Source of the DNA: an uncultured Eubacteriales bacterium
GTDB taxonomy: Bacteria > Bacillota > Clostridia > Christensenellales > Aristaeellaceae
Length of the DNA: 64,000 nt
Assembly (NCBI GenBank): GCA_900318145.1
Contig: ONJM01000005.1
Location: 1 to 64,000, forward strand
Direction: 5' to 3'
Shown: positions 1 through 64,000 of the stretch, in pieces
Numbering within the stretch: position 1 is the first letter of the stretch
How the letters are laid out: each line of letters begins with the position of its first letter
Position numbers and translations under genes: made by a program
The notes under the pieces: model-generated
The model's input: the letters and a program-made list of their open reading frames with translations, nothing else
Database searches by the model: none
Told to the model about the DNA's origin: nothing

Positions 1-205
1 TGTTGTCGTGCCAACGGCACAGCAGGGAAGCGAAATGCGGATGGGATAAACGCTGAAGGCATCTAAGCGTGAAGCCCACCTCAAGAATAAGACTCCCATT
101 GCGCAAGCAAGTAAGACCCCCGGAAGACTACCGGGTAGATAGGTCATCGGTGGAAGTGCGGTAACGCATGCAGCTTGATGATACTAATCGGTCGAGGGCT
201 TGATT
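1..205 (+). rRNA. rrl: 23S ribosomal RNA, 3' end (partial)
   Basis: The window opens inside the last part of a large-subunit rRNA. The typical bacterial 3'-terminal stretch is visible: the conserved block around 45-110 with GAAGCCCACCTCAAGAATAA-like sequence, then the closing segment ending near TACTAATCGGTCGAGGGCTTGAT at 182-204. The 5' part and any 16S gene lie outside the window. The exact 3' end is set by similarity to other Firmicutes and may be off by a few bases. Confidence 0.95.
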
Positions 206-384
206 ACGCGCAAGATTTTGAGATTGATTGAAAGAATGGTCAGAGAACTGAATCAGAAGCTGTGCAGTTGTCAGCGTGCGGTACATTAAACCATGTAAGC
301 ATGTGCTCTGCGAAAAAGCGGAGCAAGCAGGCTGCGAAGAGGAAGAAAAGGACGACGGAGCAACCTGCCTGAAAAAGCTCACCA

Positions 385-504
385 TTTCCGGTGGCAATGA
401 CGAAGGGGTCACACCTGTTCCCATACCGAACACAGAAGTTAAGCCCTTCAGTGCCGATGGTACTTGACTGGTAACGGTCCGGGAGAGTAGGTCGCCGCCG
501 GATT
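385..504 (+). rRNA. rrf: 5S ribosomal RNA
   Basis: The 5S core is recognisable: the GGTCACACCTGTTCCCATAC block at 407-426, the CCGAACACAGAAGTTAAGC block just after it, and GGGAGAGTAGG near the 3' end. The two ends (TCCGGTGGC near 387 and GCCGCCGGA near 494) pair to close helix I. It lies about 180 bases after the 23S gene in the usual 23S-5S order. The spacer shows no tRNA. Confidence 0.95.
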
Positions 505-523
505 CCATATCGGCGGAGTTTTT
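495..523 (+). terminator. rRNA operon terminator
   Basis: A CCGCCG...CGGCGG hairpin (495-500 with 511-516) is followed by a T-rich tract. Its 5' arm overlaps the 3' strand of 5S helix I, so it would form as the 5S is released. Confidence 0.75.
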
Positions 524-541
524 CCGTTTTGGCGAAATGAT

Positions 542-570
542 TTGGAATCACGCGGTGAATATGGTACAAT
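542..570 (+). promoter_or_regulatory. Predicted sigma-A promoter for the 604 gene
   Basis: TTGGAA at 542-547 and TACAAT at 565-570 are separated by 17 bases. It lies just after the rRNA terminator and 34 bases before the start codon at 604. Confidence 0.6.
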
Positions 571-603
571 TGTCCACAGAATCAGCAGAGGAGGAAGGAT
601 ATC

Positions 604-1680
604 TTGCGGCGGGATAAGAACCGGTATGTTTTCGCGGATCCGAAACGCTTCAAGCGGACGCACCGGTTCCGCAACACGGTGCTGGTCCTGGTTCCTCTGC
701 TGGTGCTGGCGTTCATCGTTTCCAATATTGCCGTATCCCGCAGTGTTAAGCTGGAGGAAGTGCGGCTGACGGTGCTGAATCTTCCGGTCGACCTGGAGGA
801 ATACTCCATTCTGCACATCAGCGACCTGCACGGGGCAAGATACGGGGAAAAGCAGAAGGCTGTTAAAACCGCCCTGGGATCCACCCGGTATTCCTGCGTG
901 GTGATGACGGGGGACATGCTGGGGAAGGACGGGGACGTGGAACCGCTGCTGGAGCTGATCGGCCTGATGCCGGAGGACACTCCGAAATACATGATCCCGG
1001 GAGACATGGACGGAAGCTTCATCGATTCAAACGCCCATGGCAGCCTTTCCCCTTACACGGACTGGGCCCTGCGGCTGATTGACGCCGGAGTGATCCTGCT
1101 GGACCGGCCGGCGTCGGAAACAAGAGGCAAAGGCACGATCCGTTTTGTTCCGGAAGAAGTGTATACGCTGGATCTGGACGTTACGGAATCGGTTTACCGG
1201 AAACAGCTGGACGCCCTGCGCGCCCGGGCGGCGTCCCTGACGGCCGACGAAGCCGCCCGGATCCGGGCGCTCGAATATGAAATGGAACGCATGGAGGAGA
1301 TCCGCTCGGCCAGGAAGGAATTTGCGCCGGAGGATATCCAGATTGTCCTGAGCCACCAGCCGCTGAAAGAGGATTATTTCCAGGGCATTGTATCCTGGAC
1401 GGACAAGGAATCGGTCTTTTCCATCCGCTATGCCAGCCTGATCCTGGCGGGGCATTACAACGGCGGGCAGTGGCGGCTGCCCGGAAAGGGCGCGATATAT
1501 GTCCCGGAGCTGGGATGGTTCCCGGAGGACAGCGAGATTATGGGGCTGAATTATCTTGGGAATATTCCCCAGTATATCAGTCCGGGAATCGGAGACGATC
1601 CGCACTATGAGCACCAGCCGGGGCGCGTATACAATTCCCCGGTGATCACAAGGATTATTCTGACCAGGAAAGCAAACTGA
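604..1680 (+). CDS. Membrane-anchored calcineurin-like metallophosphoesterase with altered metal motifs
   Basis: 358 residues from a TTG start, chosen because GAGGAGGAAGG sits just upstream. One N-terminal membrane segment (about residues 24-43) is followed by an exposed phosphoesterase domain of the YkuE/YaeI type. Visible motifs are HISDLHG (71-77), MTGD (101-104), LSHQP (249-253) and GHYNGGQ (283-289). Family members normally have GNHD/E where this has GDMD (133-136) and GHTHGGQ where this has GHYNGGQ, so two metal or catalytic positions look substituted. A charged helical insertion occupies roughly 194-240. Substrate is unknown; cell-envelope phosphodiester or lipid substrates are usual for membrane-anchored relatives. 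It may be a weak enzyme or a non-catalytic relative. Confidence 0.8.
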   Translation: MRRDKNRYVFADPKRFKRTHRFRNTVLVLVPLLVLAFIVSNIAVSRSVKLEEVRLTVLNLPVDLEEYSILHISDLHGARYGEKQKAVKTALGSTRYSCVVMTGDMLGKDGDVEPLLELIGLMPEDTPKYMIPGDMDGSFIDSNAHGSLSPYTDWALRLIDAGVILLDRPASETRGKGTIRFVPEEVYTLDLDVTESVYRKQLDALRARAASLTADEAARIRALEYEMERMEEIRSARKEFAPEDIQIVLSHQPLKEDYFQGIVSWTDKESVFSIRYASLILAGHYNGGQWRLPGKGAIYVPELGWFPEDSEIMGLNYLGNIPQYISPGIGDDPHYEHQPGRVYNSPVITRIILTRKAN

Positions 1681-1705
1681 AAGTCTATAAAACAGGAGGA
1701 GAAAC

Positions 1706-3091
1706 ATGTTACAGGACATTATCGGAGCCAAAAGGGAACTGTTCGCGGACGGCGTGCAGACCGTGCTGCGCGGACACGAAAACCGCAGCCGGCGCGTGGT
1801 GCTGCTGAAGGGGAACCTGGTGCAGAATTCCCGCAGCGAAGCGGCGGGCATCAACGCCCGGGTGAATAACCGGGGAACCTTCGGGTTCGCGTCGATTGCG
1901 GAGTACTCGCCGGAAGCGGCGGAAAAGGTGATCCGGGCGGCCACGGAGAACGCGCTGTCCCTGGGGCGGCATTCAGGAAGGAACGTTCCGCTGCCGGCAT
2001 CCCTCGGTACGGGCGCGGTTCCGCTGAACGCGGAGATCCGCGACACGGACCAGAAGACCATTATCGAAATGTGCCAGGCGGTGGATCAGTATGTTGAAAA
2101 GAAGTATCCGGATCTGACCAGCCGGACGGTTGTGTATACGGAGGACTCCCAGGACCGGATCATTTACACTTCCGACGCGTATAACGGGCACCTGGTGACG
2201 CCGCGCTGCTATGTATACGTGATGATGAGCGCTGAAACGAAAGACGGCGTACCGGTGGAGATGTTCAAGGCCTTCGGCGGCTTCGGCAGTTTTTATGACC
2301 ATTTCGCGGATCCGGCGGCGCTGTATCCGGGGATCGATGAACTGTATAAAAAGCTGATGGACAAGAAGGAAGGCGTCTATGCGGAAGCCGGCTACAAAAC
2401 GGTTGTGCTGGGCGGTACGATGGGTGGAATGCTGGCTCATGAAGCTGTCGGCCATACCGTGGAAGCCGACCTGGTGCGCGGCGGCAGCGTGGCGGGGCCG
2501 AATCTGAACAAGCGCGTGGCTTCGGACCTGGTGACCATGGTGGACTTTGCCCACACCTATCTCGGAAAACCCGCGCCGCTGCCCGTATACCTGGACGATG
2601 AAGGAACGAAGGCGGAGGACGACGTGCTGATCCGGGACGGGATTCTGGTGGGATACATGAACGACCGGGAGACCGCGGAGGAATACGGCATGAAGCCGGC
2701 CGGGAACGCCCGGGGCTGGACCTTCTCCGACGAGCCCATCATCCGGATGCGGAATACCTGCATTCTGCCCGGGAAAAACACGCTGGAGGAACTGATCGCT
2801 TCCGTGGACGACGGATACTACCTGATCGATTCCGGCAACGGCCAGGCGGACCTGACGGGCGAGTTCATGTTCGGCGTGACCTGCGGGTATGAGATCAAAG
2901 GCGGAAAACTCGGGAAAGCGCTGCTGGATACCACCGTGACCGGCGTGGCGTTCGATATGCTGAAGACCGTGGATATGGTTTCCGACAAAGTGGAATGGTC
3001 TTCCAGCGGTTTCTGCGGCAAGAAGCAGCCCATGCCCGTCGGAATGGGCGGCCCGTACATGAGATGCAAGATCATGATAGGAGGCAGGTAA
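1706..3091 (+). CDS. tldD: Metalloprotease TldD
   Basis: 461 residues, the usual size for TldD. The zinc motif HEAVGH is at 245-250 (HExxxH) within the family's AHEAVGHTVEADLVRGGS-like stretch, and the downstream GVTCG segment (around 390) supplies the conserved Cys region. TldD pairs with TldE to form a heterodimeric protease that removes leader segments or degrades unfolded peptides; in other bacteria it matures microcin B17 and cleaves the antitoxin CcdA. The strong AGGAGGAG ribosome site at 1696 sets the start. tldE follows after 3 bases, so the pair is co-translated. No peptide substrate is encoded beside it. Confidence 0.95.
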   Translation: MLQDIIGAKRELFADGVQTVLRGHENRSRRVVLLKGNLVQNSRSEAAGINARVNNRGTFGFASIAEYSPEAAEKVIRAATENALSLGRHSGRNVPLPASLGTGAVPLNAEIRDTDQKTIIEMCQAVDQYVEKKYPDLTSRTVVYTEDSQDRIIYTSDAYNGHLVTPRCYVYVMMSAETKDGVPVEMFKAFGGFGSFYDHFADPAALYPGIDELYKKLMDKKEGVYAEAGYKTVVLGGTMGGMLAHEAVGHTVEADLVRGGSVAGPNLNKRVASDLVTMVDFAHTYLGKPAPLPVYLDDEGTKAEDDVLIRDGILVGYMNDRETAEEYGMKPAGNARGWTFSDEPIIRMRNTCILPGKNTLEELIASVDDGYYLIDSGNGQADLTGEFMFGVTCGYEIKGGKLGKALLDTTVTGVAFDMLKTVDMVSDKVEWSSSGFCGKKQPMPVGMGGPYMRCKIMIGGR

Positions 3092-3094
3092 GCG

Positions 3095-4390
3095 ATGGAA
3101 CTGAGAGAAGCGGCTGCCGTTCTGGACGGCATTCTTCAGGAAGAAAAGATCGGAAAGTATACCTATACGGTTTCCCAGTCTGAAAAGCAGGAACTGAACG
3201 TGGAAAACGGCGAGTTCAAGCTCCTGCGCACGGTATTCAACAACAGCGGTTCCGTAAAGGTGTTCCTTGGAACGAAAATGGGCTCTGTAAACGGAAACGA
3301 GCTGACGGAGAAGGGCCTGCGCAAACTGGTGGCGGAGGCGCGGGCGGCGGCGGAATCCGCGGTGGAGGATCCCTGCCACGATCTAGCGCCGGATCAGGGG
3401 AAGGATGTGTTCCGCCAGGGCGTATATGAACCGGATATGGACCGCTTCATTGAACGGATCAGGGAATTCCTGGCTGCGGCGGCCAAAGAGTATCCGAAGG
3501 TAAAGATTATGGCGGCGATCGGTTCCTACGACCGGTGGCACTGGATCTCCCGCAACACCAACGGAACGGAGTACGAGGCCTTCGCGGGGCAGTACAGCTT
3601 TACCGTCGAAGCCAGCGCGAGCGACGGGGAAAAGACCACGGGGCTGAACTATACCGGCTTCAGCATGAAGACGCTGGACACACCGCTGATGGAAATGTGC
3701 GACATGCGCCGCGTGCTGGAGGATACCCAGAACAGCATTGATCCGGAACCCATGCAGGGCAAATTTGAAGGCACCGCGATCCTGACGCCCGGCTGCGCGA
3801 CGCAGTTCCTTTACATGACGCTGGGGAATTATATCCAGGACGGCGTGATCATCAACGGGACGAGCCAGTGGCTGGACAAGGTGGGCGAGCAGGTGGCGGA
3901 TGAAAAACTGACCGTCGCCCTGAAGCCGTACGACGAGCGGATCGTGGTCGGCGAGCGCGCCACCGCGAACGGGTTCCGTTCGGAGAATGTGACGCTGATC
4001 GACAAGGGTGTGCTGAAGACCCACTGGCTGAGCCTGTACGGCGCGAACAAGACCGGGCGCCCCGTGGTGAAGAACACGGGCGGCGACCTGGTGGTTGAAT
4101 CCGGGGACAGGACGCTGGCGGAGATTATAGCTTCCGTTGACAGGGGACTGCTCGTCGGCGGATTCTCCGGCGGACAGCCCGGCACCAACGGCGAGTTCTC
4201 CGGCGTTGCCAAGAACAGTTTTCTGATCGAGAACGGCAAAGTGAAATGCGCCGTGACCGAAACGATGGTGAACGGCAACCTGGGAGAAGCATTCCGGAAT
4301 ATCCGCGCCATTTCGAAGGAACAGCTGTGCGACGGCGGAAGCGTCATGCCGTATATCGCGGTGGACGGAATCGTTATTTCCGGAAAATAA
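3095..4390 (+). CDS. tldE: TldE/PmbA, partner of TldD
   Basis: 431 residues, typical of TldE/PmbA. It shares the TldD/PmbA fold but lacks the HExxxH zinc motif, as the non-catalytic partner does. Family features include the N-terminal ENGEFKLLRT-type strand and the C-terminal GQPGTNGEFSGVAKNSFLIENG region (about 350-372), where glycine-rich loops shape the protease chamber. It starts 3 bases after tldD with GGAGGCAGG upstream, so the two are one operon and products should be made in equal amounts. Confidence 0.93.
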   Translation: MELREAAAVLDGILQEEKIGKYTYTVSQSEKQELNVENGEFKLLRTVFNNSGSVKVFLGTKMGSVNGNELTEKGLRKLVAEARAAAESAVEDPCHDLAPDQGKDVFRQGVYEPDMDRFIERIREFLAAAAKEYPKVKIMAAIGSYDRWHWISRNTNGTEYEAFAGQYSFTVEASASDGEKTTGLNYTGFSMKTLDTPLMEMCDMRRVLEDTQNSIDPEPMQGKFEGTAILTPGCATQFLYMTLGNYIQDGVIINGTSQWLDKVGEQVADEKLTVALKPYDERIVVGERATANGFRSENVTLIDKGVLKTHWLSLYGANKTGRPVVKNTGGDLVVESGDRTLAEIIASVDRGLLVGGFSGGQPGTNGEFSGVAKNSFLIENGKVKCAVTETMVNGNLGEAFRNIRAISKEQLCDGGSVMPYIAVDGIVISGK

Positions 4391-4397
4391 TAAAAAA

Positions 4398-4440
4398 ACC
4401 GCCGATAATACTGGACATTTGCCGGACAACGGTGGTATTT
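4398..4440 (+). terminator. Possible weak terminator after tldE
   Basis: ACCGCCG (4398-4404) can pair with CGGTGGT (4430-4436), with one G-U pair and a 25-base loop, followed by ATTTT. The long loop and short U-tract make it weak. Confidence 0.3.
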
Positions 4441-4562
4441 TGGTGGTGAAGATTTTATCCGGATTCTTTTTTGAACGAGGACTGCCATCTTTTCGGTTTG
4501 GTGCGTATATAGTAGTGAAAGCGCATGAAACGTGCGGGAAGAAGGAAAGGAGGCGTTGCACA

Positions 4563-4751
4563 ATGGACAGGACCCTGAAGAAGCTGTTTGATTTTCAGCG
4601 GTTTGAAGGGAACAAGGAACTGCAGCAGGTAATTGATTCCGTTCATGCTCGCTACGCTGTTCGGGAACTAGACCTGAACGACATGGAAATGGTCTCTGCA
4701 GCCGGGAACCCGGAGTTGCCGGATCAACTAAATAAGCAGAGGAAGCAGTAA
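4563..4751 (+). CDS. Conserved small protein encoded with an ECF sigma factor
   Basis: 62 residues beginning MDRTLKKLFDFQRF. The start is fixed by AAAGGAGGCG at 4547-4556; the frame is open further upstream but without a ribosome site. It is soluble, helix-prone and charged, with no membrane segment. It ends 2 bases before the sigma factor gene, so the two are translationally coupled. Position and size suggest a regulator or chaperone of the sigma factor, but it does not look like a classic membrane anti-sigma factor and I recognise no named domain. Function is inferred from context only. Confidence 0.75.
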   Translation: MDRTLKKLFDFQRFEGNKELQQVIDSVHARYAVRELDLNDMEMVSAAGNPELPDQLNKQRKQ

Positions 4752-4753
4752 TC

Positions 4754-5248
4754 ATGCCGGACATTGAACAGATTTACGCGGAATACCGGCCTAAGGTCAT
4801 GGGATATATCCGCGCAAGAGTACAGCGCTGGGCGGATGCGGAGGATCTTTGTTCCGACGTGTTCGAAAAGGTGCAGAAAAAGCTGGACGACTTCGACAGT
4901 GAGAAGGCGTCCATCAGCACCTGGGTTTTTACGATCACGCGGAATACGGTGATTGATTATTTCCGGCGCACAAAGCCCACAGAAGAGCTGGACGAGAATC
5001 TGTCCGATGACACTGCTGTGGATGAAGGACTGCTGAGCCAGGAGACACTGAGCGAGCTGGCAAGCGCCCTGAAAGCGCTTCCGGAAGAGCAGCGGGATAT
5101 TATTGTTCTGCGGTATTACGACGGGAAACCGCTGACGGAAGTGGCGGAGCTGATGGGGCTGAGCTACGGGGCTGTGAAACTGCGGCATCAGAGCGCGCTT
5201 GCAAAGCTGCGTAAGTATATGCAGGGATCCGTACCTGGTATTTCCTGA
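4754..5248 (+). CDS. RNA polymerase ECF-family sigma factor
   Basis: 164 residues. Region 2 spans about 5-72, with the core-binding stretch AEDLCSDVFEKV and the promoter-melting/-10 stretch STWVFTITRNTVIDYFRR. Region 4 spans about 100-155, with the helix-turn-helix LTEVAELMGLSYGAVKLRHQSALAKLR. It should direct RNA polymerase to a small regulon in response to an unknown signal. No zinc-finger or membrane anti-sigma gene is adjacent; only the 62-residue protein just upstream is a candidate partner. Confidence 0.92.
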   Translation: MPDIEQIYAEYRPKVMGYIRARVQRWADAEDLCSDVFEKVQKKLDDFDSEKASISTWVFTITRNTVIDYFRRTKPTEELDENLSDDTAVDEGLLSQETLSELASALKALPEEQRDIIVLRYYDGKPLTEVAELMGLSYGAVKLRHQSALAKLRKYMQGSVPGIS

Positions 5249-5288
5249 CGGAAACAGGCAAGGATCCTGATCGGGGAAAACCGTTAAG

Positions 5289-5328
5289 CCCCTGCAGGAC
5301 GGGGATGAAACCGTCCGCAGGGGTTTTT
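5289..5328 (+). terminator. Rho-independent terminator
   Basis: CCCCTGCAGGACGG (5289-5302) faces CCGTCCGCAGGGG (5311-5323), followed by TTTTT. It closes the sigma factor operon. Confidence 0.85.
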
Positions 5329-5462
5329 GCGTGAATCCGGACGGAAAATCAGCGCGGACGGGAGCCGCGCTGCCGGCACTCCCCGGAGCAACGTATATAG
5401 GAGCAGTCCGGCATAAAGCCGGAACCGGAAATGAAGAAACCGATGAAAGGAAACATGAAACC

Positions 5463-6539
5463 ATGAAAAAGACTCTGAGCGTTGTTCTGGCCGCGGTACT
5501 GTTCGCGGCGCTGCTTCTGCCGGCCGTGTCTTCGGCGGAGTCCACCTGGTATGTATACACGCTGGACGGAAAGACACTGAACGTCCGCGACGAGCCCTCC
5601 ACCGGCGGCAGAGTTGTCGCGAAGTACAACTACGGCGATCCGGTACAGGTGATTTCCTTTATGGCCAACGGCTGGGCAATGGTCAACCGCAACGGCGTCG
5701 TATACTATGTATCCTCCCGTTATCTGGTTGACAGCAAGCCCGCGCCCTACAGCGGAAACACCACGCCGGCGCCGGCGATGAGCACCCTTGAAGCGGAGCT
5801 TGCCAGCGAGAGGACGGTGGAACCGTTCTACATTATCGTCCGTCCCGCCCGTCTGACCGGCTGGGTCAACTTCCGTGTCGGACCCGCGTCAAGCACGGCT
5901 CGGATTGACACATTGAACGACGGCAAGGAACTGAAGGTGATCGGTGAAACCACCAGCTGGTATAAGGCGGTGGACGCCGTGACAAACAAAACCGGTTATA
6001 TCAGCAAGGGTTACGTGGAACGGTCCGCCCGGCGCGTGACGCCCGCAAACGACGGCAAAACGCAGATGGGCACCCTGAATGTGAACGGCGAATTCACGCT
6101 GCAGTGTTCCGTACCTGCCGGATATGACCTGCAGGTTGTGAATGTCAGGGGTTCGTCCGTGGTCGCGTCCGTTACATCCGGTGATCTGATGAAACCCCGG
6201 ATGTACATGTCCATCGCTTTTGACGAGATGTATTCCGGCGTCGGAAGAATGAACGACATGACGGAGGAGGAACTGAAAACGCTGGAGAATTCCTTCCGCC
6301 GGATGAACGACGTGGAAATCGAATACCGGCAGACAACCTACGGAACCAAACTGCTGGTTGCCCGGGAAGTCGGCAGCGATACCGATTTTGTGGATATCAT
6401 GACGGTGTATAAAGGATACATGATTGAGTTCAACATGACGCCCAGCCCGCAGGCCGCGGAACAGCGGTTGACGGACAGTCAGGTTGCCGCGTGCATTCAG
6501 TTCCTGAGCGATCTGGATTTTGTACCTGTGAACAAATAA
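5463..6539 (+). CDS. Secreted protein with two bacterial SH3 domains
   Basis: 358 residues from the ATG at 5463 (AAAGGAAA upstream). The frame is open upstream but would precede the signal peptide and cross the terminator. It has a signal peptide (about 1-23, ending SSA-ES), SH3b domain 1 (about 25-82, with LNVRDEPSTGG), SH3b domain 2 (about 120-183, with VNFRVGPASST) and a C-terminal alpha/beta domain (about 205-358). Bacterial SH3 repeats usually bind peptidoglycan. The final 75 residues are paralogous to the gene fragment at 44571-44798. It is probably a cell-wall-associated protein of unknown role. Confidence 0.88.
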   Translation: MKKTLSVVLAAVLFAALLLPAVSSAESTWYVYTLDGKTLNVRDEPSTGGRVVAKYNYGDPVQVISFMANGWAMVNRNGVVYYVSSRYLVDSKPAPYSGNTTPAPAMSTLEAELASERTVEPFYIIVRPARLTGWVNFRVGPASSTARIDTLNDGKELKVIGETTSWYKAVDAVTNKTGYISKGYVERSARRVTPANDGKTQMGTLNVNGEFTLQCSVPAGYDLQVVNVRGSSVVASVTSGDLMKPRMYMSIAFDEMYSGVGRMNDMTEEELKTLENSFRRMNDVEIEYRQTTYGTKLLVAREVGSDTDFVDIMTVYKGYMIEFNMTPSPQAAEQRLTDSQVAACIQFLSDLDFVPVNK

Positions 6540-6562
6540 CCTGCGGACCGGCGCAATGCCGG

Positions 6563-6608
6563 CAGGCCGCGGAGGTCCGGGAAACCGGATTCCGCGGCCT
6601 GTTTTTTT
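6563..6608 (+). terminator. Rho-independent terminator
   Basis: CAGGCCGCGG (6563-6572) and CCGCGGCCTG (6592-6601) form a perfect 10-pair stem followed by seven T. Confidence 0.9.
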
Positions 6609-6708
6609 CAGAACGTTTCCGGAAGCGGGATACAGGCAGGGAAAAGCGGGCCTTGTATGGAAAAACAGTATAAGGGAGAATATCCGTCGGAAAACAGGGG
6701 GGTCACCT

Positions 6709-9360
6709 TTGAAAGGAATTCTGCAGCGCGCGGGCGCCGTCTGCATGGCGATAGTCCTTGCATCTGTGTTTGCGGCGCCGGCATATACGGAAGAAGAGAC
6801 GGAGCAGACAAATGAAGAGATCCTGCAGGAGATGGACACGGATGCGTTCGGGGAGGGGCATACGGTTGTCCGGAATCCGGACAAAATGGACGAGATTATT
6901 TCCGTGGACGGATATCCTGTGCAACACGTGGTTGCCGGACTGGAAATACCTTCTTCCGAAGAAGAATTTATTTTTGAGTTATCCTTTGCGGAATATCCCT
7001 TCTGGCAGCCCGCGACAGAATACGACGGCAACCTGGCGCTGATGTCTTTTGCAATGGCAATGTCCGCAAACAGGGTGCGGAATCTGGCAGGAGAACCGGA
7101 CAGTGATTTTGATCCGGCCCGGAATCTGGAAGATTTTTTCCGGGACGCGGGATTTGAGGATATCCGCAAGGACGATTATTCCAAGGAAACCAGCATGTAT
7201 ACCGTGTCCACCGCCATGGGCTTCAAAAAAATGGAGCATGAGGGGGAGGAACCTTATACGCTGATCGCGGTGGGCGTGTGCGGCGCGAATTACGACAACG
7301 AGTGGCAGTCCAATATGACGCCGGGAACCGGAGAAATGCACGAAGGATTCCGGTCCGCGGCGGAGCTGGTGATCGACCGGATTTCCGGATACATTATGAC
7401 CAGGGGAATCCGGGGAAGGATCAAGCTCTGGATTTCCGGATTCAGCCGGGCCGCTGCCGTTTCCAACCTGACAGCCGGTCTGCTGGTGCGGGACGGCGTA
7501 TTTCCGAAGGAGGACGTATTCGCCTATACTTTTGCAACGCCGGCGGCGGTATTCCAGCCGCCTGCGGAGGGATATGAAAACATCTTCAATATTATCAGCC
7601 CCATGGACCTGATTCCGCAGGTGATGCCCGTGGACTGGGATTTCGGCCGCTTTGGCCGGGATCTGTATCTGCCGCTGCCGGAGTTTTCCTCCTTTGGCAG
7701 GCTGATGGTCGAGGTTCGGGCGGAGATACTGCGGCTGATGCTCGGAATGGAAACGAATTACAGCCCGGCGATGAATCTCCGGCTGCGCCTGCTGTATTCC
7801 CTGATGCTGGATCTGCTGAAAAACCGGGAGGAATACAACACCTGGTACCAGCCGGCGCTGGTCGGGATCATGCAGGACATGCAGGTTTCCAACCTGCTGA
7901 CAACGATACGGAATCTTTTTCTGAGCGTGAAGGACAGGGACCGGGAAACACAGAACTGCCTGGACCGGTTTGTGGATTACACGCTGCGGCTTCTCAGCAA
8001 CACGCTGACCAGAACGGAGCTGGCCGAGGCGAACCTGAACGACGCCAGCGCCGTTCTGCGCCTGTTTAATGAGCACAGGCCGGATGTCTATCTGGCGTGT
8101 ACGGAACAGATCCATCAGGAGGCTTTCCTGGAGGAAAAGGATTTTACCTACGTACTGGTACGGGGACCGGTGGATCTTACGCTGACGGATCCTGACTATC
8201 CGGAGTACCTGGTCAGGCTGACCGAACAGGGGAAAACGGTGCTTTCCCCGGAACTCCGGGAAGAGCTTGAGCCGGCCGATACGATTCTGAACGGGGGAAG
8301 CAACCAGCCCTTTTATCTGGAACGGCACGGGAACGTCAGTATCGTTGCGGTTCCCCACGACGCAAGGTACGCGGTTGAATGGACCGCGGCGCGCGGCGGA
8401 ACGGTGGAGATAAGGCAGGTGAACTGCTCTGTACGCGCTTTCGCCCGGTACACCGGTGCGTCCTCGGGCGTGCTCCGCGTTTCCGCCGGAGACAGGGGCA
8501 TTGCCTATTCCGCGGACAGGGAGCATGCTCCGGCAGCAGGAACGATGACCGAATCCGTATTTGACGCAATGGATCTGGCGTCATTTATCGGGATCACCTC
8601 CGTGGGCGTAAACTGGCGCGTATCCCTGATGACCGGAATCATGCTGGCAGGTGTGATCCTGTTCCTGGTGATCCGCATACTGACCGCGCTCCTGCTGAAA
8701 AAAAGAAAAATCGGCGCAGGCGTTTGGATCTGCCTGTGCATATTCTGTATTTCAGTGCTGGAAACAGAGGTGTCATACTGGATATTCGCGGACCGTCCGG
8801 CGCTGCGGATCATCTGGAAAGCAATCACCGGCCTGGCACTGACAGCGACGGTGCTTCTCCGGTGCCGGCGGAGCGGAATAAAACCGAGGAATACGCTGCT
8901 GCCCGCGGTGCTGACCGCCGTGCTGGCGGACATTCTGCTCAGCTTCTCGTTTGCCGCGGGAGGAATCGCTTATCTGTTGTATACCGGAATCCTGTGTATT
9001 CTTTTCCTGCGCAGGGCGCCTATGCGCCGCGGAAGATGGATCCGCTGGGCTGCTGTTTCCCTGTTTGCTGCCGTGCTGATTGTTCTGGCTTTCGGCCCGC
9101 AGCAGGGACTCAACGCCTGGGCAGCCGCCTGCTTCGCGCCGGTTCTCCTGCTGATGAATTACAGCGCGGGCCGCCACGGGACCAGGATCCGCGCCGGGGC
9201 CGGAATGTTTCTGGCTTCGGATGCGCTGCTCGGGCTTTACGGCGCCGTGCTTGCTGAGCCCGCGGTACACGCGGCGGGCATTCTGCTGTTCTACGGTTCC
9301 CTGCTGCTGTTCTCGGCGGCGGACTTCCGGAAGGACAGGGCGGATCAGGAATCCCGCTGA
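6709..9360 (+). CDS. Secreted serine-hydrolase-like domain fused to a polytopic membrane domain
   Basis: 883 residues from the TTG at 6709. I chose it because CAGGGGGG lies just upstream and a signal peptide follows (AVCMAIVLASVFAAPAYT); the frame is open upstream but crosses the terminator. Residues about 75-350 form a lipase-like alpha/beta hydrolase region with the nucleophile-elbow motif ISGFSRAA (Ser near 246), preceded by AVGVCGANYDNEW and followed by FATPAA. Residues about 640-875 hold roughly eight hydrophobic membrane segments. An extracytoplasmic hydrolase tethered by a C-terminal membrane domain is the simplest reading. The substrate, perhaps a lipid or cell-wall ester, is unknown. 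Confidence 0.7.
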   Translation: MKGILQRAGAVCMAIVLASVFAAPAYTEEETEQTNEEILQEMDTDAFGEGHTVVRNPDKMDEIISVDGYPVQHVVAGLEIPSSEEEFIFELSFAEYPFWQPATEYDGNLALMSFAMAMSANRVRNLAGEPDSDFDPARNLEDFFRDAGFEDIRKDDYSKETSMYTVSTAMGFKKMEHEGEEPYTLIAVGVCGANYDNEWQSNMTPGTGEMHEGFRSAAELVIDRISGYIMTRGIRGRIKLWISGFSRAAAVSNLTAGLLVRDGVFPKEDVFAYTFATPAAVFQPPAEGYENIFNIISPMDLIPQVMPVDWDFGRFGRDLYLPLPEFSSFGRLMVEVRAEILRLMLGMETNYSPAMNLRLRLLYSLMLDLLKNREEYNTWYQPALVGIMQDMQVSNLLTTIRNLFLSVKDRDRETQNCLDRFVDYTLRLLSNTLTRTELAEANLNDASAVLRLFNEHRPDVYLACTEQIHQEAFLEEKDFTYVLVRGPVDLTLTDPDYPEYLVRLTEQGKTVLSPELREELEPADTILNGGSNQPFYLERHGNVSIVAVPHDARYAVEWTAARGGTVEIRQVNCSVRAFARYTGASSGVLRVSAGDRGIAYSADREHAPAAGTMTESVFDAMDLASFIGITSVGVNWRVSLMTGIMLAGVILFLVIRILTALLLKKRKIGAGVWICLCIFCISVLETEVSYWIFADRPALRIIWKAITGLALTATVLLRCRRSGIKPRNTLLPAVLTAVLADILLSFSFAAGGIAYLLYTGILCILFLRRAPMRRGRWIRWAAVSLFAAVLIVLAFGPQQGLNAWAAACFAPVLLLMNYSAGRHGTRIRAGAGMFLASDALLGLYGAVLAEPAVHAAGILLFYGSLLLFSAADFRKDRADQESR

Positions 9361-10202
9361 CCGACCAGCACGTTCATGTAATTGTACGGGATTTCAATGT
9401 GGTTCGCGGCAAGCGCCTTCCAGACGCGGGTGTTTATATCGTCCCGGAAGCGTTCGGTGGGCGTGTCCGGCCTGAAATATCCGGTGGTGTTCATATCCAG
9501 GCAGCTGTCCCGGAAAGCCATGAAATAAACCGGCGCGTAATCCGGAGCCGCTCCCGGCGATGCGTGCTTGCCGGGAACGGAGTACGGGCTTTCCATGATC
9601 GCCTGCCGGATGACGCCGGCGGCAAAGGTCGGATCCGTATCGTAGGAAACGCTGAAGTGGAAATCCACGGAGCGCAGATCATTCCGGTAGCTCATGTTCT
9701 TCACGTACTGGGAATTGACTTTGCTGTTGGGAATGACATAGGTCTGGGTATCCAGGCCCTGCAGCACCACGTGGCGAAGGGTCATATCCTTTACGACGCC
9801 GGCGATTCCGCTTTCCAGCTCGATCCGGTCACCGACGGCGAAAGGCTTGGTGGAGCTGATGATGATTCCGCAGATCAGGTCTGAAAGGACGGACTGCGCG
9901 GCGAAACCGGCGATTGCGGCGATCACGGCGGTGCTCTGGAACAGGGACTGGCCGAAGGATTTCGTCAGGTCGTTGCTCATGATGATCCACATGATGCAGA
10001 GGAAAATGACCACGAAACGGAAGATTTTTTCGCCGAACACGACGTTGACGCCGGTCTTTTTGCTCCGGAGTTTCAGAAACAGCTTCCTGGAAACGCGCAG
10101 AATGATAAAAAGAACCGCGAGCGCAATGAGCGTGCTGAAAAAGAACTGCAGAATCCGGTTGAGCATTTCGTGATCCTTCAGATATTTCATGACTGCTTCC
10201 AT
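9345..10202 (-). CDS. Small-conductance mechanosensitive channel, MscS family
   Basis: 285 residues. It has three N-terminal membrane helices (about 17-40, 61-78 and 88-115), a pore helix AAIAGFAAQSVLSDLICGIIIS, then the MscS beta domain (FAVGDRIELESGIAGVVKDMTLRH) and a C-terminal vestibule domain. These channels open under membrane tension and release solutes during hypo-osmotic shock. GGGAGGAAA upstream of the ATG at 10202 sets the start. Its 3' end overlaps the converging 6709 gene by 16 bases. Confidence 0.92.
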   Translation of the reverse strand: MEAVMKYLKDHEMLNRILQFFFSTLIALAVLFIILRVSRKLFLKLRSKKTGVNVVFGEKIFRFVVIFLCIMWIIMSNDLTKSFGQSLFQSTAVIAAIAGFAAQSVLSDLICGIIISSTKPFAVGDRIELESGIAGVVKDMTLRHVVLQGLDTQTYVIPNSKVNSQYVKNMSYRNDLRSVDFHFSVSYDTDPTFAAGVIRQAIMESPYSVPGKHASPGAAPDYAPVYFMAFRDSCLDMNTTGYFRPDTPTERFRDDINTRVWKALAANHIEIPYNYMNVLVGQRDS

Positions 10203-10350
10203 GGCTGATTTCCTCCCTTATGTACGGATGAGCAGGAAACCTGATTCTGCATACTATTATCCATAGAAGCGAAAAAAAGTCCAGACATTCCTTTGCGGGG
10301 AAAACCGAAGCCGATCCGGTGGGATGAAAAGTGTGAAAGGGTGAAACAAC

Positions 10351-11877
10351 ATGGTAGGACTGGAGCCAAACATTGAAAGAAAGGATATGATTCTCTGCGC
10401 GCTGTGCGATGACGCGCCCTGTGATCAGGCCTGCAGCAAACTGAATCCGTCGGGGCTGCTGCGGAACATCTGGTTCAGGAACGAACAGACGGCGGCTTTG
10501 CGCCTGCCGGAAATCAATCCGTGCCTGAACTGCCCGGCCCTGTGCGAAAGGCTGTGCGTACGGCCGGGCGGTGTGCCGATCCGGGAAGTAATTACCCGGC
10601 TGTACAGCCAGGTGCTGCCCGGATGCGAAACGCCGCTGCCGGAAAACGAGGATCTGCTGCGATGCGACCTGTGCGGTATTCCGCTGGAGAATCCTTTCCT
10701 GCTGTCCTCCTCCGTGGTGGCCAGTACATACGACATGTGTGCCCGGGCGTTTGAAGCGGGCTGGGCCGGCGCCTGCTTCAAAACCGTTTGCTCGCTGGAT
10801 ATCCATGAGGCCTCGCCCCGCTTTTCCGCGGTTTCCGGAAATGACCGGAGCATTATCGGTTTTAAGAACATTGAGCAGCTTTCCGACCACGGGGTAAAGG
10901 AAAATATGGAGACTTTCCGGCGGCTGAAAAAGAAATACCCCTCCAAGTTTATCCTGGCTTCCATTATGGGGCAGAATGAGGAGGAATGGGGTGAACTGGC
11001 CGGCCTGTGCGAGGAGAATGGTGCGGACGCGGTGGAGCTGAACTTCTCCTGCCCCAACATGGCGGAGGAAGGGCTTGGCAGCGATATCGGCCAGATTCCG
11101 GAACTGGTGGAACGCTTTACCGCCGCGGCGAAGCGCGCGTGCGGCATTCCCGTACTGGCAAAGCTTACGCCGAACGTCATGAGCATGAATCCGGCCGCGG
11201 AGGCCGCGGTGCGCGGCGGCGCTGACGGGATCGCGGCAATTAATACGATTAAATCCATTATCGGTGTGAATCCGCACACCTATGTTTCCGCGCCGGCGGT
11301 CCACGGCCACAGCGCTGTGGGCGGATACAGCGGAAACGCGGTAAAGCCGATTGCCCTGCGGTTTATCGCCGAGCTGGGGCAGAACCCGAAGCTCGCGGGC
11401 GTGCATCTGTCCGCCATGGGCGGGGTGGAGACATGGATGGACGCGCTGGAGTTTCTTCTGCTGGGAGGCGGATCAATCCAGGTGACCACCGCCGTGATGC
11501 AGTACGGCTACCGGATTATTGACGATCTGAAGGCGGGCCTGAACCTGTATCTGAAGGAAAAGGCTTTCAGAAACGTGCGGGAAGTGATCGGGCTCGGACT
11601 GGACGCGCTGAGCGAAACGACCGTGCCGCTGGAGCGGGATACGATTCTTTTCCCGCAGTTTATCCGTGAACGCTGTATCGGCTGCGGGCGCTGCAGGATT
11701 TCCTGCGCGGACGGCGGGCATCAGGCGATTCGGCTGGATGAAAACCGGCGGCCGAAGCTGGACGCGAAACGCTGTGTGGGCTGCCATCTGTGCGTGCTGG
11801 TCTGCCCGCAGCGGGCTGTCGTCCGGGGCCGGAAGAGAATACAGCGCAGGAAAAAAGCGGAGAATACGGAGGAATAA
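10351..11877 (+). CDS. preA: PreA-like dihydropyrimidine/dihydroorotate dehydrogenase with extra N-terminal Fe-S domain
   Basis: 508 residues. Residues about 14-75 carry a Cys-rich segment (CALCDDAPCDQAC, then PCLNCPALCERLC) like the N-terminal Fe-S part of dihydropyrimidine dehydrogenase/GltD. Residues about 105-410 form an FMN TIM-barrel of the dihydroorotate dehydrogenase type, with VELNFSCPN and GGGSIQVTTA flavin and substrate loops. The C-terminus (about 430-490) is a 2[4Fe-4S] ferredoxin (CIGCGRCRISC and CVGCHLCVLVCP). PreA reduces pyrimidines together with the FAD/NAD(P)H subunit PreT, which is not adjacent; the extra N-terminal clusters could receive electrons from an unlinked partner. 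It is divergent from the MscS gene. The true substrate is uncertain. Confidence 0.8.
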   Translation: MVGLEPNIERKDMILCALCDDAPCDQACSKLNPSGLLRNIWFRNEQTAALRLPEINPCLNCPALCERLCVRPGGVPIREVITRLYSQVLPGCETPLPENEDLLRCDLCGIPLENPFLLSSSVVASTYDMCARAFEAGWAGACFKTVCSLDIHEASPRFSAVSGNDRSIIGFKNIEQLSDHGVKENMETFRRLKKKYPSKFILASIMGQNEEEWGELAGLCEENGADAVELNFSCPNMAEEGLGSDIGQIPELVERFTAAAKRACGIPVLAKLTPNVMSMNPAAEAAVRGGADGIAAINTIKSIIGVNPHTYVSAPAVHGHSAVGGYSGNAVKPIALRFIAELGQNPKLAGVHLSAMGGVETWMDALEFLLLGGGSIQVTTAVMQYGYRIIDDLKAGLNLYLKEKAFRNVREVIGLGLDALSETTVPLERDTILFPQFIRERCIGCGRCRISCADGGHQAIRLDENRRPKLDAKRCVGCHLCVLVCPQRAVVRGRKRIQRRKKAENTEE

Positions 11878-12014
11878 CCGGAAACCGGGATTATCCGGCA
11901 GGCGGAAAAGGACATTTGCGGAACTGTGTCGAAATAATTCTGAATAGGCTGTATAGAAGCCTGTAACGAACCCGGAGGATTTCCGGGGCGGAGAAGGAAG
12001 CGGAGCAGTTCAGC

Positions 12015-13754
12015 ATGATCCGGAAGCTTGTTCGGCAAATGTTGTCAGCGCAGATTTTTTCAGCGCTGACAGTGTCTTTATGCCTGCTGATCGACAGCGT
12101 GATGATCAGCAGATTCCTGGGAGAAAGGGCGATTGCCGCCTACGGCATGGCAAATCCCCTGCTGCTGGCCATCGGCGCCATCGGAATGCTGCTGGCGGCG
12201 GGCATACAGGTGTTCTGCAGCAAGGCGCTCGGACGCGGTTCTCAGGAAGAAGCGAACGCGGGTTTTTCTTCCTCGGTCGCGGTCGCGGCGATTGTGTCAG
12301 GCGTGTTTATGCTGGCGGCTGTTCTTTTCAGTTCCTTCTTCGCAAGGGCGCTTGGCACGGGGGACGGGCATCTGTTCGAGCCGACCAGGGATTACATTGA
12401 AGGCTTCAGCATCGGAGCTCCGGGATCTGTCGGGGCGCTGGTACTGGTTCCTTTCCTGCAGATGGCGGGGCAGAGCGGGCTCCTGATTGCTGCCGTATTC
12501 ACCATGACGGTTACGGATATCGGACTGGACCTGCTGAATGTACTGGTATTCCATGGCGGAATGTTCGGTATGGGACTGGCTTCCGCCCTGAGCTATTATG
12601 CCGCGGTGGGCGTATCGTGCATCTATTTCTGTTCCAAAAAGAGCATCTTCCGTTTTTCCCGGAAAGCGGTGACATGGGAAACCATCCGGCAGCTGTTCCG
12701 CAGCGGAATTCCCGCCGGGGCCAACATGCTGGCGTCGGTGATTCTGGTGTATGTGATGAACCAGATCCTGAAAGCGCTGGGAGGCGGGCCCGCGGTGGCG
12801 GCGTATACAGTGATTCTCTCCATCGGCAACGCGGCAAACTGCATAACCACCGGCGTCGGAGGGGTTTCCCTGACGCTCAGCGGTATTTTTTACCATGAAG
12901 AGGACAAACCGGCGATGCGGGAATCCGTGCAGCTGCTGTGCAGATACGGCGCCCTGCTGGGCCTGGGAATGGGGATCCTCCTGGTGGTTTTTGCTCCGGC
13001 CATGATCGGCGTGTTTATCGCGCGGGCGGACCGAACCCGGGAGATGGCGGTGCTGGGATTGCGGCTTTTCGGCGCGGGACTGATTCCGTGCTGTATCAAT
13101 AACGCGCTGAAATACGCCTACCAGGCGTCGGAACAGGAGCGGCTGACCGTGCTGATTTCCCTGACAGAAGGGGCGGTGTTCCCGGCTCTTGCCGCCTTTG
13201 CGCTCAGCCGGTTTGCGGGGACGACCGGCGTGTGGGCGGCGTTTGCTGCGGGGGAAACGCTTACGCTGCTCGCGCTGGGACTTCTGGTTTTCCGGACCAC
13301 CCGGAAGAAGCCGTGGAAGGACGGTGCGTTTCTTCTTTTGCAGGATCATTTCGGCGCGGCTCCGGACGAAACGCTTGAAGCGGATATCGCTTCCCTGGAG
13401 GATGTCACCGCGGTATCGGAAGCGGCGCAGCTTTTCTGCCTGCGGCACGGGCAGGACGAACGCATCAGCAGCCATATTGCCCTGTGCATTGAGGAAATGG
13501 CCGGAAACGTAATAAAATACGGTTTTTCCGCGGACGGGAAAAGCCACCACCTGTTTATCCGCATCCTGGACAAGCCGGAACAGTGGGTGCTGCGCTTCCG
13601 GGATGACTGCAGAGCGTTTGATCCGCTGCATTTTATTCCCCGGGAGGAAGGCCAGGGACTGGGGATCCGTCTGGTGCTGACGATGGCGGAAGAGGCATAT
13701 TACACTTATTCCATGAACCTGAACAATCTGGTGCTGAAAATGCCGAAAAAATAG
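12015..13754 (+). CDS. MATE-family transporter fused to an anti-sigma-type histidine-kinase-like ATPase
   Basis: 579 residues. Residues about 1-430 form a MATE multidrug/flippase-like transporter with about 12 membrane helices. Residues about 455-579 form a GHKL ATPase of the RsbW/SpoIIAB type: N-box HIALCIEEMAGNVIKYGF, then FRDDCRAFDP and GQGLGIRLVLTMAEEAYY. Such ATPases phosphorylate STAS antagonists or bind sigma factors. The next gene encodes a STAS protein, so the membrane transporter may report its state, or be switched, through partner-switching. The ATG at 12015 follows GGAGAAGGAAGCGGAG. It begins the export locus that runs to 21636. Confidence 0.85.
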   Translation: MIRKLVRQMLSAQIFSALTVSLCLLIDSVMISRFLGERAIAAYGMANPLLLAIGAIGMLLAAGIQVFCSKALGRGSQEEANAGFSSSVAVAAIVSGVFMLAAVLFSSFFARALGTGDGHLFEPTRDYIEGFSIGAPGSVGALVLVPFLQMAGQSGLLIAAVFTMTVTDIGLDLLNVLVFHGGMFGMGLASALSYYAAVGVSCIYFCSKKSIFRFSRKAVTWETIRQLFRSGIPAGANMLASVILVYVMNQILKALGGGPAVAAYTVILSIGNAANCITTGVGGVSLTLSGIFYHEEDKPAMRESVQLLCRYGALLGLGMGILLVVFAPAMIGVFIARADRTREMAVLGLRLFGAGLIPCCINNALKYAYQASEQERLTVLISLTEGAVFPALAAFALSRFAGTTGVWAAFAAGETLTLLALGLLVFRTTRKKPWKDGAFLLLQDHFGAAPDETLEADIASLEDVTAVSEAAQLFCLRHGQDERISSHIALCIEEMAGNVIKYGFSADGKSHHLFIRILDKPEQWVLRFRDDCRAFDPLHFIPREEGQGLGIRLVLTMAEEAYYTYSMNLNNLVLKMPKK

Positions 13755-13916
13755 CGGAAATACCAAAAATAAAGGAATATACTGTACATATGCCGGTTGT
13801 GTTGTGATATACTGATTTTCAGGTTGTTCACGGACCGATAACCCGCCGGGCCGTTTCATCCGGCAGCAACCGGGATGCAACAGTCCGCAGTGCAATATAA
13901 TGAGGAGGATGCAGAA

Positions 13917-14213
13917 ATGACAATCACCAAAAATCTGAACGGCAAGGACCTGGAAATAGCCCTGGAGGGCAGGCTGGACACGATGACAGCGCCGCAGCTG
14001 GAAGAAGCGCTGAAAGAAAGCCTGGACGGCGCGGAGAGCCTGACGATGGATCTGGCGAACCTTGAATACATTTCTTCCGCCGGCCTGCGGGTGCTGCTTT
14101 CCGCGCACAAGGCGATGATGAACAAGGGCGGCATGCAGGTCAGAAACGCGAATGAAATCGTTCAGGAAGTGTTTGAGGTTACAGGATTTGCCGACATCCT
14201 GACGATTGTTTGA
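13917..14213 (+). CDS. STAS-domain anti-sigma-factor antagonist
   Basis: 98 residues from the ATG at 13917, preceded by TGAGGAGG; an in-frame ATG 14 codons earlier lacks a good ribosome site. The fold is that of SpoIIAA/RsbV, with LEGRLDTMTAPQLEE at the N-terminus and the phospho-acceptor region LEYISSAGLRVLL (about 55-67), in which one of the two serines would be the kinase target. It sits between a GHKL ATPase fused to a transporter and a second ATPase-like protein, the usual setting for partner switching. No sigma factor gene is nearby. Confidence 0.92.
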   Translation: MTITKNLNGKDLEIALEGRLDTMTAPQLEEALKESLDGAESLTMDLANLEYISSAGLRVLLSAHKAMMNKGGMQVRNANEIVQEVFEVTGFADILTIV

Positions 14214-14239
14214 TAAACCAGGAATCAGGAGGGGGAAGC

Positions 14240-14845
14240 ATGAAGACAGATTTTATATCGGTTTCCGGTAACGGGAGGCGAAGCGAGGAAGCGCTGCGCC
14301 AGGCGGATAAGGTGGCGGCCTACAAGGGACTGAGCCCGAAAGGCGCGATGCATCTGCGGCTGCTGACGGAAGAGATGATGGGCATGGTGCGGTCCATCAC
14401 GGGAGAGCCGGACGGGCTTTTCTGGATTGAGGAAGACGGCGGGGAATACGAACTGCATCTGAAGGTGCGGGCACTGCTGAACGAGGAAAAGCGTGAGAAA
14501 CTGCTTGCCGCATCCACCACGGGGAAAAACGAATCAGCCAGGGGTATCATGGGGCGGCTGCGCCAGTTCTTTGACTGGAGCAGCGACGAGGACGTCGCGT
14601 CATATTACGGTCCCCTGAATATGCCGGACATGTTTGAATACAGTTCGTCGCCGACAATGGACTGGGAATGGAGCATGACGCGGTACGAGAGCGCGCTTTA
14701 CGACCGTGCGGAAAAAGGCGATGACCGGGCGAAGGACGCGTGGGACGAGCTGGAGAAAAGCGTCGTGCGCCATGTGGCGGATGAAATAAAAGTATTTATC
14801 CGCAGCGGCAACGTTGAAATGGTCATCCTGAAAAAACTCAGCTGA
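14240..14845 (+). CDS. Degenerate GHKL ATPase-like protein of the partner-switching module
   Basis: 201 residues from the ATG at 14240, which follows AGGAGGGGG; the open frame overlaps the STAS gene if extended. The segment HLRLLTEEMMGMVRSITGE resembles the N-box of RsbW-like ATPases, but the usual Asn is replaced, and the glycine-rich ATP-lid motifs are not clear. The middle (about 95-150) is charged and contains Trp-rich stretches; the end returns to a beta strand (EMVILKKLS). It may bind the STAS protein without kinase activity. I assign the family by context and the partial motif, so function is uncertain. Confidence 0.6.
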   Translation: MKTDFISVSGNGRRSEEALRQADKVAAYKGLSPKGAMHLRLLTEEMMGMVRSITGEPDGLFWIEEDGGEYELHLKVRALLNEEKREKLLAASTTGKNESARGIMGRLRQFFDWSSDEDVASYYGPLNMPDMFEYSSSPTMDWEWSMTRYESALYDRAEKGDDRAKDAWDELEKSVVRHVADEIKVFIRSGNVEMVILKKLS

Positions 14846-14933
14846 GTTTTCAGTCCGGACGGGAACGGCGGACAGGCAGATTCTCCATTCGCTTGCTGCG
14901 GGGCGGAAAACAGGTCTGAAGGCGGGGGAAAAG

Positions 14934-15848
14934 ATGGAGTATATTCTTGAGACACATGAGCTTACAAAGATTTACGGCCAGAAGGAAGCCGCAAAGGATG
15001 TAAGCCTGCATATCCGGGAAGGACAGATTTACGGTCTGATCGGACGGAACGGCGCGGGAAAGACGACGATCATGCGGATGATCAGCGGGCTCAGCACGCC
15101 TACGCGCGGAAGCTATTCCCTGTTCGGAAAGAGCGGGGCGGAGATGCAGAAGGAGCTGAAAAATGTCGGGGTCCTGATTGAGAGTCCCGGACTGTATCCG
15201 AAATTCAGCGCTGCGGAAAACCTGAAGATCAAATGCCTGGCCATGGGAATCAATCCGAAGGGTTATGTGGAGGATCTGCTGAAGAGAGTCGGGCTGCAGG
15301 ACACCGGGAAGAAACCTTCCGGATCCTTCTCGCTGGGAATGCGGCAGCGGCTTGGAATCGGGCTGGCACTGGTCGGCGATCCGAAAATAATCGTTCTGGA
15401 TGAGCCGATCAACGGCCTGGATCCCCAGGGTATTGCGGAAATGCGGGAAACGCTGACGAAGCTGCGGGATGAGAAGGGTATCACACTGATGATTTCCAGC
15501 CACATCCTGGACGAGCTGGCGAAGGTTGCGGACGCGTACGGTATCATTCATGAAGGGACGTTGCTGGATGAATTCAGCGCGGACGAACTGCATCGGCGGA
15601 GCGAGCAGTGCGTTATGATCCGCACGGCAGACAACGGCGCCGCGTTGAAGGTGCTCACGGAGCATGGAATCCGGAAAGCCGCCGCGGAGGCGGACGGACT
15701 GATCCGGGTAAACGAACAGCTGGAAGAAACGGAAAAAATGGCTAAGGCAATTGTCGACGCGGGAATCGGACTGCAGGAGATCTATCTGCATTCTGTTTCG
15801 CTGGAAGATTACTATCTTGGCGTGACAGGAGGGACGCGGAATGGGTAA
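14934..15848 (+). CDS. ABC transporter ATP-binding protein, BcrA/lantibiotic-immunity type
   Basis: 304 residues. Walker A GRNGAGKTT (about 38-46), signature SLGMRQRLG, Walker B IIVLDEPINGLDP and the H-loop SSHILDEL are all intact, so it should hydrolyse ATP. The overall form matches BcrA/NatA-like exporter ATPases used for peptide resistance or export. It overlaps the permease gene by 8 bases. A position directly upstream of the NHLP export genes fits a self-protection or export-assist role, but that is inference. Confidence 0.9.
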   Translation: MEYILETHELTKIYGQKEAAKDVSLHIREGQIYGLIGRNGAGKTTIMRMISGLSTPTRGSYSLFGKSGAEMQKELKNVGVLIESPGLYPKFSAAENLKIKCLAMGINPKGYVEDLLKRVGLQDTGKKPSGSFSLGMRQRLGIGLALVGDPKIIVLDEPINGLDPQGIAEMRETLTKLRDEKGITLMISSHILDELAKVADAYGIIHEGTLLDEFSADELHRRSEQCVMIRTADNGAALKVLTEHGIRKAAAEADGLIRVNEQLEETEKMAKAIVDAGIGLQEIYLHSVSLEDYYLGVTGGTRNG

Positions 15849-16614
15849 CCTGCTGAAGATGGACCTGTACCGGATGAACAAATCCAGATCATTCAGGGTC
15901 TGCCTGATTCTGGCATTTGTTCTGGCCCTGATCTGGGGGCCGATTATTAAAGGGCTGAGTATACTGGTCGGTATGCTGGGAGGAGATGTCCCGGCAAGTA
16001 TGAACGCGACGGAGATGGCGCTGGCGGATATCATCGCGGATCCGTTTATTGTGATGAACGCCATGCTGATCCTCCTGTCCGCAAGCAGCTTTTTCTATGC
16101 GGATATCGAGCACGGATACATCAAGAACATTGCAGGGCAGATGCCGAAAAAGGGATATACAGTGCTGAGCAAGTTCCTTGCGATGATTCCGCACAACCTG
16201 GTGTTCATGCTGGCCGGCGTGGCCGGGAACCTGATCGGGAGCCTGATCTGCTTCCGGATTACAGGGGGCAGTGTTTTGGACGCGGTCCGGATCTTTGTGC
16301 TGAAGTTTCTGCTGATTCAGAGTATCTGCGCGATTCTTCTGCTGCTGACCGCGACGCTGCGGAGCAAGAGCTTCGGTGCCGTGGTGGCGGTGCTGTTCGG
16401 ACTGGGACTGCTGTCCCTGATTTATTCCGGACTTGACGCAGCGATCGGCCAGGTCTGGAAAGACAAGCCGTTCAAGCTTTGGGAAATCATGCCGGATCAG
16501 GTAATGGGCGAGAAAAATCCCGATACGGTGCGTGCGCTGCTGGTTGCGGCGGTCACGACAGTGCTGTTCCTGCCGGCCGCGATCAAAGGCTTCGACAAGC
16601 GGGACGTGAAGTGA
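15841..16614 (+). CDS. ABC-2-type transporter permease
   Basis: 257 residues with six predicted membrane segments (near 19-40, 60-82, 110-135, 145-170, 178-200 and 232-250). It is the membrane partner of the ATPase encoded just upstream, with which it overlaps by 8 bases. The architecture resembles the BcrB/NatB group. It lacks a large outer loop. The substrate is unknown; the neighbours suggest an exported or toxic peptide. Confidence 0.85.
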   Translation: MGNLLKMDLYRMNKSRSFRVCLILAFVLALIWGPIIKGLSILVGMLGGDVPASMNATEMALADIIADPFIVMNAMLILLSASSFFYADIEHGYIKNIAGQMPKKGYTVLSKFLAMIPHNLVFMLAGVAGNLIGSLICFRITGGSVLDAVRIFVLKFLLIQSICAILLLLTATLRSKSFGAVVAVLFGLGLLSLIYSGLDAAIGQVWKDKPFKLWEIMPDQVMGEKNPDTVRALLVAAVTTVLFLPAAIKGFDKRDVK

Positions 16615-16704
16615 GCGGCTTTTTCAGATAATCTGCAGGACTTTTGAACGGACAGGCAGGAAACGCAGTACGTATTCACACGGCAGTAAAAGAGAGGAAC
16701 GCTT

Positions 16705-17181
16705 ATGGAAAACCAACTGTTCCGGCAGAAAAGCCTGGAACGGATCTCCTCTCCGGAGGAGATCCGGGATTATCTGCGGGTTACCAGTCCCCGGCTGTGG
16801 ATGATCCTGGGGGCCGTTCTGATCCTGGCGGTGGGTTTTGCCGCGTACGCTTCCACAGCCGGGATGGAAAACACGATGACGATGACGGTGGAAGTGGTTT
16901 CCTATCCCCATTACGACGATAACGGGCAGCCGGGAGAAGAAACCGTCAGAGTGGTTTACGGGTATATTCCGCTGGATCAGATGGGTAATATTGAAACCGG
17001 CATGACCGTCAGAATCGGCAGCGAAACCGGAAAGATCGGCTGGGTGAGCGCTTCCGAAGAATCCCAGAGCATCACTGTGATGGTGGATATGGACAACGGG
17101 GATACGGAACTGGCGGAAGGTAAGCACGAGGCAGTGGTGGTGCTGGAAAAGACCACGCCGATCAGCTTCCTGTGGAATTAA
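16705..17181 (+). CDS. Short HlyD-like NHLP/NHLM export system secretion protein
   Basis: 158 residues. The N-terminus (LFRQKSLERISSPEEIRDYL, then RVTSPRLW) and the following single membrane helix (about 33-50) match the start of the NHLP/NHLM bacteriocin system secretion protein. The rest is one beta-barrel-like domain. Usual family members are much longer and carry coiled coils, so this is a reduced form with no obvious hairpin. It precedes the two export ABC genes and probably links them in the membrane. The AGAGAGGAA site sets the start. Confidence 0.78.
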   Translation: MENQLFRQKSLERISSPEEIRDYLRVTSPRLWMILGAVLILAVGFAAYASTAGMENTMTMTVEVVSYPHYDDNGQPGEETVRVVYGYIPLDQMGNIETGMTVRIGSETGKIGWVSASEESQSITVMVDMDNGDTELAEGKHEAVVVLEKTTPISFLWN

Positions 17182-17217
17182 CGCAGTATCATACTTTGTC
17201 CGATCCAGGGGAGAGAT

Positions 17218-19395
17218 ATGAAAAAGACTCAGAAGCGTCCGGTCTCGGACGGAGTGGCAAAGGTGCCGGTGATCATGCAGATGGAAGCGCTGGAATGCGG
17301 CGCGGCCAGCCTTGCCATGGTGCTTGCGTATTACCACAAATGGATCCCGCTGGAGCAGGTACGGCTGGACTGCGGAGTAAGCCGGGACGGCAGCAATATG
17401 AAGAACGTGTATCTTGCGGCGCAGAGCTACGGGCTGGAAGTGCACGGATACCGGATGGAACTGGACGGGATCCGGAAAAGCGCGACGTTTCCATGTATCA
17501 TTCACTGGAACTTCAACCATTTCGTCGTGCTGGACGGCTTCAGGGGAAACAAGGCTGTGATCAATGACCCGGCGCGCGGCCTGGTGAAGGTCAGCATGGA
17601 GGAATTTGACCAGTCGTTTACGGGGCTGGTGCTGACCTTTGCGCCGACAGAGCAGTTTGTGCCGAGCGGAAAGCGGAAGAGTACGCTGGCTTTCGCCCGG
17701 AAGAGGCTGAAAGGCGCGGCGCCGGCAGTCGTTTTCATTGTGATGACAAGCGTGATAGCCCATCTGTTTAACATTATCAATCCCGTAATGAGCCGGATCT
17801 TCTATGACAGGCTGCTGGCGGGGAAAGCGCCGGAATGGCTGTATCCGTTCCTGATCGTTGCCGCCGGGCTTGCTGCTTTCCAGCTGATCGTGCAGTGGGC
17901 GCAGACAATCTATAACCTGAAGATCAACGGGAAGATGTCCATTGAAGGCAGCGCCTCCTATATGTGGAAGGTGCTGCGGCTGCCGATGGAGTTTTTCTCG
18001 CAGCGGATGACGGGCGACATCATGCAGCGCCAGGGAACGAACGCCAGCATCGCGGGGACTCTGGTGAATACGGTGGCGCCGCTGGCGCTGGATACGGTGA
18101 TGATGTTTTTTTACCTGATTGTCATGATCCGCTACAGCGCGATCATGACGCTGGTGGGTATCGCTTCCCTTGCGCTGAACCTGGGAGTGGCCCAGTATCT
18201 GAGCGCGAAACGGGTGAACCTGACCCGCGTACAGATGCGGGATGAAGGAAAACTCGCGTCCGCCACCCTGGCGGGCATCAGCATGACGGAAACGATCAAA
18301 TCCTCCGGGGCGGAAAACGGCTTTTTCCGGAAGTGGAGCGGATACCAGGCGGCAGTGAACACGCAGCAGGTGAAATTTACGACGCTGAACGCCCGGGTCG
18401 GCCTGATTCCGAGCTTTATCAGTACAGCAAGCACCTACGCGGTGCTTTTCATGGGCGTCGGGCTGGCGATGAACGGAAACTTTACCGTGGGTATGATCAC
18501 AACGTTCCAGGGGCTGCTGAGTTCTTTCATGGAACCTGCGACAACGCTGGTCAGCGCGGGCCAGACGATACAGGAAATGCGCACCGAAATGGAACGGGTT
18601 GAGGACGTGATGGAATATCCGGACGATCCGGTCCTGCACTTCGGCGCGGACATGCCGGAGGAAGAATGGGGAAAGCTTCGGGGCGAGGTGGAACTGAAGC
18701 ATGTGACCTTCGGATATTCCCGGCTCGGGAATCCGACGGTAACAGATTTCTCCATGCATCTGATGCCCGGGAAGCGGATTGCCATCGTGGGAGCGAGCGG
18801 ATGCGGAAAATCCACCGTGAGCAAACTGATTACCGGCCTGTACCAGCCGTGGGCAGGTGAAATTCTTTTTGACGGAAAGCCGATCAGCCAGATTCCGCGG
18901 AACCTGTTTACCGGATCCGTGGCGATGGTGGACCAGGACATTGTTCTGTTTGAGGACACGATTGCCAACAATATCCGGATGTGGGACGAGAGCATCGAGG
19001 ATTTTGAGGTGATTCTCGCCGCGAGGGACGCCCAGATCCATGACGATATTCTGCTGCGCCCCGGCGGATACCAGGGCAAGCTGACGGAGAACGGAAAGGA
19101 CCTTTCGGGCGGGCAGCGGCAGCGGCTGGAGATTGCGCGCGTGCTGGCACAGGATCCTTCCGTTATTATCCTGGATGAGGCGACCAGCGCGCTGGACGCC
19201 AAGACGGAGTACGAGCTGGTAAAGGCGATCCGGGACCGGGGAATTTCCTGCATCGTGGTAGCTCACCGGCTGAGCACGATCCGGGACTGCGATGAGATTA
19301 TTGTGCTGGACAGGGGACAGATTATCGAACGCGGGACGCATGAGGAGCTGTACGCGAAGGGCGGAGCGTACGCGGAACTGGTGACATCCGAATAA
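17218..19395 (+). CDS. NHLP-family export ABC transporter with C39 peptidase domain
   Basis: 725 residues. Residues about 14-140 are a C39 cysteine peptidase with Cys27 (QMEALECGAAS), His101 (NFNHFVVLDG) and Asp117 (INDPARG) all present, so it should cut double-glycine leaders. Residues about 165-460 are the transmembrane domain, and 480-725 the nucleotide-binding domain with GASGCGKST, LSGGQRQRLEIARVL and VIILDEATSALD. It matches the NHLP bacteriocin export peptidase/permease/ATPase. It is encoded with the HlyD-like protein and the second ABC protein. A substrate peptide is not encoded next to it; the GG-leader gene at 44047-44334 is a candidate. Confidence 0.93.
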   Translation: MKKTQKRPVSDGVAKVPVIMQMEALECGAASLAMVLAYYHKWIPLEQVRLDCGVSRDGSNMKNVYLAAQSYGLEVHGYRMELDGIRKSATFPCIIHWNFNHFVVLDGFRGNKAVINDPARGLVKVSMEEFDQSFTGLVLTFAPTEQFVPSGKRKSTLAFARKRLKGAAPAVVFIVMTSVIAHLFNIINPVMSRIFYDRLLAGKAPEWLYPFLIVAAGLAAFQLIVQWAQTIYNLKINGKMSIEGSASYMWKVLRLPMEFFSQRMTGDIMQRQGTNASIAGTLVNTVAPLALDTVMMFFYLIVMIRYSAIMTLVGIASLALNLGVAQYLSAKRVNLTRVQMRDEGKLASATLAGISMTETIKSSGAENGFFRKWSGYQAAVNTQQVKFTTLNARVGLIPSFISTASTYAVLFMGVGLAMNGNFTVGMITTFQGLLSSFMEPATTLVSAGQTIQEMRTEMERVEDVMEYPDDPVLHFGADMPEEEWGKLRGEVELKHVTFGYSRLGNPTVTDFSMHLMPGKRIAIVGASGCGKSTVSKLITGLYQPWAGEILFDGKPISQIPRNLFTGSVAMVDQDIVLFEDTIANNIRMWDESIEDFEVILAARDAQIHDDILLRPGGYQGKLTENGKDLSGGQRQRLEIARVLAQDPSVIILDEATSALDAKTEYELVKAIRDRGISCIVVAHRLSTIRDCDEIIVLDRGQIIERGTHEELYAKGGAYAELVTSE

Positions 19396-19428
19396 TATGC
19401 CGCTGATTCGGCAGAAAGGAGAAAACCG

Positions 19429-21636
19429 ATGGGTTGGTTCAGTGAACAGATACGGCAGCGCACGGAGAGCGACCAGAACATTCTGGAAGACTCCTTTTTG
19501 CGCATGGCCAGCGTTGTCATGGACAAGTGGAACGCGGACCGCCTGGAAGACCAGCAGACAATTTCCCGGGAAGCGCTGGACCAGATCCTGAAGTATTATC
19601 ACCAGAAATCCGTTGAGATTCCGGACAGCATGACGGATCCGGAAGAACAGCTGGAGTTTGTGCTGCGGCCGACAGGCCTGATGATCCGGGAAGTGAATCT
19701 GGAAGAAAACTGGCACAGCGACGCCTACGGGCCGCTGCTGGGATATATGCGGGAAACGGGAACGACGGTGGCGCTGCTGCCGGGAACCCTGGCCGGATAC
19801 TGGTACCGGGATCCCGTCACAGGGCGGAAACTCCGCGTAACCCGGAAACGGGAGAAGCTGTTCGCCCGGGAGGCGATCTGCTTCTACCAGCCGCTGCCCA
19901 TGAAAAAGCTCGGGATTCCGGACCTGCTGCTGTATATGAAGAAAAGCATCAGCACAGGGGATGTGATCCTGATCCTGCTGGCGACACTGGCTGTGCAGCT
20001 GATCGGCTTTATCGAACCCAGGATCTACAATCTGGTGACCGGCACGGTGCTGAAGAGCCGGAATCTGAATCTGATGTTCGGCCTGGCCGTGTTCCTGCTG
20101 AGCAGCGCGTTTGCCAGCCAGCTGATTTCTCTTGTGCGGCAGCTGCTGATGGAACGGATCAACACGAAGACGTCCCAGGCGGTGGAAGCATCCGTAATGA
20201 TACGGATCCTGTCGCTGCCGGTAAGCTTTTTCCGGAAGTTTTCATCCGGTGAACTGTCCAGCCGGGCCGGCAGTATTTCCTCCCTGTGCAAAATGATCCT
20301 GGATTACATCCTGGGCGTAGGGCTTACCAGCCTGACATCCCTGCTGTATGTGACGCAGATCTTCCGCTACGCGCCCGCGCTGGTGTGGCCTTCAATTCTG
20401 CTGATTCTGGCTACGGTGCTGGTGAGCATGGCAGCGTCCCTGGTTCAGATCGGAATCAGCCGGAAGAAGATGAAACTGGAAGCGGAAGAGGTGGGCATGA
20501 GCTACGCCGTGCTGAACGGTGTACAGAAGATCCGCCTTTCCGGGTCTGAAAAACGGGTATTTGCCCGGTGGGGCCGTCTGTTTGCCCGGAGCTCCCGGCT
20601 GGAGTACAATCCGCCGGTGTTCCTGAAGATGAAGACGGTGCTGACGAGCGCTATCTCCCTGGGAGGAACGATCCTGCTCTATTTCCTGGCGGTGAAGAGC
20701 GGGGTGAACGAAAGCGAATATATCGCTTTCCAGTCCGCCTACGGGCATGTGACGGGAGCCTTTGCCGCGCTGAGCGGCATCGCGATTTCCCTGGCGAGCA
20801 TCAAACCTGTGCTGGAAATGGCTGAACCGCTCCTGAAGGCCGAACCTGAGGTCGCGGAGGAAAAACAGCCTGTGGATCAGGTGACCGGGCATATTGAAAT
20901 GAGCCATGTTACCTTCCGGTACGAGCCCGATACGCCCTATGTGCTGAATGACCTGAGCCTGAATATCCGGGCCGGGGAATATGTGGCCATTGTCGGGCGC
21001 ACGGGATGCGGAAAATCCACGCTGGTACGCCTGCTGCTGGGGTTCGAGAAACCGGAAAAAGGCGCGATTTACTATGACCGGCGGGAGATGAGTTCCCTGG
21101 ATCCCCGGTCCCTTCGGAAGCATATCGGCGTCGTAATCCAGAACGGCCAGCTGTTCCAGGGGGATATTTTCTCGAATATTACCATTTCCGCGCCGCAGCT
21201 GACGCTGAATGAAGCGTGGGAAGCAGCGGAAACAGCCGGAATTGCCCAGGATATCCGGGAGATGCCCATGGGAATGCAGACGGTTATTTCCGAGGGGCAG
21301 GGCGGCATTTCCGGCGGACAGAAACAGCGCCTGATGATTGCGCGTGCGGTTGCGCCGAAGCCGAAGATTCTGATCTTTGACGAAGCGACGTCCGCCCTGG
21401 ACAACAAGACCCAGAAGAAGGTTTCAGACGCGCTGGACAGGCTTCGCTGCACCCGGATTGTGATCGCGCACCGGCTGAGTACGATCCGCAACTGTGACCG
21501 GATCCTGGTGATGGATCAGGGAGCCATTATCGAGGAAGGCAGCTATGAGGAACTGATTGCCCGGAAAGGCGCTTTTGCGGATCTGGTTGCCCGGCAGCGG
21601 CTGGACAGCGGCGCCGGAGAAGCGGTGCCGGAATAA
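19429..21636 (+). CDS. NHLP export system second ABC transporter permease/ATPase
   Basis: 735 residues. An N-terminal cytoplasmic domain (about 1-165) replaces the peptidase and is typical of the second NHLP ABC subunit; it carries no peptidase triad. The membrane domain spans about 170-440 and the ATPase about 485-725, with GRTGCGKST, ISGGQKQRLMIARAV, LIFDEATSALD and an H-loop AHRLST. It probably forms a heterodimer with the C39-containing transporter encoded 33 bases upstream. AGAAAGGAGAAAACC gives a good ribosome site. Confidence 0.93.
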   Translation: MGWFSEQIRQRTESDQNILEDSFLRMASVVMDKWNADRLEDQQTISREALDQILKYYHQKSVEIPDSMTDPEEQLEFVLRPTGLMIREVNLEENWHSDAYGPLLGYMRETGTTVALLPGTLAGYWYRDPVTGRKLRVTRKREKLFAREAICFYQPLPMKKLGIPDLLLYMKKSISTGDVILILLATLAVQLIGFIEPRIYNLVTGTVLKSRNLNLMFGLAVFLLSSAFASQLISLVRQLLMERINTKTSQAVEASVMIRILSLPVSFFRKFSSGELSSRAGSISSLCKMILDYILGVGLTSLTSLLYVTQIFRYAPALVWPSILLILATVLVSMAASLVQIGISRKKMKLEAEEVGMSYAVLNGVQKIRLSGSEKRVFARWGRLFARSSRLEYNPPVFLKMKTVLTSAISLGGTILLYFLAVKSGVNESEYIAFQSAYGHVTGAFAALSGIAISLASIKPVLEMAEPLLKAEPEVAEEKQPVDQVTGHIEMSHVTFRYEPDTPYVLNDLSLNIRAGEYVAIVGRTGCGKSTLVRLLLGFEKPEKGAIYYDRREMSSLDPRSLRKHIGVVIQNGQLFQGDIFSNITISAPQLTLNEAWEAAETAGIAQDIREMPMGMQTVISEGQGGISGGQKQRLMIARAVAPKPKILIFDEATSALDNKTQKKVSDALDRLRCTRIVIAHRLSTIRNCDRILVMDQGAIIEEGSYEELIARKGAFADLVARQRLDSGAGEAVPE

Positions 21637-21652
21637 AAACGGAAAACAGGCC

Positions 21653-21681
21653 CTCATCGCTGCAGCGGTGAGAGCTTTTTC
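21653..21681 (+). terminator. Terminator closing the export locus
   Basis: CTCATCGCT (21653-21661) pairs with AGCGGTGAG (21664-21672), followed by AGCTTTTTC. The tight loop lowers confidence, but placement right after the last export gene fits. Confidence 0.6.
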
Positions 21682-21711
21682 TTTCAGGAGCGGAAGGTCG
21701 GAGGATGCGGT

Positions 21712-22794
21712 ATGACAGCGTTTGCGAACAGCCTGAGTACAAACCTGACGGTAACGGCACTGGTGCTGCTGATGGTTTTTCTGATGCCATGGGCGGACCG
21801 GAAGATCTGTAAAAAGCTTGGGATCAATCTGCAGGGAGGCGTCAGCAGCAATCCCAAAGCGGAAACGCTGCTGCGGACCCGGCAGGGCGTCCTGTACGCT
21901 GTTTTCGGCGTGTATCTGCTGGCGGTCGCATATATTGTTTTTTTCTCCCGCTCCGCCACGGAGGATTATCAGGTGCACACAGCGCTGTTTTCAGACCTCC
22001 AGAACGCCGTAAGGATCGATTACGGATTCCTGGGCTTCATCGGCGCGCTTTTCACGGAAGGGTTTTCCGCTTTCAGCCATATCGAGGTTGTCAAGGCGGA
22101 GGATATTGCCCAGGTTTATATGAACATCATGCTGTTTGTTCCTATGGGTTACCTGCTGCCTTACCTGTTTGCCTGGTTCAGGAACAGGGTGCGCTTCCGC
22201 CCGGCCGCCGCCTGCTTCGTGCTTTCCCTCGCGACGGAAAACCTGCAGCTTATTTTCCGCCGTGGTTTCTATGATATGGACGATCTGGTTTCCAACACCG
22301 CCGGCGGAATTATCGGGCAGTTTCTGTTCATTTCCGTAGCGTATGTGGTGACGCATCCGGACTGGCGCCGGGAAGTGAAAGCCTACAGGCGGTGGAAGCG
22401 AAATGCGAAAACACGTACGCTTTACCCTTTTGCCCGCCGGATGGGACTGACGCGCGCCACGATTCTTGCGGCCAATGAGGAGGAAATCTGGGATTTCTAT
22501 ATCATGAAGCTTGGGTTCCGTCTGGTGAAACAGATCGTTCCGCTGGATTCACCGGGAACCGATATGCTCCTGCAGATGGGAAGAATGCAGATGGAGGTAC
22601 GGTGCGCCAACCGGGAAACGTCGCTCCCGCCCCAGATGCTCACGCTGACGGTGCGCCGCCTGAAACCTGTGGTCCGCCGCCTGCGGGAAAACGGAATCCC
22701 GGTGGGGGAGATCGGGCAGGATGTATACACCGGGCTGCGCTGCGTCCGGCTGGAAGGCCCGGACAAAGTGCAGATTCTGGTGATTGAACAGTAA
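21712..22794 (+). CDS. VanZ-like membrane protein fused to a VOC (glyoxalase-fold) domain
   Basis: 360 residues. Residues about 1-220 are VanZ-like: membrane segments near 10-25, 60-80, 135-160, 165-180 and 195-215, with the conserved NIMLFVPMGYLLP and MDDLVSNTAGGIIG motifs. Residues about 245-360 read as a VOC/glyoxalase-bleomycin-resistance fold (TRATILAANEEEIWDFYIMK, then LGFRLVK, and a C-terminal GPDKVQILVIEQ strand). VanZ proteins give low-level glycopeptide resistance in some bacteria; VOC domains bind small molecules or metals. The metal ligands are not obvious, so the VOC part may only bind. It follows the export locus terminator, so it may be a separate unit. Confidence 0.8.
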   Translation: MTAFANSLSTNLTVTALVLLMVFLMPWADRKICKKLGINLQGGVSSNPKAETLLRTRQGVLYAVFGVYLLAVAYIVFFSRSATEDYQVHTALFSDLQNAVRIDYGFLGFIGALFTEGFSAFSHIEVVKAEDIAQVYMNIMLFVPMGYLLPYLFAWFRNRVRFRPAAACFVLSLATENLQLIFRRGFYDMDDLVSNTAGGIIGQFLFISVAYVVTHPDWRREVKAYRRWKRNAKTRTLYPFARRMGLTRATILAANEEEIWDFYIMKLGFRLVKQIVPLDSPGTDMLLQMGRMQMEVRCANRETSLPPQMLTLTVRRLKPVVRRLRENGIPVGEIGQDVYTGLRCVRLEGPDKVQILVIEQ

Positions 22795-22835
22795 GCGGCA
22801 CGAATGTTTTTTCGTTGTTCGGACAACGGGAGGAA

Positions 22836-22864
22836 TAGACAGGGAATCCGGCGGGTTGTATACT
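22836..22864 (+). promoter_or_regulatory. Predicted promoter for the alanine symporter gene
   Basis: TAGACA (22836-22841) and TATACT (22859-22864) are separated by exactly 17 bases. Transcription would start near 22872, directly before a terminator-like hairpin. Confidence 0.65.
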
Positions 22865-22882
22865 TTTCGCAAGAGACAAGGG

Positions 22883-22912
22883 CGTCTTCGGGCTTTGCTC
22901 GGGGACGTTTTT
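22883..22912 (+). terminator. Terminator-like hairpin in the symporter leader
   Basis: CGTCTTCGGG (22883-22892) pairs with CTCGGGGACG (22898-22907), including wobble pairs, followed by TTTTT. It can end transcripts from the VanZ gene, but it also lies downstream of the symporter's own predicted promoter. Confidence 0.65.
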
Positions 22913-22941
22913 CAGTTGAGACTGACTGGAGGCGGGGCGGA

Positions 22942-24546
22942 ATGTATCTGAAAAGAGCCGGATTTGCGGGAATGCTGCTGGGGAGCCTTGGGCTCGCCGC
23001 GGGCGCCGCGGCAGAAGGCGGCTTCCTCGACGGCGTGGCAAAGGTGAACGACGCGGTGAACGGGGTTGTGTGGGGAATTCCCGCGCTTGCGCTGCTCGCG
23101 TTTGTCGGCGTGCTGATGACCGTGCTGACCAAAGTGTTCCAGGTAACGCATTTCGGCCACTGGATCAAAAAGACCATCGGCGCGGTTTTTAAGGATAAAC
23201 ACGTTACGACCCATACCCGGGACCGGAGCATCTCGCAGTTCCAGAGCCTGTGCACGGCGCTGGCGGCTACGGTGGGTACCGGCAATATCGTCGGCGTGGC
23301 CGGCGCGATTCTGATCGGCGGCCCCGGCGCGGTGTTCTGGATGTGGGTGATGGCTTTCCTGGGCATGATGACCAACTATTCCGAGAATGTACTTGGAATC
23401 TATTACCGCCGGAAGAATTCCAGGGGTGAGTGGTCCGGCGGCGCGATGTACTATCTGCGGGACGGCCTCGGTTCCAGGAAGGGCTGCAAAACGATCGGCA
23501 GGGTACTGGCCGGCCTGTTTGCCGTATTCTGCCTGATTGCTTCCTTCGGAATCGGCAATATGACGCAGGTGAATTCCATTTCAGGGAATATGGACGCGGT
23601 GTTCGGCGTGCCCACCTGGGTGACCGGCGCGGTGATCATGGTGCTGGTCGGCCTTGTGGTGGTGGGCGGCCTGAAGCGGATTGCCGCGGTGACGGAAAAG
23701 ATCGTTCCCTTCATGGTGATTCTTTACATGGCGGGGACCATCGCGCTCTTCTTTATCAATATTTCCCATGTCGGCGCCGTGTTCGGCTCCATTTTCCGGG
23801 GCGCCTTTGCCATGGAGGCCGCGGCCGGCGGCGTCGTGGGATACGGGATCAAGCTCGCGATTGAAATGGGCATGAAGCGCGGTGTGTTTTCCAATGAAGC
23901 CGGCCTCGGTTCCTCCGTTATGGTGCACTCCAATTCCAATGTGAAGGAACCGGTGAAACAGGGCATGTGGGGCATCTTCGAGGTGTTCGCGGATACGATC
24001 GTGGTCTGCACGCTGACCGCCTTCGCGGTGCTTTCCTCCGGACTGTTCAACCTGGACACCGGCAGGCTGGTAAGTGAAACCTATGTGAACAGCGCCGGCG
24101 TGACCCTGGAGCTGACGAAGGCCAACCTGGTATCCTCTGTGTTTGACAAGCAGTTCGGCTTTGCCGGATCCGCCTTTATCGCGATCTCCATTATGCTGTT
24201 TGCTTTCTCGACCGTGCTGGGCTGGAGCCACTACGGCACAAAGGCGTGCGAATACCTGCTGGGCGAAAAGCGGACGATTCCCTACCGGGTGATTTTTGTG
24301 CTGCTGGTATTCGGCGGCGCGGTCATGGGAGACAACCTGGCCTGGGAGCTGGCGGATACCTTCAATGGCCTGATGATGATTCCGAACCTGATCGGCGTGA
24401 TCGCCCTGTCCGGAGAGGTCATGAAAATCACGAAGAATTATGTCAGCCGCCATATGCGCGGCAGCGGGGAAAAGCCGATTTATTCCGCCTTCCCGGATGT
24501 GCAGGCGGAGCAGGAAGCTGCCCCGGAAACGGACGCGGATGACTGA
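22942..24546 (+). CDS. Sodium:alanine (AGCS-family) amino acid symporter
   Basis: 534 residues from the ATG at 22942 (GGAGGCGGGGCGG upstream). The frame is open upstream, but that would cross the hairpin at 22883. About 11 membrane helices are visible, with AGCS signature stretches ALAATVGTGNIVGVAGAI, GPGAVFWMWVMAFLGM and FSNEAGLGSSVMVHS. It imports alanine or glycine with sodium. The start MYLKRAGFAGMLLG, then SLGLAAGAAAEGG, resembles an added signal-like segment before the first family helix. A terminator follows at once, so the gene is monocistronic. Confidence 0.93.
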   Translation: MYLKRAGFAGMLLGSLGLAAGAAAEGGFLDGVAKVNDAVNGVVWGIPALALLAFVGVLMTVLTKVFQVTHFGHWIKKTIGAVFKDKHVTTHTRDRSISQFQSLCTALAATVGTGNIVGVAGAILIGGPGAVFWMWVMAFLGMMTNYSENVLGIYYRRKNSRGEWSGGAMYYLRDGLGSRKGCKTIGRVLAGLFAVFCLIASFGIGNMTQVNSISGNMDAVFGVPTWVTGAVIMVLVGLVVVGGLKRIAAVTEKIVPFMVILYMAGTIALFFINISHVGAVFGSIFRGAFAMEAAAGGVVGYGIKLAIEMGMKRGVFSNEAGLGSSVMVHSNSNVKEPVKQGMWGIFEVFADTIVVCTLTAFAVLSSGLFNLDTGRLVSETYVNSAGVTLELTKANLVSSVFDKQFGFAGSAFIAISIMLFAFSTVLGWSHYGTKACEYLLGEKRTIPYRVIFVLLVFGGAVMGDNLAWELADTFNGLMMIPNLIGVIALSGEVMKITKNYVSRHMRGSGEKPIYSAFPDVQAEQEAAPETDADD

Positions 24547-24555
24547 AAAGCATCG

Positions 24556-24582
24556 CCGGAAGGAACACTCCTTCCGGTTTTT
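24556..24582 (+). terminator. Rho-independent terminator
   Basis: CCGGAAGG (24556-24563) and CCTTCCGG (24570-24577) form a stem followed by TTTTT. Confidence 0.88.
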
Positions 24583-24645
24583 CCGTATATCCGGGCTTGC
24601 CGGGATGCCGGGCGGTTTTTATTCCGGCGGATATGGATAAATCTC

Positions 24646-24674
24646 TTGCAACCGGTGCGGATGCAAAGTAAAAT
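24646..24674 (+). promoter_or_regulatory. Predicted promoter
   Basis: TTGCAA (24646-24651) and TAAAAT (24669-24674) are separated by 17 bases. It lies 30 bases before the membrane protein gene and may serve the whole 24704-30450 group. Confidence 0.7.
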
Positions 24675-24703
24675 AGTGCCGAAATCAGACAAGGATGCGG
24701 GGT

Positions 24704-25696
24704 ATGAAAGGTATGGACAACAAACAGGTTTATAAAGCGACGCTGTGTTTTTCGATCCGGCGGATTCTCTGGGATATCCTCGGCTTCGTGGCATGGGCGG
24801 CGGTGGCGGCAGCTGGTTTTTTCATTGCCGACAAGGCAACGGACAAGGGACTGATCGGCCTCCTGATCGGCGCCGCGGTCGGCCTGGTGGCCCTGGTGAT
24901 ATTCCTGCGCTGGGTTTCCTACAAGTATAAAGCCGGCCAGATTGCCATGATGACCAAAGGTGTTTCCGAGGGAGAGCTTCCGCGGGATGTGCTTGCGGAG
25001 GGGAACCGGATCGTGAAATCCCGGTTCGGGACGGTTGCGGCATTCTTTGCGGGGACAAGTATCATCAAGGGGATTTTCAACCAGATCGGCCGCGGTATTA
25101 CGGCCGCGGGCCAGGCCATCGGCGGGGACAACGGCGGTACCGTGGGCAGCGTGATCAGTTCTGCGGTGCAGGTCGTCATTTCCTATCTTTGCGACTGCTG
25201 CCTGGGCTGGGTGTTCTACCGGAAGGAAATCAAATCTGCCAAAGCCACGCTGGAGGGCGCGGTGCTGTTCTTCAAGCACGGCAAAACGCTGGCGAAGAAT
25301 ATGGGACGGGTTTTCGGCATGGGGCTTGCGTCCCTGGCAGTAATCGGAGGTGTATTTTCCGGATTCTTCTACCTGATCGCATCCGGTTTTCCGGCTGCAT
25401 TCAACGGCCTTTTCAATGAGATTACGGAAGCTGCCACGCGCAACGGCGCCCTCGAGAAGCTGCCTGCCTGGCTGAACAGTCCGACGGCCCTGATGATCGC
25501 GGCAGCGGTGCTGGCCGGTGTGATCGTCTGGGCGATGATCCACTCCGCGTTCATCCGTCCCTTTGTTCTGGTCGGCGTACTGCGGAATTATATTCAGTCC
25601 GGCATGGAGGATATTCCCATGGAGAGCTCCTTCGCGATGCTGGACAGCAAGAGCGCGAAATTCAAGAAGCTTCACGATGAAGCGAAAGCGGCATAA
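24704..25696 (+). CDS. Polytopic membrane protein of unknown function
   Basis: About 330 residues. Three in-frame ATGs (24695, 24704, 24713) are possible; I prefer 24704 because AAGG lies nine bases upstream, but this is not decisive. Membrane segments lie near 20-42, 45-65, 145-165, 200-225 and 255-285. A glycine-rich stretch (GRGITAAGQAIGGDNGG) sits in the middle. The C-terminus is charged and cytoplasmic-looking (SSFAMLDSKSAKFKKLHDEA). I do not recognise a named family. It is followed at 48 bases by an ABC importer gene, so it could be co-transcribed. Confidence 0.75.
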   Translation: MKGMDNKQVYKATLCFSIRRILWDILGFVAWAAVAAAGFFIADKATDKGLIGLLIGAAVGLVALVIFLRWVSYKYKAGQIAMMTKGVSEGELPRDVLAEGNRIVKSRFGTVAAFFAGTSIIKGIFNQIGRGITAAGQAIGGDNGGTVGSVISSAVQVVISYLCDCCLGWVFYRKEIKSAKATLEGAVLFFKHGKTLAKNMGRVFGMGLASLAVIGGVFSGFFYLIASGFPAAFNGLFNEITEAATRNGALEKLPAWLNSPTALMIAAAVLAGVIVWAMIHSAFIRPFVLVGVLRNYIQSGMEDIPMESSFAMLDSKSAKFKKLHDEAKAA

Positions 25697-25744
25697 CACG
25701 CGGCGGAGCTGCGGATGCGGGATTACCGGAAGGAGAAAAAGGCA

Positions 25745-26821
25745 ATGAAGAAGGTTTGTTTCAGGATCCTGGTGTTTCTGGCGGGGCTGGTATTCTGTGT
25801 TCCGGCGCTGGCTGTCAACGAGGACGTGGAAGGCGAGCTGGTGATCTATACTTCCATGTACGCCAACGTGGTGGAAATGATGGACGAGGCGCTGAAAGCG
25901 GAATTTCCGAACCTGACCCCCGGGAATGGCGGCAGCTTCTTTTTCAGAAGCGGCAGCGGGCAGCTGATCACCAAGATCTACGGGGAGATGGGGGATGGAA
26001 GGAACCAGGCGCTGGGCTGCGATATGCTCATGGTGGCGGAACCTGCCTTCTCGCTGGAACTGAAGGAATACGATTATCTGCATTCCTTTGCGCTGGAGGA
26101 CGCGGAGAACCTGCTTCGGTTTCCGTACGATCCGGACGGGACCTGGTATCCCGTGCGGGTGTGCAACATGGTGCTGGCGTATGATCCGGAGATGAAGGAT
26201 ACGTGGGCGAACGAGGGAATCACCGTTCCGAAGACGTTCAGGGATTTCGCGTATGATCCGTCTCTGAAGGGCTATATCAGCATGGGCGATCCCGCCACCA
26301 GCGGAACCTCCTATGCGGCGGTTGTCGCCCTGACGGACAAGTACGGCGAGGAATACCTGGACAAGCTGCGGGAAAACAATGTCAAGCGGGATTCCGGTCC
26401 GCAGGCGATCGCTTCCCTGCAGGGAAAGGACTGCGCGGTTCTGATGACGCTGGAGGAGACCGTGCTCAACTATATCGGCGACGAGGCCGCCAAGGGCAAT
26501 ACGAATCCCAATGTGGAGATCATCTATCCGGAGGACGGCGTGGTGCTGATCCCCTCCAACGTCATGATTGTGGCCGAGGAGTTCTCAAAGAACGCCAATA
26601 TCGACGCGGCGGAAGCGGTGGCGCAGTGGTTCCTGAGCCCGGAAGGGCAGGCGATGATCGTGAAGGGGAACATGCACTCCACGCTGAAAAATGTCGGCGA
26701 GCCGGCAGGTTCCGTAAGTACGGACGAGCTGATCGGGAAGGATATCGGCGTGGACTGGGAGAAAGCCTACCGGGACCGTGAAGCGATTCTGGAACTCTGG
26801 GCGAGAAAGGTTACCCAGTAA
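25745..26821 (+). CDS. ABC importer substrate-binding protein, iron(III)/Fbp-like
   Basis: 358 residues from the ATG at 25745 (AAGGAGAAAAAGG upstream). A signal peptide (about 1-24, ending PALA-VN) lacks the lipobox Cys that anchors most Firmicute binding proteins. The mature part is a type II periplasmic-binding fold: LVIYTSMYANVVEMM at the start, SMGDPATSGTSYAAVVAL in the hinge region and AQWFLSPEGQAMIV near the end, as in Fe3+ (FbpA) or 2-aminoethylphosphonate binding proteins. Ligand is most likely iron or an anionic compound; the tyrosine ligands of FbpA cannot be confirmed by eye. Confidence 0.85.
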   Translation: MKKVCFRILVFLAGLVFCVPALAVNEDVEGELVIYTSMYANVVEMMDEALKAEFPNLTPGNGGSFFFRSGSGQLITKIYGEMGDGRNQALGCDMLMVAEPAFSLELKEYDYLHSFALEDAENLLRFPYDPDGTWYPVRVCNMVLAYDPEMKDTWANEGITVPKTFRDFAYDPSLKGYISMGDPATSGTSYAAVVALTDKYGEEYLDKLRENNVKRDSGPQAIASLQGKDCAVLMTLEETVLNYIGDEAAKGNTNPNVEIIYPEDGVVLIPSNVMIVAEEFSKNANIDAAEAVAQWFLSPEGQAMIVKGNMHSTLKNVGEPAGSVSTDELIGKDIGVDWEKAYRDREAILELWARKVTQ

Positions 26822-26851
26822 AGGAAAGCGCCGGCGTAAGCGGAGATTGAC

Positions 26852-29338
26852 ATGAATAAAACGGGAAGGGAGCGCCGAAACGCTCCGCGGATCACGAAAA
26901 CCGGCCTGGCAGTATTCTTTCTGCTGGGTCTGGTTTTTGTGCTTCTCGGGGTGTGGGGACAGCGCAGCCTCTCAGACGGCGTCCTGAAATCCGAAGAAAG
27001 CTGGCAGGCGGTTTACGTACTTTCTCAGGATGTGTCCGCTGCCTGGGAAGACGGTCTGTCGGCGGATCTGCAGGCGCTTGGCGGCGAAGAGCGGGATGCG
27101 GCGGAAACCGCCATGCTTTCCCTGCTGCGGGAAACCTGGAACAGCGTGCGGGACGGTGCCGGAGAGGAAGCCGAGGCGCTGGCGAAGGAAGCCGGGGAGA
27201 AGAAAACGGAAACGGCCTGCAGGCTGCTGTACGCGTACGGGATGGTAAACGGCCCCAAAGTGACCGCTTCGGTCCGGAAGACGGTTGCCGGGATTCCGGC
27301 GGCGGGCCGGGCTGCTTTCCGGCAGGAACTGCTTCGCTGCATGGGGGACGGAAACCGCCCGCTGCCGGCGGAGGCGGGGGACGCGGCGGGAGGCCTTTCC
27401 GGAACGGCACGGAATGAAATGCTGATGCGCCTGCTGATCACAGACCTGAGCGGCGCGGACGGACCGGCGGCGGAGCACGCCAGGGATCTGAAGAAAAATA
27501 TCCGGAACAAAGAGGATCAGCTCACCGCTTTCCGGATCGCGGCCAGCGGTGGAATGTCCTGGTTCCGGAAGCTGATCGTCAGCAACAGCCGGACTGTGAT
27601 CCTGCTGGGGATCCTGCTGATGCTGGACGCGCTGATGCTTGCGCTGCTGATGGCGGCGGACCGGCAGTGGCGGATGAACATCAAATGGATTGCTATTCTG
27701 CTGATAGTGGATTTCCTGCTGGTTTTCCAGGTGCTTCCGGTGATTTATACACTGATCCGGGGACTGTTTCCGGAGGGTACTTTTTCACTGGAAACCGTAC
27801 GCCGCCTGTTCAGCGATTCCATGAACCGGGAAGCGCTGAAGAATACGCTGATCGCCGGGTTTGCGACCATGATTCTCGGCACGGCGGTTGCGTGCCCGCT
27901 CGCCTGGCTTGTCGGAAGGACGAATCTGTACGGAAAACGCTTTTTCCGCGCCCTTTTTGTGATGACCTATATGGTTCCTCCCTATGTGGGCGCCATGGCG
28001 TGGCAGCGGCTGCTGAACCCGAACGCGGGGATCATAAACCAGTGGCTGCGGGCACTGTTCGGCCTGAGCAGCGCGCCCGGTCCCCTGAATGTTTACACGC
28101 TGCCCGGGATGATCTGGGTCCTGACGACGTTTTACTACCCCTATGCTTTTATTACCGTCAGCAGGGCGATGGAGAAAATGGATCCTTCCCTGGAGGAAGC
28201 CGGCCGGATTTCCGGGGCTTCCCCGCTGAAAACGGTCTTTACGGTGACGCTGCCGATGATGATGCCTTCCCTGATTGCGGGCGCGCTGCTGGTGTTTGTC
28301 AGTGCGGCCAGCTGCTACGGCATTCCGTCCATTGTAGGAACGCCGGGGAATGTCAATACAGTCACAACCCGCATTGTGGAATATGTTTCCATGGGGCAGA
28401 AAAACCTGAACGACGCGATCGGCCTGGCGGGTTTCCTGATGCTGACAGCCATGGCGATCCTTTTTGTTTCGGACGGGATACTGGCAAAAAAGCAGTATAT
28501 CACGGTTTCGGGGAAGTCCGTCCAGCCGGCGACGGTGGACCTCCGCCGCTGGCGGATTCCGCTGACGGCGCTGGTTTTCCTGTTTGCGGTTGTGATGGTG
28601 GTGATTCCCTTTGCCACGATTCTGTCGACCTCCTTTAAGACGGACGTCGGAAAGAGCATGTTTGATCCGATGAACTTTACGACCGCCAACTGGACGGCTG
28701 TGTTCAGCGGAAGCGAGACGCTCGGCTGCCTGAAGAACTCCCTGATCTACGCGTCCGTGACGGCTACGGTTGGCCTGGCGGTCGCCTGTGTCATGGGATA
28801 CCTGCTGCAGCGTACCCGGATCCGCGGGCGGTCGATCCCGAACTTTCTGATCACGCTGGGTTCCGGCACGCCTTCCGTGGTTATCGCCCTGGGACTGATC
28901 ATGACGATGCGCGGGAACTTCGGTATCAATATTTACAATACGGCGTGGATTCTGATTGCCGCGTACCTGATCAAGTACATGATGATGGGGATGCGCACGG
29001 TGGTTTCCGCCATGAGCCAGATTCACGTTTCACTGGAGGAAAGCAGCCAGATCTCCGGCGCAGGGTGGCTGCGCACCATGTGGAAGATCACCGGGCCGCT
29101 GATTTTCCCGTCTGTCGCCGCGGGGTGGTTCCTGATTTTTATTCCGAGTTTTTATGAGCTTTCCATGACCACGCTGCTGTATTCCTCAACCACCAAAACC
29201 GTCGGCGTCCAGCTTTACGAGTACTGGACCTATACCAGCCAGCCCATGAGCTGCGCCATGGCGTTCGGAATCCTGCTGATCGTCATCGCGCTCAACGGTG
29301 TGCTCAACCGGCTGACCAAAGGCGAATTCTCCATATAA
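26852..29338 (+). CDS. Fused two-domain ABC importer permease with a large extra N-terminal domain
   Basis: 828 residues. After one membrane helix (about 12-35) comes a helical extracytoplasmic segment of about 200 residues (40-235), a second helix near 248-270, then two BPD-transport permease domains in tandem (about 275-555 and 570-828). Both carry the EAA loop (EEAGRISGASPLKTVFTVTL and EESSQISGAGWLRTMWKITG), which docks on the ATPase. Fbp-type permeases are fused in this way but are usually about 550 residues; the N-terminal outer domain is additional. It lies between the binding-protein gene and the ATPase gene with short gaps. Confidence 0.88.
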   Translation: MNKTGRERRNAPRITKTGLAVFFLLGLVFVLLGVWGQRSLSDGVLKSEESWQAVYVLSQDVSAAWEDGLSADLQALGGEERDAAETAMLSLLRETWNSVRDGAGEEAEALAKEAGEKKTETACRLLYAYGMVNGPKVTASVRKTVAGIPAAGRAAFRQELLRCMGDGNRPLPAEAGDAAGGLSGTARNEMLMRLLITDLSGADGPAAEHARDLKKNIRNKEDQLTAFRIAASGGMSWFRKLIVSNSRTVILLGILLMLDALMLALLMAADRQWRMNIKWIAILLIVDFLLVFQVLPVIYTLIRGLFPEGTFSLETVRRLFSDSMNREALKNTLIAGFATMILGTAVACPLAWLVGRTNLYGKRFFRALFVMTYMVPPYVGAMAWQRLLNPNAGIINQWLRALFGLSSAPGPLNVYTLPGMIWVLTTFYYPYAFITVSRAMEKMDPSLEEAGRISGASPLKTVFTVTLPMMMPSLIAGALLVFVSAASCYGIPSIVGTPGNVNTVTTRIVEYVSMGQKNLNDAIGLAGFLMLTAMAILFVSDGILAKKQYITVSGKSVQPATVDLRRWRIPLTALVFLFAVVMVVIPFATILSTSFKTDVGKSMFDPMNFTTANWTAVFSGSETLGCLKNSLIYASVTATVGLAVACVMGYLLQRTRIRGRSIPNFLITLGSGTPSVVIALGLIMTMRGNFGINIYNTAWILIAAYLIKYMMMGMRTVVSAMSQIHVSLEESSQISGAGWLRTMWKITGPLIFPSVAAGWFLIFIPSFYELSMTTLLYSSTTKTVGVQLYEYWTYTSQPMSCAMAFGILLIVIALNGVLNRLTKGEFSI

Positions 29339-29376
29339 GCCGGCCGGCTGCCTGAAACAGGAAAGGACGGAAACCG

Positions 29377-30450
29377 ATGTCAACCGTAACCATCAGCCAC
29401 GTAACCAAAGCATTCGGGAACAATACGGTGCTGCAGGATTTTGACGAATCCATCCGGGACGGCGAGTTTGTCACGCTGCTGGGGCCGTCCGGGTGCGGAA
29501 AGACGACGCTGCTGCGTATTATTGCCGGCTTTGAAAAGCCGACCTCCGGAGAAGTGTATATCGACGGCCGGGCAGTTTCCGGGAAGAAGGTATTCGTTCC
29601 GCCGGAAAAGCGGAATCTCGGCATGGTTTTTCAGAACTATGCCGTCTGGCCGCATATGAACGTGTTTGAAAACGCGGCGTATCCGCTGCGCATCCGGAAG
29701 CAGGACCGGAACAGGATCCGGGAGGAAGTGAACCGCGTACTGGAGATCGTCCATCTGAGCCGGTACACGGACCGGCTCCCCAGCCAGCTGTCCGGCGGCC
29801 AGCAGCAGCGGGTCGCCCTGGCGAGGGCGCTGGTGGCGGAACCGGATCTGCTGCTGCTGGACGAACCGCTGAGCAACCTGGACGCGAAACTCCGGGAATC
29901 CATGCGGTTTGAAATCAAGGAAATTCAGCGGAAACTTGGGATCACGGTGGTTTATGTGACGCATGACCAGACAGAAGCCATGGCCATGAGCGACCGGATC
30001 TTTGTGATCAACCGGGGCGTTGTCCAGCAGAGCGGCACACCGCAGGAAATCTATAACCATCCCCGGAACCAGTTTGTGGCGGATTTCCTGGGGAAGGTGG
30101 ACTTTCTGCGGGGATCGGCGGAAGAAGGGCGCGTCGTATTTCCCGCTCTGGGCGGACAGTCCCTGCCTTACAGCGGCAGCTGCAGAGGAAAGGTAGATGT
30201 GGGAATCCGGCCGGAGAATATCATTTTTGCGGAGGAAGGACCGCTCCGCGGCGTCCTGGAAACGTGCTATTATCTCGGCGATGTGAGCGACTGCCGGGTG
30301 CGGATCGGAGACACTTCCGTGCGCGTGATCGCCGGAGGCTGGCTGTACGATACGCTGGAAACAGGCAGGGAGGTACGCCTGCAGGTGCGGGATATGATGG
30401 TTTTCCCGGACGACGGAACGCTGGAGCAGATGCTGACGATACAAACCTGA
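29377..30450 (+). CDS. ABC importer ATP-binding protein, FbpC/PotA type
   Basis: 357 residues. Residues about 1-235 form the ATPase, with [36 protein letters not shown] and the H-loop [12 protein letters not shown]. The C-terminal TOBE-like domain (about 275-350) includes [16 protein letters not shown]. It energises the importer encoded by the two preceding genes. The ribosome site CAGGAAAGGACGG precedes the ATG by a few bases. Confidence 0.93.
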
Positions 30451-30675
30451 CGAAAATACGCGCATTCTGAAAAAAAGAAACGTCTGACGCCCGTTCCGAA
30501 CGCGAAGCTGGGCAGCCTGAAGAAGGAGGCAATCCTGCGGACTGAGCCTGCCATCCGCAGCATTCCGCACGCGGAATGGGCGCGTCCGCTCCGGGACCTT
30601 CTGTCAGGAAAGCCTGAATCGGAAACGCTGATCCGGAAGCTGGATCAGGTACTGGGAGAGATTCTTGAAGGATGA
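30451..30675 (+). pseudogene. Start-less coding-like remnant after the ABC ATPase
   Basis: In the same frame as the ATPase gene, directly after its TGA, 74 codons stay open and read like real protein (for example NAKLGSLKKEAILRTEPAIR and PLRDLLSGKPESETLIRK) and end at TGA 30673-30675, but no ATG, GTG or TTG start with a ribosome site exists. It overlaps the 3' end of tcdA on the other strand by about 30 bases. It could be the tail of a lost gene. I cannot name the parent family. Confidence 0.4.
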
Positions 30676-31427
30676 GCTCCGTTCACCAGATCCTTTATCA
30701 CTTCTCCAGCCATAATCAGTCCCGCGACGGACGGCACAAAGGAGGTTGAACCCGGAATGTCCCGCCGGACCGTGCATTTCCGTGTGCCCGGAGGGCATAC
30801 GCACCCGCTTCTGCAGCTGATGGAAGGATCCTCAGACGGGCGGACCGGAGGCTCCGTTGAATAGACGACTTTCAGGCTGCGGATGCCGCGCTTGCGGCAT
30901 TCGGAACGCATGACGCGCGCCAGCGGGCAGACGGAGGTTTCATAGATATCCGCCACCCGGAAAGCGGTCGGATCCGTCTTGTTTCCGGCGCCCATGCTGC
31001 TGATAATCGGCGTTCCCGCCGCGGCGGCGGTTTCAGCCAGCGCCAGTTTTCCCGAAACCGTATCAATCGCGTCCAGGACATAGTCATACTGCGAAAAATC
31101 AAACAGATCCCGCGTGTCCGGCAGGAAGAAGGTCTTGTATGTACGCACGGTGCAGTCCGGATTGATGTCGCGGATCCGCTCTTCCGCGGCGTCCACCTTG
31201 TATTGTCCGATGGTCTTGTGGGTGGCGTGGAGCTGGCGGTTCAGGTTTGTCAGGCATACCCGGTCGTCGTCGATCAGGTCCAGCGCGCCGACGCCGGAGC
31301 GCGCCAGCGCTTCCACCGCATAGCCGCCGACTCCGCCGATTCCGAAAACCGCCACCCGGATCTGCCGGAGTTTTTCCATGGCTTCCGGGCCGAAAAGAAG
31401 CTGTGTTCTGGAAAACTGGTTCAACAT
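30645..31427 (-). CDS. tcdA: tRNA threonylcarbamoyladenosine dehydratase (TcdA/CsdL, ThiF family)
   Basis: 260 residues from the ATG at 31427, where GGGAG lies upstream; the frame stays open further but into the T-box promoter region. The nucleotide-binding loop VAVFGIGGVGGYAVEALARSG (starting near 26), DDDRVCLTNLNRQ and the later VLDAIDTVSGK and SSMGAGNKTDPT stretches match TcdA. The enzyme uses ATP to cyclise t6A to ct6A at tRNA position 37. The Cys-rich end (SISCRSGCVCPPGTRKC) is shared by clostridial members. It is transcribed away from the T-box gene. Confidence 0.9.
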   Translation of the reverse strand: MLNQFSRTQLLFGPEAMEKLRQIRVAVFGIGGVGGYAVEALARSGVGALDLIDDDRVCLTNLNRQLHATHKTIGQYKVDAAEERIRDINPDCTVRTYKTFFLPDTRDLFDFSQYDYVLDAIDTVSGKLALAETAAAAGTPIISSMGAGNKTDPTAFRVADIYETSVCPLARVMRSECRKRGIRSLKVVYSTEPPVRPSEDPSISCRSGCVCPPGTRKCTVRRDIPGSTSFVPSVAGLIMAGEVIKDLVNGAHPSRISPST

Positions 31428-31579
31428 GCTTCGCGCTCCCTGCCTTCCTGATTTCAGGTTCGAAGGTTCCTGCCGGAACCGGATGAAAGCATTATGCCAC
31501 AGAGGCAGTCGCCTGGTCAATCTTTTACCTGTCTTTCCGATAGGTAATTGGAAAACAGGCAAAATACATCCGGCCGGGA

Positions 31580-31608
31580 TTGACAGCATGGCCTTCCTGT
31601 GATAGAAT
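31580..31608 (+). promoter_or_regulatory. Strong predicted promoter for the T-box leader
   Basis: TTGACA (31580-31585) and TAGAAT (31603-31608) are separated by 17 bases. Transcription should start near 31615, giving a leader of about 280 bases. Confidence 0.85.
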
Positions 31609-31615
31609 TCGCATA

Positions 31616-31880
31616 ATTTCATACAAGGCTGTGACGAAGACGGAACAGCGGGAGGCCCCGCAGAGAGCCGGGAATGGTGTGAACCGGCGGGCTGAAGCTT
31701 CATCCCATCCCTTCCGAGCCGGAGATCCGAAAGGCTTACCCCCCAGTAGGCGTCCCCCGTGATTGCTGCGTAAAGGCATAGGGCATGTCAGTGCCTGAAG
31801 AGGCGCGGAAATTCCGCGCAATTTGAGTGGTACCGCGAGTCATCATGACCCGTCTCAAAGCGAGACGGGTCATTTATTTT
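31616..31880 (+). promoter_or_regulatory. T-box riboswitch (tRNA-sensing transcription attenuator)
   Basis: The T-box sequence GAGTGGTACCGCGA is at 31825-31838. Stem I features are visible: CAGAGAGCCGG (31671-31681) and GGTGTGAACCGGC after it, then a CTTCCGAGCC return strand near 31711-31720. A 12-pair terminator (31845-31856 with 31862-31873, then TTATTTT) competes with an antiterminator in which TTTGAG (31822-31827) pairs with CTCAAA (31854-31859). The TGGT bulge would pair with a tRNA ending ACCA, that is, discriminator A. The specifier codon is not certain by eye; ATC, TTC or CCC in the 31701-31711 stretch are candidates. Confidence 0.92.
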
Positions 31881-31897
31881 GAAAGGAGCGCCCCACC

Positions 31898-34168
31898 ATG
31901 AATACCCAGACAGATCTTGCTCAGCTCAGCGCCGTCGCTTCCCGCCTGCGTGAAATGCGGGAGATTCTCGGCTGGACCCAGGAGGAAATGGCGGAGAAGA
32001 CCGAGGTCACCCCTGAGGAATACAAGCTGTACGAAGCCGGCAATACGGATATGCCTTTCACTTTTATCTACAAATCCGCGCAGGCTTTCAACATGGAGCT
32101 GACGGAGCTGCTGGAAGGCCAGAACGCCTATCTGTCCTCCTACACCGTTACGCGGCGGGGCAAGGGTGAATCCACTGCCCGGGAGGAAGGCATCGCCATT
32201 TCCAACCTGGCGCCCAAGTTCAGGGATAAGATTGCCGAGCCTTACTGGGTCCGGTATGAGTACTCCGAAAAGCAGCAGAATGAACCGATCCACCTTACGA
32301 CGCACCGGGGCCAGGAATTCGACCTGGTGCTGCAGGGCAGCCTGAAGGTGCAGGTCGGCGAGCATACGGAAATCCTGCACGAGGGGGACAGCATCTACTA
32401 CAATTCCTCCCTGCCGCACGGCATGATCGCCGTGGAAGGTACGGACTGCGTCTTCTGCGCGGTGGTGCTTCCCGGTGAAGCGCCCGCGGCGGTTGAGGAA
32501 GTGGAGGTGCAGGTAAAGGCCCGGCCGGAGGAAACGCACCTGATCGCCGAGAAGTTCATCGACGCGGAGGAGGACGCGCAGGGACGCCTGACCGCCATCA
32601 GCTTCAAACATACGGATACGTTCAACTTCGGCTTTGACATCGTGGATGAAATCGCGCGGAAGTATCCGGAAAAGCTGGCGATGCTGTATGTGGACCGGAA
32701 CCATCTGGAGCGGCGCTTCACGTTCAAGGACGTCAAGGATGCTTCCAACCAGTTTGCCAACTATTTCACCTCCCTGGGGATCCGCAGGGGCGACCGGGTG
32801 ATGCTGGTCATGAAGCGGCACTACCAGTTCTGGTTTGCCATGGTGGCGCTGCATAAACTGGGCGCCATCGCGATCCCGGCGACCAACCAGCTGAAGGAGC
32901 ACGACTTTGAATACCGCTTCAATTCGGCGGGTGTAAAGGCGCTGGTATGCACCGCTGACGGGGATACCGCGGAGATCGCCGAGCGCGCGGCGGCGAAATG
33001 CCCCAGCGTACAGACGCTGATCCTGGTGAACGGCAGCCGGGAAGGCTGGCATGACCTGAACGCGGAATACCCGCTGTTCACGCGACGGTTCCACCGGCAG
33101 GATGACAGCTCCTGCGGCGACGATATCGCGCTGATGTTCTTCACCTCCGGCACGACGGGCAACCCGAAGATGGCGGCCCACAAGCATACCTACGCCCTGG
33201 GGCATTATGTGACGGCGAAATACTGGCACTGCTGCGAACGGGACGGACTCCACTTTACCATTTCCGACACGGGGTGGGGCAAATCCCTGTGGGGCAAGCT
33301 GTACGGACAGTGGCTGTGCGAAGGCGCTGTGTTCGTATACGATTTTGACAAATTTGACGCGGCGGACATCCTGCCGATGTTCAGGCATTACAACATCACG
33401 ACGTTCTGCGCGCCGCCCACGATGCTGCGGATGTTCATCAAGGTGGACCTGGCGAATTACGACCTGTCCTCCATCCATCACATGACCACGGCGGGCGAAG
33501 CGCTGAATCCGGAGGTTTTCCGCCAGTTCGAAAAGGCGACCGGCCTGAAGATCATGGAAGGCTTCGGGCAGACGGAAACGACGCTGACGATCGGCAACCT
33601 GTTCGGCGGCGTGCCGCGGATCGGTTCCATGGGCAAGGCGAATCCGCAGTACGATGTGGATATCGTGGACCCGGAGGGCAATCCGGTGCCGAACGGCGAA
33701 GTGGGCGAGATCGTCGTCCGCACGAAGGACAGCGTTCCCTGCGGCCTGTTCCGGGAATACTACCTGGACGAGGAAAAGACGAAGGACGCCTGGTACGACG
33801 GAATGTATCATACGGGCGACACCGCCTGGCGGGATGAGGACGGCTATTTCTGGTATGTCAGCCGGATTGACGACGTGATCAAGTCCTCCGGATACCGGAT
33901 CGGGCCGTTCGAAATCGAAAGCGTCATCATGGAGCTACCCTACGTGCTGGAATGCGGCGTGTCGGCGGAGCCGGATGAGATCCGCGGCCAGATCGTCAAG
34001 GCGTCCATCGTGCTGACCAAGGGCACGGAAGGCACCGAGGAACTGAAAAAGGAAATCCAGAAATATGTCAAGGAGCATACCGCGCCTTACAAGTATCCGC
34101 GCAAAATCGTGTTCCGGGAGGAACTTCCCAAGACGATTTCAGGAAAAATCCAGCGCAATCTGCTCTGA
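31898..34168 (+). CDS. XRE helix-turn-helix / cupin / AMP-forming acyl-CoA synthetase fusion
   Basis: 756 residues in three parts. Residues about 10-70 are an XRE-type DNA-binding domain (RLREMREILGWTQEEMAEKT). Residues about 110-190 are a cupin barrel (EPIHLTTHRGQEFDLVLQGS, then PHGMIAVEG). Residues about 215-756 are an acyl-adenylate-forming ligase with the P-loop MFFTSGTTGNPKMAAHKH, the GFGQTETT motif, the YHTGDTAWRDEDGY motif and the catalytic Lys in the final PKTISGKIQR. It should activate a carboxylic acid to its CoA ester; the HTH and cupin suggest it also senses a ligand or controls its own expression. T-box control ties it to one amino acid, so the substrate may be an amino-acid-derived acid. 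AAAGGAGC gives the start. Confidence 0.9.
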   Translation: MNTQTDLAQLSAVASRLREMREILGWTQEEMAEKTEVTPEEYKLYEAGNTDMPFTFIYKSAQAFNMELTELLEGQNAYLSSYTVTRRGKGESTAREEGIAISNLAPKFRDKIAEPYWVRYEYSEKQQNEPIHLTTHRGQEFDLVLQGSLKVQVGEHTEILHEGDSIYYNSSLPHGMIAVEGTDCVFCAVVLPGEAPAAVEEVEVQVKARPEETHLIAEKFIDAEEDAQGRLTAISFKHTDTFNFGFDIVDEIARKYPEKLAMLYVDRNHLERRFTFKDVKDASNQFANYFTSLGIRRGDRVMLVMKRHYQFWFAMVALHKLGAIAIPATNQLKEHDFEYRFNSAGVKALVCTADGDTAEIAERAAAKCPSVQTLILVNGSREGWHDLNAEYPLFTRRFHRQDDSSCGDDIALMFFTSGTTGNPKMAAHKHTYALGHYVTAKYWHCCERDGLHFTISDTGWGKSLWGKLYGQWLCEGAVFVYDFDKFDAADILPMFRHYNITTFCAPPTMLRMFIKVDLANYDLSSIHHMTTAGEALNPEVFRQFEKATGLKIMEGFGQTETTLTIGNLFGGVPRIGSMGKANPQYDVDIVDPEGNPVPNGEVGEIVVRTKDSVPCGLFREYYLDEEKTKDAWYDGMYHTGDTAWRDEDGYFWYVSRIDDVIKSSGYRIGPFEIESVIMELPYVLECGVSAEPDEIRGQIVKASIVLTKGTEGTEELKKEIQKYVKEHTAPYKYPRKIVFREELPKTISGKIQRNLL

Positions 34169-34170
34169 CG

Positions 34171-34211
34171 GAAAACGGCAGGCCGGCGGGTCTGCCGTTT
34201 TCTGATTTTTT
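34171..34211 (+). terminator. Rho-independent terminator
   Basis: GAAAACGGCAG (34171-34181) pairs with CTGCCGTTTTC (34192-34202), followed by TGATTTTTT. Confidence 0.85.
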
Positions 34212-34233
34212 CCGAAAAAAATCATTAAACCTA

Positions 34234-34262
34234 TTGACATAGTAGGTTAATAGTGATATTAT
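34234..34262 (+). promoter_or_regulatory. metY leader promoter with embedded conserved block
   Basis: TTGACA (34234-34239) and TATTAT (34257-34262) are 17 bases apart. The spacer TAGTAGGTTAATAGTGA is almost identical to that of the promoter at 57409, which is beyond what sigma factor recognition needs. ACCTA before the -35 (34229-34233) and TAGGT within the spacer (34243-34247) form an inverted repeat, as expected for a repressor such as an Rrf2/CymR-type regulator (inferred). Confidence 0.85.
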
Positions 34263-34294
34263 ACGGACAATTCATACGAAGGGAGGCGCGGTTC

Positions 34295-34417
34295 ATGTTC
34301 AGGAAGAGCGGTCTCGGACAGTGCAGAATGTGTTGTCGAATGCTTATCTCCCGGGCATGTTCCATGGCGGAGGCGTCCGGCCTGATTGCCACGCGCCTCA
34401 GGATGATACGGTGCTGA
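34295..34417 (+). CDS. Cys/Met-containing leader peptide upstream of metY
   Basis: 40 codons after GGGAGG at 34281-34286. Cysteines occur at codons 10, 13, 14, 22 and 40 and methionines at 1, 12, 16, 24 and 37; the core is QCRMCCRMLISRAC. It aligns without gaps from codon 1 to the leader at 57492 (shared M1, F2, C14, R15, M16, S19, R20, A21, M24, R34 and L35). Codons 19-21 (TCC CGG GCA) are also the RNA element that pairs with the terminator arm, so conservation of Ser-Arg-Ala may reflect RNA structure. Its translation probably reports cysteine or methionine supply to the attenuator that precedes metY. Confidence 0.8.
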   Translation: MFRKSGLGQCRMCCRMLISRACSMAEASGLIATRLRMIRC

Positions 34418-34475
34418 AAACAGCGCCGGTCTGACCGCTGAATGCCCGGGAGCTTTCGAAAGCCCCCGCTTTTTT
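34348..34475 (+). promoter_or_regulatory. Transcription attenuator before metY
   Basis: A terminator is formed by CGGGAGCTTT (34447-34456) and AAAGCCCCCG (34459-34468), with one A-C mismatch, then CTTTTTT. Inside the leader reading frame, CTCCCGGGCAT (34348-34358) is perfectly complementary over 11 bases to ATGCCCGGGAG (34442-34452), which overlaps the terminator's 5' arm. The two pairings exclude each other. Which ribosome position favours which structure is not resolved. Confidence 0.75.
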
Positions 34476-34522
34476 ATGCTCTGCCGCGGATAAAATATGA
34501 ATGATAAAAAGGAGAGAAAACA

Positions 34523-35812
34523 ATGAGTAATTATAAATTCGAAACCCTGCAGCTTCACGTGGGACAGGAACAGCCCGATCCGGCGACCGACGCCCGCGCC
34601 GTACCGATTTACCAGACGACCTCCTATGTGTTCCGGAACAGTCAGCACGCCGCGGACCGCTTCGGCCTGGCGGATGCCGGAAATATCTACGGACGGCTGA
34701 CCAACTCCACGCAGGACGTGCTGGAAAAGCGCGTGGCAGCGCTGGAGGGCGGCAGCGCGGCGCTGGCGGTGGCTTCCGGCGCGGCGGCCATTACCTACAC
34801 GATCGAGGCGCTGGCGGCCAACGGAGGGCACATCGTGGCCCAGAAGACGATCTACGGTGGCAGCTTCAACCTGCTGGAGCATACGCTGCCCCAGTACGGC
34901 GTGGAAACCACTTTCGTGAATGCCCATGACCTGCGGGAGGTTGAAGGCGCGATCAAAGAGAACACCCGCGCGGTTTATCTGGAGACGCTGGGCAACCCGA
35001 ACAGCGACATCCCGGATATTGACGCGATCGCTGAAATTGCTCACAGGCATGGCCTTCCGCTGGTGATCGACAATACCTTCGGCACGCCCTACTGGATCCG
35101 GCCGATCGAGCACGGAGCGGATATCGTGGTTCATTCAGCGACAAAATTCCTCGGCGGCCACGGTACGACGCTGGGCGGCGTGATTGTGGAATCCGGAAAG
35201 TTCGACTGGAAAGCCAGCGGAAAATATCCGGGCATCGCGGATCCGAACCCGAGCTATCATGGCGTATCCTTCTATGACGCGGTGGGCCCGGCGGCATTCG
35301 TAACCTATATCCGGGCGATCCTGCTGAGGGATACCGGCGCGTCGATTTCCCCGTTCAACGCCTTCCTGCTGCTGCAGGGTGTGGAAACGCTTTCCCTCCG
35401 GCTGGACCGGCACGCGGAGAACACGAAGAGGGTTGTGGAATATCTGGCGAAGCATCCGCTGGTGGAGAAGGTTAACCATCCTTCTCTGCCGGACCATCCG
35501 GATCACGCGGTTTATCAGCGCTATTTCCCGAACGGCGGCGCTTCCATTTTTACCTTTGAGATCAAAGGCGGGCAGAAGGAAGCATGGGCGTTCATTGACC
35601 ATCTGGAGATCTTCTCCCTGCTGGCCAACGTGGCGGACGTGAAGAGCCTGGTGATCCATCCGGCTTCCACCACCCACTCCCAGCTGACGGAAGAGGAACT
35701 GCTGGACCAGGGAATCCGGCCCAGCACGATCCGTCTGTCCATCGGTACGGAGCACATTGACGATATTATCGCCGATCTGGAAAAAGGCTTTGAGGCGGTC
35801 CGGCAGCTGTGA
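34523..35812 (+). CDS. metY: O-acetylhomoserine sulfhydrylase (MetY)
   Basis: 429 residues, the usual length for MetY. It is a PLP enzyme of the Cys/Met metabolism fold, with the Schiff-base lysine in VVHSATKFLGGHGTT, the phosphate-binding region ASGAAAIT, and the family openings FETLQLHVGQEQPDPATDAR and VPIYQTTSYVF. It joins O-acetylhomoserine with sulfide to make homocysteine, or with methanethiol to make methionine. GAAAAGGAGAG sets the start. It is expressed behind a leader-peptide attenuator shared with the methionine importer at 57736, so both should answer to the same sulfur-amino-acid signal. Confidence 0.94.
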   Translation: MSNYKFETLQLHVGQEQPDPATDARAVPIYQTTSYVFRNSQHAADRFGLADAGNIYGRLTNSTQDVLEKRVAALEGGSAALAVASGAAAITYTIEALAANGGHIVAQKTIYGGSFNLLEHTLPQYGVETTFVNAHDLREVEGAIKENTRAVYLETLGNPNSDIPDIDAIAEIAHRHGLPLVIDNTFGTPYWIRPIEHGADIVVHSATKFLGGHGTTLGGVIVESGKFDWKASGKYPGIADPNPSYHGVSFYDAVGPAAFVTYIRAILLRDTGASISPFNAFLLLQGVETLSLRLDRHAENTKRVVEYLAKHPLVEKVNHPSLPDHPDHAVYQRYFPNGGASIFTFEIKGGQKEAWAFIDHLEIFSLLANVADVKSLVIHPASTTHSQLTEEELLDQGIRPSTIRLSIGTEHIDDIIADLEKGFEAVRQL

Positions 35813-35889
35813 TTCAGAGCCGGAAGGCGCGCAATGTCGCGTTCCTTTCTGTATGACAGCTGAAAAAGCGGCAAAGACTCCGATCGTTT

Positions 35890-35916
35890 CCCCGGCAGCG
35901 TTCTGCCGGGGTTTTT
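35890..35916 (+). terminator. Rho-independent terminator after metY
   Basis: CCCCGGCAG (35890-35898) and CTGCCGGGG (35903-35911) form a stem with a four-base loop, followed by TTTTT. The 301-base gap 35813-36113 holds this terminator and the promoter at 35942; I see no gene in it. Confidence 0.9.
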
Positions 35917-35941
35917 CCTGTGCCGCGGCGCCGGTTTTCTG

Positions 35942-35970
35942 TTGCCGGGAGAAGCGCTGTGTGTTATTCT
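35942..35970 (+). promoter_or_regulatory. Predicted promoter for the 36114-38098 gene pair
   Basis: TTGCCG (35942-35947) and TATTCT (35965-35970) are separated by 17 bases. The first start codon is about 140 bases downstream. Confidence 0.5.
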
Positions 35971-36113
35971 ATGGGAAGAACCGCGGAGGTCAGAAAGCAA
36001 AAAAGAAAAGAGTCTTTTCATGCTGCGGAGGAGTTCCCTGAGGCCCCGGAAGACGGAAAGACGGCACACAGGATGCCGGACCGCGGGATAACAGAAGGAG
36101 ATGAAAAGCGCCT

Positions 36114-36740
36114 GTGGCTAAAATCATTACAGTGAGCCGGCAGTTCGGCAGCGGAGGCAGGGAACTGGGCAAAAGGCTTTCGGACCTGCTGGGATGGGAT
36201 TATTATGACCGGGAAATCATTCAGATGCTCTCCGAAAAACAGGGGCTGGATCCGGATTACGTGCATAAGGTGCTGAGCGGACACGGATGGCACCAGTATC
36301 AGCTGACGTACCGGAACAGCTTCCGGCAGCCGGCGGGCGGAAGCTGGCGGCATACGGAGGTGCTGGTGCGGCAGCGGGAGATCATCCGGGAAATTGCGGC
36401 GGAAGGCAATGACTGCGTGATCGTCGGGCGGGACGCGGACGTTATCCTGCATGACGAAAATCCCTTCCGCATCTTCGTGTGCGCGGATATGCAGAGCCGG
36501 CTCGCGCGGTGCGCCCGGTATGAAGAGCGAAAGGAACCGGCGGAGCGGCTGACAGAGAAGGAAATCCTCCGGAATATCCGCCGGATCGACCGGAACCGGC
36601 GGCAGATCCGGGAGATACTGACCGGGAAAAGCGCCGCGGACGGAAGCTCCTTTGACCTGACGGTGAACGCGACGAACTGGGAAATCAAAAAACTTGCGGA
36701 GGCAGTCGCCGAATTTTCCGGGCGGTGGTTTGAAAAATGA
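36114..36740 (+). CDS. Cytidylate kinase-like family protein
   Basis: 208 residues from a GTG start. AGAAGGAG at 36093-36100 is a little distant, but no better in-frame start exists. The N-terminal P-loop-like stretch VSRQFGSGGRELGKRLSDLL matches the cytidylate-kinase-like family common in Clostridia, and VIVGRDADVIL and the charged lid (RYEERKEPAERLTEKEI) follow. The canonical GxxGxGKS is altered to GSGGRE, as usual for this family. It presumably phosphorylates a small molecule, but the substrate is unknown. It overlaps the MATE gene by 4 bases. Confidence 0.85.
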   Translation: MAKIITVSRQFGSGGRELGKRLSDLLGWDYYDREIIQMLSEKQGLDPDYVHKVLSGHGWHQYQLTYRNSFRQPAGGSWRHTEVLVRQREIIREIAAEGNDCVIVGRDADVILHDENPFRIFVCADMQSRLARCARYEERKEPAERLTEKEILRNIRRIDRNRRQIREILTGKSAADGSSFDLTVNATNWEIKKLAEAVAEFSGRWFEK

Positions 36741-38098
36741 GAAACACAGCAGACAGAGCCGACCTGACTGAGGGAAGCGTGTGGCGGAAACTCCTGATTT
36801 TCTTTCTCCCGATTGCGGCGGGGACGATTATCCAGCAGCTGTACAACGCAGTGGACGGGCTGATCGTCGGGCGCTATGTGGGCACGCACGCGCTGGCGGC
36901 GGTGGGCGGAAGCTCCGCCCAGATCATCAATGTGCTGGTGGGCTTTTTTGTCGCGATGACGGCTGCTTCGTCCGTCGTGATCGGGCAGATTTACGGCGCC
37001 GGCAGGATGGAAGACCTGAACCGGGCGATCGGCAGCGCCGTAACGATGATGGGACTGTTCGGACTGGGGCTGATGGCTCTGGGCCTCGCGGCGTCTCCCG
37101 CCCTGCTGCGCCTGCTGAATACGCCGGAGGAAACCATAGAAGGTGCGGTGCTTTATCTTCGGATCTATTTCCTGGGCGTCCCGTTCGTGATGATCCTGAA
37201 CATGGAATCAAGCATCCTGCGGGCGCTGGGGGATTCCTTCCATCCCTTCCTGTTCATGGTCGCGGGGTGTGTGCTGAATATTGTGCTGGACGCTGTGTTC
37301 GTGATTGTTTTCGGCTGGGGAATTGCCGGCGTGGCCGTTGCCACGGTGGCGGCCCAGGTGGTGAACACAGCGCTGCTGACCCGGCAGCTGGCCCGGGGGG
37401 ATCAGCCGTACCGGCTGACGGTCCGGGAACTGGGGGTGAAAGGGGTTTACCTGGTCAATATGCTGCGGCTGGGAATTCCGGCCGGACTGCAGTCCTCCAT
37501 GTACAGCGTTTCCAATATGATTATCCAGGTCGCGGTCAATTCCCTGGGGACGGTGGTGGTCGCTTCCTGGGCGATGAGCGGAAAGACGGACGGGCTGTAC
37601 TGGGCGGTCAGCAACGCCATGGGCGCGGCGATCACCAGCTTTATCGCGCAGAACTACGGAGCCGGCCGGACAGACCGGGTCCGGCAGTGCGTACGGCAGG
37701 GACTGATTATTCACTTTGTGCTGACAATCGTGGTCAGCGCGGGACTGATGCTCAGCGCGATTCCCCTGCTGCGGCTGCTGACGCCGGACGAGGCGGTCGT
37801 GGAGACCACCTATACGGTGATGTCCTATTTTGTGCCCTTCTATTTCACCTGGGTACTGGTGGAAGTGCTGTCCGCTGTGCTGAGAGGGGTCGGCGACGCC
37901 GTATACCCGGTGGTGATTATCGGAATCGGGATCTGCCTGTTCCGGGTAATCTGGATCGCGGTGGTGTTTACAAACTTCGGGACGCTGCTGTCCCTCTGCC
38001 TTTCCTATACCGTATCCTGGACAATTACCAGCACCGCGCTGGTCATCTATTATAAAAAAGGCGGATGGATCAACCGGCGGCGCCTGGTGGACCGATAA
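36737..38098 (+). CDS. MATE-family efflux transporter
   Basis: 453 residues with about 12 membrane helices. Typical features are LIFFLPIAAGTIIQQLYNAVDGLIVGRYVG at the start of the first half and a repeated pattern in the second (GIPAGLQSSMYSVSNMIIQV). These proteins export cationic drugs or metabolites using a sodium or proton gradient. It starts within the stop of the kinase-like gene (ATGA overlap), so the two are co-translated. Unlike the MATE at 12015 it has no ATPase fusion. Confidence 0.92.
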   Translation: MRNTADRADLTEGSVWRKLLIFFLPIAAGTIIQQLYNAVDGLIVGRYVGTHALAAVGGSSAQIINVLVGFFVAMTAASSVVIGQIYGAGRMEDLNRAIGSAVTMMGLFGLGLMALGLAASPALLRLLNTPEETIEGAVLYLRIYFLGVPFVMILNMESSILRALGDSFHPFLFMVAGCVLNIVLDAVFVIVFGWGIAGVAVATVAAQVVNTALLTRQLARGDQPYRLTVRELGVKGVYLVNMLRLGIPAGLQSSMYSVSNMIIQVAVNSLGTVVVASWAMSGKTDGLYWAVSNAMGAAITSFIAQNYGAGRTDRVRQCVRQGLIIHFVLTIVVSAGLMLSAIPLLRLLTPDEAVVETTYTVMSYFVPFYFTWVLVEVLSAVLRGVGDAVYPVVIIGIGICLFRVIWIAVVFTNFGTLLSLCLSYTVSWTITSTALVIYYKKGGWINRRRLVDR

Positions 38099-38160
38099 TA
38101 TCCGGGGAGCAGGAAACCGGCAGGATAAAAGGGAACCTGCAGTGAGGTGTTACAGAAACG

Positions 38161-38883
38161 ATGGACAGTGACTGGAATTTAAAAGGATGCAGGCGGGATG
38201 ACCCGTCCCGGTTCCGCTCCGCGGAGGATGTGGTCCGGACAATCCATGAGGTCGGCTTTCTTTCACTTTTTGCGACGGAAATTCCGGGTTTTTCCGTGGA
38301 AGAGCATACGTTTGCCTGGGACTGGTGGTCAGACCGCCCCGAAACCGATCCCTGGGTCTGGCGGATGGAGATCGCGGCGCGGGAAGACATCGCCTACGGC
38401 AAGTTTTTTGACCGCAAAGCGGGATTCATTTCAAAACCCTGGTTCGGGGCCTTTGCCAATTACCGCCGGGACGGCTATGACTATGAAGGAATGTATGAAG
38501 ACGGAAAAATGAAAGGCACGGCCAAAAGAATCCTCGATACGCTGGAACTTGACGGGGACGCGGTCGGGCTCGAAATGATGTCCGGGGAGCTGCGGAAGAA
38601 GTCCGCGGTGCAGAAAGGTTTCGACAATGTGCTGATCGATCTGCAGATGCAGTCCTTCCTGCTGATCAGCGGATTCCGGCAGAAGAAGAACAGGCGCGGG
38701 ATTGAATACGGCTGGCATCTGCCGTCCTTCATGACCCCGGAAACTAAATGGGGATATGACGCGGTGAACAGCGTCAGCGAACCGCCGGAGAAATCCCTGG
38801 AGAGGATTGAGGAACAGGTCCGCCGGTTTTATCCGTCCGCGGGAGAAAAGGAAATCCGGAAAGTGCTGGGCATCCGGAGATAA
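38161..38883 (+). CDS. AlkZ-related protein
   Basis: 240 residues beginning MDSDWNLKGCRRDDPSRFRS, with the Trp-rich segment EEHTFAWDWWSDRPETDPWVW and GKFFDRKAGFISKPWF. It resembles Firmicute proteins annotated as AlkZ-related (winged-helix DNA glycosylase relatives). The QxQ/QxD catalytic residues of true AlkZ glycosylases are not evident, so a DNA-repair activity is not shown. It stands 62 bases after the MATE gene. Confidence 0.65.
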   Translation: MDSDWNLKGCRRDDPSRFRSAEDVVRTIHEVGFLSLFATEIPGFSVEEHTFAWDWWSDRPETDPWVWRMEIAAREDIAYGKFFDRKAGFISKPWFGAFANYRRDGYDYEGMYEDGKMKGTAKRILDTLELDGDAVGLEMMSGELRKKSAVQKGFDNVLIDLQMQSFLLISGFRQKKNRRGIEYGWHLPSFMTPETKWGYDAVNSVSEPPEKSLERIEEQVRRFYPSAGEKEIRKVLGIRR

Positions 38884-38887
38884 ACAG

Positions 38888-38923
38888 AGGGACCGGGAAC
38901 GCATTCATGCGTTCCCGGTCCCT
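38888..38923 (+). terminator. Perfect hairpin between convergent genes
   Basis: A 16-pair perfect inverted repeat (38888-38903 with 38908-38923) lies after the stop of the AlkZ-related gene and also faces the nitroreductase operon from the other strand. U-tracts are poor on both strands, so it may act as a bidirectional terminator or mRNA end stabiliser. Confidence 0.55.
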
Positions 38924-38938
38924 GAAGGTATCAGAGGA

Positions 38939-39010
38939 TTATCCGGCGCAGCGGGCTTTGATCGCTTCATTCACAAAGGCCGCGGTGCCTTCGCCGCCGG
39001 AAGCGGTGCT
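38939..39010 (-). pseudogene. C-terminal tail remnant of a lost gene
   Basis: Directly after the nitroreductase stop, in another frame, the minus strand reads LSTASGGEGTAAFVNEAIKA, then RCAG and a TAA at 38939-38941. This looks like a genuine protein C-terminus but has no start or body. It suggests a deletion or recombination joined the nitroreductase end to the tail of another gene. Parent family not identified. Confidence 0.4.
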
Positions 39011-39669
39011 CAGTGCAGGACCTTTTTTCCGGACGCGGCTTCAAAATGGTACGCGACAATTCCGAGATCGACTTTCGTCATGGAACCGATTCCCCTGACG
39101 CTGATGAACGGACTGCCGTTTCTCAGGCTGAACCGGAATTTCTGCTGGTTCACCGCGGTCGGAGCTTTCAGCGCGGCCTCGATTCCCTGGCTGAACCATG
39201 GCAGATCGCAGGGAGTTTCCACGACATCCCGGGCTGATTTGCTTTTACGGGAGGTTCCCTGTGTTTCCCCGTAACCGAGGGCAATCACCATGCAGAGCGT
39301 TTCACCGGCGGGAATCAACGCTTTGACTTTCTTTTTGTTGAATGTCAGCGCTGCCCAGCAGGTGTTCAGGTGATGCTGCTGCGCGAACAGGACCATTTTT
39401 TCTCCGTAGTATCCGCACAGAAATTCAAAGTCGTCGCTCTTCTTTCCGGAAAGCACGATATAGTTCCGCACATTCCTGAACCGGCCGTAATGGGCCAGCC
39501 TGGAATCAAAGCCGTCCGGATCGTCATAGCGAATGAAAATATTCAGCCCGGATTCCTGATTGCAGGCCGCCGCAAACCCGTCCAGCTGCCGGCGGGTTTC
39601 CGGGTCGATCGGTTTGTCCTGATAGGCCCGTACGGAATGACGCGCGTCAATTGCTTCCAGGATCGTCAT
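39010..39669 (-). CDS. Nitroreductase-family flavoprotein
   Basis: 219 residues. The FMN-binding opening LEAIDARHSVRAYQDKPID and the later CWAALTFNKKKVKALIPAGE and VIALGYGE stretches match the nitroreductase fold; a second half in which APTAVNQQKFRF contributes to the flavin site completes it. Such enzymes reduce nitro compounds or quinones with NAD(P)H. It lies 31 bases after the glutathione peroxidase gene and follows GGAGGACTG, so it is the last gene of the OhrR operon and probably helps in oxidative or electrophile stress. Confidence 0.88.
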   Translation of the reverse strand: MTILEAIDARHSVRAYQDKPIDPETRRQLDGFAAACNQESGLNIFIRYDDPDGFDSRLAHYGRFRNVRNYIVLSGKKSDDFEFLCGYYGEKMVLFAQQHHLNTCWAALTFNKKKVKALIPAGETLCMVIALGYGETQGTSRKSKSARDVVETPCDLPWFSQGIEAALKAPTAVNQQKFRFSLRNGSPFISVRGIGSMTKVDLGIVAYHFEAASGKKVLH

Positions 39670-39700
39670 ACTGATCAGTCCTCCATGAACCGTCCGCGGA

Positions 39701-40246
39701 TTACAGCGCGGCGGCGACCGCGTCCCGGACGTTCTTCATGTCCTCGGTGGGCTCAAACCTTGCGATTACCTTGCCTTCGCGGTCCACCAGGAATTTGGTG
39801 AAGTTCCATCCGATGTAGGTTTTTTCGCCGAACTTCTTGTTATTCATGGCGGCGAACGTATTGAGCGCCGCGTTTTTGATCCCCTTGCCGAAACCAGTAA
39901 ACGGCTTCTCGGCGGCAAGGTACGCAAACAGCGGATCGGCGGTATCGCCGTTCACGTCGATCTTGGCAAACTGCGGGAACTCGGTGCCGAATTTCAGTGT
40001 GCAGAATTCATGGATTTCATCAGCGTTGCCGGGCGCCTGATTGGCAAACTGGTTGCAGGGGAAATCCAGAATCTCGAAACCCTGTTCCTTCAGCTCCCTG
40101 TACATGGCCTCCAGAGGCTCATAATGAGGGGTAAAGCCGCAGCCGGTTGCCGTATTGACGATCAGCAGAACCTTTCCCCGATACTCCGACAGGCTTACAT
40201 CCTGCCCCTGCCTGTTCTTCACTGTGAAATCATAGACTGTCTTCAT
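39701..40246 (-). CDS. Glutathione peroxidase-family thiol peroxidase
   Basis: 181 residues from the ATG at 40246 (AAGGAGAAACGG upstream); a TTG further up would overlap ohrR deeply. The peroxidatic Cys is in NTATGCGFTPHYEPL (about residue 36), with the Gln in FPCNQFANQAPGN and Trp-Asn in IGWNFTKFLVD completing the catalytic set. It is a Cys, not selenocysteine, form, and probably uses thioredoxin. Its start overlaps the ohrR end by 17 bases. It reduces peroxides under control of the upstream regulator. Confidence 0.93.
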   Translation of the reverse strand: MKTVYDFTVKNRQGQDVSLSEYRGKVLLIVNTATGCGFTPHYEPLEAMYRELKEQGFEILDFPCNQFANQAPGNADEIHEFCTLKFGTEFPQFAKIDVNGDTADPLFAYLAAEKPFTGFGKGIKNAALNTFAAMNNKKFGEKTYIGWNFTKFLVDREGKVIARFEPTEDMKNVRDAVAAAL

Positions 40247-40709
40247 TTTCCGTTTCTCCTTCCATATTTTTCTTTTTTTGTTTGTCCAGCAGTTCATAGA
40301 GCAGCATGTAGAGTGACCGCGCTTTTTCCGGGGCAAGATCAATGCAGCTGCCGACTTTGTACGGGATGTCTTTCGCCTTTTCCCGCAGCGCCCTTCCCGC
40401 TTCGGTCAGTGTAATCACGACGATGCGTTCGTCCTCAGTGCTCCGGCTTCTCTTCACATATCCGGCCTGTTCCAGCTTTTTCAGAAGCGGTGAAAGCGTT
40501 CCGTTATCCAGCATCAGCTTTTCACCGATCTCAGTGACAGAGATACCGTCCTTCTCCCACAGCACCAGAAAAACGATATACTGCGTATAGGTCAGGCCCA
40601 ACGGTTTCAGCCATGGCGTGTAGAGGCCGGTGACGTTTCTGGCAGCAGCGTAAAGAGGAAAGCACAGCTGATTGGAAAGCTTCAGCACCGCATATTCGTC
40701 GTCATTCAT
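40230..40709 (-). CDS. ohrR: OhrR-type MarR-family peroxide-sensing repressor
   Basis: 159 residues from the ATG at 40709, with AAAGGAGGG about 10 bases upstream. The reactive Cys lies near the N-terminus in LSNQLCFPLYAAARN, exactly where OhrR carries its sensing Cys, and the winged helix contains GEKLMLDNGTLSPLLKKLEQ and RSRSTEDERIVVITLT. OhrR leaves DNA when its Cys is oxidised by organic peroxides. It is the first gene of a unit with glutathione peroxidase and nitroreductase, and a palindrome overlaps its own promoter. Confidence 0.9.
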   Translation of the reverse strand: MNDDEYAVLKLSNQLCFPLYAAARNVTGLYTPWLKPLGLTYTQYIVFLVLWEKDGISVTEIGEKLMLDNGTLSPLLKKLEQAGYVKRSRSTEDERIVVITLTEAGRALREKAKDIPYKVGSCIDLAPEKARSLYMLLYELLDKQKKKNMEGETENEDSL

Positions 40710-40734
40710 TCGCGGCCGCCCTCCTTTGCGTTTG

Positions 40735-40773
40735 ATACAAATGTATTTTATCAAATATAAATATACTTGTCAA
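40735..40773 (-). promoter_or_regulatory. ohrR operon promoter with overlapping operator
   Basis: On the minus strand TTGACA (40773-40768) and TAAAAT (40750-40745) are 17 bases apart. The near-palindrome ATACATTTGTAT (40746-40735) overlaps the -10 and start region. AT-rich dyads of this type are bound by OhrR, so this is probably an autoregulatory operator. Confidence 0.8.
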
Positions 40774-40974
40774 CCTTTTTTTCATGCCTGCCGGCGCAAT
40801 TCCGGATACCAGGCGAAATAAAAGCCTGTATTTTTCCGCTCCCGTTCTGTATTTCCGCTGCCGCCGGTGTTATCATATGTCCGCGGAGGAAGAAAAAAGC
40901 TGTATTTTTTCACGCTGATGCTTTAGAATGACGATGTAAGACAGCATAACACTGCGGGAAAAGGAGGAAACGAG

Positions 40975-41298
40975 ATGTACTGCGAGAAATGCAGCCGTAT
41001 CTTTGAAGGCGATCACTGCCCTGTCTGCAGGAAGAGCAAGGTAAGGGAGCCGGAACCGAAAGATCCATGCTTTCTTTCCGAACAGGACTATATCTCTGCC
41101 GGAATCCTTGAGGATGTGCTGAAGCAGAACGGCATTCCGTTTCTGAAAAAAGATGTGATGGGTGCCGGAATGGCAATCAAGGTTGGTCCTATGCTGGAAA
41201 GAAGCAGGTTTTATGTTCCGTATGAGCAGCTGGAAAACGCTGCGGTTATAGCGGACGACCTGTTTGCTCCGGCGGAGGAAGGTGAACAGAGTGAATAA
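40975..41298 (+). CDS. Small zinc-ribbon protein with a DUF2007-like domain
   Basis: 107 residues. Two Cys pairs at the N-terminus (MYCEKCSRIFEGDHCPVC) make a zinc ribbon. The rest (about 38-98; FLSEQDYISAGILEDVLKQN, then PFLKK and RFYVPYEQLENA) resembles DUF2007, a domain found in small regulatory or PII-like proteins. The start follows AAAGGAGGAAACGAG. It overlaps the next gene by 8 bases. No function is known. Confidence 0.8.
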   Translation: MYCEKCSRIFEGDHCPVCRKSKVREPEPKDPCFLSEQDYISAGILEDVLKQNGIPFLKKDVMGAGMAIKVGPMLERSRFYVPYEQLENAAVIADDLFAPAEEGEQSE

Positions 41299-41518
41299 GG
41301 AAGCGCTGAAAGCGGGGGCACTGATGACCGCTGTTGTACTGGTGGTTTTCGAAGCCGTCGCGGGCCTGGTCCAGCTGGTTGATCCGCAGGGCGGGCTGCT
41401 GCGGGTGGATTACAGCAATCCGGTGCAGCATGTAATTATTCTCGCTGCCGCACTGGGGTTCGGCGTCTGCGCCTGTATCCGGAAAAACAGGAAGGACGGG
41501 AACGGACCATCCGCATGA
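41291..41518 (+). CDS. Small membrane protein
   Basis: 75 residues from a GTG at 41291, chosen for the GGAGGAAGG site and the short overlap with the preceding gene. Two hydrophobic segments (about 9-30 and 46-63) are separated by a short polar loop (QLVDPQGGLLRVDYSNPVQH); the end is basic (IRKNRKDGNG). No family recognised. Translational coupling suggests it works with the zinc-ribbon protein at the membrane. Confidence 0.7.
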   Translation: MNKEALKAGALMTAVVLVVFEAVAGLVQLVDPQGGLLRVDYSNPVQHVIILAAALGFGVCACIRKNRKDGNGPSA

Positions 41519-41569
41519 CGGCGGCATCGGAACTGCCGTGAACCCGCAAACGAAAAACAGGAGGAGCCT

Positions 41570-42229
41570 ATGCCGATTCCAGATAAGCTCGATTACCTTT
41601 CAGACCTCTGTAATACATTATCCCGCCGCTGGCCGGATAACAGGACGGTAAATCTGGTTTGCCACGGGCACAGCGTACCATCCGGATACGCCTGTACGCC
41701 GTTTGTGGATTCTTTTCATGCTTATCCGCATCTGATGCACCGTACGCTGGCACAGCGTTTTCCCTATGCGGTGATCAATGTTATAGTGACAGCCGTCGGG
41801 GGAGAAAACGCGGTTCAGGGAGCGGCGCGCTTTCAGGAAGAAGTGCTGTGCCATAAGCCGGACCTGGTTACCATTGATTACGGACTCAATGATCGGGGAG
41901 TGTCCCTGGAACAGGCGGAAGAAGCCTGGCGGCAGATGATTGAAAACGCGCTTGGCCGTAATATTCCGGTAATTCTCCTTACGCCGAGCTGGGACCGGAC
42001 GTGGTTTGCCCGGTCCGAAGAATGGCATGCGCTTGAACAGCACACGCAGCAGATCCGCCGCCTTGCGGAGGAATACCGGGTGGCTCTCGCGGACAGCTTT
42101 GCGGCATTTGAGAAGGAAGTGAACAGGCATGGGGATCTCCTGAATCTGCTGAGCCATTGGAATCATCCTTCGCCCCTTGGACATGAACTGATTGCCCGGG
42201 AGCTGACCGCATGGTTTCCGGCAGGATAA
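41570..42229 (+). CDS. SGNH/GDSL-family hydrolase
   Basis: 219 residues without a signal peptide. Block I is VCHGHSVPSGY (Ser near 36, with GHS in place of the usual GDS), block II GGENAV, block III DYGLND and block V HWNHPSPLGH with the catalytic His. These enzymes are esterases or lipases with small ester substrates, often deacetylating sugars. CAGGAGGAGCC gives the start. It is followed by a hairpin. Confidence 0.88.
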   Translation: MPIPDKLDYLSDLCNTLSRRWPDNRTVNLVCHGHSVPSGYACTPFVDSFHAYPHLMHRTLAQRFPYAVINVIVTAVGGENAVQGAARFQEEVLCHKPDLVTIDYGLNDRGVSLEQAEEAWRQMIENALGRNIPVILLTPSWDRTWFARSEEWHALEQHTQQIRRLAEEYRVALADSFAAFEKEVNRHGDLLNLLSHWNHPSPLGHELIARELTAWFPAG

Positions 42230-42243
42230 AAAGAGTACACAAA

Positions 42244-42272
42244 AGCCCGGACCGCGTCATACGGTCCGGGCT
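42244..42272. terminator. Bidirectional terminator hairpin
   Basis: AGCCCGGACCG (42244-42254) pairs with CGGTCCGGGCT (42262-42272). On the minus strand it is followed by TTTTGTG; it lies between convergent genes. Confidence 0.65.
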
Positions 42273-42303
42273 GAAAAGTACCGGCAGATTCCGGGAAACC
42301 GGT

Positions 42304-42699
42304 TTACACCCGCTCAAATCCAAGGTATCTGGTGCCCTGGTAGGAAAGGCGGCCGTGGTCGCCTTCGGCAAGCATGCCGTACTCCGGATCTTTCACGCCG
42401 AATTCCAGGCGCTTGCCGTTTTCCAGTTCAAACGTGACAAAGTACCGGGTGTAAGTCGACGAACTGACTGTGTTCATGGTGGCGACATTCCTTGTCATCA
42501 CATGCCCGCCGTGGCCTGAAACCTTCATTCTTTTTGATACGACCCGGGCTTCCGCGGTCTCCTGCGGCGAGTTGTTGTTTCTAAACCAGACGTAGAGTCC
42601 TCTTCCGACAACTCCGATCAGGATGGCGGCAAAGACCGCGATCAGTATGGTCATGAGGGGGAATCCACCGTCGGAACCCCATGTTGCTCCAAAGCTCAT
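42304..42699 (-). CDS. DUF2500-family membrane-anchored protein
   Basis: 131 residues. One membrane helix (about 15-37, LMTILIAVFAAILIGVVGRG) is followed by the DUF2500 beta domain: ARVVSKRMKVSGHGG, YTRYFVTFELENGKRLEFGV and YGMLAEGDHGRLSYQGTRYL. The family is widespread in Firmicutes and its role is unknown. It is probably monocistronic, ended by the hairpin at 42244. Confidence 0.88.
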   Translation of the reverse strand: MSFGATWGSDGGFPLMTILIAVFAAILIGVVGRGLYVWFRNNNSPQETAEARVVSKRMKVSGHGGHVMTRNVATMNTVSSSTYTRYFVTFELENGKRLEFGVKDPEYGMLAEGDHGRLSYQGTRYLGFERV

Positions 42700-42783
42700 T
42701 GTTTTCGGCCGGTCCTTTCTTCAGATTGTTTTCGTGCGGGCCCGGATCTGTCTGATCCGGGCCCGCGCGGGGTCTTCCTCAGG

Positions 42784-42927
42784 TCAGTGGAAAAAGTGCA
42801 GGATGAAATCGATAATTTCCGTGAAGATCCAGCCTTCGCGTTTCTGCTTCTTCTGGAACTTTTCGAATTCCTCATCGGTGAGGGGTTCTGGGTCTTCCTG
42901 CGTGTCCTTGCTGTAGTCCTCTTCCAT
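42784..42927 (-). CDS. Small acidic-amphipathic protein
   Basis: 47 codons, read as MEEDYSKDTQEDPEPLTDEE, then a basic helix (FQKKQKREG) and a hydrophobic end (WIFTEIIDFILHFFH). The codon style matches the neighbours and AAAGAGAG precedes the ATG. It lies between the DUF2500 gene and the secreted-protein gene on the same strand. The C-terminal segment could dock on a membrane. No family recognised. Confidence 0.6.
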   Translation of the reverse strand: MEEDYSKDTQEDPEPLTDEEFEKFQKKQKREGWIFTEIIDFILHFFH

Positions 42928-42979
42928 GGTGATGCTCTCTTTTCTGTATCATGCGGCCGGGAATCCGGCCTCTTTCAGG

Positions 42980-43705
42980 TCAGTCAGTCTGGTAGCTGAG
43001 TTCCATCACGGTGCTTTCACCGTTTTCGTTCCAGAGGATCTGGCCTTTCTCATCGTAGGAGAAGGTAACCGTAAAGGGTTCTTCGCCTTCAAATTCGCCG
43101 ATGGCGGTAACGGTATTCGTTTCGGCGTTATAGTCGCCCTTCAGGATAGCGTCCTTCAGGATCTCATTGTTGGCTCCCAGCTTGTAGAGACGGATGTCAT
43201 ACTGGGCATCGTACCATTCGTAGAAGTACACTTCGATATCGCCCTTCATCCAGCGGCCGCCGAAGAAGCTGCCGATCTTATCGAAAGCCAGGTCCTTTCC
43301 GGCGTCTTCCTTCAGATCCTTCCAGATCAGTTTGCCTTCTTCATTGATGGTGAACACAGCGTCGCCGTCTTCATAATAGTCGGTGTATTCGTCCGTGGCA
43401 GTGTCCTTCTGATAGTGCTGTCCGAACGGAACCGTTGTAAGCGTGCCGTCCTGGCCCATGGCCGCGGCATACTCCCAGATATCCTCCTTATTGTCGCCCA
43501 GCTTATGGACGATCATCAGGCGGACACCGTCGTCTTCCCCGAAGGATTCAATACGCCAGTCGCCGTCTTCGGCTACCCACACGCTTTCATAGGGGGCTGC
43601 TTCCGGATGGTCGGCTACGTAATTACCGGTACTTTCTTCGGCAAACGCGGCTGCCGCGGCGATGGAAAGGCAGAGCACCAGCAAAAGTGAAATCAGTTTC
43701 TTCAT
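42980..43705 (-). CDS. Secreted protein of unknown function
   Basis: 241 residues from the ATG at 43705, eight bases after AAAGGAGG. A clear signal peptide (LISLLLVLCLSIAAAAAFA-EE) is followed by a mostly beta, acidic, Tyr- and Trp-rich domain with repeated strand-turn units (ESVWVAEDGDWRIESFGEDD, then DIWEYAAAMGQDGTL, DIEVYFYEWYDAQYDI, EPFTVTFSYDEKGQILW). No catalytic motif is visible. It may bind a ligand outside the cell. It has its own promoter. Confidence 0.8.
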   Translation of the reverse strand: MKKLISLLLVLCLSIAAAAAFAEESTGNYVADHPEAAPYESVWVAEDGDWRIESFGEDDGVRLMIVHKLGDNKEDIWEYAAAMGQDGTLTTVPFGQHYQKDTATDEYTDYYEDGDAVFTINEEGKLIWKDLKEDAGKDLAFDKIGSFFGGRWMKGDIEVYFYEWYDAQYDIRLYKLGANNEILKDAILKGDYNAETNTVTAIGEFEGEEPFTVTFSYDEKGQILWNENGESTVMELSYQTD

Positions 43706-43802
43706 AATCATTTCCTCCTTTATCCGTCCGGTTTTCCCGGCGGACATATATGTATACGCCGGTTTTCCCGGTGTGGCAGTAATTTTTTCCCCCGCCGGTG
43801 AA

Positions 43803-43830
43803 ATAATATCATATCCGCGCAAAAAATCAA
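43803..43830 (-). promoter_or_regulatory. Promoter of the 43705 secreted-protein gene
   Basis: On the minus strand TTGATT (43830-43825) and TATTAT (43808-43803) are 16 bases apart, about 100 bases before the ATG. Confidence 0.6.
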
Positions 43831-43977
43831 ACTGCAAGCTGTGTTTTGTGCGCACTCTTGACGGCCGTATATGTGTATGATAAATATGTCTGTATCAGAC
43901 AGACTGAAAGGGGAGCCGGGAGCGATCGGAAAGAACAGACCGCGCGTACCCGTCCCGTGAGACAGGCTGTCCGCGCG

Positions 43978-44017
43978 AAAAAACGCCCGGGAAGGGTCTG
44001 AGTTTCCTTCCCGGGCG
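43978..44017 (-). terminator. Terminator of the GG-leader peptide gene
   Basis: On the minus strand CGCCCGGGAAGG (44017-44006) pairs with CCTTCCCGGGCG (43995-43984), then TTTTTT (43983-43978). It lies 30 bases after the stop of the peptide gene. Confidence 0.88.
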
Positions 44018-44046
44018 ATGACAGGAACAGGGATGGCGTGCTGTCC

Positions 44047-44334
44047 TCAACTGTTATGAGTCAGATATTCCGGCTTTTTCATTCCGTCGGTTATCAGCTG
44101 GGATATGCCGCTGAAGAAACCGGCGACGCCGCCGACATATTTGGCGAAAGGCAGAAGAGGAGGGAAAACTTCTCTGACGACGTCAAAGGCATAGGCATCG
44201 TCATTGTATTCCTGGGCTTTCAATGCCATGTTTGTTATAACCACGCCCACGGGATCGGTTTCGCCGCCGTTTACCTGCTCCAGTTCGTTCAGATTCAGTT
44301 CTGTCCTTGTGTTTGCTTTCATGCTGGTATTCAT
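44047..44334 (-). CDS. Double-glycine leader peptide (putative bacteriocin/NHLP-type export substrate)
   Basis: 95 residues, AT-start after GGGAGGAAAC. The N-terminus contains TELNLNELEQVNGGE: Leu, Leu, Glu-Leu and Gly-Gly spacing is the double-glycine leader cut by C39 peptidases, placing the cleavage after residue 24. The mature part (about 71 residues; ETDPVGVVITNMALKAQEYN at first, later YVGGVAGFFSGISQLI) has a glycine-rich hydrophobic stretch as in class II bacteriocins. No modification enzyme or immunity gene is adjacent. The C39 transporter at 17218-19395 is the only candidate exporter seen here. A role as a bacteriocin, signal or other exported peptide is inferred. Confidence 0.72.
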   Translation of the reverse strand: MNTSMKANTRTELNLNELEQVNGGETDPVGVVITNMALKAQEYNDDAYAFDVVREVFPPLLPFAKYVGGVAGFFSGISQLITDGMKKPEYLTHNS

Positions 44335-44510
44335 TATTGTTTCCTCCCGCGCTTATGCGCGTCACTTTCTTTTTGTTTTTCGCAGCGCTGTTTCAGCACT
44401 GTCATATGTTTGTACGCAGGAACAAAAGCACATGACATTGTTTTTCTGAAAAAAGATCGGGGATCCGGACCGGCCCTCTGCTTCCCGCATAACGGGGAGA
44501 AAGTGAATGA

Positions 44511-44541
44511 AAAATCCGCAGCCGCCAGAGGGGCTGCGGAC
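44511..44541 (-). terminator. Terminator after the 44571 fragment
   Basis: On the minus strand TCCGCAGCC (44541-44533) pairs with GGCTGCGGA (44524-44516), then TTTTT (44515-44511). It probably ends the ktrA transcript after the gene fragment. Confidence 0.85.
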
Positions 44542-44570
44542 TTTTCAGATCCGGGATAAAACTGCGGATA

Positions 44571-44798
44571 TCAGTTGGCGGGGATGAAATTCAGGTCACT
44601 CAGGAAGCTGATCCCTGCCTGGATCTGCTCGTCCGTCAGTTTCTGATCCGCGGCATTCGGATTCGGGGAAAGGACGAATTCCACAGAGTAGCCCTGATAC
44701 AGGGAGATGATGCTGGCAAAGTCCTCATCATTGCCTGTTTCCCGGGCGATCAGCAGTTTGGTGCCGGCGGCAGTAAATATTTTTTTCAGGGAACTGAT
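44571..44798 (-). pseudogene. C-terminal fragment of a paralogue of the SH3-domain secreted protein
   Basis: About 75 codons without a start. GTKLLIARETGNDEDF, LSPNPNAADQKLTDEQ and FLSDLNFIPAN match GTKLLVAREVGSDTDF, MTPSPQAAEQRLTDSQ and FLSDLDFVPVN at the C-terminus of the protein at 5463-6539. The signal peptide and both SH3 domains are missing; ktrA ends just upstream. It is therefore a truncated relic rather than a complete gene. Confidence 0.72.
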
Positions 44799-44847
44799 CT
44801 TTTCCGTTCCGCAGGCGTATGGAACGGAATCACAGCGGTCACAAATC

Positions 44848-45495
44848 TCAGAACCGCAGAAATTTCTGTACGTCCTTATCACTGCCAAGCAGAACAATAT
44901 GGTCATTGGGCCTGAACTGATAGGAAGGGCTTGGCATCGGATCCACATCTCCGTTCCGGCGGACAGCCAGGATGTTCAGACGGTACCGCTGGCGAACCCC
45001 GAGATCGACCATGGTATGCCCGATCCAGGCATCGGGGATCTCCGTTTCATAAATGGCATGGTCCGGAGACAGGCGCGTATAATCATATACATGGTCGTCA
45101 CTGTACCGTACAGCGGCCCAGTCAGCCATCTGCTTTTCCGGATAGATGATCTCATCCGCTCCGCAGGCAAGCAGAAAATGGGCATGCGTATCCCGGGACA
45201 CGCGGACCAGAACAAACGGCGCGCCTTTTTCCTTCAGTAAGGCCGTGATTTCCAGGGAAGCCTGCAGATCATGGCTCATCGTCACAACACACAGATCAAA
45301 ATCCTTTACCCCCAGCGCGTCGATAAGAGCCGGATCGGTCGCATCCCCGATCTCAGCGTTTGTCACATAGGACATTGCATCCTGAACCTTGCGTTCATCC
45401 TTATCAATGACCAGCACCTGATGGTGAAGATTGGACAGCGTCTGGGCCATATGGCGCCCGAAGCGTCCAAGACCGATCAGCAGAATGTTTTTCAT
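44848..45495 (-). CDS. ktrA: Potassium uptake regulatory subunit KtrA/TrkA
   Basis: 215 residues from the ATG at 45495 (GCAGGAGGCTGCC upstream). An RCK_N domain (about 1-130) carries the nucleotide-binding loop LLIGLGRFGRHMA and VIDKDERKV; an RCK_C domain (about 135-215) follows. KtrA forms a cytoplasmic ring that gates the KtrB channel according to ATP, ADP or c-di-AMP. ktrB is not adjacent but sits 2.9 kb away in the divergent operon, with which this gene shares a control region. Confidence 0.92.
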   Translation of the reverse strand: MKNILLIGLGRFGRHMAQTLSNLHHQVLVIDKDERKVQDAMSYVTNAEIGDATDPALIDALGVKDFDLCVVTMSHDLQASLEITALLKEKGAPFVLVRVSRDTHAHFLLACGADEIIYPEKQMADWAAVRYSDDHVYDYTRLSPDHAIYETEIPDAWIGHTMVDLGVRQRYRLNILAVRRNGDVDPMPSPSYQFRPNDHIVLLGSDKDVQKFLRF

Positions 45496-45563
45496 GGCAG
45501 CCTCCTGCAAAGTGTGAATATAACGGAGCATCTTTACAGTAGCATGTCTTTTGTCAATATGGT

Positions 45564-45629
45564 GTTAAGCATTATGCCGCGGCGTTAAAGCGCTGTTAAT
45601 GCAGCGCGGCTTTCTTTATGCATTTTTAA
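45564..45629. promoter_or_regulatory. Repeated GTTAA/TTTAA sites between ktrA and the kdpD-like operon
   Basis: GTTAA occurs at 45564-45568, 45584-45588 and 45595-45599, and TTTAA at 45625-45629. Spacings of 20, 11 and 30 bases put them on about the same helix face, as expected for an OmpR-type regulator such as the KdpE homologue encoded downstream. A minus-strand TTGACA at 45557-45552 could be the ktrA -35, and TATAAT at 45673-45678 is a likely -10 for the plus-strand operon. Confidence 0.5.
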
Positions 45630-45715
45630 TGCCGGCAGCGGACCTTTGTTTTTTTCTTTATGCGGGATGCGCTATAATACATACTGTCAGATTCTGTGGA
45701 AAGGGGGCGGGAACC

Positions 45716-47689
45716 ATGCCGGACAAAAATCCGGACCGGGAGAGAATCCTGGTATGCGTTTCCGCGTCGCCGACCAGTTCTGACGTGATCCGCCGGGCGG
45801 CGAAGCTTTCAAAATCCGTGGGCGCGGAACTGATCGCGCTGTATGTGGAGGATTCGGAAACGCAGGACGACGCTCAGGAGAAAACAGTGCATGAGCATCT
45901 GGATATGGCTGAACGCCTGGGCGCCGTGATTACAACCGTATACGGAAACGATCCCGCGACAGCCATCGCGCAGTACGCGCGAGTCAGCGGGATCACAAAG
46001 ATCGTGCTGGGGAAAAGCCCCGGCAAAAGCAGCTGGTTTGCCCGGAAAGAAACCCTGATGTCCCGCCTGAACGAACTTGCCCCGGATGTGGAGATCATTA
46101 TCGTACCGAATCATCTGCAGGAAGATGCCGGGCGCTTCAGCCTGAGAAGAAAACTGCAGAAAGAACAGTTCACCGTTGGGGACCTGGTGAAAACGGCCCT
46201 GATTCTTGTGCTTTGCACCGGCGTTGGTTTTTTGTTTTCCGCGATCGGCCTGGCCATTACCAATGTGGTGCTGATCTACATTCTCGGCGTGATGGCTGTC
46301 GCGCTGTTCACAACCGGTTATATCTACAGCCTTCTGTCCTCCCTGCTTTCCGTGCTCATCTTTAATTTCTTTTTCACTGCGCCGTATTATTCACTCCAGT
46401 CCAGTCCCGATTATTTCGCGACATTTGCCGTGATGTTTGCCGCCGCGATTCTTTCAAGCTCTCTGACCAGCCGGATCAAGACCCAGTCGGTGCTGACGGC
46501 AAACAAAGCTTACCAGACAGAAGTGCTGCTTTCCACCAGCCAGCTGCTGCAGAAAGCGGAGAATAAGGAAGCGATCCTGAACGTGATGCTGCAGCAGCTG
46601 TGCCGGCTGCTGGAGCACAGCGTCCTGTATTACGACTGGACAGACGGCGCTCCGGCTGAACAGCCGGTTCTTCACGAGGTTGAAAGTGACCGCGGCTTCA
46701 GCCACGTTGATTTTTCGGCGGAGCGGGAAGCCGTTGAATGGGTGGGCCGGAACGGCAAGCATGCGGGCCGTTCCACACGCAGGTGGTCTCAGAATAAGTG
46801 CCTTTATATGGCAATCCGGGGGAAGAACAGGGTCTGGGCAGTCGCCGGCATCCGCGCGGACAACGCTCCGTCCATTGATGAATACCGGAAAAACCTGATG
46901 ATCTCGATCCTGGATGAATGCGCGCTGGCGATCGAAAAGGACCATATGACACGGGAAAAGCAGCGGATCGAGGAAAGCGCCCGGCAGGAAGCGCTGCGGG
47001 CCAACCTGCTCCGAGCGATTTCCCATGATCTCCGGACTCCTCTGACAAGCATTTCCGGGAATGCCGCAATCCTGCTGGAAGACCTGGGCGACCTGGACGA
47101 TTCGCGCAAGGAGGCCCTGTATGTTTCCATCTATGACGATGCGATCTGGCTGAACGGGCTTGTGGAAAACCTGCTGACGATTACCCGGACGGAAAACGGA
47201 ACCGTTAAGCTGAACCTCCAGTCCGAAATGGTTTCGGACGCGATTGAGGAAGCGCTTCGGCATCTGGACAGAAACGCGGCCAGGCGCAGGATTGCCGTGG
47301 CGCTTCAGGACGATCTGCTGATGGCCAGGATGGATTCGTCGCTGATTGTTCAGGTGCTGATCAACCTGATCAACAATGCTGTCAAGTATACTCCGGAAAA
47401 CGCAAGCATTACGATCGGCGCGGAGCGCGAAGGCAGCATGGTCGTTCTTTGGGTGGAAGACGAAGGGCAGGGAATCCCCGAAGGGGATGAGGACAAAGTG
47501 TTTGAACTGTTCTATACGGGCGTCAAACGTTTTCCGGACAGCCGGCGGGGAATCGGCCTGGGCCTGGCGCTCTGCCGCTCAATTGTCCAGGCCCATGGCG
47601 GGGAAATCAAAGTAAACAATATCGAACCCCACGGCGCGAGATTCCGGTTTACCCTGCCGGTTGCGGAGGTGGAAGAATATGGGCAATAA
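45716..47689 (+). CDS. KdpD-like sensor histidine kinase lacking the N-terminal KdpD domain
   Basis: 657 residues from the ATG at 45716 (AAGGGGGCGG upstream). A universal-stress-type domain (about 10-133) is followed by four membrane helices (about 158-250, DUF4118), a GAF-like region (about 280-405), then the kinase: phospho-acceptor His437 in RAISHDLRTPLT, N-box INLINNAVKYTPE, GQGIPEGD and RRGIGLGLAL. Complete KdpD has an additional N-terminal sensor domain of about 210 residues with a P-loop, absent here. In relatives the stress domain binds c-di-AMP. It is co-transcribed with kdpE and ktrB, so it should report potassium limitation and control this operon. Confidence 0.88.
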   Translation: MPDKNPDRERILVCVSASPTSSDVIRRAAKLSKSVGAELIALYVEDSETQDDAQEKTVHEHLDMAERLGAVITTVYGNDPATAIAQYARVSGITKIVLGKSPGKSSWFARKETLMSRLNELAPDVEIIIVPNHLQEDAGRFSLRRKLQKEQFTVGDLVKTALILVLCTGVGFLFSAIGLAITNVVLIYILGVMAVALFTTGYIYSLLSSLLSVLIFNFFFTAPYYSLQSSPDYFATFAVMFAAAILSSSLTSRIKTQSVLTANKAYQTEVLLSTSQLLQKAENKEAILNVMLQQLCRLLEHSVLYYDWTDGAPAEQPVLHEVESDRGFSHVDFSAEREAVEWVGRNGKHAGRSTRRWSQNKCLYMAIRGKNRVWAVAGIRADNAPSIDEYRKNLMISILDECALAIEKDHMTREKQRIEESARQEALRANLLRAISHDLRTPLTSISGNAAILLEDLGDLDDSRKEALYVSIYDDAIWLNGLVENLLTITRTENGTVKLNLQSEMVSDAIEEALRHLDRNAARRRIAVALQDDLLMARMDSSLIVQVLINLINNAVKYTPENASITIGAEREGSMVVLWVEDEGQGIPEGDEDKVFELFYTGVKRFPDSRRGIGLGLALCRSIVQAHGGEIKVNNIEPHGARFRFTLPVAEVEEYGQ

Positions 47690-48404
47690 ACCATTGATCC
47701 TGGTTGTGGAAGATGACGCGGCGGTACGAAACCTGATGGCTGTAACGCTGGAAACACGAGGTTACCGTTATCATCTTGCGCAGAACGGTACGGAGGCGCT
47801 GATCGAAGCAACGACCCATCAGCCGGATGTGATGCTGCTGGATCTTGGCCTGCCCGATATGGAAGGCGTTGATATTATCCGCAAGGTACGAAGCTGGTCC
47901 AATATGCCCGTCATCGTGATCTCCGCCCGCACGGAGGATACCGACAAGGTGGAGGCGCTGGATGCCGGAGCGGACGACTACTTAACCAAGCCTTTTTCCG
48001 TGGATGAAATGCTTGCCCGCCTTCGTGTGGCGCTGCGCAGAATCAGTACAGACCAGCAGCCCGCAATCCAGGAAAACGCCGTGTATGAGAACGGCAGCCT
48101 GCATATCGATTATGCCGCCGGCTGCGCTTATCTCGGAGAACGAGAGATTCATCTGACGCCCATTGAATATAAACTTTTGTGCCTGCTGGCAAAAAACACC
48201 GGTAAAGTGCTGACGCATAATTATATTCTGAAAGAGGTCTGGGGAAGCTATTCCTCCTCAGAGGTCGGATCGCTGCGGGTATTTATGGCCATGCTCCGCA
48301 AGAAACTGCAATCCGGTGAGGATACCCAGCCTTATATTCAGACGCATATCGGCATCGGCTACCGTATGCTCAGGCAGGACAAAAGCCCGGAGGAAATGCC
48401 ATGA
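47679..48404 (+). CDS. kdpE: KdpE-like OmpR-family response regulator
   Basis: 241 residues. The receiver domain has VVEDDAAVRN, the phospho-acceptor Asp in VMLLDLGLPDMEG (about residue 52) and ISART; the C-terminal winged helix includes LTPIEYKLLCLLAKNTGKVL and GIGYRMLRQD. It starts inside the end of the sensor kinase gene and overlaps ktrB by 4 bases, so kinase, regulator and potassium channel are made together. No kdpFABC genes are nearby; the regulated target is probably ktrA/ktrB. Confidence 0.93.
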   Translation: MGNKPLILVVEDDAAVRNLMAVTLETRGYRYHLAQNGTEALIEATTHQPDVMLLDLGLPDMEGVDIIRKVRSWSNMPVIVISARTEDTDKVEALDAGADDYLTKPFSVDEMLARLRVALRRISTDQQPAIQENAVYENGSLHIDYAAGCAYLGEREIHLTPIEYKLLCLLAKNTGKVLTHNYILKEVWGSYSSSEVGSLRVFMAMLRKKLQSGEDTQPYIQTHIGIGYRMLRQDKSPEEMP

Positions 48405-49768
48405 TCCTCCCGGCGAAGCAGAAAGGAAAGGGCAGTTTTCAGCACGCGGAAAGCATACTCGCAGTCGGTTTTCTGGCATTGATTCTTATAGGCGCTGTTT
48501 TGCTGGCCCTGCCGGCCGCCTCCGGGAGCGGACGGAGTATCGGCCTGTTTGACAGCCTGTTTACATCCGCGTCCGCTGTCTGCGTGACCGGACTTGTTGC
48601 CGTGGATACGGGGACGGCTTTTTCGCTGTTCGGCCAGATTGTCCTGATTGTTCTGATCCAGATCGGCGGCCTGGGCTTTATGGTGTTTGCCACGATGATC
48701 ATGGTGGTGCTCGGGCGCAGGATTTCCATCAGGGGCCGGATGCTGATCCGTGAATCCATGAACGCGTCGTCCCTGTCGGATCTGGGAAGCCTGACCGTAC
48801 TGTATCTGCTGCTTTCTCTGGCGATTGAGCTGACCGGCGCCGCCGTGCTGTGCGTCCGTTTTGTTCCGCTGTACGGATGGAGGCACGGAATATGGATGGC
48901 TTTGTTTCATTCAGTCAGTGCCTTCTGCAACGCCGGATTTGATTTGTTCGGCGGCTATGCCAGCCTGACGGCTTTTTCCGGGGACCCCCTGGTGCTTCTG
49001 ACCGTGGCGGGACTGATTATCCTTGGCGGCCTGGGGTTTTCCGTGATCCTGGAAACCATCCGGAACCGTCAGGGTTTCCGCAGTCTGTCCCTGCATACCC
49101 GGCTTGTGCTGCTGACCACCCTGGCATTGCTGCTTGCGGGCACTGCTTTTTACTGGCTCGCTGAACGGACCAACGCGGAAACGCTTGCCGGCCGGGGAGA
49201 AGGGGAGAAAATTCTGAACGCGTTCTTTCAGTCTGTCACCATGCGGACGGCAGGCTTTAATTCATTCGGCCTGTCCGGATTCCGGGACGGGTCCAAACTG
49301 TTCAGCAGCTTTCTGATGATCATCGGCGCTTCTCCGGCGTCCACGGGCGGCGGAATTAAAACCACGACCATTGCGGCGCTGGCGCTGCTGATGCTTAGCG
49401 TTGTCCGGGGTGAAAGTGAAGTGAATGTCGCGCGGCGCAGATTATCGGACGAGATCGTACGGCGTGCGCTGGCTGTCGCGGTGCTGTTTCTGACCGCGCT
49501 GCTGACAGGCACGCTGGTCATCTCGCTGATTGAAAACGGCCGTTTTCCGCTGGGGGATATTCTTTTTGAAGCCTCAAGCGCCATGGGAACGGTCGGCGTA
49601 TCAGCGATCGGAACGCCGAATCTGTCCACCGCGGGCAGGGCAGTGCTGCTGCCGATGATGTTTCTGGGGCGCGTTGGCCCTTTGACGCTGGCAGCTGCCA
49701 TGGCAAAGCGGCAGGGAAGAATAAAAACCGGGTCAAAATATCCGGAGGAAAGAATTATGATCGGCTGA
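48401..49768 (+). CDS. ktrB: Potassium uptake channel subunit KtrB/TrkH
   Basis: 455 residues with four repeated M1-P-M2 units. Selectivity-filter-like stretches are ASAVCVTGLVAVD, SVSAFCNAGFDLFGG, SVTMRTAGFNSFG and EASSAMGTVGVSAIG, each with the key Gly. It carries K+ (often Na+-coupled) across the membrane and needs the cytoplasmic KtrA ring. The last segment is short and basic (GRIKTGSKYPEERIMIG). It overlaps kdpE by 4 bases. Confidence 0.93.
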   Translation: MILPAKQKGKGSFQHAESILAVGFLALILIGAVLLALPAASGSGRSIGLFDSLFTSASAVCVTGLVAVDTGTAFSLFGQIVLIVLIQIGGLGFMVFATMIMVVLGRRISIRGRMLIRESMNASSLSDLGSLTVLYLLLSLAIELTGAAVLCVRFVPLYGWRHGIWMALFHSVSAFCNAGFDLFGGYASLTAFSGDPLVLLTVAGLIILGGLGFSVILETIRNRQGFRSLSLHTRLVLLTTLALLLAGTAFYWLAERTNAETLAGRGEGEKILNAFFQSVTMRTAGFNSFGLSGFRDGSKLFSSFLMIIGASPASTGGGIKTTTIAALALLMLSVVRGESEVNVARRRLSDEIVRRALAVAVLFLTALLTGTLVISLIENGRFPLGDILFEASSAMGTVGVSAIGTPNLSTAGRAVLLPMMFLGRVGPLTLAAAMAKRQGRIKTGSKYPEERIMIG

Positions 49769-49782
49769 CGGCTTTTTTCGGA

Positions 49783-51372
49783 TCAATGCTCCAGCGCCTG
49801 TTTGTAGAGCGCTTCCAGCTTTTCATAGGTCAGCGGCGCCTGCGCGTTGTAGGTCACCACACCCTGCCTGTCCAGGATGATGGTCTGGGGCATGGCGTCC
49901 GCCGCGTTCAGCAGCGGCAGCAGGCCCTTTTCCTTGCTGTCCAGGGCGAAATCCAGGTGATCCCACCCCTTGTCCTCCAGGAATGCCTTTGCTTTTTTCG
50001 CGCCGGCCCGGTTATGGATCGCCAGGATTTCCACGTCCGGGTAATTAACCTTGAGCTGTTCGTAATAGGGCAGTTCCGCGACGCACGGCGCACAGGTCGT
50101 TCCCCAGAAGTTGATGATCACCACCCGGCCCAGGCAGTCCGACAGGCGGAAGGTTTCGCCGCTCAGCAGGTCGGTGGTGAAGTCCGGCAGGCGGTTCCCG
50201 ATCTCCGTTCCGACGGGGAGATCCGCGGCGGCAGCCGCGGGTTCGTTTTTTTCCGCGGATCCGGATACAGCTTCCTGTGTACCGGCTCCTGTTTCCGTTT
50301 CCGTTCCGGCCGGGGTTTCGGGCTGCGCCGGCTGTTCCGTTACAGCCGCTGCGGGAGCGTTTGACCGGTCTATCGCCGGCTCAATGAAATTGAACCAGGC
50401 CACCGCGAACACCAGCACCGCGATCGCGATGCCCCAGGCGACGCGGCCGGCCTTTTTCCTTTTCCGGATTTCCGGTTCGGGGTCGGCGTTTTTCCCCGTC
50501 TCAGGCCCGAGAAGGGTAATTTTTCCGCACTTCAGGGAGATCGCTCCCTGCGCGCAGGTGCTGACGCACCTGCCGCAGGAAATGCATTCATGGTCTCCCA
50601 CGTGCTTCACGTCCATTTCGCACTTCATCACACACAGGCCGCAGCTGTTGCAGCGGTCCGGGTTCACCTTCACGCCGGTCAGGGCGAAACGGTTGAAAAA
50701 GCCGTAGATCGCGCCAAGCGGACAGATGAAACGGCAGAACGACCGGTAGCAGAAAATACAGGCCAGGCCGATGACGATCATGATGACCCACTTGTTGGTA
50801 AAGACCGCGCCAAGCTGGTAGAAGGATGTTGCGTTGACGGGATTCTGCAGCAGGCCGACCGCTCCCTCAAAGGTGCCCGCCGGACAGATATACTTGCAGA
50901 AACCCGGCAGGATGATGCCTTTTCCGATGCCCCAGATGAGCGGGATCGCGATAACGAACACCGCCAGGAAAACATATTTCAGGTATGAAAGCTTCCGGGT
51001 GATGTGGCTCTTCCGGATTTTCCGGGTCGGGATCCTGTGCAGCAGCTCCTGGATCAGTCCCAGGGGGCAGATCCAGCCGCAGACGGTGCGGCCCAGGATG
51101 ACGCCGAACAGCGCCAGAATGCCCATCACGTACCAGGGAGCGGTATGACCGGCTGCGTTCAGGGCGTTCTGCAGGGAACCGAGGGGACAGCTGGCAATGG
51201 CGCCGGGGCAGGAATAGCAGTTGAATCCCGGTACACAGACAGCCTTCAGGTCCCCGGAATAGATATGTCCGTCTATAAAGCCTTTTAAATTCGCGTTGTA
51301 CAGCAGGGCGGCATACAGCTGGACAAGGCGGCGGGTACGCGGACGGGTGATTTTCTTATCCAAGGCCGACAC
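49783..51372 (-). CDS. NapH-like Fe-S membrane protein fused to a TlpA-type thioredoxin domain
   Basis: 529 residues. Residues about 20-235 are a polytopic NapH/CcoG-like domain with conserved CGWICPLG, CKYICPAG and CRFICPLG motifs. Two ferredoxin motifs follow (CNSCGLCVMKC and CISCGRCVSTC, about 240-275), then a membrane helix (about 310-330), a low-complexity Pro/Ala/Thr/Glu linker and a TlpA/ResA-like domain (about 390-529) with the redox site GTTCAPCVAE. It probably passes electrons across the membrane to an outward thiol-disulfide domain. GTG at 51372 or TTG slightly downstream may be the start. Overlaps the upstream gene by 17 bases. Confidence 0.88.
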   Translation of the reverse strand: MSALDKKITRPRTRRLVQLYAALLYNANLKGFIDGHIYSGDLKAVCVPGFNCYSCPGAIASCPLGSLQNALNAAGHTAPWYVMGILALFGVILGRTVCGWICPLGLIQELLHRIPTRKIRKSHITRKLSYLKYVFLAVFVIAIPLIWGIGKGIILPGFCKYICPAGTFEGAVGLLQNPVNATSFYQLGAVFTNKWVIMIVIGLACIFCYRSFCRFICPLGAIYGFFNRFALTGVKVNPDRCNSCGLCVMKCEMDVKHVGDHECISCGRCVSTCAQGAISLKCGKITLLGPETGKNADPEPEIRKRKKAGRVAWGIAIAVLVFAVAWFNFIEPAIDRSNAPAAAVTEQPAQPETPAGTETETGAGTQEAVSGSAEKNEPAAAAADLPVGTEIGNRLPDFTTDLLSGETFRLSDCLGRVVIINFWGTTCAPCVAELPYYEQLKVNYPDVEILAIHNRAGAKKAKAFLEDKGWDHLDFALDSKEKGLLPLLNAADAMPQTIILDRQGVVTYNAQAPLTYEKLEALYKQALEH

Positions 51373-51820
51373 ACTCCGTACAGATGGCGGCGCCCTTGGC
51401 CAGAACGTCCTCCAGGCCGCCGCTGATGATTCCGATTACGATCAGGACCAGCGCGATCACCAGCACCGCCGTCCGCAGGGTCAGGGTTTTCTGATCCGCC
51501 TGCTGGTGTACCGCCTTTTCCCGGATGCTGCCGAGATCCCGCAGCAGCTTTTCATCCTTCACGGGTTTGTCTGCTTTTTCGTCCCGGATGCCCAGGATCA
51601 CGCCGGCGATTGTCAGCCCTGCCGCGCAGAACAGCAGCGGCAGGACGGGCAGCAGCTTCGCGCCGACCCGCTCCCGGGTAAACATGTAGTAGAAGAGGTC
51701 GCCTTCGGCCTGCTTCGCCGCGCCGTCCAGGTACAGGCTCAGCGCGCCCGCCGCCAGCAGGGCGGCGATCACAGCGCACAGCACCGCCTGGGCGGTCATG
51801 AACAGTTTTTCCCGCGTCAT
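51356..51820 (-). CDS. Membrane protein ending in a CD1871A-like CXXC motif
   Basis: 154 residues. It has membrane segments near 8-30, 57-77 and 117-137, and a C-terminal tail VLAKGAAICTECVGLG that matches the end of CD1871A-family CXXC proteins. Those are normally about 40 residues, so here the motif is attached to a larger membrane protein. The CTEC pair could accept electrons from the thioredoxin-like domain of the protein encoded just downstream. AAAAGGTGACAG precedes the ATG. Overlap of 17 bases shows coupling. Confidence 0.75.
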   Translation of the reverse strand: MTREKLFMTAQAVLCAVIAALLAAGALSLYLDGAAKQAEGDLFYYMFTRERVGAKLLPVLPLLFCAAGLTIAGVILGIRDEKADKPVKDEKLLRDLGSIREKAVHQQADQKTLTLRTAVLVIALVLIVIGIISGGLEDVLAKGAAICTECVGLG

Positions 51821-51950
51821 ATTCTGTCACCTTTTTCCGTTGATTTCGCACAGACTGAAGTACGGAAACATCATAGCAGAGAAATCGCCGGTTGTCCACC
51901 GGCAGAGCCGCGGTTTTAGGGTAAAGGATCCGCACGCCTTATTTGTGCGG

Positions 51951-51987
51951 TTGTCTATGGACAATTTATGGATATTCATGGTAATAT
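51951..51987 (+). promoter_or_regulatory. Promoter and inverted repeat before the fucO-like gene
   Basis: TGGACA (51958-51963) and TAATAT (51982-51987) are 18 bases apart. The inverted repeat TTGTC-TATG-GACAA (51951-51964) covers the -35, so a repressor could bind here. Confidence 0.6.
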
Positions 51988-52054
51988 ACTGATAAATCCT
52001 GCACCGGCGGGTTCGCGGGGAGCGGGGAAAACTGCATAAACGGAGGATAAACTT

Positions 52055-53200
52055 ATGTCAGTCAATCGTTTTGTTCTGAACGGTGTTTCCTATCACGGAC
52101 ACGGAGCAATCAATGAGATTCCCGGAATCATTGCCGCCCATGGCTTTCAGAAAGCGTTTATCGCTTCAGACCCGGATCTTGTCAAATTCGGTGTCATAGC
52201 GAAGGTAACGGATCTGCTTGATCAGAACGGCATTGCATATACCCTCTATACGGACATTAAACCGAATCCCACCATTGAGAACGTTCAGCACGGTGTCGAA
52301 GCCTATAAGGCGAGCGGAGCCGATTTCATGATCACCATCGGCGGCGGTTCCTCCATGGATACCGGCAAAGGGATCGGCATTGTTGTCAACAACCCCGAAT
52401 TCGCTGACATCCGTTCCCTGGAAGGCGTTGCGCCGACAAAGAAGCGCACGGTCTTCACGATTGCCGTTCCGACCACCGGCGGCACCGGAGCGGAATCCAC
52501 CATCAACTATGTGATCACAGATGTCGAGAAAAAGCGGAAGTTTGTCTGCGTGGACCCCAACGATATCCCGGACGTGGCCGTCGTCGATCCGGATATGATG
52601 TCCTCCATGCCCAAAGGACTGACCGCTTCCACCGGGATGGACGCGCTGACCCACGCCATCGAGGGATACACAACCGGCGCGGCCTGGGAACTGTCGGACT
52701 GCCTCAATCTCGAGGCGATTCAGCTGATTGCCGCCAACCTGCGCAAGGCGGTTGCGAATGATCCGGACGGCCGGGAAGGCATGGCGCTTGCCCAGTATGT
52801 TACCGCCATGGCCTACTCCAATGTCGGCCTTGGCATCGCTCATTCCATGGCGCATACGCTCGGCGCGGTATACGATACGCCCCATGGCGTCGCCTGCGCC
52901 ATGATGCTCCCGATCGTGATGGAGTTCAACGCGGAATACACCGGAGAGAAGTTTAAGAAGATCGCGGAAGCATTCGGCATTGATACGGCAGGCATGGATC
53001 CTGCAGCTTACAGGAAGGCAGCCGTGGACGCTGTACGGCAGCTTTCCGTTGACGTAGGCATACCGACAAAGCTGGAGAAGCTGAAAGAAGCGGATCTTCC
53101 CTTCCTCTGCGAATCCGCGGCGGCCGATGCGTGCGCGCCCGGCAATCCGCGTCCGGCCTCCCTGGAGCAGTTTGAGGAAATGTTCCGGAAGCTGATGTAA
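52055..53200 (+). CDS. fucO: Iron-containing alcohol dehydrogenase, lactaldehyde reductase (FucO) type
   Basis: 381 residues, full length for group III alcohol dehydrogenases. NAD binding uses ITIGGGSSMDTGKGIGIV; the metal ligands are the Asp in MDALTHAIEGY and the His residues in AHSMAHTLGAVYDTPHG. Closest in style to lactaldehyde:1,2-propanediol oxidoreductase. It disposes of NADH by reducing a small aldehyde. ACGGAGGATAAAC sets the start. It is monocistronic, with a promoter/operator upstream and a terminator after. The exact substrate is not proven. Confidence 0.88.
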   Translation: MSVNRFVLNGVSYHGHGAINEIPGIIAAHGFQKAFIASDPDLVKFGVIAKVTDLLDQNGIAYTLYTDIKPNPTIENVQHGVEAYKASGADFMITIGGGSSMDTGKGIGIVVNNPEFADIRSLEGVAPTKKRTVFTIAVPTTGGTGAESTINYVITDVEKKRKFVCVDPNDIPDVAVVDPDMMSSMPKGLTASTGMDALTHAIEGYTTGAAWELSDCLNLEAIQLIAANLRKAVANDPDGREGMALAQYVTAMAYSNVGLGIAHSMAHTLGAVYDTPHGVACAMMLPIVMEFNAEYTGEKFKKIAEAFGIDTAGMDPAAYRKAAVDAVRQLSVDVGIPTKLEKLKEADLPFLCESAAADACAPGNPRPASLEQFEEMFRKLM

Positions 53201-53244
53201 CAGAGACCTGTCCGGAGTTCCGGTATTGCGGGAACAATTGAATC

Positions 53245-53287
53245 TTATGCCTGGCTGTGATAAAACATAGCCAGGCATAAATCTTTT
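53245..53287 (+). terminator. Rho-independent terminator
   Basis: TTATGCCTGGCT (53245-53256) pairs with AGCCAGGCATAA (53269-53280), followed by ATCTTTT. Confidence 0.85.
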
Positions 53288-53433
53288 CCGGCCGGATGCC
53301 CCGGGCGCTTTCCCCCTGTCCGCGGTGAAGGGAAAAAACAGTAACGGTTGCCGTGGACGGACGTGCTGAAAAAGAGGAAAACCCGGGCGGAAGGCTAATT
53401 TTGGAATACATGTGAATGACAGGGGAATAGTGA

Positions 53434-54123
53434 ATGATGGAACTGAAACGGCTGACAGAACATATCTGGTATATGCCTTTTGAGGAGGAACGGGATCGTC
53501 CGAACCTTGGCTATGTGAAAGGTGAAAACTGGAGCCTGGCGATTGACGCGGGTCACTCAGCGGCCCATGTAAGGGAGTTTTACGCGCTGCTGGCGAAAGA
53601 AAACCTGCCGCTTCCGGATCTGACCGTTCTCACCCACTGGCACTGGGACCATACTTTCGGGATGCATGCCGTAAAAGGCTTGACCCTCGCAAACGAAAGG
53701 ACAAACCGGTATCTTGCGGAGTGGAAAGATAAAATTGAAAAGAACGGGCCGGAGGAATTCCTTGCGCTTCATGAGAGCATCCGGCGGGAATACCGCGAAA
53801 ACCCTGAAGTGATCGTAAAACAGGCGGACATGGTGTTTTCCGGAGAGATTACGCTTAATCTCGGCAGCTGCAAGGTTCAGGTCATACAGGCGGAGGCTCC
53901 CCATACGGATGATTCCACCCTTATCTGTGTTGATCCTGATAAAACGTTATTCCTTGGCGATTCCGCCGGGGACGATTTCTTTACCGGAATCAAAAGAGCG
54001 GATCTCTGCGGGAAGCTGGCTGATACGATCCGGCGGATCAATCCTGAAATATGTGTGGAAGGCCACTGGGTTCCCGTGGATCCGGAGGATACGCTGGCGG
54101 ATCTGATGCGTGATATAGGATAA
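53434..54123 (+). CDS. MBL-fold metallo-hydrolase
   Basis: 229 residues. The metal motif THWHWDHTFGMH (about 67-78) gives HxHxDH; the later His in EAPHTDD, Asp in LFLGDSAGDD and His in VEGHWVPV complete the zinc or iron site. Substrates of this broad family vary; glyoxalase II-like thioesters are one possibility. A second ATG lies one codon downstream and cannot be excluded. The gene stands alone between two alcohol dehydrogenase genes. Confidence 0.9.
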   Translation: MMELKRLTEHIWYMPFEEERDRPNLGYVKGENWSLAIDAGHSAAHVREFYALLAKENLPLPDLTVLTHWHWDHTFGMHAVKGLTLANERTNRYLAEWKDKIEKNGPEEFLALHESIRREYRENPEVIVKQADMVFSGEITLNLGSCKVQVIQAEAPHTDDSTLICVDPDKTLFLGDSAGDDFFTGIKRADLCGKLADTIRRINPEICVEGHWVPVDPEDTLADLMRDIG

Positions 54124-54279
54124 AAACAGTTTTCCGAATACATTCCCGCAGTGCGGAGCGCACTGGAAGAGGACAATATCTTTAACGGGTCCGGAACGTG
54201 AACAGGACAGGATCAGACCGGGAAACAGAGCGGCGCGGATGCGGAACCGGCTTAAAATGCGGCGAGAGGTGAATGCGTT

Positions 54280-55284
54280 ATGAAACAGGCTTTTCTGAAA
54301 GCACCGTGGATCGTGGAAATCAGGGATACGGAGCCGGGAGTTCCCGGCAGGGATGAAGTGATTCTGAATGTAAAAGCCTGCGGGATCTGCGGCTCTGATC
54401 TGAATCTGGCCCGGACCGCTCCGGAATTCACGGCCTTCGGGCATGAGTTTTCGGGTATTGTGGAAGCGGTCGGACCGGAGGTAAAAAACATCCGGCCCGG
54501 GGATTACGCTGCGGTGGAATCTTCCAGCTTCTGCGGGAAATGCGCCATGTGCCGCAACGGCCATCCGGAAAAATGCAGCAACCGGTATATTTATGCGCCG
54601 TGCTACTGCGGCTTTGCGGAAAAGGTGGTGGCGAAAGCCGGAGCGCTGGTACCGTTTGAAGGCTTGACGTTTGAGGAAGCCGCTGTGGCGGAACCGATGG
54701 GCGTGGCGATGGATATGGTGGAGCTGGCGGACATTCGGCTCAATGACCATGTAGCGGTTTACGGCGCGGGGCCGATTGCCCTGCTTGCAGTCCGGCTGGC
54801 CCGGCTGAAAGGCGCGCGCAGGGTTACGGTGATGGCGCACTCCCATTCCAAAGCCCGTATCCGCCTGGCGTCCTTTTACGGGGCGGACCGGGTGGTCTGC
54901 ACAGACCGGGAGGATCTTCACGATGCGTTCAGGGAAGACAAAGCGGACCGTGTGCTGGTCACTACACCCCCGTATACGCTGAAGGACGCGGTGGATATTG
55001 CCGCTTTCGGCGGGATTATCTGCCATATCGGTTTCGGAAGAAGCCGGGAAGACGCCCTGTGCACGCTGGATATTGACCGGATGCACTTCAGGCGCCTTCA
55101 GCTGCGCCTTTCCTTTGCCGCGCCGGCGCTTTTTTTCCCGATGTGCATGGATATGATGAAGAACGGACTGATAGACGTTAAGCCGCTGATCAGCCACCGG
55201 TTTCCGCTGGAACGTCTGGGAGAGGCGATGGCTGTCTGCCGGGATGATCCGGAAAACGCGGTGAAGGTAATGATAACGGAATGA
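54280..55284 (+). CDS. Zinc-dependent medium-chain alcohol/polyol dehydrogenase
   Basis: 334 residues of the sorbitol/threonine dehydrogenase group. Catalytic zinc ligands are Cys in KACGICGSDLN and His-Glu in FGHEFSG; the structural zinc site is CGKCAMCRNGHPEKC. The coenzyme-binding loop is VYGAGPIALLAVRLARL (about 160-176). It should oxidise a secondary alcohol or polyol with NAD(P). The substrate is not clear. GGCGAGAGGTGAATGC lies upstream of the ATG. Confidence 0.9.
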   Translation: MKQAFLKAPWIVEIRDTEPGVPGRDEVILNVKACGICGSDLNLARTAPEFTAFGHEFSGIVEAVGPEVKNIRPGDYAAVESSSFCGKCAMCRNGHPEKCSNRYIYAPCYCGFAEKVVAKAGALVPFEGLTFEEAAVAEPMGVAMDMVELADIRLNDHVAVYGAGPIALLAVRLARLKGARRVTVMAHSHSKARIRLASFYGADRVVCTDREDLHDAFREDKADRVLVTTPPYTLKDAVDIAAFGGIICHIGFGRSREDALCTLDIDRMHFRRLQLRLSFAAPALFFPMCMDMMKNGLIDVKPLISHRFPLERLGEAMAVCRDDPENAVKVMITE

Positions 55285-55366
55285 CTGTCCGGGGTACCGG
55301 AAAGATACAGCAAAAAGAAGAGACAGAACCGGCTGACATAGCCGGAAAGAGAGGAAGGTTTTTGAT

Positions 55367-56437
55367 ATGCGGAACAGGCGGTTTTTTGCCGGAATGCTTG
55401 CGGCTGCCATGATGTTCATGCTGCCCCTTTCCGCCGGCGGCGCGGAATCCGCCGCTGCGGACGCGCCGGTGGTGGTCCTGCGCGTAGCGGACTATGGGGA
55501 CATTTATCTGGAACTTTATCCGGAGTACGCGCCGGTTACGGTGGAGAATTTTCTGAGCCTTGTGGACAGCGGGTTCTACAACGGCCTGACTTTCCACAGA
55601 ATTATCTCGGGATTTATGGCCCAGGGCGGCTGCCCGCTGGGCAACGGAACCGGCGGCAGCGGGAAGAACATCCGGGGGGAATTCTCCGCCAACGGCGTCG
55701 ACAATCCCCTGAAGCATGAACGGGGCGTCCTGTCCATGGCCCGTTCCGGCGATCCGGACAGCGCTTCCTCCCAGTTCTTTATCATGCATGAGGACGCGGC
55801 GCACCTGGACGGAAACTATGCTGCTTTCGGGCGCGTCCTCAGCGGCATGGGGGTGGTGGACGCGATCTGCCTGAACGCGCATGTGACAGATTCGAACGGA
55901 ACCGTTCCCGGAGAGGATCAGCCGGTCATCACCGAGGCGGTACGCGCGGACCGTGCAGAGGCAGAGGCGGCAGCGGCCCGGGAGGCTGAAAACGGCTCAG
56001 AAGGCGGTGTGTTTGACGATCCCGTATCCGGCCTGACTTTTCCCCTGCCGGAAGGCTGGCGCCTGCAGAGCTGCGCAAAAGGCAGCGCTGTGTTTACGGA
56101 CGGTGTGAACAGTTTTTCCCTCAGCACTCTGGACATCTGGCGCAGGCTGGGAAAAAGCGTACAGGAACAGTATGCCGCCGCCGGGTACACCCGTGAAACA
56201 CTGACAACGGAAGCTATCAAACGGGAATACTTCGCCGCTTCTGTCGGCGCGGCGGAGGATCAGCTGACGGAGGAAACCGTGAACGGCATTCTCTGGCTGA
56301 CCGCGGCGGCGGAGAAGGGCGGCGAAGCGATGCGCTTTTATGCCGGTGCGGTGAACGGCACAATCATTATTCTCGCGGGAAGCGAAGGCGCTGTCCCGGC
56401 GATGGCGGCAATTCTTTCCTCCCTGGCGGTCGGGTAA
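55367..56437 (+). CDS. Secreted cyclophilin-type peptidyl-prolyl isomerase with C-terminal extension
   Basis: 356 residues. A signal peptide (about 1-26) without a lipobox, then a cyclophilin domain (about 35-195) with the active-site stretches FHRIISGFMAQGG, SMARSGDPDSASSQFFI and LDGNYAAFGRV. A Glu/Ala-rich helix (about 200-220) leads to a second domain (about 225-356) of unknown type, beginning DPVSGLTFPLPEGWRL, similar in style to PsbP/DUF-type beta domains. It should help exported proteins fold. Bacterial cyclophilins are usually only the first domain, so the extension is notable. Confidence 0.9.
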   Translation: MRNRRFFAGMLAAAMMFMLPLSAGGAESAAADAPVVVLRVADYGDIYLELYPEYAPVTVENFLSLVDSGFYNGLTFHRIISGFMAQGGCPLGNGTGGSGKNIRGEFSANGVDNPLKHERGVLSMARSGDPDSASSQFFIMHEDAAHLDGNYAAFGRVLSGMGVVDAICLNAHVTDSNGTVPGEDQPVITEAVRADRAEAEAAAAREAENGSEGGVFDDPVSGLTFPLPEGWRLQSCAKGSAVFTDGVNSFSLSTLDIWRRLGKSVQEQYAAAGYTRETLTTEAIKREYFAASVGAAEDQLTEETVNGILWLTAAAEKGGEAMRFYAGAVNGTIIILAGSEGAVPAMAAILSSLAVG

Positions 56438-56577
56438 AGAAGAAAGACGGCAGGCAGCGGGCGGTGAACCGAATGAGCGGTTTATGTCAGAAAAACCTGA
56501 AAAAAGGAATGACCGGATGCAAGTGATTCGTCCGCGAGGAACTGCGGACAATACGGCAGGAGGAGGCATGAAGGGAC

Positions 56578-57354
56578 ATGCGGCATGAAGTGATTCGCCT
56601 TCCCGGAACGGGCGTGGAACTGGAAATATATCTGACGGATAACCGGGCGGTGGAACCGGAGAGAAGGCGGGCGCTTGCGCTGATTTTTCCGGGCGGCGCC
56701 TATGCCTGGCGAAGCGACCGGGAAGCGGAACCGGTAGCGCTGCGCCTGCTGTCCCTGGGGATCCAGGCGGCGGTGGTCCGCTATTCTGTGGCGCCGGCAC
56801 GTTATCCGAAAGCCCTGGAGGAAGCGGCGGAGGCGGTGGCCTATGCCCGGGAACATGCGGAGGTATGGCTTTGCGATCCGCACAGGATTGCGGTTCTGGG
56901 CTTTTCCGCCGGCGGACACGCGGCAGCGCATATCGGCCTGAAATGGCGTCAGATGGCGCAGGGAAAGGCCTGCAGACCGGACGCCATGATCCTTGCCTAT
57001 CCGGTGATTACCTCAGGGGAATACGCGCACAGGGCATCCGTTGAAAACCTTCTGGGGGATGATTATGAAAGCCTGAAGGAGGAAGTGTCACTGGAAAGGT
57101 TTGTGGAGAATGATACCCCTCCGGTGTTTCTGTGGCATACCCGGGAGGACGGAAGCGTCCCCGTTGAAAACAGTCTTTTGCTGGCGGAAGCGCTCTGCAG
57201 GCATGGCATCGCTTTTGAACTGCATATCTGGCAGCACGGCGGGCATGGGATGTCACTGGGCAGTGACCAGGTTTATCCGGCGGGAGACGGGAATATCCGG
57301 CCTGAATGCCAGGAGTGGATTGATATGGCTGCCCGGTGGCTGCAGGGGATATAA
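56578..57354 (+). CDS. Alpha/beta-hydrolase, acetyl-esterase type
   Basis: 258 residues, no signal peptide. The oxyanion loop is FPGGAYAWRS, the nucleophile elbow GFSAGGHAAAHIG (Ser near 105), the Asp probably in HTREDGSVPV and the His in GGHGMSLGS. Close in form to family-7-like carbohydrate acetylesterases and BD-FAE-type esterases of gut anaerobes, which remove acetyl or other ester groups from plant polysaccharide sugars. AGGAGGCATGAAGGG lies upstream. Confidence 0.88.
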   Translation: MRHEVIRLPGTGVELEIYLTDNRAVEPERRRALALIFPGGAYAWRSDREAEPVALRLLSLGIQAAVVRYSVAPARYPKALEEAAEAVAYAREHAEVWLCDPHRIAVLGFSAGGHAAAHIGLKWRQMAQGKACRPDAMILAYPVITSGEYAHRASVENLLGDDYESLKEEVSLERFVENDTPPVFLWHTREDGSVPVENSLLLAEALCRHGIAFELHIWQHGGHGMSLGSDQVYPAGDGNIRPECQEWIDMAARWLQGI

Positions 57355-57408
57355 TACCGGGCGGAGGCAGATACGAAAAGAGATACAATCAAAATGCAAT
57401 AAAACATA

Positions 57409-57437
57409 TTGACATAGTAGGTGAATGGTGATATGAT
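57409..57437 (+). promoter_or_regulatory. Methionine importer leader promoter
   Basis: TTGACA (57409-57414) and TATGAT (57432-57437) are 17 bases apart. The spacer TAGTAGGTGAATGGTGA differs from the metY spacer at only two positions, and the flanking -10 differs by one. Confidence 0.85.
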
Positions 57438-57491
57438 CCGGTCAAGCTTCCCGGAGGTGCCGGGAAGACAACGCGGAAAGGAGGCGCAGAC

Positions 57492-57611
57492 ATGTTTACG
57501 GAGTACAGGGAACTGATTCTGAATACGATGTGTCGAATGCAGGAATCCCGGGCAAGCGGAATGACCGGGGTGCCGGCATGCATATGTCTGCGCCTGAACA
57601 AGTCGCTGTAA
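57492..57611 (+). CDS. Cys/Met-containing leader peptide upstream of metN
   Basis: 39 codons after AAAGGAGG at 57477-57484. Core residues are TMCRMQESRASGM and, later, PACICLRLNKSL, with Cys at codons 14, 30 and 32. It aligns codon for codon with the leader at 34295 from the first residue. The nucleotide block TGTCGAATGC at codons 14-17 and TCCCGGGCA at codons 19-21 are shared as well. A 5'-UTR hairpin (57447-57454 with 57460-57467) precedes its ribosome site. It probably senses cysteine or methionine for the attenuator in front of the importer genes. Confidence 0.8.
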   Translation: MFTEYRELILNTMCRMQESRASGMTGVPACICLRLNKSL

Positions 57612-57664
57612 GGAAACGCGAAGGTCATTGCGCCCGGGAGATGAAACAGTCTTCCGGGTTTTTT
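57546..57664 (+). promoter_or_regulatory. Transcription attenuator before the methionine importer
   Basis: The terminator is CCCGGGAG (57633-57640) with CTTCCGGG (57651-57658), one G-U pair, then TTTTTT. TCCCGGGC within the leader frame (57546-57553) is perfectly complementary to GCCCGGGA (57632-57639) on the terminator's 5' arm, giving mutually exclusive structures like those before metY. Confidence 0.75.
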
Positions 57665-57735
57665 ACTGCCCGCGGAGGGCAGGGAAACACGGGCCCGGAA
57701 AAAAAGGGCCGGATGACACAGGTGGAGGACCGGAA

Positions 57736-58812
57736 ATGATCAGGATCGGGCATGTATCTAAAACCTTCCGGGAAAAAAAGACGGAAGTCCGCGCGCTGCA
57801 GGATGTGAGCATTCATGTCCACAAAGGTGAAATATACGGAATCGTCGGATTCTCCGGCGCGGGAAAATCAACCCTGATCCGGCTGGTGAACAGGCTGGAG
57901 ACACCGGATGAAGGAACGGTGGAAGTGGCCGGACGGCAGCTTGATACCCTGAAAGGAAAAGAGCTTTCCGCGCTCCGCCGGAAGATCGGGATGGTGTTTC
58001 AGCAGTTCAATCTCCTGGAAGGGAAAACTGTGTACCACAATGTGGCTGTTCCGCTGATCCTGGAGCACCGGAGCGCGGCGGAGATTGAAAAAAGGGTGGC
58101 GGAGGTCCTGGAATTCGTGGAGCTTTCGGAGAAGCGGAACGCCTACGTGAGCCAGCTGTCCGGGGGACAGAAGCAGCGGGTCGGCATCGCGAGGGCGCTG
58201 GCCACCAGCCCGGAGATCCTGCTGTGCGACGAGGCGACCAGCGCGCTGGATCCGCAGACGACGGAATCCATCCTGAAGCTGCTGAAGCGGGTCAATGAGG
58301 AGATGGGTATCACCATCCTGCTGATTACCCACCAGATGCAGGTGATTCAGCTGATCTGTGACAGGGTGGCTGTGATGGAGCAGGGCCGGGTGGCAGAGGA
58401 AGGAGCGGTGCTCGACGTTTTCGGCCGGCCGAAGGAGGAAGTGACGAAGCGGTTTGTAAGAACCGTTATCAACGATCAGGTTCCGGAAAGCTTTTATGAT
58501 ACGATCCGGGCGGAAAACCGGCACTACCGGCTGGAACAGCTGAAATTTATCGGGGACTCGGTGAACGAACCGGTGATTGCGAATTTGTGCCGGCGGAAGG
58601 GACTTGAGGTGAACATCATCGGCGCGAACATTTCCCAGATGCAGGGAAGCATGATGAGCGTATTCATTCTCCAGCTGATCGGAGAGACGGAAGCTATCGG
58701 GGAAGCGGAGCAATACATTGACGCTTCCGGCGCGCTGAGGCAGCGGCTGTTTATTGACTGGGACAGCCGGACCATTACGGAAATACCGGCGGGAAAAGGA
58801 GCGGACGCATGA
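57736..58812 (+). CDS. metN: Methionine ABC importer ATP-binding protein MetN
   Basis: 358 residues from the ATG at 57736 (GGAGGACC upstream); the open frame extends up but overlaps the terminator. The ATPase (about 1-240) has GFSGAGKST, LSGGQKQRVGIARAL, LLCDEATSALDPQ and LITHQMQV. The C-terminal NIL domain (about 270-350; LKFIGDSVNEPVIANLCRR) senses methionine and shuts transport when it is abundant. Overlaps metI by 4 bases. Expression should follow the leader attenuator. Confidence 0.94.
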   Translation: MIRIGHVSKTFREKKTEVRALQDVSIHVHKGEIYGIVGFSGAGKSTLIRLVNRLETPDEGTVEVAGRQLDTLKGKELSALRRKIGMVFQQFNLLEGKTVYHNVAVPLILEHRSAAEIEKRVAEVLEFVELSEKRNAYVSQLSGGQKQRVGIARALATSPEILLCDEATSALDPQTTESILKLLKRVNEEMGITILLITHQMQVIQLICDRVAVMEQGRVAEEGAVLDVFGRPKEEVTKRFVRTVINDQVPESFYDTIRAENRHYRLEQLKFIGDSVNEPVIANLCRRKGLEVNIIGANISQMQGSMMSVFILQLIGETEAIGEAEQYIDASGALRQRLFIDWDSRTITEIPAGKGADA

Positions 58813-59498
58813 ACGAATTTCTGAACAGTAAGGTATTCGGCATCAAGTGGAGCCGCCTTCTGACAAACTGCCAGCAAACGCTTTACATGGTCGGATGGGG
58901 ACTGCTGATCGGTACGTTCTTCGGACTGATCCTGGCACTGGTGCTGGTGCTGACCCGAAAGGGCGGGGTGATCCAGGGCCGGGCAGCCCGGATCCTGTAC
59001 GCGGCTGTGAATGTCTATGTGAACGTGATCCGATCGGTGCCTTTTGTCATTCTGCTGGTTACGATCATGCCGCTGACCCGGCTGATTATGGGAACAACGA
59101 TCGGATCCACCGCGGCGCTGGTGCCGCTGGTGCTCTACATCAGTCCGTACCTGGCGCGGCTGCTGGAAAACAGCCTGCTGGAATGCTCACCGGGCATCAT
59201 TGAGGCGGCGCAGGCGATGGGAGCCAACATATGGCAGATTATCCGGTACTTCCTGATGCCGGAAACCCTTGGCAGCATGGTGCTGGCCCTGACGACCGGC
59301 GCGATCGGCCTTCTGGGCGCGTCCGCCATGGCCGGCTATGTGGGTGGCGGCGGGGTCGGGGACCTGACGCTGACCTACGGATACGAGAAGATGAATACCC
59401 CGCTGATGATTCTGACAGTGGTGATCCTGGTGATCTTCGTCCAGCTGATCCAGTTCCTCGGAGGAGCCATTTCAAGAAAGCTGAGGGCACACAGATGA
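58809..59498 (+). CDS. metI: Methionine ABC importer permease MetI
   Basis: 229 residues with five membrane helices. The EAA loop is ECSPGIIEAAQAMGANIWQII, which docks on MetN, and the family stretch VNVIRSVPFVILLVTIMPLTRLI precedes it. It forms the membrane channel for MetQ-delivered methionine. It overlaps metN by 4 bases and is followed by metQ after 137 bases. Confidence 0.94.
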   Translation: MNEFLNSKVFGIKWSRLLTNCQQTLYMVGWGLLIGTFFGLILALVLVLTRKGGVIQGRAARILYAAVNVYVNVIRSVPFVILLVTIMPLTRLIMGTTIGSTAALVPLVLYISPYLARLLENSLLECSPGIIEAAQAMGANIWQIIRYFLMPETLGSMVLALTTGAIGLLGASAMAGYVGGGGVGDLTLTYGYEKMNTPLMILTVVILVIFVQLIQFLGGAISRKLRAHR

Positions 59499-59635
59499 GA
59501 AGGGAAATGCGGAAAATCCGGTGGTCCGAACGATGTCGGCGCAACGGACGGTCGAGAGACCGAATGCGGGCATTCCGTACCGAATGAAAAACCGACGAAA
59601 CAGAATATAACGGATTGAAAGGAAGGTATAAACCT

Positions 59636-60478
59636 ATGAAAAAAGCAATTGCCATTATTCTGACGCTGTCCCTGCTGCTGGCGGCCGCCGCCTTCGCGGA
59701 TGATGCTGAAGTGATCAAAACCGATAAAACGCTGATCCGGTATTCCAAGTCCCAGGGACCTTACACTGAACTGTTTGAAGCCGCGATCGTTCCGATTCTG
59801 GAAGCGCAGGGCTATACGCTTGAGGTGGTTGAGACTTCCGAGCTGCTGGTCGCGGACCAGATCCTGCAGGCGGGCGAAGTGGACGTGAACGTGGAGCAGC
59901 ATACCGCCTACGCGGAAAACTTCAACGCCAATAACGGCGGCGATCTGGTGCCGATCAGTGTGATCCCCACCGTGGCCGCGGCGATTTACTCCGCCAACCA
60001 TGAGACGCTGGAGGAAGTGCAGGACGGCTTTACGGTCGCGATTCCGAACGATGCCGCCAATACCGCGCGCTGCCTGGCGATTCTCCAGAAGATCGGGTGG
60101 ATCAGGCTGGATGAATCCGTTGAGATTTCCAAAGTCAGCGTTGATGACGTGATTGAAAATCCCTACAACCTGGAGCTGATCGAGCAGAAGAGCCTGACCA
60201 TCCCCGCCGCCATTACGGATTACGACTATGTGGTGATCACCGGCTCGGTCGTATACAATGCCGGCGTGAACGAGAAGTACAAGGCGCTGGCGCAGGAGGA
60301 CATTCTGCCGCATCTGATCCTGCAGGTTGTGGTCAAAGCGGAGAATGTTCATACCGACTGGGCGCAGGCGATTGTCGCTGCCTACCATTCCGATGAGTTC
60401 AAGGCATACCTTGAGAAGGAAAACGCCGCGGAAGGCTTCTGGAAAGGCCTGTGGTGGATTCCGGACGAGCTGAAGTAA
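59636..60478 (+). CDS. metQ: Methionine-binding protein MetQ (NlpA family), normal lobe order
   Basis: 280 residues from the ATG at 59636 (GAAAGGAAGG upstream). The signal peptide (about 1-21, ending AAAFA-DD) has no lipobox Cys, unlike most MetQ lipoproteins. Lobe order is normal: first lobe with LIRYSKSQGPYTELFEAA and EVDVNVEQHTAYAENFNANN, then IPNDAANTARCLAILQKIGW and the second lobe with ITDYDYVVITGSVVYNAGVN. It captures methionine or a related compound and hands it to MetNI. Confidence 0.9.
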   Translation: MKKAIAIILTLSLLLAAAAFADDAEVIKTDKTLIRYSKSQGPYTELFEAAIVPILEAQGYTLEVVETSELLVADQILQAGEVDVNVEQHTAYAENFNANNGGDLVPISVIPTVAAAIYSANHETLEEVQDGFTVAIPNDAANTARCLAILQKIGWIRLDESVEISKVSVDDVIENPYNLELIEQKSLTIPAAITDYDYVVITGSVVYNAGVNEKYKALAQEDILPHLILQVVVKAENVHTDWAQAIVAAYHSDEFKAYLEKENAAEGFWKGLWWIPDELK

Positions 60479-60520
60479 TCCGGCCCGGACCAAAGCGATC
60501 AACAAAGGAGGATAAAGAAA

Positions 60521-61432
60521 ATGAATAAATCTGTGAAAAGGATCCTTTCGATTACTGCGGCACTGCTGCTGACCGTTCTGACTGCCGCCGCTTCTGCCGA
60601 AACGCTGCAGATCGGCATTCCGGATGACGGCACAAATCTGTCCAGAGGCATTAAGCTGCTGGAGACGGCCGGGCTGATTACCGTGAATCCCGAAGCGGGT
60701 TATACCCCTGAACTGGCGGACATCACCGGATATCTGTATGACGTGGAGGTGGTTCCGGTACAGGCCAATACGCTGCCTTCCACCCTCGGGGATTTCGGAG
60801 CTTCCGCGATCAACGGCACCTATGCCATTCCGAATAACCTGATTCCTTCCCGGGACGGCCTGATCATTGAGAAACAGAGTGAAAGCGGAGACAACCCCTA
60901 TGTGAATATTATCGTCGCCCGGACGGCGGATGCCGGAAACGAAACCTACCGGAAGGTCGTGGCTGCCTACCAGACGCAGCTGGTTGCGGAGTTTCTGCTG
61001 GTGAATTATGAAGAAGCCTTCTTCCCGGCCTTCGCGTACAGCAATGAAATCAGCCTGACCCCGGAAGAAGCGAAGGAGATCGTTGCCTATACTTCCGACA
61101 GGGAAGGAAAGGCCGTTGTAACGGTCGGCGTATGCGGCGCGAACAACGATCAGTGGAAGGCGGTCCAGAAGGTACTGGACGATGAGAACGCGGGCATCTA
61201 TATTGAACTTGTGGAATTTGATGCCTACAATCTGCCCAATGAGGCGCTGAACTCCGGTGAAATTGACCTGAACGCGTTTCAGCACAAGGCATATCTGAAC
61301 AACGACGCGACGGTCAACGGCTATGACCTGACGGTCATCGGCGATACACTGATTGCCCCGCTGACGCTGTATTCCGAAAAGTTTGACTCCCTGGACGCGC
61401 TGAAGGAAGCGGCGGGAGAAAAAGCGCAGTAA
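60521..61432 (+). CDS. MetQ-like binding protein with swapped lobe order (circular permutation)
   Basis: 303 residues after AAAGGAGGATAAAG, with a signal peptide (about 1-25, ending ASA-ET, no lipobox). Immediately after it comes IGIPDDGTNLSRGIKLLETA, which in normal MetQ begins the second lobe, followed by SAINGTYAIPNNLIPSRDG and NPYVNIIVARTAD, ending near the VVPAF-like EEAFFPAFAYS. Only then comes the normal first lobe: AVVTVGVCGANNDQWKAVQK, EIDLNAFQHKAYLNND and LYSEKFDSLDALKEAAGEKA, ending just where the second lobe would normally start. The order is consistent with a circular permutation. One frame with good codons; not a frameshift. Ligand probably a methionine-like amino acid. Confidence 0.85.
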   Translation: MNKSVKRILSITAALLLTVLTAAASAETLQIGIPDDGTNLSRGIKLLETAGLITVNPEAGYTPELADITGYLYDVEVVPVQANTLPSTLGDFGASAINGTYAIPNNLIPSRDGLIIEKQSESGDNPYVNIIVARTADAGNETYRKVVAAYQTQLVAEFLLVNYEEAFFPAFAYSNEISLTPEEAKEIVAYTSDREGKAVVTVGVCGANNDQWKAVQKVLDDENAGIYIELVEFDAYNLPNEALNSGEIDLNAFQHKAYLNNDATVNGYDLTVIGDTLIAPLTLYSEKFDSLDALKEAAGEKAQ

Positions 61433-61465
61433 TCCGTAAGCCGGCAGACAGGAGAGGAGCGCACC

Positions 61466-62578
61466 ATGATTGAGATTCGGGAGCTGAATAAGACTTTTCG
61501 CCTCAAAACCGGGGATGTGGAAGCTGTCCGGGATGTATCCCTGACAATCGGCGACGGTGTGATTTACGGGGTGATCGGATCCTCAGGCGCCGGGAAATCG
61601 ACCCTGGTGCGCTGCCTCAATCTGCTGGAAATACCGGATTCAGGAACAATTATCCTGGACGGCGTCGGAGAAATTGTCCTGAAAAACGGGAAACCGTATC
61701 TGAACGGAAAGGAAATGACGTCCCGGCAGCAGAATGACATGCGCCGGGGCATTGGCATGATCTTCCAGCATTTTAACCTGCTGGACCGCTGCACGGTATT
61801 CGAAAACGTCGCGTATCCGCTGATGCATACCGGACGGAGCCGGAAGCAGATTGAAGAGCGGGTGCGCGAGCTGCTGAAGCTGGTCGCCCTGGAGGATAAG
61901 ATTGACGGGTATCCGTCCCAGCTGTCCGGAGGGCAGAAGCAGCGCGTGGCCATTGCCCGGGCGCTGGCTGCGGAACCCCGGATCCTGCTGTCGGACGAGG
62001 CAACCAGCGCGCTGGATCCGGAAGCGACTGAAGCGATTCTGTCCCTGCTGCAGGAGGTTAACAGGAAGCTGGGGGTTACGGTTGTGCTGATAACGCATGA
62101 AATGGCGGTGATCAAGAGCATTGCCGACCGGGTGGCTGTAATGGAGGACGGCCGGGTTGTGGAAGAAGGATCCGTATATGAGATTTTTGCGGATCCGCAG
62201 GAGAAGATTACCCGGAAGTTTGTTGCCTCTTCCTCGCTGCTCGGCAAACTGGACAGGTTGCTGGAGGAGGATGCGGAACTGGTTCGGGTGCGGCCGGGGG
62301 AGATGCTGGTCCGTCTGATGTTCCAGAAGGACTGCGTCGGAGAGCATCTGCTGACGACGGCTGCCAGGAGATACGGCTTCGACCTGAACATTATCCTGGC
62401 AAACTCGGAATACCTTCACGGGAGCCCTATCGGAGGGATGGCCGGGATTATCAGCGGAGACCGGGAAAAAATTGAAATGGGACTGGCGTTCCTGCGGGAA
62501 AACCATGTCAGCGCGGAGGTGATCAGTGATGGAAGAGCTGATGAGGCAGATCACGCCGAATCTTTACCTGTATCGTGA
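61466..62578 (+). CDS. metN: Second methionine-type ABC importer ATP-binding protein
   Basis: 370 residues. The ATPase has GSSGAGKST, LSGGQKQRVAIARAL, ILLSDEATSALDP and LITHEMAV, all intact, plus a NIL domain at the end (about 280-355). An insertion of about a dozen residues (GEIVLKNGKPYLNGKE) lies between Walker A and the Q-loop, absent from the first MetN. It follows the permuted binding protein by 33 bases and overlaps the next permease gene by 50 bases. Confidence 0.9.
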   Translation: MIEIRELNKTFRLKTGDVEAVRDVSLTIGDGVIYGVIGSSGAGKSTLVRCLNLLEIPDSGTIILDGVGEIVLKNGKPYLNGKEMTSRQQNDMRRGIGMIFQHFNLLDRCTVFENVAYPLMHTGRSRKQIEERVRELLKLVALEDKIDGYPSQLSGGQKQRVAIARALAAEPRILLSDEATSALDPEATEAILSLLQEVNRKLGVTVVLITHEMAVIKSIADRVAVMEDGRVVEEGSVYEIFADPQEKITRKFVASSSLLGKLDRLLEEDAELVRVRPGEMLVRLMFQKDCVGEHLLTTAARRYGFDLNIILANSEYLHGSPIGGMAGIISGDREKIEMGLAFLRENHVSAEVISDGRADEADHAESLPVS

Positions 62579-63260
62579 CAAGTTTTACAAGAGCTGCCTT
62601 GCAACGGCGGAGATGTTCTGGAAGGCCGGCCTGATTGCCGGGTTGATCGGCCTGATGCTGGGGATCCTGCTGGTCATCACGAAAAAAGACGGAATAGCTC
62701 CAAAGCCGCTGGTATACCAGGCGACGAACCTGGTTATCAACATATTCCGCTCCGTTCCGTTCATAATCCTGCTGATTTTCCTGATCCCCCTGACACGGGC
62801 GGTCGTCGGAACGGCAATCAATGTGAAAGGCGCTATCCTGCCGCTGGTGTTCGGAACGGTACCTTTTTACAGCCGGCAGGTGGAGGTGGCGCTTTCCGGC
62901 GTCGATCCGGGAAAAGTGGAAGCTGCGCGAAGCATGGGCAGCGGCACGGCAGGACTGATCTTCCGTGTGTATCTCCGGGAAGCGGTGCCGGATCTGCTCC
63001 GTGTAACGACGGTGACCGCCATCAGCCTGATCGGACTGACCACCATGGCCGGCGCGGTCGGGGCAGGCGGCATCGGATCTTTTGCGATCAATTACGGGCA
63101 GAATCAGAACCATCCGGACATTGTGAATGTGTGCGTGATTGTCCTGCTGATCGTTACTTTCATTCTGCAGAGTCTGGGAAACGGTCTTTCCCGGAGAACC
63201 ACAAACCGCGGGCTGCTGAACCGCAGTCATCGCGCGAAGGAGAAGGAAGGGACTGTATGA
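62529..63260 (+). CDS. metI: Second methionine-type ABC importer permease
   Basis: 243 residues from the ATG at 62529, nine bases after GCGGAGG; a GTG one codon earlier is possible. Five membrane helices, INIFRSVPFIILLIFLIPLT and the EAA loop GVDPGKVEAARSMGSGTAGL are typical of MetI. Its first 50 bases lie inside the second metN gene in another frame, an unusually long overlap for this operon. It ends at the start of the M20 gene (ATGA). Confidence 0.9.
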   Translation: MEELMRQITPNLYLYRDKFYKSCLATAEMFWKAGLIAGLIGLMLGILLVITKKDGIAPKPLVYQATNLVINIFRSVPFIILLIFLIPLTRAVVGTAINVKGAILPLVFGTVPFYSRQVEVALSGVDPGKVEAARSMGSGTAGLIFRVYLREAVPDLLRVTTVTAISLIGLTTMAGAVGAGGIGSFAINYGQNQNHPDIVNVCVIVLLIVTFILQSLGNGLSRRTTNRGLLNRSHRAKEKEGTV

Positions 63261-64000
63261 CACTTCAGGAAAAGATTCTGGATTACGCGGAAAAACAGTA
63301 TCCCGCCTACCGGCAGATTGCGCTGGATATCCATGCGAATCCGGAGACAAGCAATCATGAATATTTCGCCTGCAGGACGCTGTCGGAGCAGCTGAAGGCG
63401 GAAGGGTTTGACGTCATGGTGGATGTCGCCGGCCATCCGACAGGTTTTACGGGCGTATACAGGGCGAAGAAGCCGGGACCCGTACTGGTGTTCCTGGCGG
63501 AATTTGACGCGCTGCCCGGACTGGGACATGGCTGCGGCCATAACCTTTTCGGTCCGACATCCGTGCTGGCCGGCGCTTCCCTGAAGCAGGTGATTGAGGA
63601 GACCGGCGGAGAGATCCGCGTCTACGGCACCCCGGGGGAGGAAGGCGGAGAAAACGGCAGCGCGAAGGGAAGCTTTGTCCGGGAAGGATTTTTCCGGGAT
63701 GTGGACGCCGCGCTGTGTGTGCATCCGGGATCAGACCGTCATGAGCTGACCCACGCGGAAATTGCCTGCGCGCCGATCCGGATCGAGTTCAGGGGGAAAG
63801 CCTCTCACGCATCCTCAGCTCCTCACGAGGGCATTAACGCGCTGGACGCGCTGGTGCTTGTCTTCAATGCCATCGGACTGCTGCGCCAGCAGCTGCCCCG
63901 GGACGTGCGGATTCACGGGATTGTAACCCGCGGTGGCGACGCGCCGAATATTATTCCGGATTATACCGAAGGGCGGTTTTATGTGCGCGCGGCAACGGTA
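63257..64000 (+). CDS. M20-family amidohydrolase, partial (runs off the window)
   Basis: 248 codons visible, beginning MTLQEKILDYAEKQYPAYRQ; the 3' end is outside. Metal-site stretches seen are HANPETSNHEYFA, FDALPGLGHGCGHNLFG and GTPGEEGGENGSAKG, as in AbgB-like/aminoacylase M20 enzymes, followed by the dimerisation lid with RIEFRGKASHASSAPHEGIN. It hydrolyses N-acyl-amino acids or similar amides. ATGA overlap with metI shows it is co-translated with the second importer, so the imported compound may be an N-acylated methionine or cysteine derivative that it cleaves; that is inference. Confidence 0.88.
   Translation, partial: MTLQEKILDYAEKQYPAYRQIALDIHANPETSNHEYFACRTLSEQLKAEGFDVMVDVAGHPTGFTGVYRAKKPGPVLVFLAEFDALPGLGHGCGHNLFGPTSVLAGASLKQVIEETGGEIRVYGTPGEEGGENGSAKGSFVREGFFRDVDAALCVHPGSDRHELTHAEIACAPIRIEFRGKASHASSAPHEGINALDALVLVFNAIGLLRQQLPRDVRIHGIVTRGGDAPNIIPDYTEGRFYVRAATV

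Follow-up and report, generated by a model that had tools for sequence, protein, structure and literature searches.

A putative ribosome-mediated transcription attenuator reading tRNA-Cys charging upstream of sulfur genes in Clostridia

Two leader frames and their surroundings

The window (the whole stretch of DNA analysed, 64,000 nucleotides) contains two short reading frames, separated by about 23 kb on one contig, each of which follows a promoter and lies upstream of a sulfur gene, metY in one case and metN in the other (Table 1). The first-pass annotation had placed both frames correctly, together with the strong Shine-Dalgarno sequence ahead of each (GGGAGGCG, 34281-34288, and AAAGGAGGCG, 57477-57486), the identity of the genes downstream and the gapless alignment from codon 1. 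The shared residues that it listed (M1, F2, C14, R15, M16, S19, R20, A21, M24, R34 and L35) are correct, and I31 is also common to both frames, for a total of 12 identical residues.

At the DNA level, a core of the form TGTCGAATG-N6-TCCCGGGCA is identical in the two leaders and found at exactly two places in the window. When up to three mismatches are allowed, 0.11 copies of the core are expected, and at least two were found in 1 of 100 shuffles of the window; a 31-nt promoter block, also present in two copies in the window, was matched in 0 of 100 shuffles, and these chance estimates are to be read with caution, as both patterns were composed after the two copies were known. A third leader, MARCIMRHCRRMQIMRPGVFMRAGVRCC, is encoded elsewhere in this genome, on a different contig (C36:35102-35188, minus strand), upstream of a cysK-like gene. 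It has the same promoter as the window leaders and a diverged core, and a covariance model of the family (see below) did not recover it at E 0.001, the two window leaders being its only matches in the genome. The small regulon of two unlinked leaders that had been proposed therefore stands in that sulfur genes are preceded by one leader family, and has to be extended by this third member before cysK.

Table 1. Features of the two leaders and their downstream genes (window coordinates)
Feature	Position	Strand	Remarks
Rrf2/CymR-like palindrome CCTATTGACATAGTAGG over -35 box, leader 1	34230..34246	+	-35 TTGACA 34234-34239; -10 TATTAT 34257-34262
Shine-Dalgarno region, leader 1	34281..34290	+	GAGGCGCG (34283-34290) can pair with CGCGCCTC (helix P1); swap test, 103 leaders
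Leader 1 coding frame, MFRKSGLGQCRMCCRMLISRACSMAEASGLIATRLRMIRC and stop	34295..34417	+	40 aa; upstream of metY; frame conserved family-wide
Tandem Cys codons TGT TGT (Cys13, Cys14), putatively regulatory	34331..34336	+	followed by CGA ATG; Cys at codon -2 family-wide
Predicted antiterminator 5' arm CTCCCGGGCAT	34348..34358	+	starts 14 nt after first base of last Cys codon; compensatory changes in relatives
Anti-Shine-Dalgarno segment CGCGCCTC	34392..34399	+	within codons for T33 R34 L35
Predicted antiterminator 3' arm ATGCCCGGGAG	34442..34452	+	doubles as terminator 5' side
Intrinsic terminator hairpin and T-run (34470-34475), leader 1	34446..34475	+	
metY, O-acetylhomoserine/O-acetylserine sulfhydrylase	34523..35812	+	TIGR01326, 623 bits, above cut-off; PF01053
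Same operator-promoter box CATATTGACATAGTAGG, leader 2	57405..57421	+	-35 57409-57414; -10 57432-57437
Shine-Dalgarno/start segment AGGCGCAGACAT, leader 2	57482..57493	+	complementary to ATGTCTGCGCCT; P1, 12 Watson-Crick pairs
Leader 2 coding frame, MFTEYRELILNTMCRMQESRASGMTGVPACICLRLNKSL and stop	57492..57611	+	39 aa; upstream of metN
Cys codon TGT (Cys14), leader 2, putatively regulatory	57531..57533	+	followed by CGA ATG
Predicted antiterminator 5' arm TCCCGGGC, leader 2	57546..57553	+	starts 15 nt after first base of Cys codon
Second antiterminator helix, 5' side AATGACC	57560..57566	+	family test P2b
Anti-Shine-Dalgarno segment ATGTCTGCGCCT, leader 2	57584..57595	+	
Second antiterminator helix, 3' side GGTCATT	57623..57629	+	
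Antiterminator 3' arm GCCCGGGA (57632-57639) and terminator hairpin with T-run (57659-57664), leader 2	57632..57664	+	
metN, ATP-binding subunit, methionine-type ABC transporter	57736..58812	+	TIGR02314, 370 bits, best match, below 500-bit cut-off
Permease and metQ-like genes after metN	up to 61432	+	names by eye
Second metN-like gene	61466-62578	+	name by eye

Across the whole methionine-type transporter cluster (57736-62578), metN-like genes and metQ-like proteins are each present twice. Past the window the cluster continues, on the same strand, into an M20 peptidase-like gene, named by eye, and a gene for an Rrf2 regulator (stretch C25:63003-66386, L354). The genome has two Rrf2 genes, one of them located downstream of the metN cluster, 503 bases beyond the window end (C25:64503-64886).

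In the family, 110 of 124 leaders carry the palindrome CCTATTGACATAGTAGGT over the -35 box with at least 13 of its 18 positions matching, a level of agreement reached by none of 111 control stretches. A palindromic operator at the promoter points to a regulon of the Rrf2/CymR type, in which such a regulator would bind the operator; the IscR and CymR motifs are alike according to passages of PMC3828012, and a regulator of either kind may act here. The same promoter box is also present before desulfurase-like and cysK-like genes (named by eye) that have no leader. Behind the same box, other short frames that contain Cys or FGRM and do not have the core (L175, L181, L186, L190, L192, L201 and L211) are found mostly before metY-like or cysK-like genes, as judged by eye, and are possibly diverged leaders.

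Searches of the whole window against Rfam at the gathering cut-off gave no match at the leaders, and none was obtained at four loci up to E 5; likewise, neither leader peptide matched NCBIfam or Pfam, and neither window leader matched the sequence or structure of a T-box. A separate T-box (RF00230) lies at 31622-31860 of the window on the plus strand, with a score of 68.2 bits, below the Rfam cut-off of 93, and directly upstream of a gene (31898-34168) that combines, by eye, a helix-turn-helix/cupin-like start with an acyl-CoA-synthetase-like part; the genome has seven T-box matches.

Conservation across the leader family

A relaxed search for the core in 200 genomes of the same family found matches in 31, own genome included. 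Inspection of 39 of 40 such places distinguished 28 leaders, all of which read TGTCGAATG and have a -35 box and a complementary arm 99-114 nt past the core start, from 11 unrelated places that use other codons and have neither the box nor the arm. Scanning a species collection for the exact core identified at least 119 stretches (at least 120 matches), and those listed are mostly in records named Lachnospiraceae, Ruminococcaceae, Saccharofermentans, Clostridia or Clostridiales; also among the matches listed are Blautia, Christensenella, Clostridium porci, three Anaerovibrio (class Negativicutes) and one Eggerthellaceae MAG. Exact-core matches in a Gammaproteobacterium, Pseudomonas and Sorangium were set aside as three clear chance hits. 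A covariance model, built with its alignment from 76 of 83 reference leaders, had matches in 25 of 200 family, 13 of 391 class and 5 of 398 phylum genomes (own genome included); one other genus gave matches in 46 of 59, and one other family in 16 of 120. The spread of the leader family is wide but patchy. The metY proteins of Anaerovibrio are about 86% identical to some of those from Clostridia, an identity suggestive of horizontal spread.

For the structural tests, ten of 141 core matches, which have no complementary arm by the rule applied, were excluded; three of these are in unrelated bacteria (L065, L067 and L103), and seven are in Clostridia records, which weighs against the mechanism proposed below. 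The arm and a start are present in 131 matches and an in-frame start with a Shine-Dalgarno sequence in 128, from which filters for redundancy, length and position yielded test sets of 103 to 124 leaders. The analysis of model hits used a subset of 100 chosen loci, with a frame obtained for 99, and stricter filters were applied in the pattern R1 searches of 40 genomes.

Conservation of the frame and of the Cys codons in relatives was the check that the first-pass annotation had proposed, and both are conserved. With any frame allowed, a qualifying ATG is present in 119 of the 141 core matches and absent from 22, and in 117 of the 119 the ATG having the best Shine-Dalgarno sequence is in the frame of the core; this unfiltered count is preferred to the 107 of 109 given by a pre-filtered set. 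Among covariance-model hits with CGAATG, 92 of 93 are in frame, the exception, L326, appearing to be out of frame. L258, L262 and L259 were considered as leaders in other frames and rejected, as ranking of starts by Shine-Dalgarno strength puts all of them in the CGA-ATG frame. Of 147 non-redundant leaders, 106 have Cys at codon -2 before CGA ATG, a position outside every search pattern and model, and 138 have it at codon -1, where TGT was favoured by the search pattern or model. The last three codons before CGA ATG include two or more Cys in 108 leaders and at least one in all 147, the latter figure being partly search-driven for the same reason, and Cys is found among the final three codons of the leader in 76. 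CGA ATG follows the Cys codons in 146 of 147 leaders, its sequence being fixed in the pattern searches and free in the model hits. A short frame with a ribosome site, which predicts translation, and a cluster of codons for the amino acid presumably sensed are both in keeping with an attenuator.

The 'SRA' codons shared by the two leaders (TCC CGG GCA) form an antiterminator arm, a feature overlooked in the first-pass annotation: they are complementary to the terminator 5' side, CCCGGGAG, and the resulting helix is the RNAalifold consensus. The conservation of the CRMxxSRA core is largely a matter of the RNA, through the antiterminator arm and the spacing to the Cys codons, and not of the peptide alone. 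The Cys codons lie outside all helices found. Inspection by eye revealed no convincing pairing partner for the conserved CGAATG, and a covariation test is impossible here because this segment is invariant.

In the alignment of 76 leaders, 7 of 15 pairs have changes on both sides and all five covariation measures beat 500 shuffles, a comparison in which related sequences can exceed shuffles without any structure; the swap tests, made on non-redundant sets, point the same way. For 29 non-redundant variants without TCCCGGGC, mostly found by the covariance model, which rewards pairing, the mean is -23.6 kcal/mol for matched versus -18.5 kcal/mol for swapped arms, and 0 of 5000 swaps were as good as the true pairing. 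Changes on both sides that keep the helix include CTCCCGGACA:TGTCCGGGAG, CTCCCAGGC:GCCTGGGAG, CGGGCTG:CAGCCCG and others, with CTCCCGGACA:TGTCCGGGAG (L209) and GTCCGGGCAT:ATGCCCGGGAG (L203/L204) first encountered through the promoter search and not through the model. In leaders found by pattern, helix P2a hardly varies, its 5' arm having been fixed by the search; the evidence for its covariation therefore comes mainly from hits of the covariance model, in which pairing is rewarded.

The second helix scores z -4.1 in the swap test on 103 leaders and covaries from ATGGC:GCCAT to ATGAC:GTCAT; ATGGC with GCCAT is present in 37 of these leaders, ATGAC with GTCAT in seven, ATGAC with GCCAT in none and neither motif in 25, the remainder being mixed. 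In the same test, pairing between the Shine-Dalgarno sequence and the leader's own 3' part reaches z -10.5. Seven control segment pairs range from z +0.6 to -2.8, the last value for the leader 5' part against the 3' part, and none is as strong as P1. Combined with the antiterminator, the Shine-Dalgarno pairing would produce a pseudoknot. From sequence and modelling, antiterminator and terminator are predicted to be mutually exclusive, as in an attenuator.

Six of the 131 leaders with arm and start yielded no downstream frame. The other downstream proteins, 125 in all, were clustered into 76 metY, 31 substrate-binding proteins, 11 cystine-like permeases, 3 PepT-like peptidases, 2 metN and 2 cysK-like fragments; the main clusters take their names from one or two NCBIfam-named representatives each, and the cysK-like fragments from resemblance only. 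By these clusters and named representatives, cysS was not recognised among the 125. Leaders found by the model extend the list to cystathionine-synthase/lyase-like (metB-like) genes and to a LysR-type regulator, all named from the protein start by eye; the leaders before a LysR-type regulator (L314, L315, L321, L325, L329 and L332, by eye) belong to one genus. Many leaders precede a fusion of an amino-acid substrate-binding domain (PF00497) with a MetQ/NlpA lipoprotein domain (PF03180), as tested for L044 and seen by eye for L085 and others of the cluster.

Proposed mechanism and alternatives

Very probably the leaders act by ribosome-mediated transcription attenuation, with the charging of tRNA-Cys as the signal; the interpretation given in the first-pass annotation is supported. 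Transcription would start from a promoter whose -35 box lies under a CymR/IscR-like (Rrf2) operator, and translation of the leader would begin immediately. When Cys-tRNA is scarce, the ribosome would stall with its A site at the TGT codon(s) and its front edge just short of CTCCCGGGCA, which, left free, would pair with TGCCCGGGAG, aided by the second helix (e.g. AATGACC:GGTCATT); this pairing would remove the terminator 5' side and allow metY or metN to be transcribed. When Cys-tRNA is plentiful, the ribosome would cover the 5' arm and move into the loop between the arms, the antiterminator would come too late, and the terminator would end transcription. Shine-Dalgarno pairing with the end of the frame probably limits re-initiation or favours termination on a ribosome-free leader. 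The front edge of a ribosome is about 12-13 nt from the A-site base; the helix begins just ahead of the place expected for this edge, 14 nt from the first base of the last Cys codon in the metY leader and 15 nt in the metN leader.

Ribosome positions were modelled by folding, in 123 leaders, just those parts of the RNA that a ribosome at a given codon would leave uncovered. With the ribosome stalled at Cys, the antiterminator exceeds 0.5 in 114 leaders and the terminator wins in 9 (mean P(antiterminator) 0.90); with the ribosome past the arm, the terminator is favoured in 116 (mean P(antiterminator) 0.025). A control with shuffled upstream sequence reaches an antiterminator-like state in 22 of 123 (mean 0.18), and nascent RNA before the terminator 3' side forms the antiterminator in 124 of 124. 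In an equilibrium fold with no ribosome and no pseudoknots, the antiterminator exceeds 0.5 in 72 of 123 and the terminator in 49, so default termination would need the Shine-Dalgarno pairing or kinetics. The metY leader has antiterminator 1.00 when stalled, and its terminator reaches just 0.57 with the ribosome past the arm. The stalled metN leader is one of the nine, with terminator 0.95 and antiterminator 0.04 in the full-length equilibrium fold, and 0.96 antiterminator in nascent RNA before the terminator 3' side; if the model is right, its switch must therefore be kinetic. In the model, then, a stall frees the antiterminator and onward movement blocks it, for the metN leader in nascent RNA only.

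Two features exceed this scheme. The near-invariant CGA ATG, retained even in leaders with a changed antiterminator arm, is more than simple codon starvation requires, and the frame, which runs on for about 20 codons past the antiterminator 5' arm, counts against codon starvation as the whole story. We tentatively consider, as a rather speculative extension, that Cys-Cys-CGA-ATG is a programmed pause, that the pairing of the Shine-Dalgarno sequence with the 3' coding part makes a translation-gated pseudoknot, and that the whole is a mobile cassette. If there is such a pause, the slow CGA and the MCCRM nascent chain would set the stall, and a mild loss of Cys-tRNA would flip the switch; if the joint reading is true, it would represent a new attenuator architecture and an operator-leader-sulfur-gene cassette that moved between Clostridia and Negativicutes.

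Starvation for either Cys or Met had been envisaged in the first-pass annotation. The regulatory Cys codons bear out the former, and support for Cys is stronger than for Met. That methionine, or Cys and Met both, is sensed through stalling at ATG codons ahead of the Cys pair is improbable, even though Met is frequent in the leaders (11.7% of residues, Cys 10.5%), occupies codon -3 in 92 and codon -4 in 50 of 147 leaders, positions outside the search patterns, and metY and metN serve methionine as well. In nineteen of the 147 the four codons preceding CGA ATG include no Met, whereas the Cys among the last three is universal (in part through the search); the constant ATG behind CGA is too near, since a ribosome halted on it would cover part of the antiterminator arm; and cysK-like and cystine-type transporter genes are among the targets. 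A nascent-chain arrest peptide, in which the MCCRM motif would sense a small molecule such as free cysteine in place of codon starvation, is equally improbable: the constancy of CGA ATG irrespective of the arm, and CGA being a poor codon, would suit it, but the motif varies (MCMRM, MWCRM, CCQM, CCRK, CMFRM, CCCT) while the Cys codons and RNA pairing persist, and residues farther upstream are not conserved. A riboswitch or protein-bound RNA with terminator and an incidental short frame, for which the strong conserved helices and the terminator could speak, is highly improbable given the conserved frame, the Shine-Dalgarno sites, the Cys enrichment at codon -2 and the lack of an Rfam match at four loci up to E 5. 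For the preferred reading, attenuation by tRNA-Cys charging, sequence comparison supplies the frame, the Cys codons, both antiterminator helices, the terminator, the Shine-Dalgarno pairing, the promoter box and the gene context, from which we infer ribosome stalling, the direction of the response, the part played by the Shine-Dalgarno pairing and binding at the operator.

Comparison with known systems

Attenuators of the trp/his type consist of a translated leader with tandem regulatory codons and an antiterminator that excludes an intrinsic terminator. The present leaders resemble them in the tandem regulatory codons, the competing structures and targets that serve the amino acid presumably sensed, and differ in that this amino acid is cysteine, that the frame includes the antiterminator 5' arm, at 14-15 nt from the Cys codon, that it stops within the antiterminator loop and that the Shine-Dalgarno sequence pairs with the 3' part of the frame. 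In trp leaders, unlike here, the frame is not known to continue for about 20 codons past the arm. The leader would act as a classical attenuator, and the earlier remark that its family was not known as a described one agrees with the copies of Rfam, NCBIfam and Pfam searched, which contain no match; such leaders are therefore probably unannotated in many genomes. The literature agrees as well: no Firmicutes cysteine leader of the present kind was found in the open-access papers searched. The leader occurs in many records of rumen and gut Clostridia, the prediction is specified base by base and lends itself to easy testing, and the leader is a potential cysteine-responsive genetic part.

Among the related descriptions is that of the uORFC-8-2 motif upstream of cysS in Rhodobacterales, which, in the passages available from PMC8632094, shares the short frame, two tandem Cys codons (usually 14-15) and a terminator, and differs in its restriction to cysS and Rhodobacterales, a two-stem RNA, Cys codons inside a stem and a preference for UGC as against TGT here. 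Among the 125 downstream proteins and the helices identified, neither the cysS context nor Cys codons in a stem was recognised, and the present leaders differ in both respects from uORFC-8-2 as described. Cys operons of Actinobacteria likewise have Cys-codon leader peptides before cysteine genes, but with the Cys run near the stop codon and no conserved terminator-like hairpins, as far as passages of PMC1262725 describe them. In Firmicutes, leader peptides replace T-boxes upstream of hisZ and hisS, again by attenuation but for histidine, and the passages of PMC2965389 on Firmicutes leader peptides include no cysteine leader. Cysteine control in Clostridium, as covered in parts of PMC2940859 and PMC3828012, involves Cys T-boxes and predicted CymR/IscR-like operators, respectively. 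The Cys T-boxes of Clostridium perfringens respond to tRNA-Cys by premature termination before cysK and transporters and, in contrast to the attenuator proposed here, do so by direct contact between tRNA and RNA, with no translation (PMC2940859, in part).
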